Origin: Parapedobacter lycopersici
Lineage (GTDB): Bacteria > Bacteroidota > Bacteroidia > Sphingobacteriales > Sphingobacteriaceae
Assembly: GCF_024643285.1 (NCBI RefSeq)
Contig: NZ_JAMSLW010000001.1
Span: 372,001-436,000, forward strand
DNA length: 64,000 nt
Direction of reading: 5' to 3'
The notes below the pieces were generated by a model. The model did not search any database, was not told where the DNA came from, and worked only from the letters and a program-made list of their open reading frames with translations. Both the position numbers and the translations under genes were made by a program. This document shows positions 1 through 64,000 of this stretch, in pieces (positions within the stretch are counted from its first letter, which is position 1; every line of letters starts with the position of its first letter).

Positions 1-492
1 CTGGAGGCATACGTGCCTTTTCTGGCATTTGACCCTCGGGGTAAGCGGGATACATTTGCTGATTATTACGCAAACCATATTAATCTTATACGGGCGTATC
101 GGCGGCGGGATAATGAAATGAATAACGGAAGTTTTTCACTTGATATATGGGGATTTAAACAAGGTGGAAATGAGCTTTCCGCAAGCAGCCAAACAGTAAT
201 TAACCCGGCCATAGCCATTGGAAGTTATGCTTATCTGCCACAGGAAGCCATCAAGTCGGTCAGCCGGTTTTACCACATGTATGGCAAAGCACTGTTCACC
301 GAATATGGCTTTCGAAAATGGATCGATATTAAAGCCAATGCAGTAGCCGATGAATATGACGCAGTTGACGCCGCAACCGTTATCGTGATGCTGGAAAACG
401 GACGTACCGGATTAATATGGGATCTATTTTCCGGTCTTCCCGCAATTAATGCCGTGGTGGAAGATCATTTTACTCCCGTGGACCGGGAATAG
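1..492 (+). CDS. Glucoamylase-family (PF10091-type) glycan hydrolase, C-terminal fragment
   Basis: The frame is open from the first base, so the 5' end lies outside the window; 163 codons and a stop remain. A GTG at 13 is only an internal codon. The segments VINPAIAIGSYAYLPQEAI and VIVMLENGRTGLIWDLF match the C-terminal half of COG5368/PF10091 proteins, (alpha/alpha)6-barrel enzymes that include beta-1,2-glucanases (GH144) from related Bacteroidota. The catalytic part and any signal peptide are not visible, so substrate cannot be judged. A periplasmic or surface glycan-degrading role is inferred from the family. Confidence 0.75.
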   Translation: MEAYVPFLAFDPRGKRDTFADYYANHINLIRAYRRRDNEMNNGSFSLDIWGFKQGGNELSASSQTVINPAIAIGSYAYLPQEAIKSVSRFYHMYGKALFTEYGFRKWIDIKANAVADEYDAVDAATVIVMLENGRTGLIWDLFSGLPAINAVVEDHFTPVDRE

Positions 493-595
493 TAAACTGA
501 AAGCGAAGAAACGTGCAGCTTCCTGTATTTTTCACATTGTTTTTCTTATTTTTACCTTGGAATCCGTTCAGCAAAAACTTAACTAACTTATATTC

Positions 596-1111
596 ATGAA
601 ACGCGTTGTATATTTCTCTTTTTTGTTGCTTTTAAGCACGGTAGTATTTTCCTGCAAAAATAAGCAGATGACGGTCAATCCGGGCGCACGGGTAAGCGTT
701 GATGGCACAAAGGATGGCCTAGAGCATGTGCAGCGTGATTTTGAAGATGCCTCACGCACCGATAGGGGCATCCTGGTTACGTTTGATTCTGACCTCTTAT
801 TTCCACTTAATTCATCTTACTTGACCGACCAGGCCAAGACAGAAATCGATAAACTGGTCAATCTTTTACGGGATTACCCCGGTGCCTCCCTGATTGTCGA
901 TGGGCACACCGATGCTACAGGTACGGCGGAATATAACCAGTGGCTTTCTGAAAAGCGGGCTGAATCTGTGAAGAATTATGCCGTAGAGCGCGGCCTTGAT
1001 GCAAGTAAAATCACAACCAATGGATATGGGCAAAGTAAGCCCGTAGCACCCAATAACACAAAAGAAGGCCGGCAAGAGAACCGTCGGGTGGAAGTGACTA
1101 TTGTCGAGTAA
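596..1111 (+). CDS. OmpA-family lipoprotein
   Basis: 171 aa. An N-terminal signal peptide ends in a lipobox with the lipid-modified cysteine at residue 20 (VVFSC). Residues about 55-170 form an OmpA-C peptidoglycan-binding domain, with the typical GHTDATGTAEYN segment, an SEKRAESV helix and a C-terminal NRRVEVTI strand. Such proteins tether the outer membrane to peptidoglycan. It is monocistronic, ending in a hairpin terminator shared with the convergent murI. A second OmpA-type lipoprotein is encoded at 12979-13521. Confidence 0.9.
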   Translation: MKRVVYFSFLLLLSTVVFSCKNKQMTVNPGARVSVDGTKDGLEHVQRDFEDASRTDRGILVTFDSDLLFPLNSSYLTDQAKTEIDKLVNLLRDYPGASLIVDGHTDATGTAEYNQWLSEKRAESVKNYAVERGLDASKITTNGYGQSKPVAPNNTKEGRQENRRVEVTIVE

Positions 1112-1132
1112 TCAACTACACAATGATAGCCG

Positions 1133-1180
1133 GCGGCGCAATAATTAACCCAGTGTTAATGGCGCCGCTTTTATTTTTTT
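1133..1180 (+). terminator. Intrinsic terminator between ompA-like gene and murI
   Basis: GCGGCGC at 1133-1139 pairs with GCGCCGC at 1162-1168, with an inner ATTAAC (1144-1149) / GTTAAT (1155-1160) stem, followed by a T-rich run (TTTTATTTTTTT). It serves the rightward OmpA gene and overlaps the last codons of the convergent murI. Confidence 0.8.
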
Positions 1181-1963
1181 CCCATAGAATACCGCGGCCT
1201 TTTTTTCGAAATCCACCTCACTGTCGGTCGTGAAAAACTGAGTTGTACCTCCTTTGGTGCATAACTGCTCGATTTCGGGATGCCGGTGCAGGTAATCGGC
1301 AAGACTATTTGCAACCAGTTGGCCCTGTGCGAGCACCTGGATATGCGGTGGCATGTATTGCTTGATCAATGGCAATAACAGCGGGTAATGCGTGCAGGCA
1401 AGAATAACTGTGTCAATTTGCGGCGACTGCTGCAGCAGTCGTTTAATGTCCGCTTGGACAAAGTAGGCCGCTCCGGGGGAATCAAGCTCGTTATTTTCAA
1501 CCAGCGGTACCCAAAAGGGACATGCCTGTTGGTATACCGTTATGTTCGGGAAGAATTTATGGATTTCAATGGGGTAGGAAGTCGATTTTACCGTGCCTGG
1601 CGTGGCCAGGATACCAACATGCCTGGTTTTAGTATAGTCACCGATGATTTCCGTTGTGGGGCGGATAACGCCCAGTACTTTACGTAAATCCGGGTACAGG
1701 GGTAAATCGACCTGCTGAATGGTGCGTAGTGCCTTGGCAGAAGCCGTATTACAGGCCAGCACCACCAGCCGGCAATCCATAGCAAATAACTGGTCGACAC
1801 ACTCCTTGGTGAATGCATAAACCGTTTCAAACGACCGGGTACCGTATGGTATTCTGGCGTTATCACCTAAATACACGTAATCATACTGGGGTAATTTTTT
1901 TGCGATTTCCCGAAAAACCGTCAATCCACCATATCCTGAATCGAATATACCTATAGGGCCCAT
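1145..1963 (-). CDS. murI: Glutamate racemase
   Basis: 272 aa. Interconverts L- and D-glutamate, supplying D-Glu for peptidoglycan in the cytoplasm. The N-terminal GIFDSGYGGLTV motif is diagnostic. The two catalytic cysteines are present: C71 in LACNTASA and C190 in ILACTHYPLL. The length is normal for the family. Starts at an ATG; no strong -7 promoter is evident just upstream. Convergent with the OmpA lipoprotein, and its 3' end lies inside the shared terminator hairpin. Confidence 0.97.
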   Translation of the reverse strand: MGPIGIFDSGYGGLTVFREIAKKLPQYDYVYLGDNARIPYGTRSFETVYAFTKECVDQLFAMDCRLVVLACNTASAKALRTIQQVDLPLYPDLRKVLGVIRPTTEIIGDYTKTRHVGILATPGTVKSTSYPIEIHKFFPNITVYQQACPFWVPLVENNELDSPGAAYFVQADIKRLLQQSPQIDTVILACTHYPLLLPLIKQYMPPHIQVLAQGQLVANSLADYLHRHPEIEQLCTKGGTTQFFTTDSEVDFEKKAAVFYGKKIKAAPLTLG

Positions 1964-2022
1964 AGCTGTCGTTATCTGTGCTCGGTAGCCTACGAATGTT
2001 TTTGTTGGTCAACGGCCACCTA

Positions 2023-3444
2023 TTACTTTAGCAAATATGGCTTTTCTTTATAGGTTTTCCATAGAAATTCACCAAATAATGTATTTGCCCAGGCAAACCA
2101 TTTACGGGTAAATTTTCCGGGGTCATCTTTGTGAAATGACTCATGCATAAATCCGGTATTACCATGAGTGCGGCGCAATACATCAATACATGTACGAATC
2201 TCATCGTCATTGTTGGCCGTAAGACCGCGCATGGTAATGGCCATGGGCCAGATCATATCGCGGCCGATATGCGGACCGCCAATCCCTTCGGCTGCCGTGC
2301 CCTTAAAAAAGAACGGATTGCCGGCCGACCATACATAGGCCCGTGTTCGCTGGTATACCGTATCGTTTTGATCCACCGCATTAAGGTAGGGTAGTGCCAA
2401 CAGGCTTGGGATGTTGGCATCATCCATCATCAGGTAGCTGCCGAAACCATCCACCTCATAGGCATAGATGCGGCCATGCATCGGATGATCGACGATACCG
2501 TATGTATCCACGGCTTTTTTTACCTCATCGGCAAGGCCTAGCATCGCTTTGGCCAATTCCTGCTCGCCGGCAATGGCCGCCAGCATCTCGGCCGATTGCC
2601 GCAGGCTCACTACGGCAAACAGGTTCGAAGGAATAAGGAAGGAGAACATCGTGGCGTCGTCGCTCGGCCGAAAGGCGGAACAGATTAAACCAACGGGATT
2701 TACCGGGTATCCATAACCGTCTACCTGTAAGGTGTCTGTTCCACGGGAAGTGGTACGTGCAAACTGATAGGGGCCAAGGTCTGTTTTCCGCTGCTGCTCC
2801 CTGAACGTATTAAGGATGTTGCGTTGTGCGGCAACCCACTCCGCATCGAATGGCGCCGTATCACCCGTGGTCTTCCAATAGCCATAGGCCAGCCGTATGG
2901 GATAACAAAGCGAATCGATTTCCCATTTCCGTTCGTGGATGCCGGGTTTCATAGCGGTATGGTCGCTTCCCCACTCGCCCACACGGGTAGGGTCATTATA
3001 AAATGCGTTGGCGTAGGGATCGATGTTGATGCATTCACTTTGTTTATTGATCAGTCCGGCGATAAGCCGTTGGAGGTTATTGTCACTGTGCATAAACGGC
3101 AGGTACGGCCATACCTGCGCGCTGCTGTCGCGGAGCCACATCGCATCAATATCCCCCGTGATGACATACGTCGACGGTTTTCCGTTTTTATCATCGGGAA
3201 AGACTGTGGTATCCAGCGTATTAGGGAAACAGTTTTCAAAGAGCCAGCCAAGTTCTTTATTGCCGGCATGACGCCGGAATTCCTGAATGGCCTGTTCGAT
3301 GGCAGCACTCACAAAGTGACGCTGGTTTTTGGGTACACGTACCTCGGGAAAATCAGCAACGGGAACAGCTAAGGATGGGAACTGGTTTATCATCACGCCG
3401 GCACCCAACGCCGTCGTATGCTGGATAAATAATCTTCGATTCAT
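2023..3444 (-). CDS. Glycoside hydrolase family 125 (exo-alpha-mannosidase type)
   Basis: 473 aa. N-terminal MNRRLFIQHTTALGAG looks like a twin-arginine/secretory signal, so the enzyme is probably exported. The signature TYVITGDIDAMWLRDSSAQ (from residue 92) and the later GPHIGRDMIWPM and GFMHESFHKDDP blocks are typical of GH125 (formerly DUF1237), whose characterised members are metal-independent exo-alpha-1,6-mannosidases. Full family length. It stands alone next to an outer-membrane barrel gene on the other strand. Substrate specificity is inferred from family only. Confidence 0.92.
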   Translation of the reverse strand: MNRRLFIQHTTALGAGVMINQFPSLAVPVADFPEVRVPKNQRHFVSAAIEQAIQEFRRHAGNKELGWLFENCFPNTLDTTVFPDDKNGKPSTYVITGDIDAMWLRDSSAQVWPYLPFMHSDNNLQRLIAGLINKQSECINIDPYANAFYNDPTRVGEWGSDHTAMKPGIHERKWEIDSLCYPIRLAYGYWKTTGDTAPFDAEWVAAQRNILNTFREQQRKTDLGPYQFARTTSRGTDTLQVDGYGYPVNPVGLICSAFRPSDDATMFSFLIPSNLFAVVSLRQSAEMLAAIAGEQELAKAMLGLADEVKKAVDTYGIVDHPMHGRIYAYEVDGFGSYLMMDDANIPSLLALPYLNAVDQNDTVYQRTRAYVWSAGNPFFFKGTAAEGIGGPHIGRDMIWPMAITMRGLTANNDDEIRTCIDVLRRTHGNTGFMHESFHKDDPGKFTRKWFAWANTLFGEFLWKTYKEKPYLLK

Positions 3445-3648
3445 GATATCGTGTGTTGTTTACGGTCTGTAATCCGGTATGCAATATGCAAAAAATATCG
3501 TTCAACTGAATATGCAAATTCGATTTAGTCACTCAATTACGCGTGTTTGATCCGTGACTGAACAAAACATGTGCATGCTGATTGGTTTTCCCGGCTGTGA
3601 AATCTTCACCAACCAGCAATTAATGGCTTAATTCTTGGTTGGCAATGT

Positions 3649-3656
3649 TATCTTTG
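3649..3656 (+). promoter_or_regulatory. Bacteroidota -7 element (TATCTTTG)
   Basis: Matches TAnnTTTG and lies 17 bases before the ATG of the outer-membrane barrel gene. No clear -33 TTG at the usual spacing. Confidence 0.5.
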
Positions 3657-3673
3657 CTAACTGAAAAAATGTT

Positions 3674-5314
3674 ATGATTAAACCGTTACTGTTTTTTAGC
3701 CTGCGGATTGCCTTTGTATTTGTCATTATCGGGTGCTCGTACGTGGGAAAGGCCCAATCTACTTATCAGCCGTATTCTTATCAATTTTATCAGAAGCTTA
3801 ACAGCACCCTGTATAATACCGATACCCGACTTCATACGGCACTAAAGCCAATGATTATTGATGACAACCTGAAACCGCGGTACGATTCGCTGATGCAACT
3901 GGGTGTGGTCGAACGGAATTCCTGGGGCGGGCGTAAACTGTACAACGAGCACCTAGTGACGGTGGAAAACGATGAGTATACATTCTATGCCGATTTTTTA
4001 CCGGACTTCCAGATCGGACGTGATTTTGCGGGGGGCGGACAGACTACCTGGTTGAATACCCGTGGTGCCCAAGCGGGGGTAACCATTGGCGAAAACTTCT
4101 CCTTCCACGCTAATTTTTTTGAAAACCAGGCTATTTTTCCCGACTATTTAGGTGATTATGTTTTTAAAAATGCAATTACTCCTGGACAGGGGCATGGGAA
4201 AACAACCGCATCAAATCAAAAAATTAAGGACTGGATGTATGCATCAGCATCCCTGTCTTATACCGTGAACAAATACCTGAATGTTACCCTGGCATACGAC
4301 AAAAACTTTATTGGTGACGGCTATCGTTCGATGCTCCTGTCAGATGTCTCGTCAAATTATACCGCACTGAAACTCACCGGAAAACTGGGAAATGTACAAT
4401 ACATGAGTATGTGGACATACATGATCGACCCCATGCATACCCGTGCACCGGATACGCTGACACGTGCCGGTGATAACTGGAAGTGGGGGGCGTTCCAGTA
4501 TCTTGACTGGAATGTAAATAACCGGTTTTCAGTCGGTTTATTCCAGTCGGTTGTCTGGGGTGCGAGAAATGCCATGGGCCGGCGCGGGTTTGACTTCAAC
4601 TATTTCAATCCTATTATTTTTATGCGGCCGATCGAACTCACCAACACTTCGTCGCCGGATAAGATGCACCTGGGCCTGAATACGAAGTATAAAGTGCTGC
4701 GTAACCTGACGGTATACGGCCAATTTCTTCTCGGGGAATTCACGGCGAAGGAATTTTTCTCCGGAAAAGGTCATGTGAACAACAAATGGGGTGCGCAGAT
4801 TGGCTTCAGGGGATTCGATGCATTCGGTATCAAGGACCTGAATTTCCTTGCGGAGTATAACACCGCCCGTCCATACACGTATGCGCATTTCGATCCGGTG
4901 AGCAACTATAGCAATTACGGGCAGCCGCTTGCCCACCCCTGGGGGGCCAATTTCAGGGAACTCGTGGGGATACTGAATTATTCTTATCAACGGTTTGATT
5001 TTTCCCTAAAAGGTACCTGGGGACAGTTTGGCACCGATGCCAATTCATCGGTCAACTTTGGACAGGACATCTTTAAATCATACGACACACACCAACGCGT
5101 TTATGGAAATTACATTGGCCAGGGCGTGAAAAACAACTTGCTGTACACCGATGGGCAGGTATCTTACCTGTTTAATCCGAAATACAATCTCCGCGTCGAA
5201 GCGGGAGCGGTTTACCGGCGGCATGAAGTGCCGGAACAGGGAATACATCATCAGACAGGGATGATAACGTTGGGACTCCGGGCGACATTCCGCAATTTTT
5301 ATTATGATTTTTAG
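3674..5314 (+). CDS. Outer-membrane beta-barrel protein, RemB/Wzi-like
   Basis: 546 aa with an N-terminal signal segment ending near residue 27 (GKAQS). The rest has many alternating aromatic strands and a conserved block AYDKNFIGDGYRSMLLSD, which I associate with the gliding-motility RemB / capsule-assembly Wzi family of outer-membrane barrels. The C-terminus ends in an aromatic strand (FRNFYYDF), as outer-membrane proteins do. Function here, surface polysaccharide attachment or motility, is inference. It is followed closely by aroQ, 33 bases downstream on the same strand, so the two may be cotranscribed. Confidence 0.75.
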   Translation: MIKPLLFFSLRIAFVFVIIGCSYVGKAQSTYQPYSYQFYQKLNSTLYNTDTRLHTALKPMIIDDNLKPRYDSLMQLGVVERNSWGGRKLYNEHLVTVENDEYTFYADFLPDFQIGRDFAGGGQTTWLNTRGAQAGVTIGENFSFHANFFENQAIFPDYLGDYVFKNAITPGQGHGKTTASNQKIKDWMYASASLSYTVNKYLNVTLAYDKNFIGDGYRSMLLSDVSSNYTALKLTGKLGNVQYMSMWTYMIDPMHTRAPDTLTRAGDNWKWGAFQYLDWNVNNRFSVGLFQSVVWGARNAMGRRGFDFNYFNPIIFMRPIELTNTSSPDKMHLGLNTKYKVLRNLTVYGQFLLGEFTAKEFFSGKGHVNNKWGAQIGFRGFDAFGIKDLNFLAEYNTARPYTYAHFDPVSNYSNYGQPLAHPWGANFRELVGILNYSYQRFDFSLKGTWGQFGTDANSSVNFGQDIFKSYDTHQRVYGNYIGQGVKNNLLYTDGQVSYLFNPKYNLRVEAGAVYRRHEVPEQGIHHQTGMITLGLRATFRNFYYDF

Positions 5315-5347
5315 GAAATTCCAATATTTTTTGGATATTGCAATGCG

Positions 5348-5770
5348 ATGAATAAAATAGTGATTATCAATGGGCCGAACCTGAACCTATTAGGGGTCAG
5401 GGAAACCAGCGTCTATGGCGACCGCGATTTCCAGTCTTATTTCGAAACGCTGCGCAGCCGCTACCCGGCCGTTGACCTGATGTATTTTCAGAGCAACCAC
5501 GAAGGTGCCATCATTGATAAGATCCATGAAGTCGGCTTTTCCGCAGCAGGCATCGTACTTAATGCGGGTGCATATACCCATACTTCATTAGCGATTGCAG
5601 ATGCCATTGCAGCGGTAACTGCGCCGGTAATTGAAGTGCATATATCCAATGTATATGCCCGTGAATCTTTCCGCCATCACTCATATCTTGCAAAAAACTG
5701 CAAGGGTGTCATCTGTGGTTTTGGCCTTGATGGTTACCGGCTGGCACTTGAAAGTTTATTGGGACAATAG
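5348..5770 (+). CDS. aroQ: 3-dehydroquinate dehydratase, type II
   Basis: 140 aa. Third step of the shikimate pathway, trans-dehydration of 3-dehydroquinate. The start INGPNLNLLG is the family signature. Y23 (flexible-loop tyrosine) and H98 in EVHISN match the catalytic pair, followed by ARESFRHHSYL and a final FGLDGYRLAL helix. Normal length for a dodecameric type II enzyme. Converges on the Bcr/CflA transporter gene with a 38-base gap in which I see no strong terminator. Confidence 0.97.
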   Translation: MNKIVIINGPNLNLLGVRETSVYGDRDFQSYFETLRSRYPAVDLMYFQSNHEGAIIDKIHEVGFSAAGIVLNAGAYTHTSLAIADAIAAVTAPVIEVHISNVYARESFRHHSYLAKNCKGVICGFGLDGYRLALESLLGQ

Positions 5771-5808
5771 CCAATCGCGTAATCCCACGACAGCCTTATT
5801 TTTTCCAA

Positions 5809-6999
5809 TTACCGGGCAGCTGTTCGGTCGAGCAGCGTGATGAGCAGGCTTAAGCCAGCACACCCGGCCATGACAACAGCCATGGGTATTGCCGTTCCGT
5901 TGTGGAAATAGCTTACCAGTGCGGAAGATAGTGCACCACAGGCCATCTGTAAACTGCCCAGGAGGGCTGAAGCACTTCCGGCTAAGCGGTTGAATGGACT
6001 GAGCGCAAGTGCGGATGTATTAGGAAATACAAATCCCTGGGCCCCGAGAAAAACAAAAATAATAGCGACCATAACAAAGAGGTTAATGGTCCCCATTAGA
6101 CAGCATATGGTCAGGGTAATCCCGGCCGCCGATTGAACCATCAACGCAATTCTTGCTACTTTTTCACTGCTGTGGCGGTTAAGGACACGCCGGTTCAGTT
6201 GACTTGCAACGATCAGCGCCGATGCGATCAGGGCGAATATGAATCCATATTGCTTTTCAGTAACCCCGAATAAGGTGAGCATAACATAAGGAGACCCGGC
6301 CAGGTAAGCATATAAACCCGAAGATGCCAGTCCGCCTGCAAAGGCGTAAGTAAAAAACTGCCGTGTCGTAAACACCTCCCAGTACGACGTAATGATCGGC
6401 TTGGGCAGCAGTGAAATTTCCGGGTTTGGCGGTTGGCTTTCGGGTAGGGAGAGGCATACAACCGCCAGGATCAATGCGGTAATGACTGCCAGTACCAGAA
6501 AGATCGCATGCCATCCCCAATGGGCAATCACAAAACTGCCGACTGACGGGGCTAATATGGGTGAAACACCGATAACCAGCATGAGCAGGGAAAAGATCTT
6601 GGCACTCTCGGCGGGCCCGAAGAAATCGCGGATCATGGCACGTGAGGCCACCATGCCGGCACAGCTGCCCAGTGCTTGTATAAACCGGAATAAAATTAAA
6701 TGATCAGCCAGGTTGGTCAGGGCGCAGCCAATAGACGCGCCGATGTAAATAACCAGTCCCACAATCAACGGTTTCTTGCGGCCGAAGCGATCAAGCAACG
6801 GGCCATAAATAAGCTGACCGGACGCGATACCGATAAAAAAGGAGGTAAGTGATAACTGGATATGGGCTACTGATGTATTGAGGCTATTTGCAATCGATTC
6901 AAAACCTGGCAAATACATGTCAATGGAAAAAGGTCCGATAGCCGATAACAGTCCAAGTATGAAAATGGTCAAAAGCGGACGGTGCTGCGCTGTTGTCAT
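5809..6999 (-). CDS. Bcr/CflA-family MFS drug exporter
   Basis: 396 aa, about twelve hydrophobic segments. MFS motif A is visible between helices 2 and 3 (GPLLDRFGRKKPL). The N-terminal GPFSIDMYLPGF segment is typical of the Bcr/CflA (DHA1) subfamily, proton-driven inner-membrane exporters linked to bicyclomycin, chloramphenicol or sulfonamide resistance in other bacteria. The actual substrate cannot be told from sequence. Monocistronic, leftward. Confidence 0.92.
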   Translation of the reverse strand: MTTAQHRPLLTIFILGLLSAIGPFSIDMYLPGFESIANSLNTSVAHIQLSLTSFFIGIASGQLIYGPLLDRFGRKKPLIVGLVIYIGASIGCALTNLADHLILFRFIQALGSCAGMVASRAMIRDFFGPAESAKIFSLLMLVIGVSPILAPSVGSFVIAHWGWHAIFLVLAVITALILAVVCLSLPESQPPNPEISLLPKPIITSYWEVFTTRQFFTYAFAGGLASSGLYAYLAGSPYVMLTLFGVTEKQYGFIFALIASALIVASQLNRRVLNRHSSEKVARIALMVQSAAGITLTICCLMGTINLFVMVAIIFVFLGAQGFVFPNTSALALSPFNRLAGSASALLGSLQMACGALSSALVSYFHNGTAIPMAVVMAGCAGLSLLITLLDRTAAR

Positions 7000-7099
7000 G
7001 AATAGGGCAAATGTAATGCTATACCGGTGATTAACAAAAAAAATGCCACGTGGATGATTGCAAGTGTCACTTGGGTAATTAACACCTGTAACCGGCGGC

Positions 7100-7729
7100 T
7101 TACAGCTTGTTCATCCAGTTGTTTGCGCTGGCAATTTTGAGCGCGTCCACTTTACTGCTTACCTCCAGTTTTCGGTAAATATTCTTGATGTGGCTGCGTA
7201 CCGTCTCCCGACTGATGTAAAGGTCAGCTGCAATTTTGGAGTAACTTTTCCCTTCAGCGATGCTTTGGAGTACTTCGGTTTCCCGTTCCGAAAGGGGCGA
7301 GTCCGGTTGCAGCTGAAAGGACTGGACAACCATACGGGCGATCGAGAGACTCATTGGTGCACCGCCGGCGACCGCTTCGTCAATGGTCTGGACAATGCTC
7401 TCGAGGTTTGAATTTTTGACTATGTATCCGCCGGCACCTGCACAAAGCGACTGGAAGACCTTTTCACTGTCTTCCAACACCGTAATAATAAGCACGATGC
7501 AATCTGGTAGTACCTTTTTTATCTGAGCCGTTCCGGCAATGCCACTCATTCCAGGTAATTCAATATCCATAAGCACGATATCCGGCTGGTCTTTGTCCAG
7601 GTTGGCTAGCGCATCCTCGCATGTCGCGTAACGGTTAACCACCTGATATTTATTAACACTGCTCAACACCGTACTGAACCCTTCACGTATAGCGGCGATA
7701 TCTTCAATGATGGTAATCCTCTTTTCCAT
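7100..7729 (-). CDS. NarL/LuxR-type response regulator
   Basis: 209 aa. Receiver domain at residues 1-120 with phospho-acceptor D55 in IVLMDIELPGMSG, then a LuxR-type helix-turn-helix at about 140-205 (LSERETEVLQSIAEGKSY, ISRETVRSHIKNIYRKL). It starts one base after the stop codon of the histidine kinase gene, so the two form a translationally coupled two-component pair. Target genes unknown; autoregulation is possible through the palindrome at 9156-9174. Confidence 0.95.
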   Translation of the reverse strand: MEKRITIIEDIAAIREGFSTVLSSVNKYQVVNRYATCEDALANLDKDQPDIVLMDIELPGMSGIAGTAQIKKVLPDCIVLIITVLEDSEKVFQSLCAGAGGYIVKNSNLESIVQTIDEAVAGGAPMSLSIARMVVQSFQLQPDSPLSERETEVLQSIAEGKSYSKIAADLYISRETVRSHIKNIYRKLEVSSKVDALKIASANNWMNKL

Positions 7730-7730
7730 A

Positions 7731-9008
7731 TCAGGTTAATTGGGTGTGTTTTGTGCTGTTATCTTGAGTTGTTGGTACCTCTACCTGAACCCGGGTGCCG
7801 GTCTTATTGTAAGCAATGTTAAATGTCAACCCGTTTTCGTTGCTTCTTTTTCTCATATTGGCCAGCCCTGAATGCGGCGTTGACTGATCGGGAATTTTCC
7901 ATCGGCCGTTATCTTCCAGCAGCAGGCGGAAATGATTATGGGAGAGCTCCACGTCAAAAACGATTTCACTTGCACCGGAATGCTTTGCAGCATTGGTCAT
8001 GGCTTCCTTAAAAATGTAGATAATATGCCTGGTTAAAAAGGGAGCGATCCGTTTATGGACATACTGGTTCGCTGCCGGAATATGTGCGGAGAACGCGACA
8101 TCAAATTGATTGTAATAATGCTGTCCAAAGGCAGTAAGGTAAGCCAGCACCGCCTCCATATCGTCGCTGTTATGATTGATGCTCCACAGGAAATCACGGC
8201 TTGCCGAATAAAGGTGTTCGCTGTTCTCGATAATATTATCTATGAGCGGTTTTAAGTTTTCGTCGTGGCCTGCCTTTAACCGAAGTATTCCGGCCTGCCG
8301 GGTAATGGCGGAAAGGATGTTGCCGGTTTCATCGTGGAAGTCGCGGGCTAGTGACTGCCGCATTGTTGATAACTGGCTGGTGCGCTCTTCGACGGCCTTA
8401 TTAAGACTATCAATCTGTTTCCGCTGTTGCTGCCTGACCTGCAGCTTGGCTTCGTCATACTGCTGATAAACCATCCAGAAGAAAACACCAAAGAAAATGG
8501 TAATGCTGATATGGTAAACAAAAGCCACCTCAATGCGTTCAGGCACATAGGCGTTTTCCGGATAAACGGTATGGTCCAGGCTATTCAGCGCAAGAATAAA
8601 AAGAGCCAATAAATTGCTGAATAACATCGTTTTACCCACCCTTCGATCCGCCCAGAAGCCAGTTAGCAACAACAGGTAGAGAGCTGAAGTCTGGATTGAA
8701 AGAATACCACCGCTCTGTAAGCAGTTTCGAATGATTACGGCATAACCGGTAAGCATTGTTACCGCAAGCGGGAACATAAAGCGGCCGGTAATTTTGATGT
8801 GAAACAGCGTATAGATGCAGATACCGCAAAGCACGTAATAATAACCTGCAAGCGGAGAAAACAGCAATAGGATAGAGGGAAGGATAATCAGTAATGCGGT
8901 AGCTACCACATAGGCGATGACCACGGTACAAAGCTGGTCGTAAATAACCGATTGCCTGTTCCGCAGTGCATTGGGTATAAAATAATGGTAAATATAGGAC
9001 GGTATCAT
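7731..9008 (-). CDS. Sensor histidine kinase (HisKA_3 type)
   Basis: 425 aa. About six membrane helices in residues 20-180, a coiled coil at 185-215, then the phospho-acceptor H225 in ARDFHDETGN and an HATPase_c domain with the N box (EAMTNAAKHSGA), DNGRW and GLANMRKRSNE. This is the kinase type that pairs with NarL/LuxR regulators, here the next gene. There is no periplasmic sensor domain, so it probably senses a membrane or intramembrane signal (inference). A minus-strand -7 element lies about 90 bases upstream. Confidence 0.93.
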   Translation of the reverse strand: MIPSYIYHYFIPNALRNRQSVIYDQLCTVVIAYVVATALLIILPSILLLFSPLAGYYYVLCGICIYTLFHIKITGRFMFPLAVTMLTGYAVIIRNCLQSGGILSIQTSALYLLLLTGFWADRRVGKTMLFSNLLALFILALNSLDHTVYPENAYVPERIEVAFVYHISITIFFGVFFWMVYQQYDEAKLQVRQQQRKQIDSLNKAVEERTSQLSTMRQSLARDFHDETGNILSAITRQAGILRLKAGHDENLKPLIDNIIENSEHLYSASRDFLWSINHNSDDMEAVLAYLTAFGQHYYNQFDVAFSAHIPAANQYVHKRIAPFLTRHIIYIFKEAMTNAAKHSGASEIVFDVELSHNHFRLLLEDNGRWKIPDQSTPHSGLANMRKRSNENGLTFNIAYNKTGTRVQVEVPTTQDNSTKHTQLT

Positions 9009-9099
9009 GTTGTATACAGCAATAGATATATCCCTAATGCAGCCAGGTAATCGCTTAGGATATTATCTATAATAGGTAGTTGATTACATTAATTGGGAA

Positions 9100-9107
9100 C
9101 AAAATTA
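9100..9107 (-). promoter_or_regulatory. -7 element (TAATTTTG) for the two-component operon
   Basis: The minus strand reads TAATTTTG, a full TAnnTTTG match, about 90 bases before the histidine kinase ATG. No -33 TTG at standard spacing is visible, which would fit an activated promoter. Confidence 0.5.
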
Positions 9108-9155
9108 GCATATAATCAGGATTATACCCTAACTATATCTTCTAACTTTTTAAAA

Positions 9156-9174
9156 ATCCCCCAATTTGGGGGAT
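9156..9174. promoter_or_regulatory. Perfect 9-bp inverted repeat, likely operator
   Basis: ATCCCCCAA-T-TTGGGGGAT: 9-bp arms around a single central base. It lies between the leftward -7 of the kinase/regulator operon and a rightward -7 at 9196. The compact symmetry suggests a dimer binding site, most simply for the adjacent NarL-type regulator. That link is inference. Confidence 0.5.
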
Positions 9175-9195
9175 ACACGGCATGAAAAGGTAGGT

Positions 9196-9318
9196 TAGCT
9201 TTGTGTCGTTGTTTTATCAGCGCCGGATTCATCTACGAAACAGCAGTTACTTGACAAGATGCCCGACCTAAACCGTTGAAGTGCGGACGGACGCCAATAT
9301 CCGGCGCCGTCCGGCTTC
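9196..9318 (+). ncRNA. Candidate small RNA unit (-7 element to GC-rich hairpin)
   Basis: A TAGCTTTG -7 element (9196-9203) points right into DNA without a gene. About 75 bases later a strong imperfect hairpin is formed by the arm starting GAAG at 9278 and the arm ending CTTC at 9318, with CGGACGG/CCGTCCG at the core. No good T-run follows, so termination is uncertain. No homology is claimed. Confidence 0.22.
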
Positions 9319-9493
9319 TTACTATTCGCATTGATTTGAGAAATTCAGGATGACCGGTACCGGGAGCCGCTTGTTTTTTGGAATAAAAGCCTATATAACT
9401 GGCATATTACCTTCGTTTGATGACGACAAATTGATACCTCGCGTTGATGACCTCGACAACCTGCCAGCAAGCAGGTAAGCCCGCTGCACCGGC

Positions 9494-10327
9494 CTATCGC
9501 TTCTTTTCAGGTTCGTGCTTGAATGGTCTGAACAGCAGGTAAATGCCGGTTGCAATAAAGGGGAGGCTCAACAGCTGTCCCATATTGTATTTCATGCCTT
9601 CTTCAAATGCTTCCTGGTTTTCCTTTACGAATTCCAGCGCAAAACGGGCACCAAACAACGTGACCAGGAACAGCCCGAACATATACCCCGGTTTAAGCGA
9701 TGCTTTTCGGTGATACATATTCCAAAGCAGCAAAAAGATAAGCACGTAGCAAATGGCCTCATATAGCTGTGCCGGGTGACGGGGAACTTGGTCTACTTGC
9801 TCGAAGACAACAGCCCATGGCAGATTTGAAGGTAAACCGATAATCTCGGAATTGAAAAAATTGCCAATCCGGACAAAAGCACCGGCCAGTGCAACGACGA
9901 TAACCAGCCGGTCTGTAATCCAGAGGAAGTTGACTTTCGTCTTGCGGCAGAACAGGAAAATGCCTACCAGAATACCGATGGCCCCGCCATGACTTGCCAG
10001 GCCCCGGAATCCCGTTAAAGTGAACTGTCCGTTGACATATGTGTATGGCAGGATCATTTCCAGCGGATGGTCTTTATAATAGTCAAATTCATAGAACAGG
10101 CAATGGCCCAGCCGGGCGCCCAGCAGGGTGCCCAGAAAAATATAGATGCTCAGCTGGTCAAGTAGTTCCTGCGACTTGTTTTCCCGTTTGAAAATGTGCA
10201 GCATCAACAGGTAACTGCTGATAAAGGCCAGTAAAAAGCACAAGGTGTAATACCGTAATCCGAAAGTTCCGATATTGAATATTTCGGGATCGATATTCCA
10301 ATGAATTACGTTGAAAATGCTGCTCAT
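9494..10327 (-). CDS. lgt: Prolipoprotein diacylglyceryl transferase
   Basis: 277 aa inner-membrane enzyme that transfers diacylglycerol from phosphatidylglycerol to the lipobox cysteine of prolipoproteins. Seven hydrophobic segments. The signature RIGNFFNSEIIG is present, together with the GLASHGGAIG block and the HPAQLYEA motif. Last gene of the leftward purM-rimB-rimK-lgt set, 42 bases after rimK. Its activity would serve the many lipoproteins in this window. Confidence 0.97.
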   Translation of the reverse strand: MSSIFNVIHWNIDPEIFNIGTFGLRYYTLCFLLAFISSYLLMLHIFKRENKSQELLDQLSIYIFLGTLLGARLGHCLFYEFDYYKDHPLEMILPYTYVNGQFTLTGFRGLASHGGAIGILVGIFLFCRKTKVNFLWITDRLVIVVALAGAFVRIGNFFNSEIIGLPSNLPWAVVFEQVDQVPRHPAQLYEAICYVLIFLLLWNMYHRKASLKPGYMFGLFLVTLFGARFALEFVKENQEAFEEGMKYNMGQLLSLPFIATGIYLLFRPFKHEPEKKR

Positions 10328-10369
10328 GACGATTATTTTGTGTTCAGGCCGGTAAATATAATGTATCTT

Positions 10370-11296
10370 TTATAATTTTTGCCCTCCCTTGCTTTTCCGT
10401 TCCTTCTTTGTCTGCGTAATGGCTGTATACTGTTTTTCGAGGAAACTGATAATTTCCGCTGCAATGTCCTTTTTCGTTGCTTTCTCTATGCCCTCAAGCC
10501 CCGGTGAGGAATTAACCTCCAGCACGAGCGGGCCCCTGTCCGAGGGCAGCATATCCACACCGCAGACCGTCAGGCCAAGCTCTTTCGCCGCCCGTATCGC
10601 GGTCTCCCGCTCGGCTTTGTTGAGTTTGATTATTTCCGCTGATCCGCCGCGGTGCAGGTTAGAGCGGAATTCACCTTCCTTTGCGGTTCGTTTCATGGCA
10701 CCCACCACTTTACCGTCCACCACAAACGCACGGATATCCGTACCCTTGGATTCCTTGATGTATTCCTGGATCAAAATGTTATTGCCGAGTCCGTAGAACG
10801 CTTCTATTACCGAAGAAGCTGCCTTTTTGGTTTCCGCCAACACGACACCGATACCCTGTGTGCCTTCCAGCAATTTGATAACAAGAGGTGGCCCGCCTAC
10901 CATTTTAATCAGGTCGTCCACATCGCGTGTGCTGCGCGCAAAACCGGTAATGGGCATACCGATTCCGGCCCCTGAAAGAATTTGCATGCAGCGCAGCTTG
11001 TCGCGTGAACGGGTAATGGCCTGGCTGGGGTTTGCCGATATAACTCCCATCACTTCAAACTGGCGGACAATTGCCGATCCGTAGAACGTCACCGAAGCAC
11101 CGATCCGGGGGATAATCGCGTCGATATCCGAGATATCCTGCCCGTTGTAATGAATACTCGGTAGGCCCTGTTTAATACCGACATAACACTTGCTATGGTC
11201 GATTACGACACATTCATGTCCACGACCATGTGCAGCTTCTACCAGCCGGCGGGTAGAATATAGATTTTTTAATGTGGATAATACGGCAATTTTCAC
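10370..11296 (-). CDS. rimK: RimK-type ATP-grasp ligase (glutamate ligase)
   Basis: 308 aa. ATP-grasp enzyme of the RimK group, which adds glutamates to the C-terminus of ribosomal protein S6 in enterobacteria. N-terminal [18 protein letters not shown], the central [14 protein letters not shown] segment, the ATP-binding [14 protein letters not shown] loop and the metal-binding [15 protein letters not shown] motif are all visible. Overlaps rimB by four bases (ATGA), so the two are translationally coupled. The acceptor protein in Bacteroidota is not evident from sequence. Confidence 0.92.
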
Positions 11297-11733
11297 GGTG
11301 TATCTGGAATAATGCGTGTTTTGGATAAGTTAGCCTTGGATACGTCCACTAAAAAACGTTTCCGGATAAAGGTCCGGCCTAACAGTAGGGGGAACTCCAT
11401 ATCCGACCGGTCGCGCAGCGAAAGTTCAATTTCATATAACTGGCCAAATAAGGAGATATCCGTTCGGATAATGTATCGTTCCTCTTCCTGTCCGAATGAA
11501 TTTCTAAATGTGCGCCGACTGTGAAAAGGCCTCACATAAGTATTCAGAGTTGCTCCGAAACGCCCATCCAATGCCTGGAATTCGACATACGGGGCACCCG
11601 CTTCCTTTATTAACCGGATATGGCTGCAATGCAGTACCGATGTGCGCGCGCCCGTATCAATTTTTGCGGGGACACCAAAAATACCCAGGCTGGGTAAATC
11701 CACCCGTTCTTTCCAGCCAATTGTTTCCATCAT
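11293..11733 (-). CDS. RimB-like retropepsin-fold protease (COG4067)
   Basis: 146 aa. Carries the retropepsin-type motif [13 protein letters not shown] near residue 25 and the conserved [19 protein letters not shown] block of COG4067/PF05618, once called ATP-dependent zinc protease. In Pseudomonas a member (RimB) acts beside RimK to trim poly-glutamate tails. The four-base overlap with rimK supports the same pairing here. Activity on S6 is inference. Confidence 0.88.
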
Positions 11734-11746
11734 CGGCGGTTAGCTG

Positions 11747-12925
11747 TTAAAAGTAACTGAATTCACCAAATTCACTGCGCACCGTTACCTGTTTGGTCTC
11801 GGCAGCTTCAACATGACCGATGACCCGTGCAGCAATACCATAGCGCTCCGCGATAGCAATCAGCGGCGCAGCCAGTGCTTCAGGCACATACAGCTCCATG
11901 CGGTGGCCCATATTAAACACCTTGTACATTTCTTTCCAGTCGGTGCCTGATTCATCGTGGATCAATCGGAAAAGCGGAGGAACATCAAAAAGATGATCTT
12001 TGATAACATGAAGGTGATCAATAAAATGCAGCACTTTCGTCTGCGCGCCGCCGCTGCAATGTACCATGCCATGGATTTCACTCCGGTAAGCATCGAGTAT
12101 GGTTTTAATAACCGGCGCGTAAGTGCGCGTAGGGGAGAGTACTAGTTTTCCTGCGTCTATATATTGATTATCACCAATATGTATCGCATCAGTTAAACTC
12201 TTGCTTCCTGAAAATACCAGCTCCTGCGGAATAGCAGCGTCGTAGCTTTCCGGATATTTGGCAGCAATTGCTTTTTGAAACACATCATGCCTTGCCGATG
12301 TGAGCCCATTGGATCCCATGCCGCCGTTGTAAGCCTGTTCATAGGTTGCCTGTCCATAGGAAGCGAAACCGACAATAACATCGCCGGCCCTGATGCGATC
12401 ATTTGAGATTACCTCATCGCGTTTCATCCGGCAGGTTACTGTACTGTCCACGATAACGGTCCGCACAAGATCACCCACATCGGCAGTTTCCCCACCGGTG
12501 GAGTAGATACCTATTCCCAACTCACGCAATTCAGCCAGGATTTCTTCCGTTCCATTGATAATTTCGGCTATTACCGCTCCCGGAATCAGGTTTTTGTTAC
12601 GTCCGATGGTAGAGGAAAGGAGGATATTATCGGTTGCTCCCACACATAACAGATCGTCCAGGTTCATTACGATGGCATCCTGGGCAATTCCCCGCCACAC
12701 CGAAAGGTCGCCTGTCTCTTTCCAATAGGCATAGGCCAGTGAAGACTTGGTGCCTGCACCATCGGCATGCATGATGTTACACCAATCATCCTGGCCACCT
12801 AATATATCCGGGATAATTTTGCAGAATGCCTTGGGAAACAACCCCTTGTCGATGTTTTTAATGGCATTGTGCACGTCCTCTTTACCGGCAGATACGCCCC
12901 GTTGGTTATATTTTAAGTCTGACAT
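11747..12925 (-). CDS. purM: Phosphoribosylformylglycinamidine cyclo-ligase (AIR synthase), long Bacteroidota form
   Basis: 392 aa, compared with about 345 for the enterobacterial enzyme. De novo purine synthesis, FGAM to AIR with ATP. It has the PurM glycine-rich N-terminus, HADGAGTKSSLAYAY, the IVMNLDDLLCVGA segment and YSTGGETADVGDLV. The longer insert-containing form is the one I expect in Bacteroidota. First gene of the leftward unit; a TATCTTTG -7 lies eight bases before its ATG, implying a nearly leaderless transcript. Confidence 0.92.
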   Translation of the reverse strand: MSDLKYNQRGVSAGKEDVHNAIKNIDKGLFPKAFCKIIPDILGGQDDWCNIMHADGAGTKSSLAYAYWKETGDLSVWRGIAQDAIVMNLDDLLCVGATDNILLSSTIGRNKNLIPGAVIAEIINGTEEILAELRELGIGIYSTGGETADVGDLVRTVIVDSTVTCRMKRDEVISNDRIRAGDVIVGFASYGQATYEQAYNGGMGSNGLTSARHDVFQKAIAAKYPESYDAAIPQELVFSGSKSLTDAIHIGDNQYIDAGKLVLSPTRTYAPVIKTILDAYRSEIHGMVHCSGGAQTKVLHFIDHLHVIKDHLFDVPPLFRLIHDESGTDWKEMYKVFNMGHRMELYVPEALAAPLIAIAERYGIAARVIGHVEAAETKQVTVRSEFGEFSYF

Positions 12926-12932
12926 CTTGCGG

Positions 12933-12940
12933 CAAAGATA
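12933..12940 (-). promoter_or_regulatory. -7 element (TATCTTTG) for purM operon
   Basis: Full TAnnTTTG match on the minus strand, ending eight bases before the purM start codon. Predicts a transcript with a 5' leader of only a few nucleotides. Confidence 0.55.
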
Positions 12941-12978
12941 ACGAATCGGTATCAGACGAGGGAAACGGATTTAAGACG

Positions 12979-13521
12979 TTATTGCCCTGATCCGTTTGCC
13001 AGTTTAATTTCCACGCGGCGATTCAGTGTCCGGCCTGCCTCTGTATTGTTGGAAGCGACCGGCTGAGTAGCCCCAAATCCCTCGGTGATCAGGTTGTTTC
13101 CCGAAATACCGGAGTTTACAAGATAGAGCTTAACCGCATTCGCACGGTCTACGGATAAGGACATGTTATATTCGGCAGTACCCTCAATGGATGCGTGGCC
13201 GTTCACATAAAATTTGGCGTCCGGATCTTTTTGCATTTCCCTTGAGATCTGATCCAGTACCGCGTACGACTCTGTTTTCAGTACATGGGAATCGTATTCA
13301 AACTGGATATTCCTGAAATTAAAATTAGGCGCCTCCACGGGAGCAGGTTCAGGAGCCGGCGCCGGTGCGGGCTTCTCTTCAACTACGGGTGCCGGTTCCG
13401 GCTTTTCCTGGACAACTTCCGCTGCCGGTTGCAACGCCACTTTCTTCGGCGCACAAGCCTGTTGTAAAAAAACAAATAAGACGGCCACCGCGGCCAGTTT
13501 CCAAATAGTAAAGGTTTTCAT
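12979..13521 (-). CDS. OmpA-family lipoprotein with Pro/Glu-rich linker
   Basis: 180 aa from the ATG at 13521. A longer frame to 13629 would bury the signal peptide, so the ATG that gives MKTFTIWKLAAVAVLF is preferred. Lipobox LQQACAP, then a Pro-Ala-Glu-rich linker (repeats of PAPAPEPAP type, residues about 38-65) that probably spans the periplasm. A C-terminal OmpA domain follows (GHASIEGTAEYNMSLS, NRRVEIKL). Same architecture as peptidoglycan-anchoring lipoproteins; lies 53 bases ahead of purM. Confidence 0.9.
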   Translation of the reverse strand: MKTFTIWKLAAVAVLFVFLQQACAPKKVALQPAAEVVQEKPEPAPVVEEKPAPAPAPEPAPVEAPNFNFRNIQFEYDSHVLKTESYAVLDQISREMQKDPDAKFYVNGHASIEGTAEYNMSLSVDRANAVKLYLVNSGISGNNLITEGFGATQPVASNNTEAGRTLNRRVEIKLANGSGQ

Positions 13522-13641
13522 GGGTAATGATTTTATTTCAGTAAACATAGAAAATAATCCTGTAAAGTTGGTTAGGTAAACGCAATGATAGTGCCAATTT
13601 GCTTTCCACGAGCGCATTAAAAATAGCACTTGGAATTTTAG

Positions 13642-14190
13642 TTACGAGATTACCGCGCCGAGCAGGATATCACGCCACATGGCCGCCATTTCGGGACTGT
13701 ACTGCGCCACGGGGATGTGAAGTTCGATGGTATGGAGCGCGGTAGGGCCTTCCACGATATAAGCCAGTAAAACGGAAGACCCACACACGTTGTCCGCTTC
13801 GCTGGGCGGGCTGATACAATAAAGGATTGCCGTGCGGCCCGAGGCAACTTTCCGGTCGATGATTTCCAGGGCGGCCTGCGGGCAGGCCGACTTTACATAT
13901 GCCCATTTTTCTTCCGGAGCACCCTCAGCCTTCATGGGGTAATACCGTTTGTCGATCGTGGTAATCACAATGGAGTCAACAGGCGCCGTTTCCCCTGTTG
14001 CCGTGCGCACGGTATATAATGTGCCGCGGATGGCTTTGGTGTCTTTGGGGATTTTCTGGCTTTTCCACCGGTAAGCAGCAGGTAATTCAATGCTGATCCG
14101 TTCCTTGCCGGGTTTGGGCTGTGCAAACGCGGTGAAACAGGCCAGCACAGCGATCATTAGGACTGATATTATCCGGGCAGGATACTGCAT
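13642..14190 (-). CDS. Secreted protein of unknown function
   Basis: 182 aa with a clear Sec signal peptide (ISVLMIAVLACFTAFAQ). The mature part has a pair of cysteines (CPQAAL and CGSSVL regions) plus one in ILYCIS, and no domain I recognise. Starts five bases after the stop of the GlxA-type regulator, so the regulator and this protein form a two-gene unit. A periplasmic role tied to the regulator's signal is a guess. Confidence 0.7.
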   Translation of the reverse strand: MQYPARIISVLMIAVLACFTAFAQPKPGKERISIELPAAYRWKSQKIPKDTKAIRGTLYTVRTATGETAPVDSIVITTIDKRYYPMKAEGAPEEKWAYVKSACPQAALEIIDRKVASGRTAILYCISPPSEADNVCGSSVLLAYIVEGPTALHTIELHIPVAQYSPEMAAMWRDILLGAVIS

Positions 14191-14195
14191 ACTGA

Positions 14196-15176
14196 TTAAA
14201 TGATCGGTTCAAATCGCATCGCAAATTTATCACGATATGCTTTCGGTGTCATGCCGGTGTTTTCTTTGAATAACTGCCGGAAATTTTTCATATCGTTATA
14301 ACCCGCGCACAACATGATTTCAAAAAGGCCCTTTTCTGTATTTTCCAATAGCTTCTTAGCCGCTTCTATTTTGGTTTTTTGCAAATACCGGATAGGGGTC
14401 AGGCCTGTGGCCTGTTTAAAACGGCGGACAAAATTGCGTCTGCTCGCGGGGATGTCTGCAATGGCCTCTTCAATACTTTTTATTTCGGGGAATTCCTGTT
14501 TGATTTTGTGCTGCACGCGCATGACCAGCTCATCATCGTGCGCTTCCGCAGGTTCAAAATGGCTGAAATAGGCCTGGTTTTCCCGATCCATATCAATGGA
14601 AAACACTTTCGCAATGCGGACAGCCAGTGCCCTGCCGCAGTATTTCTGAAGCAGCGCCAGCTTTAAATGAAAACCGCTTGTGGCCCCGCCGCTGGTATAG
14701 ATATTGGTGTCCTGCGTAACCACGGCATCCTGCTGGATATCGACCTCCGGAAAATAAGCAGCCAGCTTGTCGGCTGCGTCTACGTGGGTTGTCGCCTTTT
14801 TGCCATTCAGCAGTCCGGATGCGGCAAGCAGAAAAGCACCGGTACAGATACTGGCCAGTGTAGCGCCACGTTCATACTGTGCCCGGAGCCAGGGTAAGAA
14901 ACAGCCGTTTTCAGCCAGCGTATTTCCCAGGTCTACCGGCCCGAATGCCGGAACGAAAACAAGGTCATATTGGCGATCGGCAGTAAATGTGGCGTAGGGG
15001 ATATGGTTAATGGCATCAGGCAGCACGTTATCCGGTGCAATACCCACAAATGTAATTTCAAAAAAATCGGACTTGCCTTCTTCCCGTAAAAACCGGTTGG
15101 CAGTTTCAAAAACATCCACGATGGCAGCCATGCTCAACAGCCGGTATTTCGTGGTCAGAACAATCGATAGCTGCAT
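14196..15176 (-). CDS. GlxA-family AraC-type transcriptional regulator
   Basis: 326 aa. N-terminal DJ-1/PfpI-like domain (residues 1-180) with the nucleophile-elbow segment LASICTGAFLLAASGLL, then an AraC-type double helix-turn-helix (230-320) ending in GYNDMKNFRQLFKENTGMTP. GlxA-type proteins couple a class-I-amidotransferase-like sensor domain to DNA binding. Divergent from the SGNH hydrolase gene, which it may control, and followed by the small secreted protein. Confidence 0.92.
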   Translation of the reverse strand: MQLSIVLTTKYRLLSMAAIVDVFETANRFLREEGKSDFFEITFVGIAPDNVLPDAINHIPYATFTADRQYDLVFVPAFGPVDLGNTLAENGCFLPWLRAQYERGATLASICTGAFLLAASGLLNGKKATTHVDAADKLAAYFPEVDIQQDAVVTQDTNIYTSGGATSGFHLKLALLQKYCGRALAVRIAKVFSIDMDRENQAYFSHFEPAEAHDDELVMRVQHKIKQEFPEIKSIEEAIADIPASRRNFVRRFKQATGLTPIRYLQKTKIEAAKKLLENTEKGLFEIMLCAGYNDMKNFRQLFKENTGMTPKAYRDKFAMRFEPII

Positions 15177-15322
15177 GGGTCGTTTATAAGGTATTTGTTT
15201 TGATCACTACAAACTTAACTAAAATATGCTACATCCCGTTGGTCGAAAATGAAATACTAAATGGGATTTTATCAGCGAAAACACTATTTTAGCGAAACGA
15301 TAACCGCTTAATTCCTAATGTT

Positions 15323-16423
15323 ATGAGAACGAATGTATGCCTTATATTATTGTGTTTTACCTGCTTCGGTACCCTGTCGGTCCATGCCCAGGAAATGCGA
15401 TGGAGAAATCCAATGGACGGAAATACCCACACCATCCAGGGACAATTACCCATCGCTTCCCTGGAAGGGAGTTATTATCGTCTTCCGGATGATATGGAAC
15501 AACTGGTCAGGCCGCCGGTATGGAATTTATCCCGCCAGCATGCGGGCGTGTATATCGAGTTTACAACCGACGCCAGCTCCATTACCGTGCGCTACCAGGT
15601 TTCGGAAGCGCTGGACATGCCGCATATGCCCGCTACGGGTGTCAGCGGGGTGGACCTGTATGCAAAACATAAAAACGGCGGCTGGGACTGGGCAGCAGGA
15701 TCATACCAGTTTGGCGATACCATTACCTACCGTTTTGCTAATCTGGCCATCGGCAATGAAAAAAAAATGCGGTTGTACCTGCCGCTTTATAATAGCGTGA
15801 CCTGGATGGAAATAGGGGTGGGGCCTGATGCGGCTTTTGAATTTGTGCCGGCCACGGCTGACCGCCCTGTTATCGTCTACGGGACATCCATTGCACAGGG
15901 CGCGTGCGCCAGTCGACCGGGACTGGCCTGGACATCTATTTTGGCAAGGCAGCTTGATCTTCCAATGGTGAATCTCGGTTTTTCGGGGAACGGTCGGTTG
16001 GAGAAGCCGTTAATTGATTTGATTGCAACCGTGGATGCACGCCTTTTTGTGCTGGATTGCATGCCAAACCTAACTCCGGGGTCGGTTCCCGATCCTGAAA
16101 TCCTGGCCCGGATTGAATATGCGGTAACGCACCTGAAAGAAAGACATCCGGATACGCCGATCCTGCTGGTTGAGCACAGTGGGGGCGGGTCACCGCAGGT
16201 GATTGATACCGCCAGGAGCGCAAACTACCGGCATACGAGTGAACTGATGCGTTCGGCTTATCAAAAATTGGTCAGTCAAGGCACAAAAGGGCTATACCTG
16301 TTGACAACGGAAGCTATCGGCATGGGTACGGAGTCGACTGTCGACGGCGTTCATCCCAACGATATCGGCATGATGCAACATGCAACTGCCTATCGGGAAA
16401 TGATCAATACAATACTGAAATAA
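15323..16423 (+). CDS. SGNH/GDSL hydrolase with N-terminal jelly-roll domain
   Basis: 366 aa with a signal peptide ending at SVHAQ. Residues about 30-165 form a beta-rich accessory domain of the kind paired with SGNH hydrolases. The catalytic part follows: serine in IVYGTSIAQGA, glycine block in LGFSGNGRLEK, Asn block in LDCMPNL and the Asp-His pair in DGVHPND. Such enzymes remove acyl groups from polysaccharides. Divergent from the GlxA-type regulator; substrate not known. Confidence 0.9.
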   Translation: MRTNVCLILLCFTCFGTLSVHAQEMRWRNPMDGNTHTIQGQLPIASLEGSYYRLPDDMEQLVRPPVWNLSRQHAGVYIEFTTDASSITVRYQVSEALDMPHMPATGVSGVDLYAKHKNGGWDWAAGSYQFGDTITYRFANLAIGNEKKMRLYLPLYNSVTWMEIGVGPDAAFEFVPATADRPVIVYGTSIAQGACASRPGLAWTSILARQLDLPMVNLGFSGNGRLEKPLIDLIATVDARLFVLDCMPNLTPGSVPDPEILARIEYAVTHLKERHPDTPILLVEHSGGGSPQVIDTARSANYRHTSELMRSAYQKLVSQGTKGLYLLTTEAIGMGTESTVDGVHPNDIGMMQHATAYREMINTILK

Positions 16424-16424
16424 A

Positions 16425-16441
16425 CACCGGTTTATCCGGTG
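16425..16441. terminator. Hairpin between SGNH hydrolase and HTH gene
   Basis: CACCGG (16425-16430) pairs with CCGGTG (16436-16441) around TTTAT. It sits between two convergent genes but lacks a T-run, so it may act weakly in both directions. Confidence 0.35.
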
Positions 16442-16471
16442 CCAGAGGAAGACCGTGTTTTGACGGGCCGT

Positions 16472-16792
16472 TTACTGTTTCACGGGAATAAAGCGCTCCA
16501 ATACGGCAATTGTTTTCTCCTGGGCCCTGATCACCTTTCTCAATGATTCGATGGTCTGTTCGTAACTCTCGGTATCTTTGAGCATGGTGCCGTTTCCCGT
16601 GAGTACCCATTCAGCACTCAAGTCAGGATAGAGCCGTAGAATGCTTTCTAACTTATCAACGCCTATTGTCTTATTTTTCTTTAATTGCCCACCGAAGGAA
16701 CCGTTTGAAATGCCTATGGACTTTTCAAATGTACTTATGCGGATGCCTTTGAAATCAATATATTCCTTAATCCGTTTCAGAGTTGTAGACAT
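16472..16792 (-). CDS. Small helix-turn-helix regulator
   Basis: 106 aa. N-terminal HTH_3-like fold (residues 1-65; FEKSIGISNGSFGGQLKKNK is the recognition region), followed by the LSAEWVLTGNGTML motif common in Bacteroidota phage-repressor-like proteins and a C-terminal coiled coil (residues 75-100) likely for oligomerisation. Target unknown. No phage genes surround it. The 520-base gap behind its start may contain its operator. Confidence 0.8.
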   Translation of the reverse strand: MSTTLKRIKEYIDFKGIRISTFEKSIGISNGSFGGQLKKNKTIGVDKLESILRLYPDLSAEWVLTGNGTMLKDTESYEQTIESLRKVIRAQEKTIAVLERFIPVKQ

Positions 16793-17314
16793 GCTGAAAA
16801 ACCCTATATAAAAAATTACAATACATTAAGCAGTATGCGATGTTTTCGTTCTGTAGCCATACGGAAAATAATCGCAGCGATAACAAAAATATCAAAAATA
16901 ATTACCACAAATAATGCCAAAACCTTTACTGTTAATAAATTCAGTAGGTTGCGTTTCGCAAATGTGTTCTGCTTTCCGGCAAAACAGCGGCAAATAGGCG
17001 CTATGCGCTGCCGGTATCGCAACGATAGTAATAACCGTCTATTTCCGGAAACGTCAACGTATGTGCTTTATCTAACATGTTGTAAAACAAACTTTTAAAT
17101 CAGTTGACGCCAACTGTTCTGTTTTCCGGACGGTATTGCCGGGACACCGGATTCTACTAGTTTCCTTCGGGGGACTTTCCGTGATTTATCCGGACGGGCT
17201 GTTTCCGTACCAGCGGGTTTCGACCAACCGGTATGTCTGTTCAGTTAGTTCATTTTTTAGTGTTCCATACATCAATATAAATGTTACCTTTATACAGACT
17301 AAGCGGTATGAATC
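16793..17314. other. 522-base AT-rich intergenic region
   Basis: I see no convincing gene. Short ORFs (16816-17022 minus, 16835-17098 plus, 17136-17318 plus) lack family features and the last runs through the promoter of the next gene. The only supported element is the -7 at 17285-17292. Confidence 0.5.
17263..17292 (+). promoter_or_regulatory. Promoter of the DUF6970 lipoprotein gene
   Basis: TACCTTTA (17285-17292) resembles TAnnTTTG, with TTC at 17263-17265 in the -33 position and a 19-base spacer. Near-consensus at both boxes; 22 bases before the ATG. Confidence 0.4.
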
Positions 17315-17677
17315 ATGAGAGGCTTAACCGACATAACAACACTGGCCGTAGGTATCGCGTTATCCGTGACCGGCTGCAGCAGTCAAAATCTAACCCGGGA
17401 GGAAGTGCCTCCCTGCATTAAACAGGCAATCGAGCAGATCCAGGCGGCAAATGTAAGAAACCCGCCCGGTAGTGTCTGGCAGTACCAATACAACGGACAA
17501 ACGGTATATTACATTCCCGCATATTGCTGCGATTTACCCAGTCAGCTGCTGGACAGCGCCTGTAACCTGATATGCAGTCCGGATGGCGGTTATACCGGAG
17601 CGGGCGACGGCCGGTGTACCGATTTTTTCGAGCGCCGGCAAAACGAAAAACTGATCTGGCAGGATAGCCGGAAATGA
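17315..17677 (+). CDS. DUF6970-type small lipoprotein
   Basis: 120 aa. Lipobox SVTGC gives a lipid anchor at residue 21. The conserved part has cysteine motifs PPCIKQAI, YIPAYCCDLPSQL, LICSPDGGYTGAGDG and RCTDF. This YCCD...CSPDGG...GDG.C pattern is that of the DUF6970 family of Bacteroidota lipoproteins, of unknown function; the cysteines probably form disulfides in the periplasm. Followed by a hairpin and then the fucosidase gene. Confidence 0.75.
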   Translation: MRGLTDITTLAVGIALSVTGCSSQNLTREEVPPCIKQAIEQIQAANVRNPPGSVWQYQYNGQTVYYIPAYCCDLPSQLLDSACNLICSPDGGYTGAGDGRCTDFFERRQNEKLIWQDSRK

Positions 17678-17680
17678 ATC

Positions 17681-17700
17681 CATTCCGCAATGGCGGAATG
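17681..17700. terminator. Hairpin after the DUF6970 gene
   Basis: CATTCCGC (17681-17688) pairs with GCGGAATG (17693-17700) around AATG. Perfect 8-bp stem but no T-run, so termination is uncertain. Confidence 0.4.
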
Positions 17701-17738
17701 AAAGCTGCACCTAATCAAAGATATAAACCTTAATCGCG

Positions 17739-19133
17739 ATGAAGAAAACATTATTTCTCGTATGCTTCCTGTATTTAACGGCTGCAGCCCTGGTGGCTGA
17801 TGCACAGGAGGGAGCGGTACCGGTCTGGGCACAGGAAACACCGGAACACCGGACGGAACGGATGGCTTGGTGGCGACACGACCGGTTCGGCATGTTTATC
17901 CACTGGGGTTTATATGCAGTGCCAGCCCGCCATGAATGGGTTCAAAATCACGAACAGTTGTCCACCGAAGTGTACCGCGACCGGTATTTTGAGCGATTTG
18001 ATCCGGATTTGTATGACCCGAAGGAATGGGCTGCGCAGGCCAAAGCCGCGGGGATGAAATATGTCGTGCTGACCACAAGGCACCACGAAGGGTTCAGTCT
18101 CTGGGATACAGAATACAGTGACTACAAAGCGACCAATACGCCTGCGGACCGCGACTTGCTTAAACCCTTTGTCGATGCCTTTCGCGCGGAGGGACTTAAA
18201 GTCGGATTCTACTTTTCCATGATCGACTGGCACCACCCTGATTTTACAATAGACCGTGTGCATCCGCTGCGTAACAACAAAGAGGCCCGGGCAGCGAACG
18301 CCCGGCGGGATATGGACAATTTCCGGCAGTTCCTGAAAAACCAGCTGACCGAACTGCTTACCGAATACGGGAAAATCGATCAGCTTTTTTTTGATTTTTC
18401 CTACCCCGGGGAAGACGGCAAGGGGCACGAAGACTGGGATAGCGAAGGGTTGTTGGAACTGGCGAGACGTTTGCAGCCCGGTATCATTATCAATGACCGG
18501 CTCGATCTGAATGATAAATCCTGGGGATGGGACTACGTGACACCGGAACAGTTCATGCCCAGTGCCTGGCCGGAGCGTGATGGGGTACAGGTGCCCTGGG
18601 AAACGTGCCAGACATTCTCCGGTTCGTGGGGTTACCATCGCGATGAGCATAGCTGGAAAAGCAACAACCAGCTGATTGCCATGCTTATTGAGGTGGTAAG
18701 TAAAGGAGGGAACTTATTGCTCAATGTCGGACCCACAGCCCGTGGTAATTTTGACGAACGGGCTAAAGAGCGGCTCGCCGCAATAGGCCAATGGATGAAA
18801 TACAATAACCGGTCGATATATGGTTGCACGGCAGCCCCCGCTACATTTGAACAGCCCGATAACTGCCTGCTCACCTACAATCCCGAAACCAAAAGGCTTT
18901 ATGTGCACCTGTTGCAATGGCCGTTCAAAACACTGTACCTGCCTAATTATAAAGGAAAGGTCGCCTATGCCCAATTCCTGCATGACGGTTCGGAAGTACA
19001 GTACACCTCGCGTACTGCGGCTCCGGCAGGCGGGCATACAACAGTAACGGCCGGTGAGAACGACCTCATTGTTGAGCTGCCTGTGATCAAGCCGGATGTG
19101 GAAATCCCGGTCATCGAACTTATACTGGAGTAA
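17739..19133 (+). CDS. Alpha-L-fucosidase, GH29
   Basis: 464 aa with a signal peptide ending around VADAQ. GH29 hallmarks: RFGMFIHWGLYAVPARHEW (residues 49-67), LTTRHHEGFSLWDT and GFYFSMIDWHHPD. The likely nucleophile is D219 in QLFFDFSYPG. A C-terminal beta domain follows residue 370. Releases L-fucose from glycans in the periplasm or outside. Stands alone, downstream of the DUF6970 gene; linkage specificity cannot be read from sequence. Confidence 0.94.
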   Translation: MKKTLFLVCFLYLTAAALVADAQEGAVPVWAQETPEHRTERMAWWRHDRFGMFIHWGLYAVPARHEWVQNHEQLSTEVYRDRYFERFDPDLYDPKEWAAQAKAAGMKYVVLTTRHHEGFSLWDTEYSDYKATNTPADRDLLKPFVDAFRAEGLKVGFYFSMIDWHHPDFTIDRVHPLRNNKEARAANARRDMDNFRQFLKNQLTELLTEYGKIDQLFFDFSYPGEDGKGHEDWDSEGLLELARRLQPGIIINDRLDLNDKSWGWDYVTPEQFMPSAWPERDGVQVPWETCQTFSGSWGYHRDEHSWKSNNQLIAMLIEVVSKGGNLLLNVGPTARGNFDERAKERLAAIGQWMKYNNRSIYGCTAAPATFEQPDNCLLTYNPETKRLYVHLLQWPFKTLYLPNYKGKVAYAQFLHDGSEVQYTSRTAAPAGGHTTVTAGENDLIVELPVIKPDVEIPVIELILE

Positions 19134-19169
19134 GCCAAACGAAGGACGATAAATTAAAACTACTGTTTT

Positions 19170-19213
19170 TTGACAATTTATACTACTACTTCTATATGCA
19201 TTACGTATATTTG
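19170..19213 (+). promoter_or_regulatory. Promoter region of the sulfate-assimilation operon
   Basis: TATATTTG (19206-19213) is a full Bacteroidota -7 match five bases before the leader ORF. A TTGACA (19170-19175) with TATATG (19193-19198) at 17-base spacing is also present and resembles a classical sigma-70 promoter; which is used is not known. Confidence 0.45.
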
Positions 19214-19217
19214 TCCC

Positions 19218-19268
19218 ATGAAACAATTTATGCATAATCTGATGCCGTGTACTAACGCTGTAAAGTGA
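19218..19268 (+). CDS. 16-residue leader peptide ORF
   Basis: ATG at 19218 opens a 16-codon ORF (MKQFMHNLMPCTNAVK, stop TGA) directly after the -7 element and before a terminator hairpin, 130 bases ahead of the sulfite reductase gene. The position, size and a lone cysteine codon fit a leader peptide that couples translation to attenuation by sulfur supply. Not matched to a known family; inference from layout. Confidence 0.4.
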   Translation: MKQFMHNLMPCTNAVK

Positions 19269-19308
19269 GGGGCAGCCGTTATACATAAGTGTGGATAACA
19301 AGATGACG

Positions 19309-19336
19309 CCTCCGCTAAAAATTAGGGGAGGTTTTT
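19309..19336 (+). terminator. Intrinsic terminator in the 5' leader (attenuator candidate)
   Basis: CCTCC-G-CTA pairs with TAG-G-GGAGG around AAAAT (one G-G mismatch), followed directly by TTTTT. It lies inside the leader of the sulfate operon, after the leader ORF and 61 bases before the first gene. The upstream GAGG at 19267-19270, over the leader stop codon, could pair with CCTC and compete. Confidence 0.55.
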
Positions 19337-19397
19337 CATTTACCATATAATATTTACCGTTAAACCGGTGATTTATTTGATAAGCTAAACGACAACT

Positions 19398-21506
19398 ATG
19401 CAAAGTTTTAGAACGGAACTCGAAAATCCAGTAGTTGAAAAAGAAATTATTGAGCTTGAACGCAAAATCAGGGCTTATAGGGCGGGTACGATCTCCGAAG
19501 ATAAATTCAAAAGCCTGCGTCTGGCACGTGGAATATACGGGCAACGGCAGCCCGGGGTTCAGATGGTCCGGATAAAATTGCCCTTCGGAAAGGCTACTTT
19601 CAAACAATTGCTGCGTATATCGGACATATCAGACGAATATGCCATCCGCAATCTCCATTTTACGACCAGACAGGATATCCAGATCCACTTTGTGAGCCTG
19701 GACCGCACGCCCGAGCTTTGGGCAAAACTGGCCGAAGATGACGTAACCATACGGGAAGCCTGCGGCAATACGGTCCGTAACGTAACGGCGTCACCACAGG
19801 CGGGAATAGATCCCGAAGAGCCTTTTGACGTATCGCCTTACGCACATGCCACATTTGCTTATTTCCTGCGTAATCCCATTTGCCAGGAGCTTGGCCGGAA
19901 ATTTAAATTCGGTTTTTCATCCAGTTCACGCGATACGGCGTTTGCTTTCGGACAGGACCTGGGCTTTATCCCCCGGGTACGGACAGTGAACGGTATTGAA
20001 GAACGCGGCTTCCGGGTCGTGCTCGGCGGTGGTTTGGGTGCACAGCCGATGGCCGGGCACGTAGTGCATGAATTTTTGCCGGAAGACCAGCTTATCCCAT
20101 ATTCGGAAAGCGTACTGCGTACGTTCGACCGGTATGGCGAACGGAACAACCGGAATAAAGCCCGGTTTAAATACCTGATCCAAAAACTGGGACTGGACGA
20201 AGTGAAGCGTCTGATCGCGGAAGAGTGGACTGCAATCAAAGTGAAAACATTTGCAATCGACCGGGACGCTGTTCCATTGCCGGCTCCGCCGGAATCCGTT
20301 CCTGCTGAAGTCGAAGAAGTAACCGATCGCCGCGCATATGAGATCTGGGAAAAAACCAATGTGTGGGAACAAAAGCAAACCGGGTTTTATGCCGTCTATA
20401 TCAAGGTGCCGACCGGAGACATGCCGACCGAAAAAGCACGTGAACTGCTCGCCGGTATCCGTGGCCATGTGGCCGATGAAGTCCGGGTAACCCAAAATCA
20501 GGGGCTGCTGCTGAAATTTGCGAGAAAGGAGTCACTTCCCCGGATATACAATGTATTAAGCAGGATCGGATTTGCAAAGCCCGGCTTTGACAGCGTTGCC
20601 GATGTAACCACATGCCCGGGTACGGATACTTGTAACCTGGGTATTTCCAATAGCACGGAGATGGCCAGGGTGCTGGAATCGTTGATATATGAAGAGTATG
20701 AGGACCTTGTTTACGATCGTGACCTTAAGATCAAAATAAGTGGCTGCATGAACTCATGCGGGCAGCACGGCATCGCGCATATCGGTATACACGGCAGCTC
20801 GCTGAAAGCGGTTGGCCGGGTTGTTCCGGCCGCACAGATTATGCTGGGCGGCGGGGTGCTGGGCGATGGCGATGGGCGGGTGGCCGAACGGGTGATTAAA
20901 GTGCCGTCGAAACGGGTTGTAAACGCCGTACGGCTGCTGCTGGATGACTACCTGGCAAACTCCACCCCGGAAGAACGCTTCCATGTGTACTTCGACCGGC
21001 AGACAAAAGATTATTTTTACCGCATGCTGAAACCACTGGCTGACCTCACCAACCTGACGGAGGAAGAGTTTGTTGACTGGGGACACCAGGAGACCTATCA
21101 GCAAGCCATTGGTGTCGGGGAATGTGCCGGTGTCGTGATTGACCTGGTGTCGGTACTGCTCTTCGAAGCTGAGGAAAAACTGGACTGGGCAAACGAAAGT
21201 TACCGCGCTGGCGCATATGCGGATGCCATCTACCATGCGTACAGCATGTATGTCAGCGCAGCAAAGGCATTGCTGCTCGACAAGGGAATCCACAGCAGTA
21301 CTCAAATTGCCATTATCCGCGATTTTGACACCAATTTCGTGGAATCGGGCGAAATTACATTACCCAATAGCTTTGAGGAAAAACTGCTTGAAATCAATAA
21401 AAACGAGCCCACGGAGGCATTTGCACGCCAGTACCTAGCCGACGCCATTGATTTTTATCAGACAATCGCGGCGAAAAAGGCAGTTGCAACAGCTGTAAAT
21501 GGTTAA
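19398..21506 (+). CDS. Ferredoxin-type sulfite/nitrite reductase fused to a HEPN domain
   Basis: 702 aa. Residues 40-560 are a siroheme/4Fe-4S sulfite/nitrite reductase with the two-repeat architecture. Cluster ligands are C406 and C412 (TTCPGTDTCNLG) and C450 and C454 (SGCMNSCGQHG). Residues about 584-690 are a HEPN-like helical domain (WANESYRAGAYADAIYHAYS). It heads an operon with siroheme synthesis and sulfate activation genes, so assimilatory sulfite reduction is the likely role rather than nitrite. The fusion partner's job is unknown. Confidence 0.9.
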   Translation: MQSFRTELENPVVEKEIIELERKIRAYRAGTISEDKFKSLRLARGIYGQRQPGVQMVRIKLPFGKATFKQLLRISDISDEYAIRNLHFTTRQDIQIHFVSLDRTPELWAKLAEDDVTIREACGNTVRNVTASPQAGIDPEEPFDVSPYAHATFAYFLRNPICQELGRKFKFGFSSSSRDTAFAFGQDLGFIPRVRTVNGIEERGFRVVLGGGLGAQPMAGHVVHEFLPEDQLIPYSESVLRTFDRYGERNNRNKARFKYLIQKLGLDEVKRLIAEEWTAIKVKTFAIDRDAVPLPAPPESVPAEVEEVTDRRAYEIWEKTNVWEQKQTGFYAVYIKVPTGDMPTEKARELLAGIRGHVADEVRVTQNQGLLLKFARKESLPRIYNVLSRIGFAKPGFDSVADVTTCPGTDTCNLGISNSTEMARVLESLIYEEYEDLVYDRDLKIKISGCMNSCGQHGIAHIGIHGSSLKAVGRVVPAAQIMLGGGVLGDGDGRVAERVIKVPSKRVVNAVRLLLDDYLANSTPEERFHVYFDRQTKDYFYRMLKPLADLTNLTEEEFVDWGHQETYQQAIGVGECAGVVIDLVSVLLFEAEEKLDWANESYRAGAYADAIYHAYSMYVSAAKALLLDKGIHSSTQIAIIRDFDTNFVESGEITLPNSFEEKLLEINKNEPTEAFARQYLADAIDFYQTIAAKKAVATAVNG

Positions 21507-21552
21507 TATCACCGCAATTTCACGTATTGAATTGCGATAACAGACGAAGCGA

Positions 21553-22311
21553 ATGAACGCACATCCCAAAATAACGCTGGTGGGGGCTGGACCGGGGGAT
21601 ACCGATCTAATCAGTCTCAAGGGACTGAAAGCACTGGCAAAGGCCAATGTGGTGCTTTATGATGCATTGGTCAATGAAGAACTGCTTGGTTATGCACCTG
21701 AAGGTGCCCTCCGTGTATTTGTGGGCAAACGGGCGAATAAACACGCTTACAGCCAACAGGAAATCAATGAATTGATGGTTTCCTATGCACGCTCCCACGG
21801 ACATGTAGTGCGACTTAAGGGCGGCGATCCTTTCGTGTTCGGAAGGGGAGGGGAAGAGCTTGAATATGCGGCCAGTCACCACATTGCAACGAGCGTGGTG
21901 CCGGGTATTTCCAGCTCCATCGCACTCGCCGGGCTGCAGGGGATTCCGCTGACATACCGCGGAGTCAGTGAAAGTTTCTGGGTAATCACGGGTGCGACTA
22001 CTGCCGGCGTCATCTCCGATGATATTTACGCCGCAGCCAAAACTTCGGCAACGGTTGTTATCTTAATGGGACTGAATAAGTTAGCGGAAATTGTGCGGGT
22101 ATATGAAGCCGAGGGCCGACATAAGTTACCGATAGCGGTCATTCAGAACGGCTCCCTGCCCAACGAGAAAATAGCACTTGGAACAATGGATACGATTATT
22201 GAACGGGCAGGGGTACAGGGGATCGGAGCCCCGGCGGTGATCGTTATCGGTGAGGTGGTCGCCAAGCACGAAAGTTTCGGTGCCTGGAAACATAAGAATA
22301 TTGCGGTATGA
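21553..22311 (+). CDS. cobA: Uroporphyrinogen-III C-methyltransferase (SUMT)
   Basis: 252 aa. Two SAM-dependent methylations of uroporphyrinogen III to precorrin-2, the first step towards siroheme. Motifs: LVGAGPGDTDLISLKG at the start, VVRLKGGDPFVFGRGGEE and the VPGISSSIALAG loop. Overlaps the next gene by four bases. Its place behind the siroheme-dependent reductase indicates dedicated siroheme supply. Confidence 0.96.
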   Translation: MNAHPKITLVGAGPGDTDLISLKGLKALAKANVVLYDALVNEELLGYAPEGALRVFVGKRANKHAYSQQEINELMVSYARSHGHVVRLKGGDPFVFGRGGEELEYAASHHIATSVVPGISSSIALAGLQGIPLTYRGVSESFWVITGATTAGVISDDIYAAAKTSATVVILMGLNKLAEIVRVYEAEGRHKLPIAVIQNGSLPNEKIALGTMDTIIERAGVQGIGAPAVIVIGEVVAKHESFGAWKHKNIAV

Positions 22312-22910
22312 ACCAACGGAGCACCGGCAATGAATTATTTCCTGTATTTCTGCAGTTGAATAACCTGCAGGTGCTGCTGGTTGGCGGAGGGCCCGTTGCA
22401 TTGGAAAAGCTGACCGCATTGCTGGGCAATAGTCCCCATACAAAAATTACCGTGGTTGCCCGGGAAATCAGCGCGGAAGTACGTAGTTTTGCTGCTGCAT
22501 ACCCCGACATACTGCTGGATGAGCGGGCATTTGAATATACTGACCTGGATGGGGTGGACGTCGCTGTGGTTGCATCGAACAACGCACCGCTGAATAACCA
22601 CATCCGCCAGGAGGCGCGCAGGCGCCACATTTTGATTAATGTAGCGGATAAGCCGGAACTATGTGATTTTTATCTGGGGTCCATCGTTAAGAAAGGGAAT
22701 TTAAAAATAGGAATATCCACCAATGGCAAATCACCTACCATTGCCAAAAGGATAAAGGAATTACTTAATGAAGCATTGCCACATGAAATTGACGAAACGC
22801 TCGATTACATGGGCAGGCTGCGCGATCAATTGAAAGGTAATTTTGCCGATAAGGTGAGGCAGTTAAACGCGCATACCGCGATGTTGGTCGATTCAAAGGA
22901 GAGGAAATGA
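22308..22910 (+). CDS. Precorrin-2 dehydrogenase / sirohydrochlorin ferrochelatase (CysG N-terminal type)
   Basis: 200 aa, the size of Met8p/SirC-like proteins. Rossmann GGGPVALEK (VLLVGGGPVA) for NAD, then the conserved NVADKPELCDFYLGSIVKKG block and the ISTNGKSPTIAKRIKELL helix. Oxidises precorrin-2 to sirohydrochlorin and may insert iron. Overlaps both neighbours by four bases, so cobA, this gene and cysH are translationally coupled. Confidence 0.93.
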   Translation: MNQRSTGNELFPVFLQLNNLQVLLVGGGPVALEKLTALLGNSPHTKITVVAREISAEVRSFAAAYPDILLDERAFEYTDLDGVDVAVVASNNAPLNNHIRQEARRRHILINVADKPELCDFYLGSIVKKGNLKIGISTNGKSPTIAKRIKELLNEALPHEIDETLDYMGRLRDQLKGNFADKVRQLNAHTAMLVDSKERK

Positions 22911-23608
22911 ATACATTGGTAAATGAAGTGACCGGGTTGATCAAGGACCGGCAGCCGGAAGAAGCCCTGGCCCAGCTGGCCGCACGTTTTCCTGGAGAGC
23001 TTGTTTTTTCGACGAGCTTCGGCCTGGAAGACCAGTTGATTACACACCTGATCTTTGAAAATAACCTGCCTATCCGGGTGTTTACACTGGAAACGGGCAG
23101 GCTGTTCCAGGAAACGTATTATACCTGGAACCGCACGCTGGAACGGTATCAAAAAGAGATCGAAGCTTATTTTCCGGATACCCACGCCGTGCAACAGCTG
23201 ATCACACAGAAGGGTCCCTCCAGTTTTTATGATTCGGTGGAAAACCGGAAGGAGTGCTGCCGCATACGTAAAATAGAGCCGCTCCAGCGCGCGCTCGCAG
23301 GCGCTGCCTGCTGGATAACCGGGATACGGGCCGACCAATCCGATAACCGTCAGGGAATGACGGATGTGGAGTGGGACGGCACCAATGGGCTGGTTAAATT
23401 CCACCCCATATACCATTGGACGCTGGACGAGGTGAAGCGCTTTGTAAAAGCCAATAATATTCCCTACAACCCGCTGCACGACAAAGGTTTTCCGAGCATT
23501 GGATGCGCCCCCTGTACACGGGCGGTGCAGGAAGGGGAGGACTTCCGTGCCGGCAGGTGGTGGTGGGAGGACCAAAGCAAGAAGGAATGCGGACTGCATG
23601 CAACCTAA
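22907..23608 (+). CDS. cysH: Phosphoadenylyl/adenylyl-sulfate reductase, 4Fe-4S type
   Basis: 233 aa. Reduces activated sulfate to sulfite. PP-loop-like VFSTSFGLEDQ. Cysteine pairs C117-C118 (KECCRIRK) and C200-C203 (IGCAPC) are the 4Fe-4S ligands that mark APS-reducing enzymes, and C228 in KKECGLH is the catalytic cysteine. No cysC kinase is seen in the operon, which fits APS rather than PAPS as substrate. Confidence 0.95.
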   Translation: MNTLVNEVTGLIKDRQPEEALAQLAARFPGELVFSTSFGLEDQLITHLIFENNLPIRVFTLETGRLFQETYYTWNRTLERYQKEIEAYFPDTHAVQQLITQKGPSSFYDSVENRKECCRIRKIEPLQRALAGAACWITGIRADQSDNRQGMTDVEWDGTNGLVKFHPIYHWTLDEVKRFVKANNIPYNPLHDKGFPSIGCAPCTRAVQEGEDFRAGRWWWEDQSKKECGLHAT

Positions 23609-23655
23609 GCAAACACCGCATAGTAAAGAAAGGCAAATAGAAAGAAAAGCTATAT

Positions 23656-24546
23656 ATGGATTATTTGGATCAATTAGAGGCGGAGGCGATACATATCCTG
23701 CGCGAAGTGGCGGGTCAGTTTGAGAATCCCGCACTGCTGTTTTCGGGGGGAAAAGACTCCATTACATTGGTGCACCTGGCTGAAAAGGCATTCCGGCCGG
23801 GCAAATTCCCTTTTCCACTGGTGCACATTGATACCGGGCACAATTTTCCGGAAACCATTGCATTTCGCGATGAATTGATTGCCCGGTTGGGCGAAAAGCT
23901 GATTGTCGGCTATGTACAGGACAGTATCGATGCCGGGAAAGTAGTTGAGCAAAAAGGCAAGAACGCAAGCCGGAACATGCTGCAGACGGTTACGCTGCTG
24001 GATACCATCGCCGAACATAAATTCGACGCCTGTATCGGTGGTGCCCGTCGCGACGAAGAGAAGGCACGGGCCAAAGAACGGATATTCTCGGTACGGGACG
24101 AGTTTGGCCAATGGGATCCCAAACGCCAGCGGCCCGAACTCTGGAATGTGTACAATGGCCGTATCCATAAAGGGGAGAATGTCCGGGTTTTTCCAATCAG
24201 CAACTGGACCGAGCTTGATGTGTGGAACTATATCCGCAGGGAGAACATCAAATTGCCATCCATCTATTTCTCACACGAACGCAACGTGATTACGCGCAAC
24301 GGCCAGCTGATGGCTGCGGCTGAATTTTTGAATATGGATCACGAGGACATCGTAGAATACCGCAAAGTGCGGTTCCGCACGGTAGGCGATATGACGTGTA
24401 CTGCGGCGGTACTTTCGGAAGCTTTTGAAATCGATGATATTATCGAAGAGATACAACAGTCGAAAATCAGCGAACGCGGCGCGAGGATGGACGATAAGGT
24501 TTCCGAAGCCGCCATGGAAGACCGTAAAAAAGGCGGATATTTTTAA
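23656..24546 (+). CDS. cysD: Sulfate adenylyltransferase small subunit
   Basis: 296 aa. PP-loop ATP pyrophosphatase subunit that makes APS from ATP and sulfate with CysN. Motifs: LLFSGGKDSITLVHLAEKAF (SGGKDS), HIDTGHNFPE, and ARAKERIFSVRDEFGQWDP. The C-terminal ERGARMDDK and KKGGYF are typical. The ATG at 23656 lies 47 bases after cysH. Confidence 0.97.
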   Translation: MDYLDQLEAEAIHILREVAGQFENPALLFSGGKDSITLVHLAEKAFRPGKFPFPLVHIDTGHNFPETIAFRDELIARLGEKLIVGYVQDSIDAGKVVEQKGKNASRNMLQTVTLLDTIAEHKFDACIGGARRDEEKARAKERIFSVRDEFGQWDPKRQRPELWNVYNGRIHKGENVRVFPISNWTELDVWNYIRRENIKLPSIYFSHERNVITRNGQLMAAAEFLNMDHEDIVEYRKVRFRTVGDMTCTAAVLSEAFEIDDIIEEIQQSKISERGARMDDKVSEAAMEDRKKGGYF

Positions 24547-24600
24547 CAGCAGGAAAACGCCCGGCAGGGTTAATACCTATTAATTTCATTATCTGAAAAA

Positions 24601-25851
24601 ATGGATTTACTTAAATTTATAACGGCTGGAAGTGTTGACGACGGTAAGAGCACGTTGATTGGCCGATTATTATACGATACAGACTCAATCCTGGATGACC
24701 AGCTGGAAGCAATCCAGCGGGCCAACCGCAAAAATAACGATGGCACCATTGATCTGGCTATCCTTACGGATGGCCTGAAGGCCGAGCGGGAGCAGGGCAT
24801 TACCATTGACGTGGCGTATAAATACTTTCAAACAGACAAACGCAAGTTTATTATCGCCGACACGCCGGGCCACATTCAATATACCCGGAACATGGTCACC
24901 GGAGCTTCCAATGCCGACCTGGCCATTATTCTGATCGATGCCCGCAAAGGCGTGATTGAACAGACACGCCGGCACTCCTTTATTGTTTCCCTGTTGGCGA
25001 TACCCAATGTGCTGGTATGCGTCAATAAGATGGACATGGTTGACTATGACGAGGCGGTTTTCGCCAAGATCAAATCCGACTACGAGCAGCTGACGGAAAA
25101 CCTCCGCATCAATCAGGTGGACTTTATACCCGTAAGCGCGTTAAAGGGAGATAACATTGCCGCTCCGTCTGCCAATATGCCCTGGTATGAGGGGACCTAC
25201 CTGTTGAATTTCCTGGAAACCGTGGATACCCACCAGCCAAATACTGAGCAACAGGCTCGTTTTCCGGTGCAATGGGTTATCCGACCGCAAACGGCGGCAC
25301 TGCCCGATTATAGGGGGTATGCCGGACGTGTGGTAGGCGGCAGTTTTAATGTAGGCGACCAGGTAGCTGTCCTTCCTTCCGGATTCAGCAGCCGGATTAC
25401 ACAGATCGAACTGGCCGGTGAGTCGTTGAACACCGCGGAGGATGGAATATCGGTTGTGATACACCTCGCCGACGACCTGGACATCAGCAGGGGAGACATG
25501 CTGGTTAAGCAGGATGAGCAACCCGCTGTTTCACAGGAATTTGAAGCCGATATCTGCTGGATGGATACAAAACCACTGGACATCAGTCAGGTATACCTGA
25601 TTCAGCATCACGGAAAAACAACGAAGATAAAATTGCAGGATATTCGCTATAAAGTGGATGTGAATACACTGGAAAAGACGACTGACGGGCATTTTGGATT
25701 AAATGACATCGGAAAAATCCAGTTTAAATCTGCCGATCCACTGGCGTTTGATGAGTACGCGCGCAACAAGAGTAACGGCGGCGCCATACTGATCGATAGC
25801 CGGAATAATTTAACGGTAGCTGCATTAATGATCGCTAAAGCGACTGCTTAA
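24601..25851 (+). CDS. cysN: Sulfate adenylyltransferase GTPase subunit
   Basis: 416 aa. EF-Tu-like GTPase that drives APS synthesis. G1 AGSVDDGKSTLIGRLLYD, G3 DTPGHIQYTRNM and G4 VNKMDMVDY are present, then beta-barrel domains. The protein stops before any fused APS kinase (CysC) domain, consistent with the APS-reductase branch. Last gene of the operon, followed by a strong terminator. Confidence 0.97.
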   Translation: MDLLKFITAGSVDDGKSTLIGRLLYDTDSILDDQLEAIQRANRKNNDGTIDLAILTDGLKAEREQGITIDVAYKYFQTDKRKFIIADTPGHIQYTRNMVTGASNADLAIILIDARKGVIEQTRRHSFIVSLLAIPNVLVCVNKMDMVDYDEAVFAKIKSDYEQLTENLRINQVDFIPVSALKGDNIAAPSANMPWYEGTYLLNFLETVDTHQPNTEQQARFPVQWVIRPQTAALPDYRGYAGRVVGGSFNVGDQVAVLPSGFSSRITQIELAGESLNTAEDGISVVIHLADDLDISRGDMLVKQDEQPAVSQEFEADICWMDTKPLDISQVYLIQHHGKTTKIKLQDIRYKVDVNTLEKTTDGHFGLNDIGKIQFKSADPLAFDEYARNKSNGGAILIDSRNNLTVAALMIAKATA

Positions 25852-25897
25852 TAAACGATAAATATACCGGACAGGTAAAATGATACAGGCCCGTTTG

Positions 25898-25931
25898 AAA
25901 AATGCCGGAAAATGACTTTCCGGCATTTTTT
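25898..25931 (+). terminator. Strong intrinsic terminator of the sulfate operon
   Basis: A 14-bp perfect stem, AAAAATGCCGGAAA (25898-25911) with TTTCCGGCATTTTT (25917-25930), loop ATGAC, ending in T residues. Located 46 bases after the cysN stop codon. Symmetry of A- and T-runs means it could work in both directions. Confidence 0.92.
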
Positions 25932-26253
25932 GTTGACAAACTGTATTAAAGAGAGCAGTGTGCCAGACTGTCGTAGGTATTGGGAATACTTACCGTGCCG
26001 CTTGCAAAGTGTTAGGGTGGTATTTCTGATTTACTACTTAACATAACGTAAATTATATGAATAATTTATTGAATAAATCACATGGAGATCTTAACGCAAA
26101 ATCATACTGCATAGTTGATGGGAAAACGCACTGAATGGTAATTTATAAATTGCTGTTAGTATTGTGTTTATCATAAGAAAAATGATGTAATTATTTATAA
26201 AAATTGTAATCCGCCGGGTCAATCCAGCCAGCTGGTTATTTAAATAAATCTGC

Positions 26254-26455
26254 TTCGATACTTGTTCGAGAGTTGTTCGGGTCGGCTTCGGGGTTTCTTC
26301 GACACCGCTTCGGGACTTGTTCGAGGCTTCTTCGACTGGTCTTCGAGTCGGCTTCGGGGCTGTTCGGTGCGCAATGCGTTGCGTTCCGAAAAACCCCGAA
26401 GGATTCCCGAAGTATTGGCGAACCATTCCCGAACAAATGCCGAATAAGTCCCGAA
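26254..26455. repeat. Dyad-symmetric array of TTCG/CGAA with 11-bp period
   Basis: TTCG starts at 26254, 26265, 26276, 26287, 26298, 26309, 26320, 26331, 26342 and 26353 (exactly 11 bp apart) and 26363. After a 20-base centre, CGAA starts at 26387, 26397, 26408, 26419, 26430, 26441 and 26452. The seven inner pairs are mirror-placed about 26376.5, including the one 10-bp step on each side. CGCAA-TGCG-TTGCG forms a hairpin tip. The seven bases between tetranucleotides vary. Two degenerate units (CGAT 26474, CGGA 26485) stay in phase. I recognise no named family. Confidence 0.93.
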
Positions 26456-26635
26456 ACTGGCTGCTGCCTTACCCGATCCGTTCTCGGAGCCGGAATTTAG
26501 GCTTCATGAGCCAACTTAGCCGACTTCGGTAGTCATTCCAAAACGCTTTACTACCAACATTTTTTAATTTTAATAATAAATCTTTGCCGTTGTTATTATT
26601 GTTGTTGCAAAAGGTGGATTTCTGTTTAATTTTTT

Positions 26636-26643
26636 TAAATTTG
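26636..26643 (+). promoter_or_regulatory. -7 element (TAAATTTG) for gdhA
   Basis: Full TAnnTTTG match 31 bases before the gdhA ATG. TTG triplets occur upstream but not at the standard 19-21 spacing. Confidence 0.5.
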
Positions 26644-26674
26644 CCGGCGTAAAAATCTATATTAATCAATTAGC

Positions 26675-28006
26675 ATGTCAAGTTATTTCAAAACGTTTAC
26701 GGCAGGCGTCGAACAACGTAACCCCCACCAACCAGAATTTATCCAAGCAGTTAAGGAAGTTGTAGAAGACATTATTCCATACATTGAAGAACATGCAAAA
26801 GAACTGATAGACCAGAAGTTACTGGAACGTATTTCGGAACCGGAGCGTGTGATTTCATTCCGCGTTACCTGGCTTGACGATAAGAATCGGGTACAGGTCA
26901 ACCGTGGTTATCGCGTGCAGATGAACAGCGCCCTTGGCCCCTACAAAGGCGGTCTGCGTTTTTCACCTACTGTGAACCTGAGCATTTTGAAATTTCTTGC
27001 ATTTGAACAGATCTTTAAGAACAGCCTGACGGGACTTCCGCTGGGCGGCGGCAAGGGCGGATCGGATTTTGATCCGAAGGGCAAGTCGGATAACGAAATC
27101 ATGCGGTTCTGCCAAAGCTTTATGACCGAATTGTTCCGGCATATCGGTTCGGAAACGGATGTGCCCGCTGGAGATATCGGTGTGGGTGAACGGGAAATCG
27201 GTTTCCTGTTCGGCCAGTACAAACGGCTTCAGAATAATTTTACCGGTGTGCTTACCGGCAAAGGACCCTCATGGGGCGGCAGCTATATCCGGCCGGAGGC
27301 TACCGGCTTCGGACTGCTGTATTTCGTGGAGCGTATGTTCTATGAAAACCAGAACTCGTTGAAAGGAAAAGTAATCACAATCTCGGGCGCGGGTAACGTT
27401 GCGTATTATGCAGCCATCAAGGCACTTTCCCTGGGAGCAAAAGTAATTACCGTTTCCAATAGCAACGGCACCATATACGACGAAAATGGCTTTACCGTGG
27501 AGAAATTGGATTACGTTAATAGCTTAAATAGAAACCTTGCTGAATATACCAAGCGCTATCCGGCAGAATACCACGAAGGTAAAAAACCCTGGGGCTTCAA
27601 ATGCGATATTGCACTTCCTTGTGCTACGCAGAATGAGCTGGATGAACAGGACGCCAAAACACTGATTGCCAATGGCTGTATGTGTATCGCTGAAGGTGCT
27701 AATATGCCTTCAACGGCAGAAGCCATCAAGGTCATATTAAAGGCAAAAATATTATATGCACCCGGAAAGGCAGCTAATGCCGGTGGCGTTGCTGTATCGG
27801 GACTGGAAATGTCGCAGAACCGGATTGGCCAGCAATGGTCGACTGACAAAGTGGATGCGCGGCTGAAGAAAATCATGCATGATATCCATGATACCTGTGT
27901 GCATTACGGTAAAGATTCCAATGGTGTCATTAATTACCTGAAAGGTGCCAACATCGGTGGCTTTGTTAAGGTGGCCGATGCGATGAGAGCCCAGGGTGTG
28001 GTATAA
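26675..28006 (+). CDS. gdhA: NADP-type glutamate dehydrogenase
   Basis: 443 aa, the hexameric short form. Reductive amination of 2-oxoglutarate. Motifs: RVQMNSALGPYKGGLRF, GLPLGGGKGGSDFDPKGKSD with the catalytic lysine, VPAGDIGVGEREI and the nucleotide-binding ISGAGNVAYYA. Assignment to NADP comes from overall similarity to the assimilatory enzyme. The small conserved gene at 28024 follows after 17 bases and may be cotranscribed. Confidence 0.96.
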   Translation: MSSYFKTFTAGVEQRNPHQPEFIQAVKEVVEDIIPYIEEHAKELIDQKLLERISEPERVISFRVTWLDDKNRVQVNRGYRVQMNSALGPYKGGLRFSPTVNLSILKFLAFEQIFKNSLTGLPLGGGKGGSDFDPKGKSDNEIMRFCQSFMTELFRHIGSETDVPAGDIGVGEREIGFLFGQYKRLQNNFTGVLTGKGPSWGGSYIRPEATGFGLLYFVERMFYENQNSLKGKVITISGAGNVAYYAAIKALSLGAKVITVSNSNGTIYDENGFTVEKLDYVNSLNRNLAEYTKRYPAEYHEGKKPWGFKCDIALPCATQNELDEQDAKTLIANGCMCIAEGANMPSTAEAIKVILKAKILYAPGKAANAGGVAVSGLEMSQNRIGQQWSTDKVDARLKKIMHDIHDTCVHYGKDSNGVINYLKGANIGGFVKVADAMRAQGVV

Positions 28007-28023
28007 ATGATATACATAATATT

Positions 28024-28272
28024 ATGCGGACTGTAGCCGAACTCCCCCACCCCGAATTCAAGATCACGATCTTTTCGATGAACCAGAAATTCATCATTAA
28101 ATTCGAACAGGGAACATTGGAACAGGTCTATAAGGTCGCAGAAATGGATATAACTGATGGTGTAAACGGCGTATTTCAATTATTGGATGAGCTGTTTACA
28201 CAATCGGTTGCCTTGCGTTTCAGTGAGATGCGGGCATCTTTCCTGGATACATATAAACGAAACGAAGGATAA
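28024..28272 (+). CDS. Conserved small protein of unknown function
   Basis: 82 aa, no signal peptide or membrane segment, acidic. I recall similar proteins of this size in Sphingobacteriaceae (HPEFKITIFSMNQKFIIKFEQ core), without an assigned role. It is 17 bases behind gdhA on the same strand. Real-gene status is supported by the ATG, its place in the operon and protein-like composition; function is not known. Confidence 0.75.
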   Translation: MRTVAELPHPEFKITIFSMNQKFIIKFEQGTLEQVYKVAEMDITDGVNGVFQLLDELFTQSVALRFSEMRASFLDTYKRNEG

Positions 28273-28274
28273 CG

Positions 28275-28293
28275 GCAGGCCAGCCCGGCCTGC
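28275..28293. terminator. GC-rich hairpin between convergent genes
   Basis: GCAGGCC (28275-28281) pairs with GGCCTGC (28287-28293) around AGCCC, in the 22-base gap between the small gene and the convergent sirtuin. No T-run on either side. Confidence 0.4.
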
Positions 28294-28294
28294 A

Positions 28295-28978
28295 TCATTC
28301 CGCCAGCAGCTGACCAACCAGCTGCGGAACCCCGACCGTAGCCCTTTCATTCATACACACGATCCTGCCCGTCGCCAATTGTGAGGCCTCCGGGTCGATG
28401 AAATACATTGCCGTTTCCATCGGGATTTCGTGCAGCAACCCGGCGGCGGGATATACCTGGAGGGAAGTACCGATTACAATGAAAATATCGGCATCCCGGC
28501 AGAGCCGTACCGCCCTTTCCATCGCCGGCACCGGCTCACCGAACCAAACGACGTGTGGCCTGAGCTGGCTTCCCCGTTCACAGTATTCGCCCATGGGGAT
28601 TTCACTTCCTTCGACCGGATAAGTGAGGCGCGGATCGATGCTGGACTGCGAACGCGTAATCAGGCCATGGAGGTGCACTACCTGACCCGAGCCCGCCCGC
28701 TCATGCAGGTCATCAATATTCTGGGTGATCACGGTCACCTTATACCGCTGCTCCAGTTGCACAAGGGCGGTATGCGCCGCATTCGGCTGAGCTTCCAATA
28801 CCGCCTTTCTTCGAATGTTATAGAAATGCTGCACGCGTTGCGGGTCGCTGGCCCATGCTTCCGGTGTAGCCACATCGGCCACGCGGTACCCTTCCCAAAG
28901 TCCGTCGCTGCCCCGGAACGTTTTTAAACCGCTTTCGGCAGAAATTCCGGCGCCCGTGAATACAACAACATGTTTCAT
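28295..28978 (-). CDS. Sir2-family NAD-dependent deacylase (class III type)
   Basis: 227 aa from the ATG at 28978; the in-frame extension to 29044 encodes an implausible His/Trp-rich stretch before MKHVVVFTGAGISAESG. NAD motifs GAGISAESG and TQNIDDLHERAG, and catalytic H104 in VHLHG. Y53 and R56 (FYNIRRK) match the pair that gives SIRT5/CobB-type enzymes a preference for acidic acyl-lysines. The four zinc-binding cysteines are missing: only C133 remains before SQLRPHVVWFGE. Confidence 0.9.
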   Translation of the reverse strand: MKHVVVFTGAGISAESGLKTFRGSDGLWEGYRVADVATPEAWASDPQRVQHFYNIRRKAVLEAQPNAAHTALVQLEQRYKVTVITQNIDDLHERAGSGQVVHLHGLITRSQSSIDPRLTYPVEGSEIPMGEYCERGSQLRPHVVWFGEPVPAMERAVRLCRDADIFIVIGTSLQVYPAAGLLHEIPMETAMYFIDPEASQLATGRIVCMNERATVGVPQLVGQLLAE

Positions 28979-29065
28979 TTGCCTGTGATGCTGATGATGC
29001 CAGCACCAAAATACAACGAATATGCGGAATTCAAACAAGTGCACCTGAAATTTAGGAGAATGAGT

Positions 29066-29073
29066 TACCTTTG
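29066..29073 (+). promoter_or_regulatory. -7 element (TACCTTTG) for rnhA
   Basis: Full TAnnTTTG match. It overlaps a TTG that an ORF caller could take as start (29071) and so argues for the ATG at 29080, with an almost leaderless transcript. Confidence 0.55.
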
Positions 29074-29079
29074 CTCACC

Positions 29080-29547
29080 ATGATCGAATTGTATACTGAC
29101 GGCGCGTCCAGCGGAAATCCGGGTCCGGGAGGATATGGAACAATACTGCGATCAGGTCCGCATTATAAGGAACTGAGCGAGGGATTCCGGAAAACAACCA
29201 ATAACCGGATGGAATTACTGGCCGTTATCAAAGGCCTTGAAGCATTGAAAAAAACGGGCCAGGAGGTGGTGGTTTATTCCGATTCCAAATATATTGTGGA
29301 TGCCGTTGAGAAACGCTGGGTGTTCGGTTGGGTGCAGAAAGGCTTTGCCGGGAAAAAGAATAAGGACCTATGGCTGCGGTTTCTGACGGTGTACCGGCAG
29401 CATCGTGTGCGGTTTGTCTGGGTCAAGGGACATGCAGGACACCCCGAGAACGAACGCTGCGACCAACTGGCCGTGCAGGCTGCAAAGGACAGTGCCAACT
29501 GGAAAATTGATTCGGTTTTTGAAACGACGGAAAGCCAGTTGTTGTAA
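29080..29547 (+). CDS. rnhA: Ribonuclease HI
   Basis: 155 aa from the ATG at 29080. Cleaves RNA in RNA-DNA hybrids. All catalytic acids are visible: Asp in ELYTDGASSGNPG, Glu in NNRMELLAV, Asp in VVYSDSKY and Asp in ENERCDQLA, plus the conserved His in KGHAGHPENE. Normal length with no N-terminal hybrid-binding domain. The start was chosen because the upstream TTG lies in the -7 element. Confidence 0.96.
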   Translation: MIELYTDGASSGNPGPGGYGTILRSGPHYKELSEGFRKTTNNRMELLAVIKGLEALKKTGQEVVVYSDSKYIVDAVEKRWVFGWVQKGFAGKKNKDLWLRFLTVYRQHRVRFVWVKGHAGHPENERCDQLAVQAAKDSANWKIDSVFETTESQLL

Positions 29548-29569
29548 CAGAAGGCAACGGAAACGGCAA

Positions 29570-30742
29570 TTACGCTAACGCATCACTGTAAACATAACGT
29601 ACTTCGTCGCGGAGGTTGTAGCGTGAGGCCATCACCTCGCCATATGCGCCCACCGTGCGGATCGCAATGAGGTCGCCCCGTTTTGAAACGGGCAGCAACA
29701 CTTCCTTGCCAAAGCAGTCCGTGCTTTCACAGATCGGTCCAACCACGTCGTAATGCAATTCGGATACATCGGTTCCTGCAAAACCGGCGTCAGCCCGTTC
29801 AATCTGGTGGTATGCCTGGTATAATGCCGGACGCATCAGCTCGGTCATTCCGGCATCAAGGATGAGAAAATTCTTCTTAATCCCGTTTTTCACATACAGC
29901 ACCCGGCTGATGAGGCTACTGCATTGCGATACCAGCGCCCTGCCCAGCTCAAAGTGTACCTCCTGCCCTGCCCTGCGTTCCAGGAAATCAGCGAAGATCC
30001 CGAAATACGCATCAAAATCGGGTATATTATTGGTGTCCGGGTGATGGTAATCGACACCGAGCCCTCCACCCACATTTAGCACCTGCAAGCGGTAACCCCG
30101 CTCGTCGAACCAGCCGTTCAGCTCATTGACTTTTACGCAGAGGCTCTTAAATACATTCAGGTCGGTAATCTGCGAGCCGATATGAAAATGGATGCCGATT
30201 AACTCCACATGGCTGCATTGCCGTAGGGTTTCAATGGCGTCGCCAAGCTCCCATTGGGGAATGCCGAATTTATTTTCGTCCAGTCCGGTGGTAATGTACT
30301 GGTGGGTATGTGCATCCACATTCGGATTGATGCGGAGTGCCACCCGTGCCGTTTTACCGGCAGCTGCTGCAAGTCCGTCGATGACGGACAGCTCCTGGAC
30401 GGACTCTACGTTAAAGGCAAAGATATCACGGTCCAGCGCATAGCTGATCTCCTTATCTGATTTGCCGACACCGGCAAAAACGACTTTCGCCGGGTCAAAG
30501 CCGATCTCAATGGCTTTTTTAACTTCATTGCCGCTGACACAGTCGGCGCCAAAGCCCGCGCCGTGGATGGCAGCCAATACCCGTTGATTAAAATTGGCTT
30601 TTAATGCATAATGGATATGAAACCCCCGGGCCGCTGCCGCCGTTTTTGCGGCCGCCAGCGTACGGTTCAGCAGGTCCATATCGTAATAATAGAAAGGGGT
30701 TTCCTGCCGGGAAAATAGTTCGCTGAGTGTAGGATCAAACAT
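29570..30742 (-). CDS. lysA: Diaminopimelate decarboxylase
   Basis: 390 aa, PLP-dependent fold III enzyme making L-lysine from meso-DAP. PLP lysine K48 in HYALKANFN, the FHIGSQI and NVGGGLGVDY motifs, the partner-subunit cysteine motif GPICESTDCF and EVMASRYNLR near the end. It follows lysC by 22 bases on the same strand, so the first and last steps of lysine synthesis are made together. Confidence 0.96.
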   Translation of the reverse strand: MFDPTLSELFSRQETPFYYYDMDLLNRTLAAAKTAAAARGFHIHYALKANFNQRVLAAIHGAGFGADCVSGNEVKKAIEIGFDPAKVVFAGVGKSDKEISYALDRDIFAFNVESVQELSVIDGLAAAAGKTARVALRINPNVDAHTHQYITTGLDENKFGIPQWELGDAIETLRQCSHVELIGIHFHIGSQITDLNVFKSLCVKVNELNGWFDERGYRLQVLNVGGGLGVDYHHPDTNNIPDFDAYFGIFADFLERRAGQEVHFELGRALVSQCSSLISRVLYVKNGIKKNFLILDAGMTELMRPALYQAYHQIERADAGFAGTDVSELHYDVVGPICESTDCFGKEVLLPVSKRGDLIAIRTVGAYGEVMASRYNLRDEVRYVYSDALA

Positions 30743-30764
30743 AATGGCTTATCACTTATTTTAC

Positions 30765-32078
30765 CTAAAAAAGCCTGTTGTGTAACGACCGTAAGGCTTC
30801 TACCTTATGTTCGGTCTGCAGCAGCAGTGAAATGTTATAATTGCTGCCGCCGTAGGAAATCATCCGTACCGGGAGGTGTTTCACCGCGTCCAACACGCGA
30901 GATGCATATCCATGTGTATTCGGTCCGAAATCACCGACTACACAGACGATGGTCTGATTCAGGTCGATCGCTACCGTGCCGAAATCCTTGAGTTCTTTTT
31001 CGATATCGGCCAGGTACCGGGTATCATCGATCGTAAGTGATATGGCAACCTCCGACGTCGTAATCATGTCTATCGGAGTTTTGTAACGTTCAAATACCTC
31101 AAAAACCCGCCGTAAGAATCCATAAGCCAGTAGCATGCGTGACGATTGAATACGAATAGCTACGATGCCGTCTTTTGCGGCTACGGACCGGACAATTCCT
31201 TTGGCAGCTCCCTCCCTGCTGATCAGCGTACCGGAAGCCTGTGGAGCCATGGTATTCAGAATGCGGACGGGAACGTTATAACGCTGGGCCGGGAATACGC
31301 TTTGCGGGTGCAGGATTTTGGCGCCAAAATAGGCCAATTCCGCCGCTTCATCGAAACTCAGGCTCGCTATTGGTTTTGTGTCTTTTACAATACGCGGGTC
31401 ATTATTGTGCATGCCGTCGATGTCCGTCCATATCTGGATCTCTTCTGCACCGATAGCTGCACCGATCAGCGAAGCGGTATAGTCACTCCCCCCTCTCCGC
31501 AAGTTATCAATCTCACCAAAAGAATTTCTACATATATATCCCTGAGTTATAAAGAAATTATGATCGCTTGATTGAAGCAATAATTCATTTACGTTCTCCC
31601 GGATAAAATCAATTTTGGGTTCATTGTCCTCGTCAATTTTCATAAAATCGAGTGCAGGCAATAATTTGGACCGGACCCCGATTTCCGTCAGGTAAAAATG
31701 GAACAGCGAAGTGGAAATCAATTCGCCCTGTGCCAGGATAATCTTTTCCTCGATGGGTGTAAACAGCTGATTGGAAAACGACGCAATCAGGTCGAAATGA
31801 TAGTTGATCAGCTCGTTCCCGTTATATCGTCCTTCTTCCGTACTGAAAAGCTCGCCGATGAGGGTGTTGTAATGCGCGCGGAGTGCTTCAATATCCTGTT
31901 CAGCTTTGGCCTTGTCGCCATTGGTGTAAGCAGCTGCGATTTCAACCAGGGCATTCGTTGTACCGGCCACGGCAGAAAGCACGACAATCTGGCGTGCATT
32001 TGGATCGATAATGTCTAACAGGCCTTTTATCCGGGCTGCACTCCCCACGGAAGTCCCCCCAAACTTGATAACTTTCAT
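30765..32078 (-). CDS. lysC: Aspartate kinase
   Basis: 437 aa, monofunctional. Phosphorylates aspartate, the first step to lysine, threonine and methionine. N-terminal VIKFGGTSVGS, substrate segment RRGGSDYTASLIGAAI and QIWTDIDGMHNNDPR are the family signatures. The C-terminal 150 residues are paired ACT domains (VAISLTIDDT, ICVVGDFG) for amino-acid feedback. Upstream of lysA in a two-gene unit; a long hairpin lies before it. Confidence 0.95.
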   Translation of the reverse strand: MKVIKFGGTSVGSAARIKGLLDIIDPNARQIVVLSAVAGTTNALVEIAAAYTNGDKAKAEQDIEALRAHYNTLIGELFSTEEGRYNGNELINYHFDLIASFSNQLFTPIEEKIILAQGELISTSLFHFYLTEIGVRSKLLPALDFMKIDEDNEPKIDFIRENVNELLLQSSDHNFFITQGYICRNSFGEIDNLRRGGSDYTASLIGAAIGAEEIQIWTDIDGMHNNDPRIVKDTKPIASLSFDEAAELAYFGAKILHPQSVFPAQRYNVPVRILNTMAPQASGTLISREGAAKGIVRSVAAKDGIVAIRIQSSRMLLAYGFLRRVFEVFERYKTPIDMITTSEVAISLTIDDTRYLADIEKELKDFGTVAIDLNQTIVCVVGDFGPNTHGYASRVLDAVKHLPVRMISYGGSNYNISLLLQTEHKVEALRSLHNRLF

Positions 32079-32105
32079 TTCACTATAATTTGCAGCATCC
32101 AGCTA

Positions 32106-32135
32106 CAAACGGGTAGTCTGATGACTGCCCGTTTG
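32106..32135. promoter_or_regulatory. Long hairpin in the serA-lysC gap
   Basis: CAAACGGG-T-AGTC pairs with GACT-G-CCCGTTTG around TGAT, a 13-bp stem with one G-T pair. It lies between the serA stop and the lysC start on the leftward transcript. No T-run follows, so it may be an RNA-processing or regulatory stem rather than a terminator. Confidence 0.45.
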
Positions 32136-32152
32136 CGCTGAAAAAGAAGTAT

Positions 32153-33100
32153 TTATTTCGTTAACTGTGCGATGATCAGGTTGGCCAGCTCTTCACCGAT
32201 ACGCTCCTGAGCCTCTCCCGTAGCTGCACCGATATGCGGTGTGAGCGACACTTTGGGGTGGGTAAGCAGTTCCTTCCGTGGAGTAGGTTCGTTATCAAAT
32301 ACGTCCAGTCCCGCAAAAGCGACTTTACCGGCATTCAATGCTGCAATCAGCGCTTCTTCGTCAATTACACCCCCACGGGCAGCATTAACCAATCCGACAC
32401 CTGGCTTCAGCAATTCGAACTCGGCCGCACCGATCACCGGTTTGTCCGTAAACGGTACGTGCAGCGAGATAAAATCGGAATTCCGTAACAGTTCTTCCAG
32501 CGGTACTTGCTTAATGGGTACATCCACGGTAATGCCACCTGATAAGGTTACCGGCAGGCTGGCAGGCGCTTCAGAAAGATCACTGACAATAACATCCATA
32601 CCCAATCCCAGGCCCACTTTTGCCGTTTCCCGTCCGATGCGGCCGATACCGACGATTCCCAGTGTCTTGCCGCGCAGTTCCACACCTTTGGCGTAGGCTT
32701 TTTTCAGGCCACCGAAATTGGTGTCGCCTTCAACCGGCATTTTCCTTTGGGAGTCGTATAAAAACCGTACGCCGCTAAGCAAGTGTGCAAATACCAGTTC
32801 GGCAACGGAAAGTGAGGAAGCGGCCGGCGTATTTACTACGGCGATTCCCTTGGAACGGGCATAAGCCACGTCAATGTTATCCATTCCTACCCCACCCCGG
32901 CCGATCAATTTCAGGTCCGGGCAGCCATCAATCAGTTCTTTTCTTACTTTGGTGGCACTACGGACTGTAATGGCATCGTAGGCCGGCAGCTTTTCGGCTA
33001 ATTGATCCTGTGGAATATGTTCGGTGTCCACCGTGAATCCGGCTTTTTCCAATAATGATTTACCCAATGGATCAATCCCGTCGTTTGCTAATATTTTCAT
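32153..33100 (-). CDS. serA: D-3-phosphoglycerate dehydrogenase, short form
   Basis: 315 aa. First step of serine synthesis. NAD-binding GIVGIGRIGRETA, catalytic arginine in NAARGGVIDEEAL, glutamate in DNEPTPR and histidine in TPHIGAATGEA. It ends without the C-terminal ACT domain of the long forms, so feedback by serine through ACT is not expected. Follows serC by 79 bases, giving a serC-serA unit. Confidence 0.94.
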   Translation of the reverse strand: MKILANDGIDPLGKSLLEKAGFTVDTEHIPQDQLAEKLPAYDAITVRSATKVRKELIDGCPDLKLIGRGGVGMDNIDVAYARSKGIAVVNTPAASSLSVAELVFAHLLSGVRFLYDSQRKMPVEGDTNFGGLKKAYAKGVELRGKTLGIVGIGRIGRETAKVGLGLGMDVIVSDLSEAPASLPVTLSGGITVDVPIKQVPLEELLRNSDFISLHVPFTDKPVIGAAEFELLKPGVGLVNAARGGVIDEEALIAALNAGKVAFAGLDVFDNEPTPRKELLTHPKVSLTPHIGAATGEAQERIGEELANLIIAQLTK

Positions 33101-33179
33101 GTTGAATGTACGATTTTACGGGCAATACCTACGGCATGCCACGGTGAGCTAATGCATTAATAAGGCAACGGAAACGCTG

Positions 33180-34247
33180 TTACTTGTGCTGTTCTTCAAA
33201 TTCCTGCATGGCATCTACCAGCGCGTTTACCCCGGTAATGCTCAATGCGTTATAGATGGATGCACGGAAACCTCCGACACTGCGGTGCCCCTTCAGTCCA
33301 ATCAGTCCGCGGGCATTGGCTAATTCCAGAAAAGCAGCTTCGTGTGCTTTATCCTCCGTTACGAAGGTCACGTTCATCCGCGACCGGTCTTCGGCAACTG
33401 CTGTTCCTTTAAACAACGGATTGCGTTCGATCTCATCATACAACGTCCGTGCTTTGATGATGTTCTCCTGCTCAATGACATCCAGTCCGCCTTTTTTCTT
33501 CAACCAGCGAAGGTTAAGCATCGAAACATAGATCGAGTAGACAGGAGGTGTATTATACAGGGATTTCGCTGCAATATGGGGTTGGTAGTCAAATATGGTA
33601 GGCAGCGTGCGGCCGGTTTTGCCCAATAACTCCTCTTTTACAATTGCCAATGTTACACCGGCAGGTCCCATATTCTTTTGCGCGCCGGCATAGATCAGTC
33701 CGAAATCCGCCACATTGATGTTACGGCTCAGGATGTCGGATGACATGTCGGCAACTATCGGAACACCTGTTTTGGGTGTTTCAAAGATCTCCGTCCCATA
33801 AATGGTGTTGTTGGAAGTGTAATGGAAATATGCCGCATCCGACGGTACAGAATACGCTTTCGGGATGTAATTGTAATTGGCGTCTGAAGATGATGCAACA
33901 ACGGCTACCTCCCCTATTTTTTTCGCTTCTTTAATGGCTTTGCTTGCCCAGGTACCGGTATCCAGGTAAGCTGCCTTGCCTCCTTCCGGTAACAGGTTCA
34001 TCGGCACCATGGCAAACTGGGTGCTGGCGCCGCCCTGCAAGAACAGTATGGCATGCCCCTGGGGCACCGAGAGCAGTTCACGGATAAGCTGCTCCGTTTC
34101 CACAATTACCGCATCGAATTCCTTGCTCCGGTGCGAGATTTCCAAAATAGATAATCCGGTACCATTAAAATCCAGTACCGCCTGTGAAGCTTCCTGAAAA
34201 ACTTCCTGGGGTAAAATACAGGGTCCTGCTCCAAAATTATGTTTCAT
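33180..34247 (-). CDS. serC: Phosphoserine aminotransferase
   Basis: 355 aa, PLP class V aminotransferase. N-terminal NFGAGPCILPQEVFQEAS, LFLQGGASTQFAMVPMNLL, the PLP lysine in YAGAQKNMGPAG, and LKGHRSVGGFRASIYNAL near the C-terminus. Transaminates 3-phosphohydroxypyruvate made by SerA, its downstream neighbour. The 216-base upstream region carries a -7 element and an AT-rich inverted repeat. Confidence 0.96.
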   Translation of the reverse strand: MKHNFGAGPCILPQEVFQEASQAVLDFNGTGLSILEISHRSKEFDAVIVETEQLIRELLSVPQGHAILFLQGGASTQFAMVPMNLLPEGGKAAYLDTGTWASKAIKEAKKIGEVAVVASSSDANYNYIPKAYSVPSDAAYFHYTSNNTIYGTEIFETPKTGVPIVADMSSDILSRNINVADFGLIYAGAQKNMGPAGVTLAIVKEELLGKTGRTLPTIFDYQPHIAAKSLYNTPPVYSIYVSMLNLRWLKKKGGLDVIEQENIIKARTLYDEIERNPLFKGTAVAEDRSRMNVTFVTEDKAHEAAFLELANARGLIGLKGHRSVGGFRASIYNALSITGVNALVDAMQEFEEQHK

Positions 34248-34342
34248 TGATCGCTATGGTATTTATTGTTTGAAATGTCTTATGTGGGCCGGCCTGAATC
34301 ATTGTCGGATTGGTATGATCTTCCGCCCTTGCTATTAGGCAG

Positions 34343-34350
34343 CAAAATTA
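34343..34350 (-). promoter_or_regulatory. -7 element (TAATTTTG) for serC-serA
   Basis: Full TAnnTTTG match on the minus strand, about 95 bases before the serC ATG. The inverted repeat at 34357-34389 begins immediately upstream. Confidence 0.5.
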
Positions 34351-34356
34351 GCAATT

Positions 34357-34389
34357 ATATTATTAATCATTTAATGATATTAATAATAT
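34357..34389. promoter_or_regulatory. 11-bp inverted repeat upstream of the serC promoter
   Basis: ATATTATTAAT (34357-34367) and ATTAATAATAT (34379-34389) are perfect inverted arms around an 11-base spacer. It occupies the region just upstream of the serC -7, a place for an activator or repressor dimer. A second smaller repeat TGTTG...CAACA follows (34389-34407). AT-rich composition raises the chance of coincidence. Confidence 0.45.
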
Positions 34390-34463
34390 GTTGTAAAATA
34401 TTCAACAATAGTAGAATATCGATGAAAACATTATAGGCATCTTACCGATAATACCGGAACGTA

Positions 34464-35831
34464 CTACTCGATGCCGTATTTTTCCATCTTATTATACAAT
34501 GTTTTACGGTCGATATTCAGCATTTGGGCCGCTTTGCTTTTGTTGTATTTGGCTTTTTGCAGTACATCCATAATCAGCTTGCGCTCATGTATCTCGCTGT
34601 GCAGCCGCAGGTCAGGGTTGTCGGCTGTTGCAAGCGGCTGCGTATCGGCGGGTTGGTTTCGGATGGCAAATACCATTTCTTCGGGCAATGCCGCCAGTTC
34701 CGCGGTTGTGGATGGTGATAGCAGCACCATCCGTTTGATGATGTTCTTGAGCTCCCTGAGGTTGCCGGGCCAGTCGTAAGTGTCAAAAATCTCCTGTACC
34801 TCCGGTGATAATTCGGTAACCGAGCGGCCGAGTTCTTCGTTGGCTTTGTTAACAAAGAAATCCACGAACTGCCGGAAATCCCCGCGGCGGTCACGGAGTG
34901 CGGGAACGATAATTTCAAACTCATTGATCCGGTGATACAGGTCTTCCCTGAATTTGCCGCTTCCCAACAGATCTTCATTTGTAGCGGCAATCACCCGCAC
35001 ATCGACGCTGATGGTCTTGTTGGCGCCCACCGGCTGAATCACTTTTTCCTGCAATGCCCGTAATAGTTTAACCTGAACCTCATAAGACAGGTTACCGATT
35101 TCATCCAAAAAGAGCGTGCCGCCGGATGCTTCGACAAACTGGCCTATTTTATCATTTAATGCGCCGGTGAAGGACCCCTTAATGTGCCCGAACAGCTCGC
35201 TTGAAGCCAATTCCTTGGACAGTGTCCCACAGTCGATCGATACAAAGGGCTGATCTGCACGTTTACTCATGCGGTGGATTGACCGGGCCACATACTCTTT
35301 GCCCGTTCCACTCTCGCCGCGGATCAGCACAGACATGTCCGTCGGCGCTACCAGGGCGATGTATTCATGCAGCTTTTTGGCGGCCGACGTGGTGCCTTCC
35401 ACAAAGTCGGTTCCTGCCGGGACTTCCGTTTCCTTATCCAGCCGCGCGGCTGCATGCCTATTTTCCGTCGTTTTCTCCGCCAGCGCTTCATTGACTACCA
35501 TAAGCAGCTCATCGGGATTAACCGGTTTGGTGATGTAGTCAAAGACCCCCTGCCGGATGGCCCGCACGGCCGTGCGGACATCATTGAAGCTGGTCATGAT
35601 AATGGATGGAATAAACTGGTCGCGGTCCCGCAGGGCGTCCAGCACGTCGAGCCCTACCCCGTCACCCAGACGGTAATCCAGTAATATCAAATGAAACGTA
35701 CCGTGTTTAAGTGCTTCAATACCGCCCTTCACACTGTACTTGACCGTCACCCCAAACCCTTTCTTTTTGAGAAAGTTTTCAAGTATCGCAGCAAACGTGG
35801 TGTCGTCTTCCACCAGCAGAATTTCGGCCAT
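34464..35831 (-). CDS. NtrC-family sigma-54-dependent response regulator
   Basis: 455 aa. Receiver domain with phospho-acceptor D52 (LILLDYRLGDG), then an AAA+ domain with Walker A GESGTGKEYVARSIH and Walker B GGTLFLDEIGN, and a C-terminal Fis-type HTH (NKSKAAQMLNIDRKTLYNKM). The sigma-54 contact loop reads GSFTGA instead of GAFTGA. No histidine kinase is next to it, so it is an orphan regulator. Its targets would carry -24/-12 promoters, none of which I identified here. Confidence 0.94.
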   Translation of the reverse strand: MAEILLVEDDTTFAAILENFLKKKGFGVTVKYSVKGGIEALKHGTFHLILLDYRLGDGVGLDVLDALRDRDQFIPSIIMTSFNDVRTAVRAIRQGVFDYITKPVNPDELLMVVNEALAEKTTENRHAAARLDKETEVPAGTDFVEGTTSAAKKLHEYIALVAPTDMSVLIRGESGTGKEYVARSIHRMSKRADQPFVSIDCGTLSKELASSELFGHIKGSFTGALNDKIGQFVEASGGTLFLDEIGNLSYEVQVKLLRALQEKVIQPVGANKTISVDVRVIAATNEDLLGSGKFREDLYHRINEFEIIVPALRDRRGDFRQFVDFFVNKANEELGRSVTELSPEVQEIFDTYDWPGNLRELKNIIKRMVLLSPSTTAELAALPEEMVFAIRNQPADTQPLATADNPDLRLHSEIHERKLIMDVLQKAKYNKSKAAQMLNIDRKTLYNKMEKYGIE

Positions 35832-35910
35832 GGGATTTAATGATTATCGTGTTACGTATCTGTTTTAGTATATCGAACGGCCAAAGCCGGTTTTTATTTT
35901 ATGGACCGGA

Positions 35911-37188
35911 TCAAATCAATGCGTTCATGTGACGAATAATCTCATCCCCGAATGCACTGGTCTTCAATAACTTTCCGCCATCCATCTGGTTGAAAAAATC
36001 GACTGTCACGGTTTTTTGGAGAATCGCCTCCTGCAACCCGTTAACAATGAGGGTGGCTGCCTCGGCCCATCCCATATATTCCAGCATCATAACGCCGCTG
36101 AGAATAACCGAGGAGGGGTTCATGCTGTCTGTGTCTGCAAACCGCGGTGCGGTGCCGTGCGTAGCTTCAAATACGGCATGGCCTGTTTTGTAATTGATAT
36201 TGGCTCCCGGTGCAATGCCGATACCGCCAACAATCGCTGCCAGTGCATCAGAGATGTAGTCGCCATTCAGATTCAAGGTGGCAATAACGGAATAATCCCT
36301 CGGATTCAGCAATATTTGCTGTAAAAAATTGTCGGCAATGACATCTTTGATAATCACTTTACCCGATGCAACGGCCTTTTCCTGTTCTGCATTTGCGCTG
36401 GCCTCTCCTGATGCCGCTTTCGTCCGCTCCCATTGTGCCCAGGTGTAGGTTTGATCGGCAAATTCCGTTTCGGCCACCTCATATCCCCAGTTTTTAAATG
36501 CGCCTTCGGTAAATTTCATGATATTTCCCTTGTGTACCAGCGCAACCGACGGACGGTGTTGCCGGATCGCATGTTCAATAGCCGCACGTACCAACCGTTT
36601 GGAGCCTTCTTCTGAAACGGTTTTAATGCCAATTGCCGTGGTAGCCGTAAAAGCGTAATCCACCTCCATTTCATCCTGTAAAAAGCGGCCGACTTTCCTG
36701 GCCTCCGCCGAACCGGCTGCAAATTCAATACCGGTATAGATATCTTCCGTATTTTCCCTGAAGATGACCATATCCACGTACTCCGGATGCTTTACGGGTG
36801 AGGGTACGCCTGGAAACCACCGCGTCGGGCGCTCGCATACATAAAGGTCAAGTGCTGCGCGGATGGCCACATTTAATGACCGGATCCCGCCGCCAATGGG
36901 GGTAGTAAGCGGACCTTTGATGGCTACCAGGTGCTTCGATATGGTATCGAGTGTTGCCTGCGGAAGCCACTCCCCGGTTTCCCGATATGCCTTTTCACCG
37001 GCCAGCACCTCTTTCCAGGCAATCCGGCGTGCCTGGCCATATGCCAATTCCACGGCGGCATCAAATACACGTACCGAGGCCCGCCAGATATCCGGACCGA
37101 TTCCGTCGCCGATAATAAAGGGAATGATCACATGCGCGGGGACCTGGAGGGCGCCGTGTTCAGTTTTGGTTATGCTCGCTGCTTCCAT
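35911..37188 (-). CDS. icd: Isocitrate dehydrogenase (E. coli Icd type)
   Basis: 425 aa. Oxidative decarboxylation of isocitrate to 2-oxoglutarate in the TCA cycle. GDGIGPDIW, the substrate loop [20 protein letters not shown] with the serine corresponding to the AceK-phosphorylated one, [14 protein letters not shown] and [13 protein letters not shown]. The cofactor-contacting residues after HGTAP are RF, where E. coli has KY, so NADP specificity is likely but not certain. Lies 16 bases after the CPA2 antiporter gene. Confidence 0.93.
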
Positions 37189-37204
37189 ATGTTGTATGTG
37201 TGTC

Positions 37205-39334
37205 TTATTTTTCTTTCGTGAAGATATTGCCTATGCCCCGTCCGATACGCTGTAAAATAGGTGCGGTGGAAACATCTTCGTATTCGTCCAATGAATATCC
37301 GGCCCTGCGGCTCGGGAAAATCAGAATACGGTTGTACGGCGCATATACCTTGCCCAGTTTTTTGGCGATCCCATCGAAAGAATGCCGATAGGATACCTCG
37401 CCCTGACGCGCCGAAACAAATATAATCAGGTCGTTATCTTTGACAAACTGCCGTAATCCGCTTAAATCGTCCCAACCGTCGTAATTCTCGTACAGGATAC
37501 GCGTGCTGGTTTTGTGGACTTCCATATATTCCGAAACTGCCCTTTGGGTGCGTGCATCGGCAACGCAAAGGACGGGGATTGTTAATTCCTGTGAAAGCCG
37601 CAGGATTTTTTCCATGCAAAAGGAAAAGCCAAGCTCCGATTCGAACAGTGGCGGACAGAACAGAGTGATTCGTTTCTGTCCGATCAGCGGCTTATCTACC
37701 TGGCACATAAAAAGGTTTGCGTCGGTCTGGTTCAGGATACTTTCCGTCTTCTCTCCCACCATTTTTTCAATAATGCCGGGCTTGCTGGGCCACCCAAGCA
37801 GAATTCCATCGGCAGCCACTTCCCGGGCAGCCCTGCTGATTCCGCTGGCTACGTTATGGTCAATGGTAGCCATCATACTGACCTCGGTTTCACTGCCTGA
37901 CGCGTATTTCGCCGTGGAGTCCAGGTTTTTCCGTGCCCGTTTCAGGTTCTGTTCGGCCAGCTCATTGTTGGGCACCACGGTTAGCAGGGTTACCGGGTGG
38001 GGTGAACGCTTGCTTTTAATCAATATGGAGAAATCAAGGAGCGATTCCATGTTATTCAGGTTGGCTATCGGCAGCATCAGCTGTTCTTCCCGTGCCACAT
38101 TCCGTTCACTCGTCACTGTATCCTGGTCGCCCGCCAGCACCACTTTCTTCGACGCTGCCTCCGTAACCAACGAGGCCACAATACAGGTGACCAGGATCAG
38201 TACAATCGTTCCATTCAATACATTTTCGTCAATGACTTCATAACGGTATCCTACCATAATCACTGCCAGGGTTGCTGCGGCATGGGCGCTGCTTAACCCA
38301 AAAATTACCTGCCGCTGGGCGCCCGAATAATTAAACACCAGCTGCGTGAACCAGGCCGCAATCCACTTGCTGCATATCGCAACCACCGTCAGCGTGGCGG
38401 CAATAATCAGTGCAGCAGGACCCTGAAGCAGTACGCTGGTATCCACGATCATCCCTACACTGATCAGAAAAAACGGAATGAAAATGGCATTACCGATAAA
38501 TTCTATACGATTCATCAGCGCGGAGGAATGCGGGATCAGTTTGTTCAATGCCAATCCGGCAACGAAGGCGCCGATAATATGTTCCAGACCGGCCAGCTCT
38601 GCCAGGAATGCAGCGAAAAAGACCACCGAAAGCACGAAGATATAATGCGCCGTTTTTTCCCCTTCTACTTTCTGGAAAAACCATTTGGCTATCCGCGGGA
38701 TTACACCGAACATAATCAGCAGGAAAATTGCGAAGGAAACCCCGATGTTTATCCAGAACTGCTGGCTCAGTGCACCCTGGGAGGCACCGACTACGACTGC
38801 CAGAATAATCAATACGGCCGTATCCGTAAGGATGGTACCGCCGATGGTAATGGCTACCGCTTCATTTTTTGATATACCATAGCTGTTCACTACGGGGTAA
38901 GCGACCAAGGTGTGGGTGGCAAACATGCTGGATATCATGGTGCTGGCCAGCATGTCATATCCAAGTATGTAATAGCATACGGGGTAGCCGATTAAGATGG
39001 GTATGGCAAAGGTGAAGAACCCGAATAACACACTCTTATGCCTGGTTTTCCGGAACTCATTCATATCAAGCTCCAGGCCGGCAATAAACATGATGTAAAG
39101 TAACCCGATAGTGGAAAAAAGGTCAACCGCCGAATTCCGTTCGAGTACATTGAGTCCGTGCGGGCCAATAACGACACCCGATAGAATAAGTCCGATAATC
39201 CCCGGGATTTTAATGCGGCGCAAAAGTATCGGAGACAGTAGGATAATCAGCAGGATCAGGGAAAAAATAAGCACCGGGTTGCTTAGGGGCGTTTCAAACG
39301 CATGGCTTAAATGGTCGAAAATGGTATTGGCCAT
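37205..39334 (-). CDS. CPA2-family cation:proton antiporter with cytosolic universal-stress-like domain
   Basis: 709 aa. About twelve membrane helices in residues 15-405 ([19 protein letters not shown] and [18 protein letters not shown] are typical of KefB/NhaS-type CPA2 exchangers). The soluble C-terminal 290 residues look like paired universal-stress/UspA-like folds ([24 protein letters not shown]). Exchanges Na+ or K+ for protons; ion preference not readable. Probably leads a unit with icd. Confidence 0.9.
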
Positions 39335-39384
39335 AGATTATTGCATTCTATTCAAAAAAACCGCACGCGCGGCCAAGCTTGTTT

Positions 39385-39392
39385 CAAAGATA
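39385..39392 (-). promoter_or_regulatory. -7 element (TATCTTTG) for the antiporter-icd unit
   Basis: Full TAnnTTTG match on the minus strand, 50 bases before the antiporter ATG. Confidence 0.5.
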
Positions 39393-39440
39393 GTAAAATA
39401 AGCCGTTTCCGGTGCCTGTTTTTGCTAAATTCCGGTCGTA

Positions 39441-40661
39441 TTAGCGGAATTGGATGGCCTTGATCGGACTGATTCTGCTAATGAGATACGAGGGGATCAG
39501 GAGTACAAGTAATGCGATGGCCGCAATGCCCAGGTTCAATGCCACCACTTCAAACGCATCAATATCCACGGGTACATAGGATACGTAATACGATGCTTCG
39601 TCCAATTTAAAATAATGTGTATAATCCTGGAAAAAATAGAGGCCGAGGCCCAGTATGTTGCCCAGTAACAGGCCAATACCTATGAGATAGGCGGCATTAT
39701 ACAGAAATATCCGTCGGATTCCACCGTTGGTATAACCCAGCGCTTTGAATATGCCGATCATCGCAGTGCGTTCCAAAATAATAATCAGCAGCGCAGATAT
39801 CATATTGACCACGGCGACGACCATCATTAAGATCAGAATAACGACTGTATTTACATCAAGCAAATCCAGCCATTGGAAAATCTGTGGGAGCTGTTCCCGC
39901 ACACTGACGGCCTGGACGTCAATGGGCAGGCGGTCCTGTACTACGGCCGTAAGCTGCTGAAGCCTGTCAAAGTTGGCGATGGATAATTCATACCCGCCCA
40001 CGTCATCCGCATTCCAGTTGTTCAGCCGACGAATTAACGGCAGCGAACCGATAATGTATACCTGGTCAAGTTCCTCCACCCCGGTATTGTATATTCCGGC
40101 AATCACAAATTTGCGCCGCCGGATCGGTTCCTGTACAAAATACATAATAAAGTCGTCGCCCACCTGCAGCTGCAGACGGTCCGCGATGAATTTTGAAATC
40201 AAGACCTGGTTGGCGGCGCGGGTGCTGTCCGAAAAGTCAATCGGCTTGCCGGATACAAGCATCCGGGCGATATACCGCTGGTCATATGTTGTGTCAATTC
40301 CTTTGAGCAATACGCCCTCTACTTCTTCGTTGACGTTGATGATGCCAGCTTTAGTCGCATAATAATGAATGGAAGATATGCCTGAAATATCCGTTAATTC
40401 CGTTGCCAGATCTGCGCGCAGGTGAAAGGGAGAAGATTCGTAGGATGCATTCAGGTCGTATTTACTGAGCGTAATGTCTCCAAAAAAACCGCGCTGCTTA
40501 GCTGTAACCTCCCCTTTGAAGCCCTTAAGTACGGCAATTGACAGCAGCATGGCTGCCACACCGAGCGCAATCGCACCGATAGCTACCTGTACGATAAGTT
40601 TGGAAAATGTCCGCTTACCGGTAACTGTAATTCTTTTCGCTACAAAATAGGGGAAATTCAA
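39441..40661 (-). CDS. LolC/LolE-type ABC transporter permease
   Basis: 406 aa. One N-terminal membrane helix, a large periplasmic domain (residues 50-260), then three helices (VVILILMMVVAVVNMISAL onwards) and the C-terminal SPIKAIQF. This FtsX/MacB_PCD architecture is that of lipoprotein-releasing permeases LolC/E. No ATPase gene is next to it, so its LolD partner must be elsewhere. Divergent from fmt with abutting -7 elements. Confidence 0.87.
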   Translation of the reverse strand: MNFPYFVAKRITVTGKRTFSKLIVQVAIGAIALGVAAMLLSIAVLKGFKGEVTAKQRGFFGDITLSKYDLNASYESSPFHLRADLATELTDISGISSIHYYATKAGIINVNEEVEGVLLKGIDTTYDQRYIARMLVSGKPIDFSDSTRAANQVLISKFIADRLQLQVGDDFIMYFVQEPIRRRKFVIAGIYNTGVEELDQVYIIGSLPLIRRLNNWNADDVGGYELSIANFDRLQQLTAVVQDRLPIDVQAVSVREQLPQIFQWLDLLDVNTVVILILMMVVAVVNMISALLIIILERTAMIGIFKALGYTNGGIRRIFLYNAAYLIGIGLLLGNILGLGLYFFQDYTHYFKLDEASYYVSYVPVDIDAFEVVALNLGIAAIALLVLLIPSYLISRISPIKAIQFR

Positions 40662-40680
40662 GCCTAATCAATATAATTTG

Positions 40681-40696
40681 TACCTTCGCAAAGGTA
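40681..40696. promoter_or_regulatory. Back-to-back divergent -7 elements for fmt and the permease gene
   Basis: TACCTTCG (plus, 40681-40688) abuts CAAAGGTA (40689-40696), which reads TACCTTTG on the minus strand. Together they form a 16-bp near-perfect palindrome. The plus element is 24 bases before the fmt ATG; the minus one is 28 bases before the permease ATG. Confidence 0.55.
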
Positions 40697-40711
40697 AGGA
40701 ATAAGTTGAGT

Positions 40712-41656
40712 ATGCAAACAAGCGAAGTAATCCCTCCCCTGCGGATTGTATTTATGGGTACCCCGGATTTTGCCGTAGCATCGCTCGCTGCGTTGCTGGA
40801 TACCACCCATCAGGTGGTGGCGGTTGTTACCGCCCCGGACAAACCGGCCGGACGCGGGCAGCTGCTGCAGCAGTCGGCGGTCAAAAAATATGCATTGGAA
40901 AGGCAGCTTCCGGTATTGCAGCCTGAAAAATTACGTGATCCGGATTTCCTTAATACGCTGAAATCTTTTGGGGCCGACCTGCAGGTTGTTGTTGCTTTCC
41001 GCATGTTACCCGAGGCCGTATGGAATATGCCGCCAGAAGGTACGGTCAACCTCCACGCCTCGCTCCTGCCCCAGTATCGAGGGGCAGCACCAATCAACCA
41101 TGCCGTCATCCAGGGGGAAACGGAGAGCGGCGTAACCACATTTCTGCTGCAGCATGAAATTGATACCGGAAACATCCTGTTTGCGGAAAAAGTATCGATC
41201 GGAGCGGATGACACGGCAGGCATATTACATGATAAGCTGATGGCGGTCGGTGCGAGGCTATTGGTTGACACCGTCAATGCCATTGCCTCCGGCAGGGCAA
41301 AACCGATCCCCCAGGAAAGTCTGCGTGATCAGCCGCTGAAACATGCGCCGAAAATATTCAAGGATGACTGCCGCATCAACTGGCAGAGACCGGTAGCCGA
41401 GGTGTATAACCTGATCAGGGGCCTCAGCCCCTACCCTGCGGCATTCACCACCCTCACCGGAAAAACATTGAAACTTTTTAAAACCCGTAAAATGGAAACA
41501 ACACCCTCATGTGCGCCGGGCCTATTCGAAACCGATGGGAAGTCATTTCTTAAGTTTGCGTGTACAGATGGATACATTGATGTGCTTGAACTGCAGATCG
41601 AAGGGAAAAAACGCATGTCTGTTGTCGAATTTTTACGTGGATTCCGTATTGATTAA
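40712..41656 (+). CDS. fmt: Methionyl-tRNA formyltransferase
   Basis: 314 aa from the ATG at 40712; a TTG two codons earlier is possible but less likely. Formylates initiator Met-tRNA. IVFMGTPDFAV at the start, the catalytic NLHASLLPQYRGAAPIN with Asn and His, and HEIDTGNIL with the Asp. The C-terminal OB-like domain is present (FVVDG-type fold region after residue 205). Normal length. Confidence 0.97.
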   Translation: MQTSEVIPPLRIVFMGTPDFAVASLAALLDTTHQVVAVVTAPDKPAGRGQLLQQSAVKKYALERQLPVLQPEKLRDPDFLNTLKSFGADLQVVVAFRMLPEAVWNMPPEGTVNLHASLLPQYRGAAPINHAVIQGETESGVTTFLLQHEIDTGNILFAEKVSIGADDTAGILHDKLMAVGARLLVDTVNAIASGRAKPIPQESLRDQPLKHAPKIFKDDCRINWQRPVAEVYNLIRGLSPYPAAFTTLTGKTLKLFKTRKMETTPSCAPGLFETDGKSFLKFACTDGYIDVLELQIEGKKRMSVVEFLRGFRID

Positions 41657-41828
41657 GCAAGGAATCATCACCGGAAACCAACCATATGTCAGTTAACTGT
41701 CAATCCTATTTTATTTATTGATTTTGGAACGTTTTTTGAGGAGTTAAAAATAGCAAACGCACACGATAATTTCCTCTAAATCAGGCAACTTTTTCCTAAA
41801 AAAACAGTTATATATGGTATAAAAGTCG

Positions 41829-41836
41829 TAGTTTTG
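41829..41836 (+). promoter_or_regulatory. -7 element (TAGTTTTG) for the primary sigma factor gene
   Basis: Full TAnnTTTG match 36 bases before the rpoD-like ATG. The region upstream is AT-rich without a clear -33 TTG. Confidence 0.5.
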
Positions 41837-41872
41837 CAAACTTTTTATAGAGAAAGGTATTTAATAGTTTAG

Positions 41873-42733
41873 ATGAGACAGCTCAAAATTACACAATCCA
41901 TTACCAACAGGGAGTCGCAGTCGTTGGACAAGTACCTGCACGAGATTGGTAAAGTAGATTTAATCACGGCCGAAGAAGAGGTGATCCTGGCCCAAAAAAT
42001 CAGGGAGGGCGATCAGGCAGCACTGGAACGATTGACAAAGACCAATTTACGCTTTGTGGTATCCGTAGCCAAGCAATATCAAAATCAGGGACTTACGCTT
42101 GGCGACCTGATTAATGAGGGAAACCTGGGTCTTATTAAAGCTGCTAAGCGCTTTGATGAAACGAAGGGGTTTAAATTCATTTCCTATGCAGTCTGGTGGA
42201 TCCGCCAGTCGATCCTGCAGGCTATAGCTGAGCAATCCCGTATTGTCCGGCTGCCGCTGAATCAGGTTGGATCACTCAGCAAGATCAGTAAGGCGTTTTC
42301 CAAGCTGGAACAGGAATACGAGCGTGAACCCTCTCCGGAGGAACTGGCAGATATCCTGGAAACCACGGTTGACAAAGTGTCAGATACGTTAAGCAATTCG
42401 GGGCGTCATGTATCCATGGATGCTCCTTTTGTTCAGGGTGAGGAAAATACGCTGCTGGATGTACTGGAAAACACCGATCCAGACACCGACAGTACCTTAA
42501 TTGATGAGTCGCTCTCTGAGGAGATCAAGCGTTCGCTGGCCACATTGACCGAAAGAGAGCGGGAAATTATTGTCCTGTTTTTCGGTCTGGGATCCAATCA
42601 CCAGCTATCACTCGAGGAGATCGGGGAAAAATTCAATCTCACACGTGAGCGTGTACGTCAGATCAAGGACAAAGCACTGCAGCGGTTACGCCATACTTCG
42701 CGCAGCCGCATCCTGAAATCTTACCTGGGATAA
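41873..42733 (+). CDS. rpoD: Primary (RpoD-type) sigma factor, Bacteroidota short form
   Basis: 286 aa, much shorter than E. coli RpoD because region 1.1 is absent, as is normal in Bacteroidota. Region 1.2 ([19 protein letters not shown]), 2.1-2.4 ([30 protein letters not shown]), 3, and 4.2 ([20 protein letters not shown]) are all seen. It should recognise the TAnnTTTG -7 elements that recur in this window. Monocistronic, with its own terminator. Confidence 0.95.
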
Positions 42734-42769
42734 CCAGCGCCAGGCAGGCAAACAACAGCAACGATATGG

Positions 42770-42799
42770 AACGCCGGTGATAACCCACCGGCGTTTTTT
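42770..42799 (+). terminator. Intrinsic terminator of the sigma factor gene
   Basis: AACGCCGGTG (42770-42779) pairs with CACCGGCGTT (42786-42795) around ATAACC, followed by more T residues. Confidence 0.9.
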
Positions 42800-42814
42800 A
42801 TTGGAACTGACCGA

Positions 42815-43381
42815 TCATGCCAATGCCATCCTTAATACAACGGAATCAACTGTCGAATGACAACGTATAAATCCCTGTTTCTCGGCAAAACGGATTGCCC
42901 GCAGGTTTACCGGCGATGTATAACAGATCATGGATCTTGCCCCGTATCCGGCACAGGCAAAAGCAGCCACTAATGAAAAGGCATCCCCCATCACCTGCTG
43001 GCCCTGGTATTCGGGTAACAACGAACCCCCAAAAGCAAATTCACGTGCCGATGCGTTCCAGTCGTGCAACGCACAGTCGCCGATGATGGTTTCCGGCTGC
43101 TGAGCCAAGCGGATGGTCCAGATCATCTCACATTTGGCTGCAATCCGCTGTGCAAATTGTCCTGCGTCCTCGTGCTGCCCGACAGCATCTTGCCGGGCAT
43201 ATCGGTAAAGCGCGTAGAACTGTCCTGCATCACCCTGCGTCAGCACCTTCAGGATTAACCGATGGTCCGAAAGCGTATGCGTCTCATAGAGGTCCGCAAA
43301 CCGGTCGATGCCACCGTATGGATCCGGGCTACCCCCGGATCTCGCGTTTTTTTTACCTAATGTGAATAACAGCTCCATCAT
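42815..43381 (-). CDS. GNAT-family N-acetyltransferase
   Basis: 188 aa. RimJ/RimL-like GNAT fold: ETHTLSDHRLILKVLTQGD at the first strand, an acyl-CoA loop near residue 130 (PEYQGQQVMGDAF, a variant of the usual Q/RxxGxG/A), and the NLRAIRFAEKQGF segment that typifies the C-terminal half. Acetylates an amino group of a protein or small molecule; substrate unknown. Convergent with rpoD. Confidence 0.85.
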   Translation of the reverse strand: MMELLFTLGKKNARSGGSPDPYGGIDRFADLYETHTLSDHRLILKVLTQGDAGQFYALYRYARQDAVGQHEDAGQFAQRIAAKCEMIWTIRLAQQPETIIGDCALHDWNASAREFAFGGSLLPEYQGQQVMGDAFSLVAAFACAGYGARSMICYTSPVNLRAIRFAEKQGFIRCHSTVDSVVLRMALA

Positions 43382-43482
43382 CCGGTTATTGAGTCGTTTT
43401 ATCAGTCATACAAACATAAGGCACAATCCGCTGGTGCTGAATGGGTGAATAAGACATTTTTGAGGGGTAAATACGACAAAGC

Positions 43483-43518
43483 AAAAAAAACGAGCCTGCC
43501 GGATTCCCGGCAGGCTCG
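43483..43518 (-). terminator. Terminator of the RND efflux operon
   Basis: CGAGCCTGCCGG (43491-43502) pairs with CCGGCAGGCTCG (43507-43518), a perfect 12-bp stem. On the minus strand it is followed by eight T residues (43490-43483). It lies 29 bases after the stop of the RND gene. Confidence 0.93.
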
Positions 43519-43547
43519 CTAACATATTAAATCAAATCACCAAAATC

Positions 43548-46500
43548 CTAAACGGGTTCCTCATCGTATTCTTTCACCTCTTTATGTACATATTCTTCCA
43601 CCATCAATTCTTCGATGGGACGGCCTTTTTTGTCAAGTCCCAAACGATGCAGGATATTATCTGTAATCTGATAGATTACGGGCACTACAATCAGCGTTAG
43701 GAAGAGTGAGCTCAGCAGGCCACCGATGATGACCCAGGCCAGGCCGTTCTTCCACTCGGCACTCGGACCGGTAGCGATGGCAATGGGGAACATCCCGAAC
43801 ACCATGGCGATGGTGGTCATCAGGATGGGCCGTAGCCGGGCCTGGTTGGCCAGGATCAGTGCTTCCCGGGTAGTTTTGCCTTCCGCCTTCAGGTGGTTGG
43901 TAAAATCCACCAGGATAATCGCGTTTTTCGCAACCAGACCGATTAGCATGATCAAACCGAGTATGGTAAATATATTCAGGGTATTATTGGTCAGCGCCAG
44001 TGCTAATAATGCACCGATAATGGATAACGGAATGGAGAACATCACAACAAACGGATAAACAAAGCTGTCGTAGAGTGCTACCATGATGAAGTATACCAGT
44101 AATATCGAAGCCAGCAGCGCGATTCCCAGCGTACCAAACCCTTCGGACTGCTGTTCCATGTCACCGCTCCATACATAGCTGACCCCACCCGGTGTCGGGA
44201 TATCAGAAAGCTGGCTTTCCAGGTCGGCTGCTATCGCACTCACCGGACGGCCCACCACCTGGGACTGTACTTTTACAGACGTGCTTTTATCGCGGCGTTC
44301 CAATTGACTGGGACCTGATCCCTCGCGTATGGAAGCAAATTGTGACAATCGGATCAGCTGCCCTGCGGTGTTGGTAAACGGAAGGTTTCTCACGTCCTCC
44401 ACGTTCTTACGATCGTAGTCGTCAAAACGGATATTGATGTCGTATTCATATTCACCCGACCGGAATTTACCATCTGTATTTCCGTTAAATGCCGTTTGCA
44501 TGGTACCACCGACAGTTTGCAGGTTCAATCCGAGCGCAGCCATTTTGTCGCGGTCTACTTCCACCGTGATTTCCGGGGTACCACCTTCAACTGAAAGTTT
44601 GGCTTCGGAAGTGCCCGGGATTTTCCTTACCCGGTCCAGTACGGCTTCTGCGTAGGTCAATACGCTATCCAGGTCAGAACCGATGACCACCATTTCCAAT
44701 GGTGCCTGTTCAGCGAAACCGACGATACTGATGGGAACGGTTTTAATCTTGGCCCCTACCAATACCTTTTCCAGTTCGCGCTTCAATTTTGCAGCGTAGA
44801 TATTACTGGGATCTTCCCGGTCTTCCCGCCCCACCAATTTAACGGTAATTTCCGATTTATAGGCCGTTGCCTGAGTGCCTACAAAACCGTCGTTGGATTG
44901 ACCTACGGTGGTGATCAGCGAAAGAACCTCCGGTTTGGAACCGATAAACTTCTCGGCCCTGCGCGTCATCTGGTTGGTCTGTTCAATGGATGCATCTTTG
45001 GGCATCTCAATCTGAACCAGGAATTCACCCCGGTCGCCCTGTGCAAAGAACTCACCGCCGATAAAGCCACCAGCTACCAGTCCAAACGACGCAAACAGCA
45101 GAACCGATACCAACGACAGCGTAATGAATTTATGATTAAGCGCCCATTTCAATACGCCGGTAACCCAGTGGGTAAACCGGTGCAGCTGGTTTTCAAACCA
45201 GAGAATGAAACGCCCGAAAATATTTTTGTCGGAAACGCGCTCCAGTTTGCCATAACGGGAGGTTAACAACGGCACGATGGTAAACGAAGCCACCAAGCTG
45301 AGCAATGTGGCAATCACGACCACTACGCAGAATTCCCGGAGGATATCGGATACCATACCGGTACTGATCGCGATTGGAAGGAAAACCACCACGATAACCA
45401 TTGTAATGGAGATAACGGTAAAACCAATTTCCTTGGCTGCGTCAAAGGAAGCCCTGACCTTGTTTTTGCCCATCTCCATGTGGCGGTAAATATTTTCAAT
45501 CACCACAATCGCGTCGTCGACCAGGATCCCCACAACCAGTGACAGGCCGAGGAGCGACATCAGGTTCAGTGTATACCCGAATAGGTTAATGCCTATAAAT
45601 GTAGCAATCAACGATGCCGGAATGGCCACCATAACAATTACCGCATTCCGAAGACTGTGCAGGAAAAAAAGCATAACGACAGCCACCAACAGGACAGCCA
45701 GGAACAGGTCAAATATAACCGCATTGGCCGATTCCAGGGTATATGTCGAACTGTCATTGGCGATTTCGATGTTCAACCCTTCTTTTTCGTAGGTTGTCAT
45801 CAGTTGTGCGATGGTTTCCTGTGTACCGCGGCTTACTTCCACTGCATTGGCATCGGATTGCTTCAGTATCTGAATAAGCAACGCACTTCGTTGATCCACG
45901 CGCGCAATTTTTTCAACATCCTTCTGGGTATCCTGTACGTCGGCGACATCGCGGATACGTACCTGTGCACCCGTCGGCGTTGTGGCAATCACCAGGTTGC
46001 GCAACTCCTCAACGGACTTGTATTTGCCCGCAAGACGGACCAGGATATCCTGGTTCTGGGTTTTTACGCTACCCGTAGGGAAGTCCAGGTTGGATGTCAG
46101 AACCGCCTGCTGTACCTGCATAATAGACAGCCCGTATCCTTCCAGCTTGGACGCATCAATACTAACCTGGATTTCGCGTTCCTGGCCGCCGATGAGATTT
46201 ACCTGGGCAACGCCCGGCACCCGTGACAATACAGGTTGGATGCGCTTGTCAACCAAATCGTAAAATGCGGCACCATCGAGGTTTCCCGTGGCCGCCAGCG
46301 ACACGATGGGCAGGTCGTCCATCGAAAACTTGGCCAAAGAAGGTGCTTCGGCATCGTCCGGCAGCTCGGATAAAATTGCATTTACCTTGCGCTGTGCATC
46401 ATTGAGCGAGTAGTCAACATCCGTACCGCTATTCAGCTCAATAATCACCAGCGAGAGACTTTCAAACGAAGTCGCGTCCAGTTTTTTGATGTTTTCCAGC

Positions 46501-46718
46501 GAAGCTACCGCATCTTCGATTTTCTTGGTTACGGTGTTTTCCACCTCACTGGGCGAAGCCCCCGGATAAACCGTCGTGATGGACACCACGCTGGGTGAGA
46601 ATTTAGGGAGCAACTCGTAGTTCAACGAGAAATAGCTCATGATTCCAAGCAACGTCAGCACGGTAAATACCACGATGACAATGGATGGACGTTTTATCGA
46701 TATTTCTGCTATCTTCAT
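43548..46718 (-). CDS. RND-family efflux pump, inner-membrane transporter (HAE1/AcrB type)
   Basis: 1056 aa. Twelve membrane helices and two large periplasmic loops. N-terminal IKRPSIVIVVFTVLTLLG, proton-relay aspartates in VVGILVDDAIVVIENIYRHM (helix 4) and the second-half GLVAKNAIILVDF. Proton-driven export of hydrophobic compounds through a tripartite complex with the adaptor and TolC-type proteins encoded just upstream. Last gene of a tetR-tolC-MFP-RND operon. Substrates cannot be predicted. Confidence 0.96.
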   Translation of the reverse strand: MKIAEISIKRPSIVIVVFTVLTLLGIMSYFSLNYELLPKFSPSVVSITTVYPGASPSEVENTVTKKIEDAVASLENIKKLDATSFESLSLVIIELNSGTDVDYSLNDAQRKVNAILSELPDDAEAPSLAKFSMDDLPIVSLAATGNLDGAAFYDLVDKRIQPVLSRVPGVAQVNLIGGQEREIQVSIDASKLEGYGLSIMQVQQAVLTSNLDFPTGSVKTQNQDILVRLAGKYKSVEELRNLVIATTPTGAQVRIRDVADVQDTQKDVEKIARVDQRSALLIQILKQSDANAVEVSRGTQETIAQLMTTYEKEGLNIEIANDSSTYTLESANAVIFDLFLAVLLVAVVMLFFLHSLRNAVIVMVAIPASLIATFIGINLFGYTLNLMSLLGLSLVVGILVDDAIVVIENIYRHMEMGKNKVRASFDAAKEIGFTVISITMVIVVVFLPIAISTGMVSDILREFCVVVVIATLLSLVASFTIVPLLTSRYGKLERVSDKNIFGRFILWFENQLHRFTHWVTGVLKWALNHKFITLSLVSVLLFASFGLVAGGFIGGEFFAQGDRGEFLVQIEMPKDASIEQTNQMTRRAEKFIGSKPEVLSLITTVGQSNDGFVGTQATAYKSEITVKLVGREDREDPSNIYAAKLKRELEKVLVGAKIKTVPISIVGFAEQAPLEMVVIGSDLDSVLTYAEAVLDRVRKIPGTSEAKLSVEGGTPEITVEVDRDKMAALGLNLQTVGGTMQTAFNGNTDGKFRSGEYEYDINIRFDDYDRKNVEDVRNLPFTNTAGQLIRLSQFASIREGSGPSQLERRDKSTSVKVQSQVVGRPVSAIAADLESQLSDIPTPGGVSYVWSGDMEQQSEGFGTLGIALLASILLVYFIMVALYDSFVYPFVVMFSIPLSIIGALLALALTNNTLNIFTILGLIMLIGLVAKNAIILVDFTNHLKAEGKTTREALILANQARLRPILMTTIAMVFGMFPIAIATGPSAEWKNGLAWVIIGGLLSSLFLTLIVVPVIYQITDNILHRLGLDKKGRPIEELMVEEYVHKEVKEYDEEPV

Positions 46719-46761
46719 GATTTAAGATATAAGGAGATTAGAAACCTGATCTCGTTATTCA

Positions 46762-47844
46762 TTATTGGCCAGTGGCTGTTGAATCTAACTGAGCCTGTAC
46801 TTTCGCACCATCTACCAGGTTGATCTGTCCGCTGGTGATGACCGTTTCTCCTTCTTCCAGACCCCGCAGTATTTCCACCTCTTCACCGAAAATCCGGCCG
46901 GCCACAACCTGGCGCACACTTGCTGTGGTATCGGCACTCAGCATATATACTTGGTTGCTGTTTACACCGCCCACAAATGCGCCGCGGGGAATCAGGATTG
47001 CTGGATCCTGTTGCGGGAATTTAAAGTGCGCTGTAGCGTACATGCCTGCTTTTAACTCAGCGGCCGCGCTGTTGTCCACGGTAATCTCGACCGGGTAGTT
47101 CAGTGTATTGTCTGCCTTGGCCGCAATAAAACTGATTGTGCCGGAGAATTCCCTGTCCGGAAACACCGAACTGACGATGGCTACTTTGTCGCCTACCTTC
47201 AGGTTGACTACCTGGGTTTCGTTAGCCGTTACTTCCAGCTTCAATTGCGAAAGATCCACAATTTCGAAAAGTTCGGTTCCGGCCGACAGGTATGCACCCA
47301 CTTCAATATCCCGGCGATTGATGACACCGTTAATGGGTGACTTGATGCTGGCATCCTGCACGCGGCGGTTGGCCTGTTGCAGCCGGATCTCGGCATTGCG
47401 CAGTTGCAGCTCGATGTCGTCAAGCTGTGCACGGGTTACGCCACCGGTTTCAAAGGAACTTTTATACCGCGCATGATCTGTTTTCAGCTTTTGGAGTGCT
47501 TCTTCCGCAGCTTGCTTGTCGAGGCTGATGATTTCAGGGTCAATCAACGCCAATACCTGGCCCCTGCTTACCCGTGATCCTTCTTTTACCAAAATGCGGG
47601 TAACCCGTCCACTGATCTCCGATTTGAGAAGCAGATCCTGATTGGCTGCGAAATTGCCATTGGCTGAAAAATCAAGCACGAGGGGTTGCCGGCTTACCTT
47701 GGCTGCCTTAACCACGATTGCACCGCCAGACTCGGCCACCACAGCGGTTTTTGCATCATTCTCGGCCTTATTTTTACTTAACACCCATCCGATGAGGGCC
47801 AGTAGCCCAATGACTACGATGATGGTACTAATTATCCGTTTCAT
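46762..47844 (-). CDS. RND efflux periplasmic adaptor (membrane fusion protein)
   Basis: 360 aa. N-terminal membrane anchor (IISTIIVVIGLLALIGWVL), then a biotinyl-lipoyl-like domain (EISGRVTRILVKEGSRVSRGQ), an alpha-helical hairpin (residues 105-165) and beta-barrel domains. Links the RND pump to the outer-membrane channel. Lies between the TolC-type gene (22 bases) and the pump gene (43 bases). Confidence 0.94.
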   Translation of the reverse strand: MKRIISTIIVVIGLLALIGWVLSKNKAENDAKTAVVAESGGAIVVKAAKVSRQPLVLDFSANGNFAANQDLLLKSEISGRVTRILVKEGSRVSRGQVLALIDPEIISLDKQAAEEALQKLKTDHARYKSSFETGGVTRAQLDDIELQLRNAEIRLQQANRRVQDASIKSPINGVINRRDIEVGAYLSAGTELFEIVDLSQLKLEVTANETQVVNLKVGDKVAIVSSVFPDREFSGTISFIAAKADNTLNYPVEITVDNSAAAELKAGMYATAHFKFPQQDPAILIPRGAFVGGVNSNQVYMLSADTTASVRQVVAGRIFGEEVEILRGLEEGETVITSGQINLVDGAKVQAQLDSTATGQ

Positions 47845-47866
47845 ATAATTTATAGGTGATGATGAT

Positions 47867-49201
47867 TTATTCGTTTATTAATGATTTAATATTTCCGTTC
47901 GCCTTTTTGAGCTGAATTTCAGCTATCCGGTAATTTAACAGCGCCTGCGTATAGCTGTTTTGGGCCTCTGTCAATGCATTTTCGGTATCCAGCAGGTCGG
48001 TTAAGGGGGCTAGCCCATTGTTGTAATTGTTCTGTGTGCTCACGTAGACTTCCTGGGCCAGTTGTACGTTTTCACGCTGCGACTGGATCGTATTCAACGC
48101 ATTTTTCAGCTGGATTTTGGCATTTTCATGCGCAAGGTTAAGCGATTGCCGGGTATTGCGCAGGTCCTGCTCGGCCTTCAGGTAATCGACCTTGGCCTTA
48201 CCCATCCGAGCCCGGGTAGCGAATCCGTTAAAAATTGGAACCCGCAGGTTAAGTCCGATTAACATAGAACCGAACCGGGCGGCCATGGGATCTTCTGAAC
48301 TTTTGTATAGGTAATTGAACCGATCAGACATGGCCGTATAACTGTAATTACTCACCAGGGCCAGTGTGGGAAAGTACTCCGCTTTGTAGGCCTTGTGCTG
48401 CAAGTCCAGCAGTTCCAGCTGTTTATTCATCACCTGCATTTCCAACAGGCTGTTTACGCGGCCGGGGTTATCCGGAAAATCCAATGCATTCGGTATTTCC
48501 TTCAATTCCGTTTCGGGCAGGGTAATGGCCGTCTCAATGGGCATTCCCATGGAATATTTTAGCTGATTCTCCAGCATAACAATAGCATTGACCAATTCCT
48601 GCCGCTGGTTTTCAAGATTCGTGATGTTTACCTTGATGCGGTCCACATCTATTTTCTTGGCGAGGCCATTGGCATACTGGGTAGATACAATTTCGTTAAT
48701 CACCCGGATATTTTTCAGGTTGGTGTCAATGACGCTCAGTTGCTCGCGAGTAACCAGTACCTGGTAATAATTGGTGGCAACGAGTTCAATTACCTGTTCT
48801 TCCGTAAGGGCAGCGCTCAACGCATAAAAGTCGGCGGTGGTTTTTGCGGCCCTCAGCCCGGTAAATACCTGCTGGTTGAATACCTGCTGGCTTAACTGGG
48901 CGCCGACACGCGAATCCCAGGGTTGGCCGATGGTCACCGATTGTCCGGCGAAGACCAGCTTGCCGATTACCGGGTTGTAATTTAATGCCGCAGTACCTTC
49001 GATCTGGGGAAGTGCCGATGCACGGACCTCCGCTACCTGATGACGGCCGCCCTCTACATCCAGCTGTGCTTTTTTGATCGACTCGCTATGCGTCAATGCA
49101 TAATTTAACGCCTCTTTCAGGGTAATCGGTTGCTGGGCCAATAACGGGGTGGCAAATAAAAAACCCGCCAGCCATAGAATTAAACCTATTCTTATTTTCA
49201 T
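47867..49201 (-). CDS. TolC-family outer-membrane efflux protein
   Basis: 444 aa with a signal peptide ending at LLAQQ. Two homologous halves rich in long helices: ITLKEALNYALTHSESIKKAQ opens the first and NYNNGLAPLTDLLDTENALTEAQ the second, typical of TolC/OEP proteins. Forms the outer-membrane exit duct of the pump encoded downstream. Follows the tetR gene by 10 bases. Confidence 0.95.
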   Translation of the reverse strand: MKIRIGLILWLAGFLFATPLLAQQPITLKEALNYALTHSESIKKAQLDVEGGRHQVAEVRASALPQIEGTAALNYNPVIGKLVFAGQSVTIGQPWDSRVGAQLSQQVFNQQVFTGLRAAKTTADFYALSAALTEEQVIELVATNYYQVLVTREQLSVIDTNLKNIRVINEIVSTQYANGLAKKIDVDRIKVNITNLENQRQELVNAIVMLENQLKYSMGMPIETAITLPETELKEIPNALDFPDNPGRVNSLLEMQVMNKQLELLDLQHKAYKAEYFPTLALVSNYSYTAMSDRFNYLYKSSEDPMAARFGSMLIGLNLRVPIFNGFATRARMGKAKVDYLKAEQDLRNTRQSLNLAHENAKIQLKNALNTIQSQRENVQLAQEVYVSTQNNYNNGLAPLTDLLDTENALTEAQNSYTQALLNYRIAEIQLKKANGNIKSLINE

Positions 49202-49211
49202 ATATACTTAC

Positions 49212-49811
49212 TTATGCTGATTTACGTTTAATGCCATTGATCATGATTTCGGCAACCTGTCTTTGCCGGTTGATGACGGACACGATCTCCTCCTTTTCCA
49301 TCACCGGATTGGGCAGCATGTTGCTACAGAACATCGCCAGTCCACGGTTCATCGAAACATACAGTTCAGACGTAACCTGAGCGTCCAATGTTACAAGTTC
49401 GCCGTTTTCCATGCCTTTTTTCAGGATTTTTGAAATCGTCCCCACTTCGCGGTTAAACATCCGCTTTGCCAGTGAGGCCATCCGTTCATCGTTGATGTTA
49501 ACCTCGTGCAGATCCAGAATAAGCATATGATATTTTAGCAGGTACGCCTTCTTGATATCCAGCATGTGGTACAATAGATTTAATGTGCCTTCGATATCAT
49601 GAAGTGCCTCATCCACCGCCTGCTGGCTCTCATCCATAATCATATCACCAATTGCCTCGATCAATGAAAATTTATCGGGGAAATAATAATATAAATTCGC
49701 CTTTGACAGCTTTAAATCTTCTGCGATCTCACTCATTGAGGTTTTGGTGATGCCGAAGTGCGAAAAGCGTTTCAGCGCTGCACCAATTATCTGCTTCTTC
49801 TTGTCGTCCAC
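49212..49811 (-). CDS. TetR/AcrR-family regulator of the efflux operon
   Basis: 199 aa. N-terminal HTH (residues 10-50): FSHFGITKTSMSEIAEDL, then KANLYYYFPDKFSLIEAI, the canonical TetR block. The C-terminal helical ligand-binding domain has no recognised specificity. First gene of the efflux operon, so it probably represses its own operon and is released by a pump substrate. An inverted repeat overlapping the -7 box lies 25-51 bases upstream. Confidence 0.94.
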   Translation of the reverse strand: MDDKKKQIIGAALKRFSHFGITKTSMSEIAEDLKLSKANLYYYFPDKFSLIEAIGDMIMDESQQAVDEALHDIEGTLNLLYHMLDIKKAYLLKYHMLILDLHEVNINDERMASLAKRMFNREVGTISKILKKGMENGELVTLDAQVTSELYVSMNRGLAMFCSNMLPNPVMEKEEIVSVINRQRQVAEIMINGIKRKSA

Positions 49812-49835
49812 GATTATATTCTTACCATTTTACCA

Positions 49836-49866
49836 TTTGACTATTTTTTAAAACGGGTCAAAAGTA
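49836..49866 (-). promoter_or_regulatory. tetR-efflux operon promoter with overlapping inverted repeat
   Basis: The minus strand reads TACTTTTG (49866-49859), a full -7 match. TTTGAC (49836-49841) and GTCAAA (49857-49862) form an inverted repeat with a 15-base spacer whose outer arm covers part of the -7. This is the usual layout for a TetR operator. A tandem TTACCATT (49822-49829, 49830-49837) lies next to it. Confidence 0.5.
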
Positions 49867-50018
49867 AAATTAAAAATCCAACAAACCAAGCAAATAGCAG
49901 ACATGGCCGAATCACTATGGTCTTATGACAATTCCATTACAAAATAATAATATGTACTGTCAACCCTATGGCAGCCTTATAAAAAGAAAGGAAAAATAGT
50001 TACAGAAACGGATTTGGA

Positions 50019-50729
50019 TCACCCGTTCGTTTCCCGTGAAAAGGTCATTTCATTCTGGAAAACCCGGGCATATTTCCGCTTATCGAGTCGATACAGGCGA
50101 GCGGCTCGGTAAGAAACCCCGCGCTGGAATTCAGGAAGCTCTTTCAGGATGTTATAATTAAGCATCTTTTTGCGGAAATTCCGTTTATCCAGCTTTCTCC
50201 CCCAGATCGCTTCATACAGCTGCTGCAATTGGGTCAGCGTAAACTTCTCCGGCAGGAGTTCAAACGCGATCGGACTATAACTGATTTTCCGGCGCACCTT
50301 CGCCATGCTTTTGTCAATGATATGCCGGTGGTCAAAGGCAAGTTCGGGTAAATCGTTAAGCGGGTGCCAGACCGCCTGCCGGGCAAAATCGGTAATGGGT
50401 ACCGGCCGGCTTTTTAAATCGTCGAGGCGGAGCAGCGCATAATACGCAACGGTTATGATCCTCCCCTGCGGATGGCGTTTCAAGCCGCCAAAAGTATAGA
50501 GCTGTTCCATGTATATTCCGGTCAGGCCGGTATGTTCATAGAGGATCCGCTTTACGGCGTCGTCTATTGTTTCATTATGATCCACGAAAAAGCCGGGAAG
50601 CGCCCACCATCCCTTAAAGGGGTATTCATTCCGCTCAATGAGTAATACCTTTAATTCACCTTCGTGAAACCCAAAGATCACACAGTCTGTGGTAAACGTC
50701 GATTGTAAATGGGGTAAATTTGATTGCAA
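50019..50729 (-). CDS. Nudix-domain transcriptional regulator (NrtR/AraR-like)
   Basis: 236 aa if it starts at the TTG at 50729, which gives the usual 14 residues before the first strand (DCVIFGF). A GTG at 50840 would lie inside the operator and is unlikely. A Nudix fold (residues 12-150) has a degenerate box: G-x5-E is present in GFFVDHNETIDDA but the catalytic core reads RILYEH instead of REUxEE. A winged helix follows (FTLTQLQQLYEAIWGRKLD). Such proteins are sugar- or NAD-metabolite-sensing regulators. Divergent from pfkA. Confidence 0.85.
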   Translation of the reverse strand: MQSNLPHLQSTFTTDCVIFGFHEGELKVLLIERNEYPFKGWWALPGFFVDHNETIDDAVKRILYEHTGLTGIYMEQLYTFGGLKRHPQGRIITVAYYALLRLDDLKSRPVPITDFARQAVWHPLNDLPELAFDHRHIIDKSMAKVRRKISYSPIAFELLPEKFTLTQLQQLYEAIWGRKLDKRNFRKKMLNYNILKELPEFQRGVSYRAARLYRLDKRKYARVFQNEMTFSRETNG

Positions 50730-50811
50730 AGCTTTGACTATTTGTTTATTAATTGGCCAAAATTCGTTAAATTTGCTTGCCAAACCACACAAAACGCGAA
50801 AAATAATTTCG

Positions 50812-50850
50812 CAAAGATGACCATAGTGTAATAAATACACACTATATTCG
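50812..50850. promoter_or_regulatory. Shared operator and divergent -7 elements, Nudix regulator / pfkA
   Basis: ATAGTGT (50823-50829) and ACACTAT (50839-50845) are perfect inverted arms around nine bases. The right arm overlaps TATATTCG (50843-50850), a near-consensus -7 pointing to pfkA. On the other side the minus strand reads CATCTTTG (50819-50812), a near -7 for the regulator gene. A repressor here would block both. Confidence 0.55.
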
Positions 50851-50882
50851 TACTGCTAAATTACATAAGATAAATCAGAAAA

Positions 50883-51866
50883 GTGCAAGGCATTAACAAA
50901 GTAGGCATATTTACTTCAGGGGGCGATGCACCAGGCATGAATGCCTGCATCCGTTCGGCCGTCCGTACTGCATTGCACGATGGTTTATCGGTCATGGGCA
51001 TTTACCATGGTTACCAGGGTATGATCGATCGTAATTTCGTGGAAATGAACAGCCGGTCGGTCAGCAACATCATCCAGTTGGGCGGTACCATCCTGAAAAC
51101 TGCGAGATGTCAGGATTTCCAGTCGCCCGAAGGCCGGAAACAGGCCTATGAAAATATCCGGGCAGCCGGTATCGATGCGTTGATTGCAATCGGCGGGGAT
51201 GGCACATTTACCGGTGCGGAAGTTTTCTCACGGGAGCACGGTATCCCGGTGGTATGCGTACCGGGCACCATCGATAATGATTTATATGGTACCGATTTTA
51301 CCCTTGGCTATGATACGGCAACGAACACGGTGATTGAAGCCATTGACAAAATACGGGACACAGCTGCTTCGCATGACCGGCTGTTTTTCGTCGAGGTGAT
51401 GGGACGTGATTCCGGCTGCATTGCATTGAATGCAGGTATTGCCGGCGGAGCGGAAGCCATTTTGCTGCCTGAAAAGGAAACGGCTATTGAAGCACTTTGC
51501 GACCAGCTTTCACTTGCTGCAAACAGTAATAAATCATCGACAATTGTCATTGTGGCGGAAGGTGAAAAGAATGGTGGTGCGTACCATGTCGCCCGGGAAG
51601 TGAAGGCCCGATTTGATTTTTACGATACCAAAGTCACGATCCTCGGGCACCTCCAGCGGGGCGGCTCACCGAGCAGTTTTGACCGCGTGCTGGCCAGCCG
51701 GCTCGGTTTCGCTGCAGTACGGCAGCTGCAGGCAGGGGAAACACGGATCATGGTTGGTATCCAGGGAAACAAAATTACGTCGACACCGCTTACGGAAGCG
51801 TTAAGTAATAAGACAGTAAAACTGGAGAAAGATATGCTCGAAATGGTAAAAGTGTTGGCGATTTAG
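50883..51866 (+). CDS. pfkA: 6-phosphofructokinase
   Basis: 327 aa, GTG start at 50883 (no ATG before GDAPGM). ATP-dependent phosphorylation of fructose 6-phosphate. VGIFTSGGDAPGMNACIRS at the N-terminus, ATP loop IGGDGTFTGAE, catalytic VPGTIDNDLYGTD and EVMGRDSGCIAL. Normal bacterial length. First gene of pfkA / BadF-like / gap, each separated by only 6-7 bases. Operator upstream suggests control by the Nudix regulator. Confidence 0.96.
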   Translation: MQGINKVGIFTSGGDAPGMNACIRSAVRTALHDGLSVMGIYHGYQGMIDRNFVEMNSRSVSNIIQLGGTILKTARCQDFQSPEGRKQAYENIRAAGIDALIAIGGDGTFTGAEVFSREHGIPVVCVPGTIDNDLYGTDFTLGYDTATNTVIEAIDKIRDTAASHDRLFFVEVMGRDSGCIALNAGIAGGAEAILLPEKETAIEALCDQLSLAANSNKSSTIVIVAEGEKNGGAYHVAREVKARFDFYDTKVTILGHLQRGGSPSSFDRVLASRLGFAAVRQLQAGETRIMVGIQGNKITSTPLTEALSNKTVKLEKDMLEMVKVLAI

Positions 51867-51873
51867 ATAAAGT

Positions 51874-52722
51874 ATGATAGCAGTTGTATTCAGCGGTTCA
51901 AGATTTGCAGACTGGCGATTAGCCGAGAAAGGGAAAATTATAACCGGGTTCCGGACCATGGGCATTAACCCATACCTGCACGATGAACGGTTTATCCTGC
52001 AGCTGCTAAACAAGAACAACAGCTTAATAAACTATGCCGAACGGATCCGCCGGATTTATTTTTTCGGTGCAGGCTCGTCATCACGCGACAGGAAAGAAAA
52101 GATTGCTGTGGTGTTAGGCCGGTTTTTCAGGAACGCTAAAGTACAGGTGGACTCGGACGCCAAAGCCTCGGCGATTTCTACGTTCGGTGATGGAAAAGGC
52201 CTGATTGGCATACTGGGTAGCGGGGCGAATGCGGCCTACTTTACCGGGAGAAGGACGTTGGATAATGCGTACGGACTGGGGTATATCCTGGCCGATGAAG
52301 GATCGGCCAATTGGATCGGGCGCATCCTGCTCAAAAGCTTCCTGAATGAAACGATTCCTGCCGACCTGCGCGAAAAATTTGTGGCCCGTTATCCGCTTGA
52401 CCGGAAAATAATTCTCGACAAGGTTTACCATCAAGCGAACCCCGCGTTGTTTCTTACGTCATTTGCTGATTTTGTACTTGAAAACCGCCGGCACCGGTTT
52501 ATCAAGAAGACCATATATCGCGGGTTTAAGCTGTATTTTGAAACATACCTGGTGCCGCTGAAAAAACAATACCCCAGCGCGACGGTTAATTTTACCGGAA
52601 GTGTCGCCGCGGGTTATGAAGAATGGCTGCGCGAAGTGGCTGACCGATACGATATTCAGATCGGAACGGTCATTAAAGAACCCATACACAATTTATTGAA
52701 ATACTATTTAAATAAAAACTGA
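51874..52722 (+). CDS. BadF/BadG-family (N-acetylglucosamine kinase-like) ATPase with altered phosphate-1 motif
   Basis: 282 aa of the ASKHA fold. The phosphate-2 region GLIGILGSGANAAYF, the VDSDAKASAIS segment and the family block GYILADEGSANWIGR are well kept. The first strand reads AVVFSGSRFADW where active kinases have a D-x-G-S/G-T-K-T-D-W pattern, so the metal-binding aspartate is replaced by Phe. It sits between pfkA and gap with gaps of 7 and 6 bases. A sensing or structural role in sugar metabolism is possible; kinase activity is doubtful. Confidence 0.82.
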   Translation: MIAVVFSGSRFADWRLAEKGKIITGFRTMGINPYLHDERFILQLLNKNNSLINYAERIRRIYFFGAGSSSRDRKEKIAVVLGRFFRNAKVQVDSDAKASAISTFGDGKGLIGILGSGANAAYFTGRRTLDNAYGLGYILADEGSANWIGRILLKSFLNETIPADLREKFVARYPLDRKIILDKVYHQANPALFLTSFADFVLENRRHRFIKKTIYRGFKLYFETYLVPLKKQYPSATVNFTGSVAAGYEEWLREVADRYDIQIGTVIKEPIHNLLKYYLNKN

Positions 52723-53727
<1,005 letters not shown>

Positions 53728-53748
53728 CTAACCACTGTTTAACTAACG

Positions 53749-53784
53749 AAACGGGCGCCGGTTAATAGCCGGCGCCCGTTTTAT
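53749..53784 (+). terminator. Terminator of the pfkA-gap operon
   Basis: AAACGGGCGCCGG (53749-53761) pairs with CCGGCGCCCGTTT (53769-53781) around a seven-base loop, followed by T residues. 22 bases after the gap stop codon. Confidence 0.93.
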
Positions 53785-53838
53785 TACAACTCATTTTATT
53801 ATCATATGATGTTATAGTCGGTTCGGTGGTACGGCGGA

Positions 53839-54930
53839 TTACATCAAAAAGCCGCCGCCAAGCAGGTCGTCTCCCTCGTAAAACACGGCAGATTGGCCTG
53901 GAGCAATGCCCTTGACCGCATGGTGGAAATCCACCCGCATTTTTCCGTCTTCCTGTACAATGGTGCTGTTCATGCCCGCATCTTTGTAGCGGATTTTAGT
54001 GACCGCCTCAAGCGGCTGTTCAATTGCTGCATATTTCACCAGATTTACATGCTTCACATACGCTTCCTGCCGTTGCAGGTCGTGCTCCTCTCCCAAAACA
54101 ACGGTATTGCTTTCAGGTAGAATCCGGATCACGAAGACAGGCCGGCCCAAGGCAATGCCCAATCCTTTACGCTGACCTACGGTATAATATGGATACCCTT
54201 GATGTTTGCCTACTACCGTGCCATCAATCAACACAAAGTTCCCCGCCCCTATCCTTTCGTCAATATCTTCCACCCGGTGGCGCAGGAATGATCGGTAATC
54301 ATTATCCGGCACAAAACAGATCTCATAACTTTCTGATTTATTGGCTAGCTCCAATTGACCCATTTCAGCAGCCATTTGCCTTATTTCGGCTTTGGTGAAG
54401 CTGCCCAGGGGAAATTGGGTGCGCGCCAGGTTTTCCTGTGACACTCCCCAAAGCACATAAGATTGGTCTTTGTGGACATCCTTTCCCTTGGAAATTACGT
54501 GGCGGCCGGTTTCCGTCAGCTGGCGGATATTGGCATAATGGCCCGTCGCGATGAACTCGCAATCGAGTTTGTCGGCACGCTTCAACAGCGCTTCCCATTT
54601 GATATGGGTATTGCACAACACACAGGGATTGGGTGTGCGGCCAGCCAGGTATTCTTCCACAAAGTTATCGATAACGAAATCGCCAAACTCACTGCGGATA
54701 TCCAGGATGTAATGTGGAAACCCATAAGATACGGCTAACGCCCGCGCATCGTTAATGCTGTCGAGGCTGCAGCAACCGGTTTCTTTGGATGAGCCGCCCG
54801 AGGACGCATAATCCCAGGTCTTCATTGTTAAACCAATCACTTCATACCCTTGTTCGTGCAGCATTACCGCCGCCACGGAACTGTCCACACCGCCGCTCAT
54901 GGCCACCAATACTCTTCCTCGTTTACTCAT
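53839..54930 (-). CDS. mnmA: tRNA-specific 2-thiouridylase
   Basis: 363 aa. Thiolates U34 of tRNA-Lys, -Glu and -Gln. PP-loop VAMSGGVDSSVAAVML; first catalytic cysteine in NPCVLCNTHIKW, second in SYEICFVPD; the HKDQSYVLWGV and GQRKGLGIAL blocks are family-specific. Normal length. Leftward, with a TATCTTTG -7 about 17 bases before the ATG. Confidence 0.97.
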   Translation of the reverse strand: MSKRGRVLVAMSGGVDSSVAAVMLHEQGYEVIGLTMKTWDYASSGGSSKETGCCSLDSINDARALAVSYGFPHYILDIRSEFGDFVIDNFVEEYLAGRTPNPCVLCNTHIKWEALLKRADKLDCEFIATGHYANIRQLTETGRHVISKGKDVHKDQSYVLWGVSQENLARTQFPLGSFTKAEIRQMAAEMGQLELANKSESYEICFVPDNDYRSFLRHRVEDIDERIGAGNFVLIDGTVVGKHQGYPYYTVGQRKGLGIALGRPVFVIRILPESNTVVLGEEHDLQRQEAYVKHVNLVKYAAIEQPLEAVTKIRYKDAGMNSTIVQEDGKMRVDFHHAVKGIAPGQSAVFYEGDDLLGGGFLM

Positions 54931-54946
54931 TTTGGAAATTTGGAAA

Positions 54947-54954
54947 CAAAGATA
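54947..54954 (-). promoter_or_regulatory. -7 element (TATCTTTG) for mnmA
   Basis: Full TAnnTTTG match on the minus strand, 16 bases before the mnmA start codon. Confidence 0.55.
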
Positions 54955-55072
54955 CAGGTATTTTTTTTACGGTATGTTTTTGCCGGGTCATTTTATCCCC
55001 AACGCATTCAGCCTATTGGCTGGCAACCCTGAACAATTTTCAAAAAAAGTTTTCTTAAATGAAAAAAGAAGC

Positions 55073-55080
55073 TACATTTG
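55073..55080 (+). promoter_or_regulatory. -7 element (TACATTTG) for tRNA-Phe
   Basis: Full TAnnTTTG match 38 bases before the first base of the tRNA. Confidence 0.5.
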
Positions 55081-55118
55081 CAGTCCCAAAACAACGGTAA
55101 CACCGTTTACCGCTTAGG

Positions 55119-55191
55119 GGTACCATAGCTCAGTTGGTAGAGCAAAGGACTGAAAATCCTTGTGTCGCTGGTTCGATTCCAGCTGGTACCA
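55119..55191 (+). tRNA. tRNA-Phe (GAA)
   Basis: 73 bases, complete cloverleaf: acceptor GGTACCA / TGGTACC, D arm GCTC...GAGC, anticodon stem AAGGA / TCCTT with loop CTGAAAA (anticodon GAA) and T arm GCTGG / CCAGC with TTCGATT. Discriminator A; the following bases are CA, so the CCA end is not encoded. Confidence 0.97.
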
Positions 55192-55194
55192 CAG

Positions 55195-55223
55195 AGAGCC
55201 TCACAGTAATGTGGGGCTTTTTT
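55195..55223 (+). terminator. Terminator after tRNA-Phe
   Basis: AGCCTCAC (55197-55204) pairs with GTGGGGCT (55211-55218), including one G-T pair, followed by TTTTT. Confidence 0.8.
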
Positions 55224-55305
55224 ATTGGTGTTTTTCGGTATGCCGTATAAACCAAAACTCAACAAAACTTACCTTAACCCCGTCCGCCCGTATAAGATTG
55301 TTTTT

Positions 55306-55313
55306 TATATTTG
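55306..55313 (+). promoter_or_regulatory. -7 element (TATATTTG) for the small ORF at 55317
   Basis: Full TAnnTTTG match ending four bases before the ATG; it overlaps the TTG at 55311, ruling that out as a start. Confidence 0.45.
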
Positions 55314-55316
55314 TGT

Positions 55317-55553
55317 ATGGAACCGTTTATATTGCATTCTATGTACGGCGATATTGGTGTATATCCGACATCGGAAAGAAATGTTTTCCACCTGACCTGT
55401 ATGATTGACGGACTATCCTCAATCGCAACTAAAGATAGGGCCGGCGTGTGGATTATCGCAAACGGTCAAGGTATTTCAACACTTAAAATGATTGAGGGTG
55501 CCGCTCATATAGGCGAATTGATTGATCAATATCTCCTTGAAAATGACATTTAA
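55317..55553 (+). CDS. Small protein of unknown function
   Basis: 78 aa from the ATG at 55317. I recognise no family. Mixed alpha/beta composition (NVFHLTCMIDGLSSIATKD, then a helix ending HIGELIDQYLLENDI), no signal peptide or membrane helix. A good -7 element lies immediately before it, giving a nearly leaderless transcript, and a 22-codon ORF starts ten bases after it. Could be a spurious ORF, but promoter position and composition favour a gene. Confidence 0.45.
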   Translation: MEPFILHSMYGDIGVYPTSERNVFHLTCMIDGLSSIATKDRAGVWIIANGQGISTLKMIEGAAHIGELIDQYLLENDI

Positions 55554-55562
55554 CAGGATAAT

Positions 55563-55631
55563 ATGGAATTGACAGTTCCTGAATATTCTGTTTTCGGTAC
55601 ATTAATGGCCTTCCTTTTATTTTTATTGTAG
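55563..55631 (+). CDS. 22-codon hydrophobic ORF, possible gene remnant
   Basis: ATG at 55563, nine bases after the previous stop; encodes a short peptide (MELTVPEYSVF then a hydrophobic FLLFLL end) and stops at TAG. It looks like the first membrane segment of a longer membrane protein cut short by a stop, or a small membrane peptide. No downstream frame continues it convincingly. Confidence 0.2.
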   Translation: MELTVPEYSVFGTLMAFLLFLL

Positions 55632-55781
55632 TGTCAGGCCATCGGCAAACTTATCCGGATGACAGAAGCCGTAACGGATAATTGTTTGCCATGGCACGGT
55701 TCCCCCCTTAATTTGACCTATTTGCACCGTGATTTATTAACTGTGAGTCAGTAAGTTTGTGTTGTATCAGGTGAATTATTT

Positions 55782-55813
55782 TTGACCGGTATCAGGAATA
55801 TTTTATACTTTTA
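55782..55813 (+). promoter_or_regulatory. Promoter of the SRPBCC-DinB gene
   Basis: TTG (55782-55784), a 21-base spacer and TACTTTTA (55806-55813), close to the TTG-N19/21-TAnnTTTG consensus. Supports the ATG at 55838 over the TTG at 55817, which would be at the transcription start. Confidence 0.5.
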
Positions 55814-55837
55814 TTATTGGAATCAACACCTATAATT

Positions 55838-56893
55838 ATGAAAATCATTAAAGGAATTCTATTGGGCATCCTGGGTTTGGTTGTCCTTGTACTGGTGCTT
55901 GCCCTATTTGCACCCAAACAATTTGATGCCGAAGGCGACACCGTCATCAATAGACCTGCACAAGAAGTGTTTGATTACATCAAATACTTAAAAAACCAGG
56001 AAAATTATGCAGTTTGGTATAAGATGGACCCCGGGTCGACAAGAACTTATTCGGGTACGGACGGTTCGGTGGGCGCTACTGTGGAATGGGACGGCGAGAA
56101 AACCGGCCAGGGCCGACAGGTAATCACCAATATCGTGAACGGGCAACGGATTGAATCGGATTTGTTTTTTATGGGGTCTGACGATCCTGCTAAAGCACTG
56201 TTAACCGTTGAAGAAGATGGCCCCGGCGCCACTGAAGTGGACTGGAGCATTGTCGGCAAAACTCCCTACCCATTCAACATCATGAATTGGTTTATGGATA
56301 TGGATAAGGATTTCGAAGCCGGGCTTCAGAATTTGAAAGTGATCCTGGAATCCCGTCCCGAAGCCGGAAGCAAGGCCTATCTTATTGACTATTTTAACCA
56401 GACTACGGAAAAACTTAAAAACAGCGTAGCGGGCTTAAGTACGGCCCAACTTCAATTCAAACCGTCGGAAGATCGTTGGTCGATCAGCCAATGCCTGGAG
56501 CATATCGCAACCTCCGAGAAGCTGTTGTTCGAAATGGCCAAAGCTGCGCTTGAAAAACCGGCACAGTCCGAAGGCAAACCTGCGGTAACCAGTACGGATG
56601 CCCAGCTTATAGCCGGAATGACGGACCGCAGCCAAAAATTCAAGACAGACCAGGAGCCAACAGGCGCGTACACCAATGCCGAGGCCGCACTGAACGATCT
56701 GGAAACCGCACGTGCCGCCGTATTGAGCTTTATCCAGCAGGCCGATGTTGAAAACCTCCGGAATCACGTTACTGAATCGCCGGCAGGCACTTCAGATGGT
56801 TATCAGAACCTGCTGTTTATTGCAGCACACTGCGCCCGGCATACACTCCAGATTGAGGAAGTGAAGGCCGATCCGGGTTTTCCGAAAAGCTAA
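55838..56893 (+). CDS. SRPBCC-domain protein fused to a DinB-like domain
   Basis: 351 aa from the ATG at 55838. An N-terminal membrane helix (IIKGILLGILGLVVLVLVLA) is followed by an SRPBCC/polyketide-cyclase-like ligand-binding domain at residues 30-170 (INRPAQEVFDYIKYLKNQ, SGTDGSVGATVEWDG). A DinB-like four-helix domain occupies 180-345 (RWSISQCLEHIATSEKLL, AAHCARHTLQIEEV), with histidines in the positions used for metal binding in that fold. Each part is common alone; the combination is unusual. Function unknown. Confidence 0.82.
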   Translation: MKIIKGILLGILGLVVLVLVLALFAPKQFDAEGDTVINRPAQEVFDYIKYLKNQENYAVWYKMDPGSTRTYSGTDGSVGATVEWDGEKTGQGRQVITNIVNGQRIESDLFFMGSDDPAKALLTVEEDGPGATEVDWSIVGKTPYPFNIMNWFMDMDKDFEAGLQNLKVILESRPEAGSKAYLIDYFNQTTEKLKNSVAGLSTAQLQFKPSEDRWSISQCLEHIATSEKLLFEMAKAALEKPAQSEGKPAVTSTDAQLIAGMTDRSQKFKTDQEPTGAYTNAEAALNDLETARAAVLSFIQQADVENLRNHVTESPAGTSDGYQNLLFIAAHCARHTLQIEEVKADPGFPKS

Positions 56894-57018
56894 GTTTTCA
56901 TCCATTCATGACCAGGGGTTAATATACAGGTAACATGAACATGTTAGCTTTCCGACTAAATAGGGGTACGTTCATCCGTATAAGTTGATAGTACTGCCCG
57001 ATCATCTGCAATTTTAGT

Positions 57019-57999
57019 ATGGAAACCCTTATGAAAGCCATGGTATACAGCCGGTATGGTCCTCCCGAGGTAGTGCAACTCCGGAAGGTGCCTAAACAGG
57101 TACCCCGCGCCAATGAAGTATTGATTAAGATTCATGCTACTACGGTAAACCGGACGGATTGCGGATTCCGTAGTGCTAACTATTTTGTGACCCGGTTTTT
57201 TAGCGGACTGTTTAATCCTAAAGTCAATATTCTGGGATGCGAATTTGCCGGTGAGGTGGAAGCGGTTGGCAGTGAGGTTCTGGCATTTAAGCCGGGCGAC
57301 CGGGTATTCGGATACGATGACTCGGCCTTTGGCGGGCATGCCGAATATAAGGTAATGGCCGCATCGGGCGCACTGGCTGTTATTCCTGACGGGATGGATT
57401 ATATACATGCGGCACCACTGACAGAAGGTAGTCATTATGCGCTAGGCAATATCAGGGCAGCAAAGGTAAAAGCCGGTGATACAGTGATGGTCTATGGGGC
57501 TACGGGAGCTATAGGTTCTGCAGCAGTACAATTGCTGAAGTATTTTGGAGCATATGTAGTTGCCGTTTCCAACACAAAAAATGTAGACCTTGTAAAATCC
57601 CTGGGTGCTGATGATGTAATTGACTATCAGGCCAGGGATTTTACGCAAACATCCCGGCGTTTCGACTTTATTTTCGACGCTGTGGGCAAAAGCGCTTTCG
57701 GGCAATGCAGACCGCTATTGAAACCAAAGGGCGTGTATATTTCCACTGAGTTGGGGAAAAATTCCGAAAACATTTTCCTGGCGCTGGTTACACCCCTGCG
57801 GGGCAATAGAAAAGTGCTTTTTCCGCTTCCGGCAATTAACAAAGCGGACGTACTTTTACTGAAATCACTTGCCGAACAAGGCTTGTTTACACCGGTGATC
57901 GACCGCCAGTTCCGGCTCGAAGAGCTGGTTGAAGCTTATCATTACGTTGAAACAGGTCAAAAGACGGGTAATGTTGTTGTCGGGGTGCACCGCTCCTGA
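57019..57999 (+). CDS. MDR-family NAD(P)-dependent oxidoreductase (quinone-reductase-like)
   Basis: 326 aa. Medium-chain reductase: N-terminal GroES-like barrel (MVYSRYGPPEVVQLR, GCEFAGEVEAVGSEV) and Rossmann domain with VYGATGAIGSAAVQLLKYFG. The structural zinc cysteines are absent, pointing to the zinc-free quinone/enoyl reductase branch. An ATG at 57031 (MKAMVYS) is an alternative start. No clear operon partner; substrate unknown. Confidence 0.88.
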   Translation: METLMKAMVYSRYGPPEVVQLRKVPKQVPRANEVLIKIHATTVNRTDCGFRSANYFVTRFFSGLFNPKVNILGCEFAGEVEAVGSEVLAFKPGDRVFGYDDSAFGGHAEYKVMAASGALAVIPDGMDYIHAAPLTEGSHYALGNIRAAKVKAGDTVMVYGATGAIGSAAVQLLKYFGAYVVAVSNTKNVDLVKSLGADDVIDYQARDFTQTSRRFDFIFDAVGKSAFGQCRPLLKPKGVYISTELGKNSENIFLALVTPLRGNRKVLFPLPAINKADVLLLKSLAEQGLFTPVIDRQFRLEELVEAYHYVETGQKTGNVVVGVHRS

Positions 58000-58036
58000 T
58001 TTCGCAATACGGGATGGCCGTTTCCTTAAAAAAACA

Positions 58037-58044
58037 TAACTTTG
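58037..58044 (+). promoter_or_regulatory. -7 element (TAACTTTG) for the small membrane protein
   Basis: Full TAnnTTTG match, 71 bases before the ATG at 58116; it lies inside the longer frame that begins at 58014, which argues against that longer start. Confidence 0.4.
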
Positions 58045-58115
58045 TCTACCCGGATATCACGGATGACTGGTCGGGCCGGTCGCCTGCTGTACCGGTTAAG
58101 TATGGTTTACCTAAG

Positions 58116-58310
58116 ATGAAATTCCTGTTCCTTCTCATTGTATTGCTGTTTGTATCTGGTTATATCTGTACGTACGTACTGAACAGCAATAATCGCCGGT
58201 CTTTTCTTTCCACCGCGGCAAGTGCCAGTGTCAAACGCTTTGGAATGACCTGTTTTTTTCTGGCTGTACTGCTTTGCTTCGTGATATTATACATCCGGAT
58301 ACGATATTAA
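58116..58310 (+). CDS. Small membrane protein, two helices
   Basis: 64 aa from the ATG at 58116, chosen because the in-frame upstream stretch contains the -7 element. Two hydrophobic segments (FLFLLIVLLFVSGYICTYV and FFLAVLLCFVILYI) flank a polar loop with Asn-Arg. No recognised family. Lies between the MDR gene and tRNA-Val. Confidence 0.5.
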   Translation: MKFLFLLIVLLFVSGYICTYVLNSNNRRSFLSTAASASVKRFGMTCFFLAVLLCFVILYIRIRY

Positions 58311-58342
58311 TAGCAGGTATCGAATTATATCAGAAAAAAGTA

Positions 58343-58350
58343 TATTTTTG
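58343..58350 (+). promoter_or_regulatory. -7 element (TATTTTTG) for tRNA-Val
   Basis: Full TAnnTTTG match, 13 bases before the tRNA. Confidence 0.5.
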
Positions 58351-58363
58351 CAGCAACATTACC

Positions 58364-58438
58364 GGGAAATTAGCTCAGCTGGTTTAGAGCACTACCTCGA
58401 CAAGGTAGGGGTCACTGGTTCGAACCCAGTATTTCCCA
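58364..58438 (+). tRNA. tRNA-Val (GAC)
   Basis: 75 bases: acceptor GGGAAAT / ATTTCCC, D arm GCTC...GAGC, anticodon stem CTACC / GGTAG with loop TCGACAA (anticodon GAC), T arm ACTGG / CCAGT with TTCGAAC. Discriminator A; CCA not encoded. Confidence 0.97.
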
Positions 58439-58439
58439 C

Positions 58440-58477
58440 AAAAGCCTGTCTTATCTAATATAAGGCAGGCTTTTTTT
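58440..58477 (+). terminator. Terminator after tRNA-Val
   Basis: AAAGCCTG-T-CTTAT (58441-58454) pairs with ATAAG-G-CAGGCTTT (58460-58473) around CTAAT, followed by further T residues. Confidence 0.92.
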
Positions 58478-58623
58478 ATTTAAAGACTTGCAGCCCAGCG
58501 GAAATAGGCCATTGAACACTTATCGTACATGAAAACACCCATGCACGTCTATGCTGCTTTCCGGGATACAGTATCCGGTGGTATTTCGGGCAGTGTCTAC
58601 TGCGGGGTGGTTTAACCTTAACC

Positions 58624-58797
58624 TCAAACTTCTTTGTTTTTCTTAGCCCGTTTGCGATGGGCCAGTGCCTGAGCCAATAGGAATTCAATCTGACCGTTGG
58701 TGCTTCTGAACTCCTCCGCTGCCCATTCTTCCAACGCTTTCAGCATATCCGCATGAATGCGTAATGCAAACGCCTTTTTATCCGCCTTGTCCGCCAT
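58624..58797 (-). CDS. Arc-type ribbon-helix-helix protein
   Basis: 57 aa, ATG at 58797. The layout is that of Arc/MetJ-like proteins: a beta-strand (KKAFALRIHADM), then helices (LKALEEWAAEEFRSTNGQIE and FLLAQALAHRK) with the conserved NGQIE-FLL segment and a basic tail. It follows the SPFH gene by 41 bases on the same strand. Likely binds DNA as a dimer; its target and its link to the SPFH protein are not known. Confidence 0.85.
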   Translation of the reverse strand: MADKADKKAFALRIHADMLKALEEWAAEEFRSTNGQIEFLLAQALAHRKRAKKNKEV

Positions 58798-58838
58798 TAA
58801 GCATTACTTGTTTTTGAGGAAATGCAAAGATATCAATT

Positions 58839-59693
58839 TTAGTGGTATAGGGTACCCGCATTGACCACAGGCGAAACATTACGTTCGCCACAAAGCACAA
58901 CCAGCAGGTTACTTACCATTGCGGCTTTCCGCTCCTCATCCAGCTGCACAATATCCTTTTCAGAAAGTTTCTCGAGTGCCATTTCCACCATACCTACCGC
59001 CCCGTCCACGATTTGCCGACGGGCAGCCACCACCGCGGTTGCCTGTTGCCGTTGTAGCATTGCACTGGCAATTTCCGGTGCATAAGCCAAATGGGTAATC
59101 CGGGCTTCGACAACATCAATCCCAGCCATGGACAGCCGCTCATTTAATTCGGTTTCGAGAATACCGCTTACCTGCCGCGCTCCGTCCTTAAGTGTAATTA
59201 CCGCATCTTCGTCTTCGAAATTATCATAGGCAAACTGGTTTGCCAGGTGACGGACGGCCGCTTCGCTTTGGATCTGTACATACTTAGAGTAATCATCCAC
59301 TGCAAATAGTGCTTTTGCGGTATCACTTACCTTCCAGACCACCACCGCGGCAATTTCAATTGGGTTGCCGAGCTTATCGTTTACTTTGATTTTCTGTCCA
59401 TCCAGGTTGCGTGCTTTCAGGGAAACCGTCCGTTTCACCACAAAAGGATTAACCCAGAAAAAACCATCTTTTCTTACGGTTCCCTGGTAATTGCCAAATA
59501 AAATCAAAGCGGCAGCTTCATTCGGATTGATAACAAGCAAGCCCTTCAGCATAATAAGCGCAAGCAAAATGCCTATGACAATAAGGCTCGCTGACTGACT
59601 GTAAATGCCATATCCGGCGATGCCCAATCCGGCTAACAGGATAACAAAGCCAAGGTATCCTGAAATGGCTGTTGTATTTTTTTCGTTTATCAT
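58839..59693 (-). CDS. SPFH/Band-7 domain membrane protein
   Basis: 284 aa. Two N-terminal hydrophobic helices (residues 12-55) followed by a Band-7 domain ([44 protein letters not shown]) and a C-terminal helix rich in Ala/Gln/Arg ([18 protein letters not shown]). Flotillin/stomatin-like proteins oligomerise in membrane microdomains. Paired with the downstream ribbon-helix-helix gene. Confidence 0.93.
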
Positions 59694-59826
59694 TGGTTAT
59701 AGATATGATGTTATTTTGATATCACAATAATATTAAAAGTATCTGAAATAAAAAAGCGAGTGAAATTATTTTTCCGCCAGTTGACAACTTTTTTGCATAA
59801 TCGTTTTAGCTTTCTTGGCTATATAG

Positions 59827-59857
59827 TTGGGCATATTGCCGGGAAAATTTATATTTG
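59827..59857 (+). promoter_or_regulatory. Consensus Bacteroidota promoter of the GMC gene
   Basis: TTG (59827-59829), 20-base spacer and TATATTTG (59850-59857): an exact TTG-N19/21-TAnnTTTG promoter. It shows that a TTG start at 59827 is the -33 box and that the real start is the ATG at 59938. Confidence 0.75.
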
Positions 59858-59937
59858 ACAATCGGTATTCCTATTCCTTTCGGGAACAGGCGTCGGTGCA
59901 ACTAAACGTTAACAACTTATATACAGATCATAATAGT

Positions 59938-61674
59938 ATGATTTCCTATCAGATTAAAGAGGATCCGACCGTTTACGATGCGATTGTAGTGGGATCAGGT
60001 GCCGGAGGCGGAATGGCCGGATATGTATTGGCAAATGCCGGACTCAAAGTGCTGATGCTGGAGGCGGGACCTTTTTTCGACCCTGCCAAAGATGCACTGC
60101 AGCTACGGTGGCCATGGGAATCGCCGCGGCGGGGTGCCAGCACCGTGCGTCCCTTCGGTGATTTTGACGCGGCTTATGGTGGCTGGGAACTGGATGGCGA
60201 ACCTTATACCCGGGCTGCCGGCACGGAATTCGAATGGTTCAGGGCCCGGATGCTGGGTGGGCGCACCAACCACTGGGGGCGTATCTCGCTCCGCATGGGG
60301 CCGGATGATTTTAAGCCCAAGGACGGAGTAACCGAAAGCTGGCCGATCACTTATGAAGAGGTGAAGCCATTTTACGATCGGATCGACCGAATGATCGGGA
60401 TCTACGGCACGGTCGAAGGGATCCATAACGAGCCGGACGGCATCTTTCTGAAACCGCCCAAGCCGCGGCTGAATGAACTATATATCAAGCGCGGGGCGCA
60501 GAAAGCGGGGGTGCCTGTCATTGCCGGCCGGGGTTCAGTGCTTACCGAGGCACTTCCGGGCGCCGAAGGCCGGGGTACCTGTTTCTTCTGTGGCCAATGT
60601 GGCCGCTCCTGTCGGGTGTATGGCGATTTTTCTTCGTCATCGTGTTTAGTGATGCCCGCAATGAAAACGGGAAACCTAACGGTCATTGACAATGCGATGG
60701 TACGTGAGGTACTGACCAATGATGAAGGGCTTGCTACCGGCGTTTCATACGTAAATACACAGGACCTACAGGAGTACGCGGTGAAAGGTAAACTGGTCAT
60801 ATTGGGAGCAAGTGCCTGTGAGAGTGCGCGGCTGCTCTTAAACTCCAGATCGGCTGCACACCCCGGGGGACTGGGCAACAGCAGTGGCCTGGTGGGTCGC
60901 TACCTGCACGACTCTACAGGCGCCAGCGCCGGAGGATTCCTTCCCCAACTGCTCGACCGGAAGCGCTACAATGAAGACGGTGTGGGTAGCGTCCATATTT
61001 ATTCACCGTGGTGGGGCGATAACCAAAAACTCAGCTTCCCCAGGGGATACCATATCGAATATGGCGGTGGCCTGCATATGCCCTCGTTCGGGTACCTGAA
61101 CTGGGTGCCGGACGTGAATCATCTTGTGCCGGCGGCTGACGGGCAGCAGCACGAACGGGGTGGATACGGTGCATCGCTTAAAGCCGATTACCGCCGCTTC
61201 TACGGTGCAAACGTAGGCATGGCTGGCCGTGGAACGGCACTCGCCCGCTACGATAATTACTGTGAGATTGATCCGGCACGTGTCGACAAATACGGCATTC
61301 CCGTATTGCGCTTCCACTATAAGTGGGCAAACGAGGAAGTGGAACAGGCCAAACATATGCAGGAGACATTCAAGGAAGTCCTTCATGAGATGGGCGCCAT
61401 CGTGTCCTCCCCTCCTCCCGGCCCGGAAACGCTATATGGACTGGAGGCCCCGGGCAAGATCATCCACGAGGGAGGTACCGTGCGGATGGGCGACGACCCG
61501 AAAAAATCCGTACTGAACCGCTGGAGCCAGTCGCACGACTGCCGTAACCTATTTGTGGTGGATGCAGGCCCATTTGTCCAGCAGGGCGACAAGAACCTGA
61601 CGTGGACCATCCTTGCATTGTCCATGCGTACGGCGGAATACATCCTAAAAGAACGGAGTAAACTGAACATCTGA
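59938..61674 (+). CDS. GMC-family FAD-dependent dehydrogenase with Cys-rich Fe-S-like motif
   Basis: 578 aa from the ATG at 59938. FAD-binding VVGSGAGGGMAGYVLANAG, GGRTNHWGRISLR and C-terminal GGTVRMGDDP and NLFVVDAGPF are GMC hallmarks. Cysteines 215, 218, 221 and 225 form CxxCxxCxxxC, in the place where the FAD glucose dehydrogenase catalytic subunit has a 3Fe-4S cluster. No signal peptide; the next gene is the Tat-exported small subunit, so co-export is likely. Sugar or polyol dehydrogenase; electron acceptor unknown. Confidence 0.92.
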   Translation: MISYQIKEDPTVYDAIVVGSGAGGGMAGYVLANAGLKVLMLEAGPFFDPAKDALQLRWPWESPRRGASTVRPFGDFDAAYGGWELDGEPYTRAAGTEFEWFRARMLGGRTNHWGRISLRMGPDDFKPKDGVTESWPITYEEVKPFYDRIDRMIGIYGTVEGIHNEPDGIFLKPPKPRLNELYIKRGAQKAGVPVIAGRGSVLTEALPGAEGRGTCFFCGQCGRSCRVYGDFSSSSCLVMPAMKTGNLTVIDNAMVREVLTNDEGLATGVSYVNTQDLQEYAVKGKLVILGASACESARLLLNSRSAAHPGGLGNSSGLVGRYLHDSTGASAGGFLPQLLDRKRYNEDGVGSVHIYSPWWGDNQKLSFPRGYHIEYGGGLHMPSFGYLNWVPDVNHLVPAADGQQHERGGYGASLKADYRRFYGANVGMAGRGTALARYDNYCEIDPARVDKYGIPVLRFHYKWANEEVEQAKHMQETFKEVLHEMGAIVSSPPPGPETLYGLEAPGKIIHEGGTVRMGDDPKKSVLNRWSQSHDCRNLFVVDAGPFVQQGDKNLTWTILALSMRTAEYILKERSKLNI

Positions 61675-61687
61675 TAAGCATAACAAT

Positions 61688-62317
61688 ATGAACAGAAGAG
61701 ATTCGATCAAGGCCCTTGGACTTGCCGCAGCGGGCGGCGCTTTGCTGCTGGACGGGTGCGGACCGGAAACCAAAACGAAGCAGGATGCTGTTGTGGGTGG
61801 TGAAAAACTTGCCGGCGTGACGGACGCTGAACACCGCCATAATCAACAGTTGCTGGCCGAACAGTTCTTTACGGATCACGAGCTCGCTACCATTGGTGTA
61901 TTGGCGGACATTATCATCCCGGCCGATGGAGTTTCGGGCAGTGCCACTGATGCCGGTGTGCCTGATTTCATCGAGTTTATGGTTAAGGATATTCCCTCAT
62001 ACAAAACACCGATGCGCGGTGGACTGAAGTGGCTGGATGTACAGAGCCAGCGCCGGTATGGAAAAGTCTTTGCAGAATGCGCAGGGAAACAGCAGCTGGA
62101 ACTGGTGGATGATATTGCCTATCCCGCCAAGGCTGCACCGGGAATGGAACAGGGGGTGGCATTCTTCGGCCTGATGCGCAACCTGACCGCGTCCGGGTTT
62201 TTTACGAGCGAGATGGGTGTCAAGGACATCGGTTATGTCGGCAACCGCCCGGGTGTATGGGATGGCGTCCCAGAGGATTTACTGAAAGCGCATGGATTTG
62301 CTGATGGCTGGGGATAG
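61688..62317 (+). CDS. Gluconate 2-dehydrogenase subunit 3-family protein (Tat-lipoprotein)
   Basis: 209 aa. N-terminal MNRRDSIKALGLAAAGGALL is a twin-arginine signal, and LLDGC gives a possible lipobox, so the subunit is a Tat-exported lipoprotein. The body (FFTDHELATIGVLADIIIP, VPDFIEFMVKDIPSY, FFGLMRNLTASGFFTSE) matches the subunit-3 family that chaperones and anchors GMC dehydrogenases. Starts 13 bases after the GMC gene. No cytochrome subunit follows. Confidence 0.92.
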   Translation: MNRRDSIKALGLAAAGGALLLDGCGPETKTKQDAVVGGEKLAGVTDAEHRHNQQLLAEQFFTDHELATIGVLADIIIPADGVSGSATDAGVPDFIEFMVKDIPSYKTPMRGGLKWLDVQSQRRYGKVFAECAGKQQLELVDDIAYPAKAAPGMEQGVAFFGLMRNLTASGFFTSEMGVKDIGYVGNRPGVWDGVPEDLLKAHGFADGWG

Positions 62318-62333
62318 TTTCGGGAATAGGATT

Positions 62334-63596
62334 TTACTCCGTATGGCTTAACGGATCGGTTGCGGCCGGTTCACCGTGTGCCACTCTTTCCCTTGTCAAC
62401 ACCTTCCGAACGATAACCAAGCCTCCGAGCATACATACAGCACCGATGAGGAAGTGGATACCGGGCAGATGAAATGGTGCCCTGTCTGTCGTGAAATACG
62501 AAAATGTGCCATTCATAATGAGCGGTCCAATAATTGTTGTGAGGCTCATCAGGCTGGTCAGTGCCCCCTGTAATTCGCCCTGCTGATTTTTTACCACATG
62601 CCCCGCAATGACAGATTGCAGCGAGGGGCCACAGATTCCACCAAGACAATAAGGTACCAAAAAGGCAAACATCATCCACCCCTCGGTAGCGAAAGCAAAG
62701 AGCACGAGTCCCAAAGCATACAGCGAAAGTCCGAGATAGATGCTCTTCTCATTGCCGATTTTGGGTGTAATCACACGGGTGAGCACGCCCTGCACCAATC
62801 CGGTCAGCACCCCTACTACTGTAAGCGAAATACCGATCATGCCCTCACTCCAGTCAAATTGGTATATAGTAAAAAAATTCCAACTACCCTGAACGGCCTG
62901 TGCGCCCAAATAAATCAGAAAGAAACTCAGTGCCAGGCCTCCGATTTCGGAATGCCGGGTCAGAAAACGTAATGACCCCATGGGATTGGCGCGTTTCCAG
63001 TCGAAATCCCGTCGATTATCCTTGGAAAGCGACTCTGGCAGCATAAAATACCCGAATAAACAGTTAATCAGGCAAAGTGCAGCGGCGGCATAGAATGGCG
63101 CCCGAAGCCCCCAGGTTGCCAGCAATCCACCCAGCGCAGGCCCCAAAACAAAGCCCAGACCAAAGGCAGCACCAATCAATCCGAAATTTTTTGCCCGGGT
63201 GGTTTCATCAGTACTGATATCAGCGATGTAGGAAGAGGCCGTAGTAAAGCTGGCCCCTGTGATGCCGGCGATGATCCGACCTAGAAAGAGCCATCCGTAA
63301 GTAGGTGCCCATGCGAGTACCAGGTAATCGATCCCGAAGCCCAGTAATGAAAATAGCAGGATCGGCCGTCGGCCGAATTTGTCACTCAGGTTCCCGACAA
63401 CCGGTGAAAACAAAAACTGTGTAATAGCGAATACCGAGAGCAGGAAAGCACCATAGGTACTGGCGATATTAACCGGAATTCCCTTTAGTTCTGCGATCAG
63501 ATCCGCCATTACCGGAATGATCAGTCCCCATCCCATCACATCAATTAATAAAGTAATGAAGATAAAGCCTATGGCAGCTTGCTTGGAAGTACGCAT
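62334..63596 (-). CDS. TetA/TCR-type MFS transporter
   Basis: 420 aa from the ATG at 63596; the frame runs to 63641 but those residues add nothing typical. Twelve helices. Motif [19 protein letters not shown], and the TCR/Tet-type segment [20 protein letters not shown] with [10 protein letters not shown]. Drug:proton antiporter of the DHA1 TetA-like group; resistance to tetracycline itself is not implied. Convergent with the subunit-3 gene, with a 16-base gap. Confidence 0.9.
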
Positions 63597-63739
63597 GTGA
63601 TGCAGATAAAAAAACCAGGCAATAATAAGGATAATTTCCAATGTTTGATGCAGCCATCCATTTTCTCACGAAATGATCACTCCCCATTAATATAACACTG
63701 CAATCCCCGATGCTTTGTCTGGGCTCGCTATACCACGTT

Positions 63740-63769
63740 TTGGGGACCCCGTGTTTTTCAGTACCTTTA
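63740..63769 (+). promoter_or_regulatory. Promoter of the P-type ATPase gene
   Basis: TTG (63740-63742), 19-base spacer, TACCTTTA (63762-63769), one mismatch to the Bacteroidota consensus, 19 bases before the ATG. Confidence 0.5.
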
Positions 63770-63788
63770 ACCTGAATTTAAAAGACTT

Positions 63789-64000
63789 ATGGCACAATTG
63801 GATCCCAACCAGATACACATAGCGGAAAGCCACAGCTGCTGTTGTGCAACGGATGATCATCATACAGGAGATGGTACGGCCCAGCAGCCGGATAATCAAG
63901 GAGGCGGTCCATCTGCCGTTGGCGCTGGACAGTCGAAATTGCAGCTTTTTATGCCGGCAATTTTCAGTTTTGTACTGCTTATTGTCGGACTTGCGCTGGA
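63789..64000 (+). CDS. Heavy-metal P1B-type ATPase, N-terminal fragment
   Basis: The ATG at 63789 opens a frame that runs off the window after 70 codons. It begins with a soluble tail with a CCC motif and a DDHH stretch, then a Gly/Gln-rich linker, then a first membrane helix (QLFMPAIFSFVLLIVGLALD). This Cys/His-rich start followed by that helix is what I know from Bacteroidota Zn/Cd/Pb-exporting P-type ATPases. The catalytic domains lie outside the window, so the call rests on the N-terminus only. Confidence 0.6.
   Translation, partial: MAQLDPNQIHIAESHSCCCATDDHHTGDGTAQQPDNQGGGPSAVGAGQSKLQLFMPAIFSFVLLIVGLAL

Follow-up and report, generated by a model that had tools for sequence, protein, structure and literature searches.

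Related systems

ParR-type centromeres, such as R1 parC and the parC of pJIR4165, carry short direct repeats at an 11-bp pitch that are bound by an adaptor protein; according to the available text of the source, one ParR recognises a pair of 8-bp repeats separated by 3 bp, and the ParR of R1 needs 11-bp repeats (PMC9426499). Operators of the OmpR/PhoB family have the same pitch and an equally strict spacing, with PhoP reading 7-bp motifs separated by a strict 4-bp spacer and extendable to trimers and tetramers, as stated in the available part of PMC4832192. Among dispersed repeats, the MITE BrickBuilt of Porphyromonas gingivalis, also a member of the Bacteroidota, is reported in the available text to have 19 copies, always intergenic, with tandem 23-nt repeats, long predicted stem-loops and IS5-type terminal repeats (PMC4596501). 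REP/BIME elements with RAYT are likewise dispersed, extragenic and palindromic, and span 20-40 bp in the accessible description (PMC3733652); TAACTGA heptamer repeats appear in the available part of PMC4679880.

The array described here is located between a cysN-like and a gdhA-like gene in the window, the whole 64,000-nucleotide stretch of Parapedobacter lycopersici DNA that was analysed. Like the ParMRC systems, it consists of direct repeats at about 11 bp; unlike ParR-type centromeres, arrays of this kind are chromosomal, mirror-symmetric and present in at least 24 copies. They differ from the OmpR/PhoB operators in reaching up to 14 units per arm, in being mirrored and in having no fixed relation to gene starts. 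Because neither parM nor parR was recognised by eye among the nearest ORFs of 22 loci (cysN and gdhA being the neighbours at the window site), and no response regulator has been demonstrated, we file the element in neither family. BrickBuilt is the nearest repeat family of the phylum among those we met, differing in unit and ends: the unit here is 11 bp rather than 23 nt, the spacers vary, and no terminal repeats were seen. The arrays also extend far beyond the length of REP/BIME elements and form a phased lattice.

As the preliminary description had suggested, the element matches nothing named. A search of Rfam with positions 25800-26800 returned nothing above the gathering score and six sub-threshold matches, one of them over the array (MIR918, 24.1 bits against a threshold of 268, E 0.071). 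Plasmid and phage records searched with blastn gave no match to the array, and paper searches, with most subscription journals outside their scope, found no description of it. The element is real and apparently undescribed.

The array between cysN and gdhA

The features of the locus are as follows.

24601-25851, plus strand: cysN-like gene, upstream neighbour (ORF list; by eye also in six relatives)
25898-25930, no strand: terminator-like hairpin 3' of cysN, a flank outside the element (read by eye)
26038-26056, no strand: flank TTAACATAACGTAAATTAT, conserved after cysN in relatives (gap comparison)
26254-26366, plus strand: strong arm with 11 TTCG, ten at exact 11-bp steps and the last after a 10-bp step (direct reading; shuffles; register as in other copies)
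26371-26382, no strand: palindromic core GCAATGCGTTGC, 12 bp, dyad axis 26376.5 (direct reading; copy comparison)
26387-26455, minus strand: mirror arm with seven CGAA (minus-strand TTCG), a well-kept example (direct reading; copy comparison)
26636-26643, plus strand: flank TAAATTTG before gdhA (within 90 bp of gdhA in this genome and in 5 of 6 relatives)
26675-28006, plus strand: gdhA-like gene, downstream neighbour (ORF list; orthologue comparison)

Direct reading reproduces the coordinates of the preliminary description exactly: ten TTCG start every 11 bp (26254, 26265 and so on to 26353), an eleventh starts at 26363, and seven CGAA start at 26387, 26397, 26408, 26419, 26430, 26441 and 26452. 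The seven inner TTCG/CGAA pairs all mirror one another about 26376.5, with a single 10-bp step beside the centre on both sides of the axis, where the 12-bp core stands. The placement between a terminator-like hairpin and gdhA also holds. The octamer before gdhA resembles what we take to be the Bacteroidota -7 box, TAnnTTTG. After cysN, the stretch TTAACATAACGTNAATTAT (26038-26056; L313-L318 in relatives) is exact in this genome and in four relatives, one base off in L317 and two bases off in L316. A minus-strand ORF of 111 aa (26091-26426) overlaps part of the array and is taken as spurious.

The preliminary description had allowed that the pattern might be confined to this site or due to chance. 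Neither is the case: copies and related arrays were found elsewhere, and four-unit TTCG-N7 runs number 10 in the window, against 0 in 100 dinucleotide shuffles. Together with the backward controls in genomes described below, these shuffles rule out a chance origin.

In the comparison of orthologous gaps proposed earlier, gene order is kept in six relatives and the array is absent from all of them. The cysN-gdhA gap measures 823 bp here, against 202-310 bp without an array in six of six relatives (G001, G003, G004, G005, G006 and G008), whose gdhA orthologue is 80-83% identical and has cysN kept upstream (by eye); G002 and G007 gave no close gdhA orthologue. The array at this site was gained in this lineage, unless it was lost in all six relatives.

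Copies in the genome

The genome-wide pattern search recommended in the preliminary description revealed many copies in this 3.62-Mb genome of 22 contigs, with controls near zero. Among the matches listed, the four-unit pattern gave at least 97 + 78 matches versus 0 + 2 for a backward control, and the six-unit pattern at least 61 + 56 versus 0. Seven-unit runs produced 94 overlapping matches, against none for the backward control, at 20 places; four-unit runs supplied two further loci (C12:45100 and C12:89192), bringing the number studied to 22. A core profile built from 18 copies added C19:97885 (strong) and C19:347423 (weak), and in these profile-only copies (L325, L326) the strong arms are broken. 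The genome thus holds at least 24 copies, a lower bound, as 150 of the 778 own candidates were scored in the profile search.

Counting only pairs of at least 60 bp and 90 bits, own copies are 68-92% alike over 105-292 bp among the pairs listed, and one pair extends over 553 bp. Similar copies stand at unrelated loci, with neighbours that include, by eye, rpsA, dnaK, ileS, rplC, rimP-nusA, metA and gdhA. In 20 of the 22 copies, the array is crossed only by ORFs shorter than 150 aa or, in L070, by one of 323 aa, as called by a crude ORF caller; the other two (L080, L088) lie within long ORFs of recognised families. A hand tally found no constant position or orientation of own copies relative to genes. 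Orientation agrees with local GC skew in 10 of 22 copies (5-kb stretches), showing no tie, and a replication-strand bias was rejected on this basis.

Common plan and conserved lattice

A common plan, which we call type A, is shared by 18 of the 22 copies: a palindrome GCAAYNNDTTGC at the axis, a strong arm and a worn mirror arm, with GCAAYNNRTTGC fitting 15 of the 18 cores. The remaining four copies, as well as the arrays of relatives, have a short centre of the form TTCG-N8/9-CGAA. The core-plus-CGAA pattern has 18 strand matches at 15 array loci of the own genome and 0 to 2 in each of eight relatives.

In type-A copies, one arm is unbroken and the other worn, in the same register. Strong-arm TTCG occurs in 18 of 18 copies at offsets 20, 31, 42, 53, 64 and 75, in 17 at 86 and 97, in 16 at 108, in 12 at 119 and in 8 at 130. 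Mirror-arm CGAA is found in all 18 at offset 10, then in 11 (offset 20), 14 (31), 10 (42), 12 (53), 12 (64), 8 (75), 6 (86) and 6 (97), with the register shifted by one base in three copies. At the lattice positions of the mirror arm, CGAA with no more than one mismatch has a frequency of 0.556, whereas shifting the register by 1 to 5 gives 0.123 or less; this enrichment fades with distance, and none is seen past about 108 nt.

The earlier proposal that selection acts on phase and on the tetranucleotide is supported. Out of 215 nearest TTCG steps of up to 24 bp in the 22 copies, 202 are exactly 11 bp, four are 10, one is 12, four are 22 and four have other values. Over offsets 31-85 of the mirror arm, which played no part in selecting the copies, mean pairwise identity is 0.720 in lattice columns versus 0.408 in spacers. 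The corresponding strong-arm values are 1.000 and 0.557, the perfect score being partly ascertainment, since copies were mostly detected via unbroken TTCG runs.

The proposed unit proved too narrow: its phase stands, and the preferred motif is an 8-bp K-S-TTCG-R-S rather than TTCG alone. Across 237 units of the own genome, which contain 132 different spacers and are not independent, as own copies partly share ancestry, TTCG is followed by a purine in 0.99 and then by G or C in 0.96, and preceded by G or C in 0.97. The extended pattern TTCG-RS-NNN-KS fits 200 of these 237 units, 120 of 172 in Parapedobacter/Olivibacter relatives and 110 of 148 in Sphingobacterium; the fit is lower in Daejeonella (21 of 52), among other Bacteroidota (15 of 109) and in the remaining group (2 of 26).

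These results bear on the idea that the array is a selfish or passive interspersed repeat, MITE- or REP-like, moved by a transposase, in which the TTCG units would be relics or serve transposase recognition, without a function for the host. At least 24 similar and mostly intergenic copies, absent at this site from six relatives, are what such a repeat would leave, and their number and location are comparable to those of BrickBuilt in its available description (PMC4596501). However, a passive repeat would not be expected to conserve lattice positions more strongly than spacers. Inspection by eye of 22 copies with 80-bp flanks, the element ends being undefined, showed no terminal inverted repeats or conserved outer ends. 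A search for the Y1 transposase family (RAYT; Y1_Tnp, PF01797), the one family searched, gave no match in the own genome and a match in one of nine genus genomes (G007), with internal stops. We consider such a selfish or passive repeat somewhat unlikely.

Folding and pairing between the arms

A different reading is that the array forms an extended, imperfect hairpin of RNA or single-stranded DNA, each A-form turn of 11 bp contributing one TTCG/CGAA rung. On both strands, the fold of the window copy is better than that of its shuffles (z -4.5 and -5.4). Native copies likewise surpass versions with shuffled spacers (mean z -3.1 and -3.4), and they are 3 to 4 kcal/mol better than arm-swapped copies (p 0.0094 and 0.0004), an effect driven mainly by L071, L083 and L085; L083 contains an exact 26-bp arm-to-arm match. 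Among rows with a short centre, pairing above chance is limited to the innermost spacer (3.03 versus 2.29 of 7), with rough significance, given that some elements are counted on both strands among the 68 rows, which also contain some simple repeats from outside the Bacteroidota. Mirror-arm variants are often A to G changes, which keep U-G pairs (CGGA 10, CGAG 6 and CGGG 3 of 162 cells).

Against these observations, pairing in the consensus fold is confined to the core and the TTCG/CGAA rungs, with compensatory changes on both sides in 0 of 27 pairs. Spacers pair no better within copies than between them (0.387 versus 0.386 at 35-75 nt; 0.252 versus 0.295 at 75-120 nt), the arms are unequally kept, and C to T changes, by which wobble pairs would be preserved as well, are absent from the 25 commonest mirror-arm words listed. 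Complementarity between the spacers of the two arms is limited to the region near the centre or to a few copies, and because array spacers are mostly not complementary between arms, a selected hairpin is unlikely as the main function. For the folded RNA or cruciform structure considered in the preliminary description, the folding tests lean in favour, while the lack of compensatory pairs and the limited arm complementarity speak against it; as an account of the element we regard it as quite improbable. The arm-swap effect, the match in L083 and the innermost-spacer pairing nevertheless make it possible that the arms are corrected locally against each other or form a partial hairpin.

Distribution among relatives

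In an initial sample of 41 genomes, six-unit runs were present in at least 7, the own genome among them; across the family, six-unit arrays occur in at least 65 of 399 genomes, representing at least 5 of 25 genera. Within the genus, G001, G003, G005, G006 and G008 bear arrays like the own genome, and G002, G004 and G007 are array-free. A scan of named genomes returned at least 114 stretches. With phylum assigned from the titles of the records, low-diversity arrays (spacer diversity below 0.7) were set apart: none of 22 in Sphingobacteriales-named genomes, 34 of 51 in other Bacteroidota and 41 of 46 elsewhere. Among the matches listed, all 22 Sphingobacteriales-named arrays have diverse spacers and 13 have a CGAA mirror (1, 0 and 0 for three control motifs); in other Bacteroidota, 17 of 51 are diverse and 8 of these mirrored, and of the others 5 of 46 are diverse and none mirrored. 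A two-plus-two dyad pattern occurs in 3 of 395 genomes of the phylum, including the own genome, and is insensitive, catching 3 of the 24 own copies.

Several further observations concern the surroundings of these arrays. A second repeat of the GGCAGTNATTGGCAG type and its inverse lie at the outer end of arrays L100, L103, L104, L327, L329 and L330, and L100, L103, L104 and L327 precede DUF6266 genes. In Chitinophaga sp. E66 (L209, 3630-5325), IS3-type orfA/orfB-like genes, recognised by eye, lie between two TTCG arrays of the same orientation, as if inserted. Among the matches listed from 91 viral stretches (IMG/VR), contigs L249, L254, L260, L261, L275, L277 and L294 share a nearly identical run, TTCGCTTTCAATTCGCTTCGG, which is likely unrelated to the TTCG array family.

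Arrays of relatives also lie in the 5' part of SusC/TlpA-type genes, which raises the alternative of a control or recombination element of such outer-membrane operons that was later scattered. Seven of eight Pfam-tested array-crossing ORFs lead into TlpA-like, CarboxypepD_reg or TonB Plug domains (L080, L088, L092, L097, L099, L101 and L102; not L095), similar ORFs were seen by eye in Sphingobacterium among the matches listed, and like leaders precede different genes, L097 and L102 being 92% identical over 498 bp. In the own genome, however, only 2 of 22 copies have such a context, and differences between leader ORFs fall about equally on first, second and third codon positions (46/44/47 in one case). 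The leader is therefore not kept as protein, and a coding role of the array was rejected for the same absence of codon-position bias. We judge an origin in these operons highly improbable. Leaders with a CGAA-sense array (L097, L099, L101 and L102, TlpA/SusC-type by Pfam; L098 and L106) keep an open frame of 96 to 277 codons ahead of the array.

A proposed track for a tandem-binding protein

Our preferred reading, to which we assign a probability of roughly 45%, is that the window array belongs to a family of repeats scattered, mostly between genes, in Sphingobacteriaceae, each copy serving as a dyad-symmetric track for a putative protein that binds cooperatively in tandem. We favour it because of the exact pitch, a motif wider than the tetranucleotide, the mirror register and the weak dependence on base pairing. 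Each copy would be a dyad track of 8-bp K-S-TTCG-R-S sites at a fixed 11-bp pitch, with one protein subunit per site and neighbours binding head to tail. Two oppositely directed protein files would meet at the centre, with the main file on the unbroken arm and a weaker one on its mirror, and the family would have spread by duplication of the whole element. Both the binding of a protein to the arrays and its cooperativity are what we infer from this layout; the outcome might be gene regulation, packing of the DNA or its segregation. Counting against this reading are the partial ascertainment of unbroken strong arms, the fading of the mirror-arm enrichment, the lack of a constant placement relative to genes, the folding results, and the finding of neither an insertion boundary nor a target duplication at the copies.

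A cooperative DNA-binding protein was among the readings of the preliminary description and is the best of them; no such protein was found. The accompanying idea that every TTCG faces one side of the helix does not hold: B-DNA has about 10.5 bp per turn, and an 11-bp step drifts by about 17 degrees, so that ten units are not co-facial in relaxed B-DNA.

Two candidate partners were rejected. In relatives, a DUF6266 gene directly follows an array five times (once each in G001, G006 and G008, twice in G005); however, all nine genus genomes have DUF6266, G002 has 12 matches and no array, and the sole match in the own genome is about 13 kb from the nearest array. The XRE-type neighbour of L088 is present in the array-free G002 and absent from the array-bearing G003 and G005.

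Going beyond the tandem-binding reading, the arrays might form a dispersed centromere-like or nucleoid-organising system, in which two files of a putative protein would start from one palindromic core on about two dozen mobile chromosomal loading tracks; this we regard as unlikely.

What is usually conserved in a bacterial repeat is its entire sequence or a palindrome. Here, at most about 8 of 11 bases are constrained, with an exact pitch and a mirrored layout, and other genera of the family show the same preference. Even as a transposon track, the element would remain structurally unusual. The pattern has the look expected of a protein lattice written in DNA, and it offers a concrete bait for the protein that may read it.
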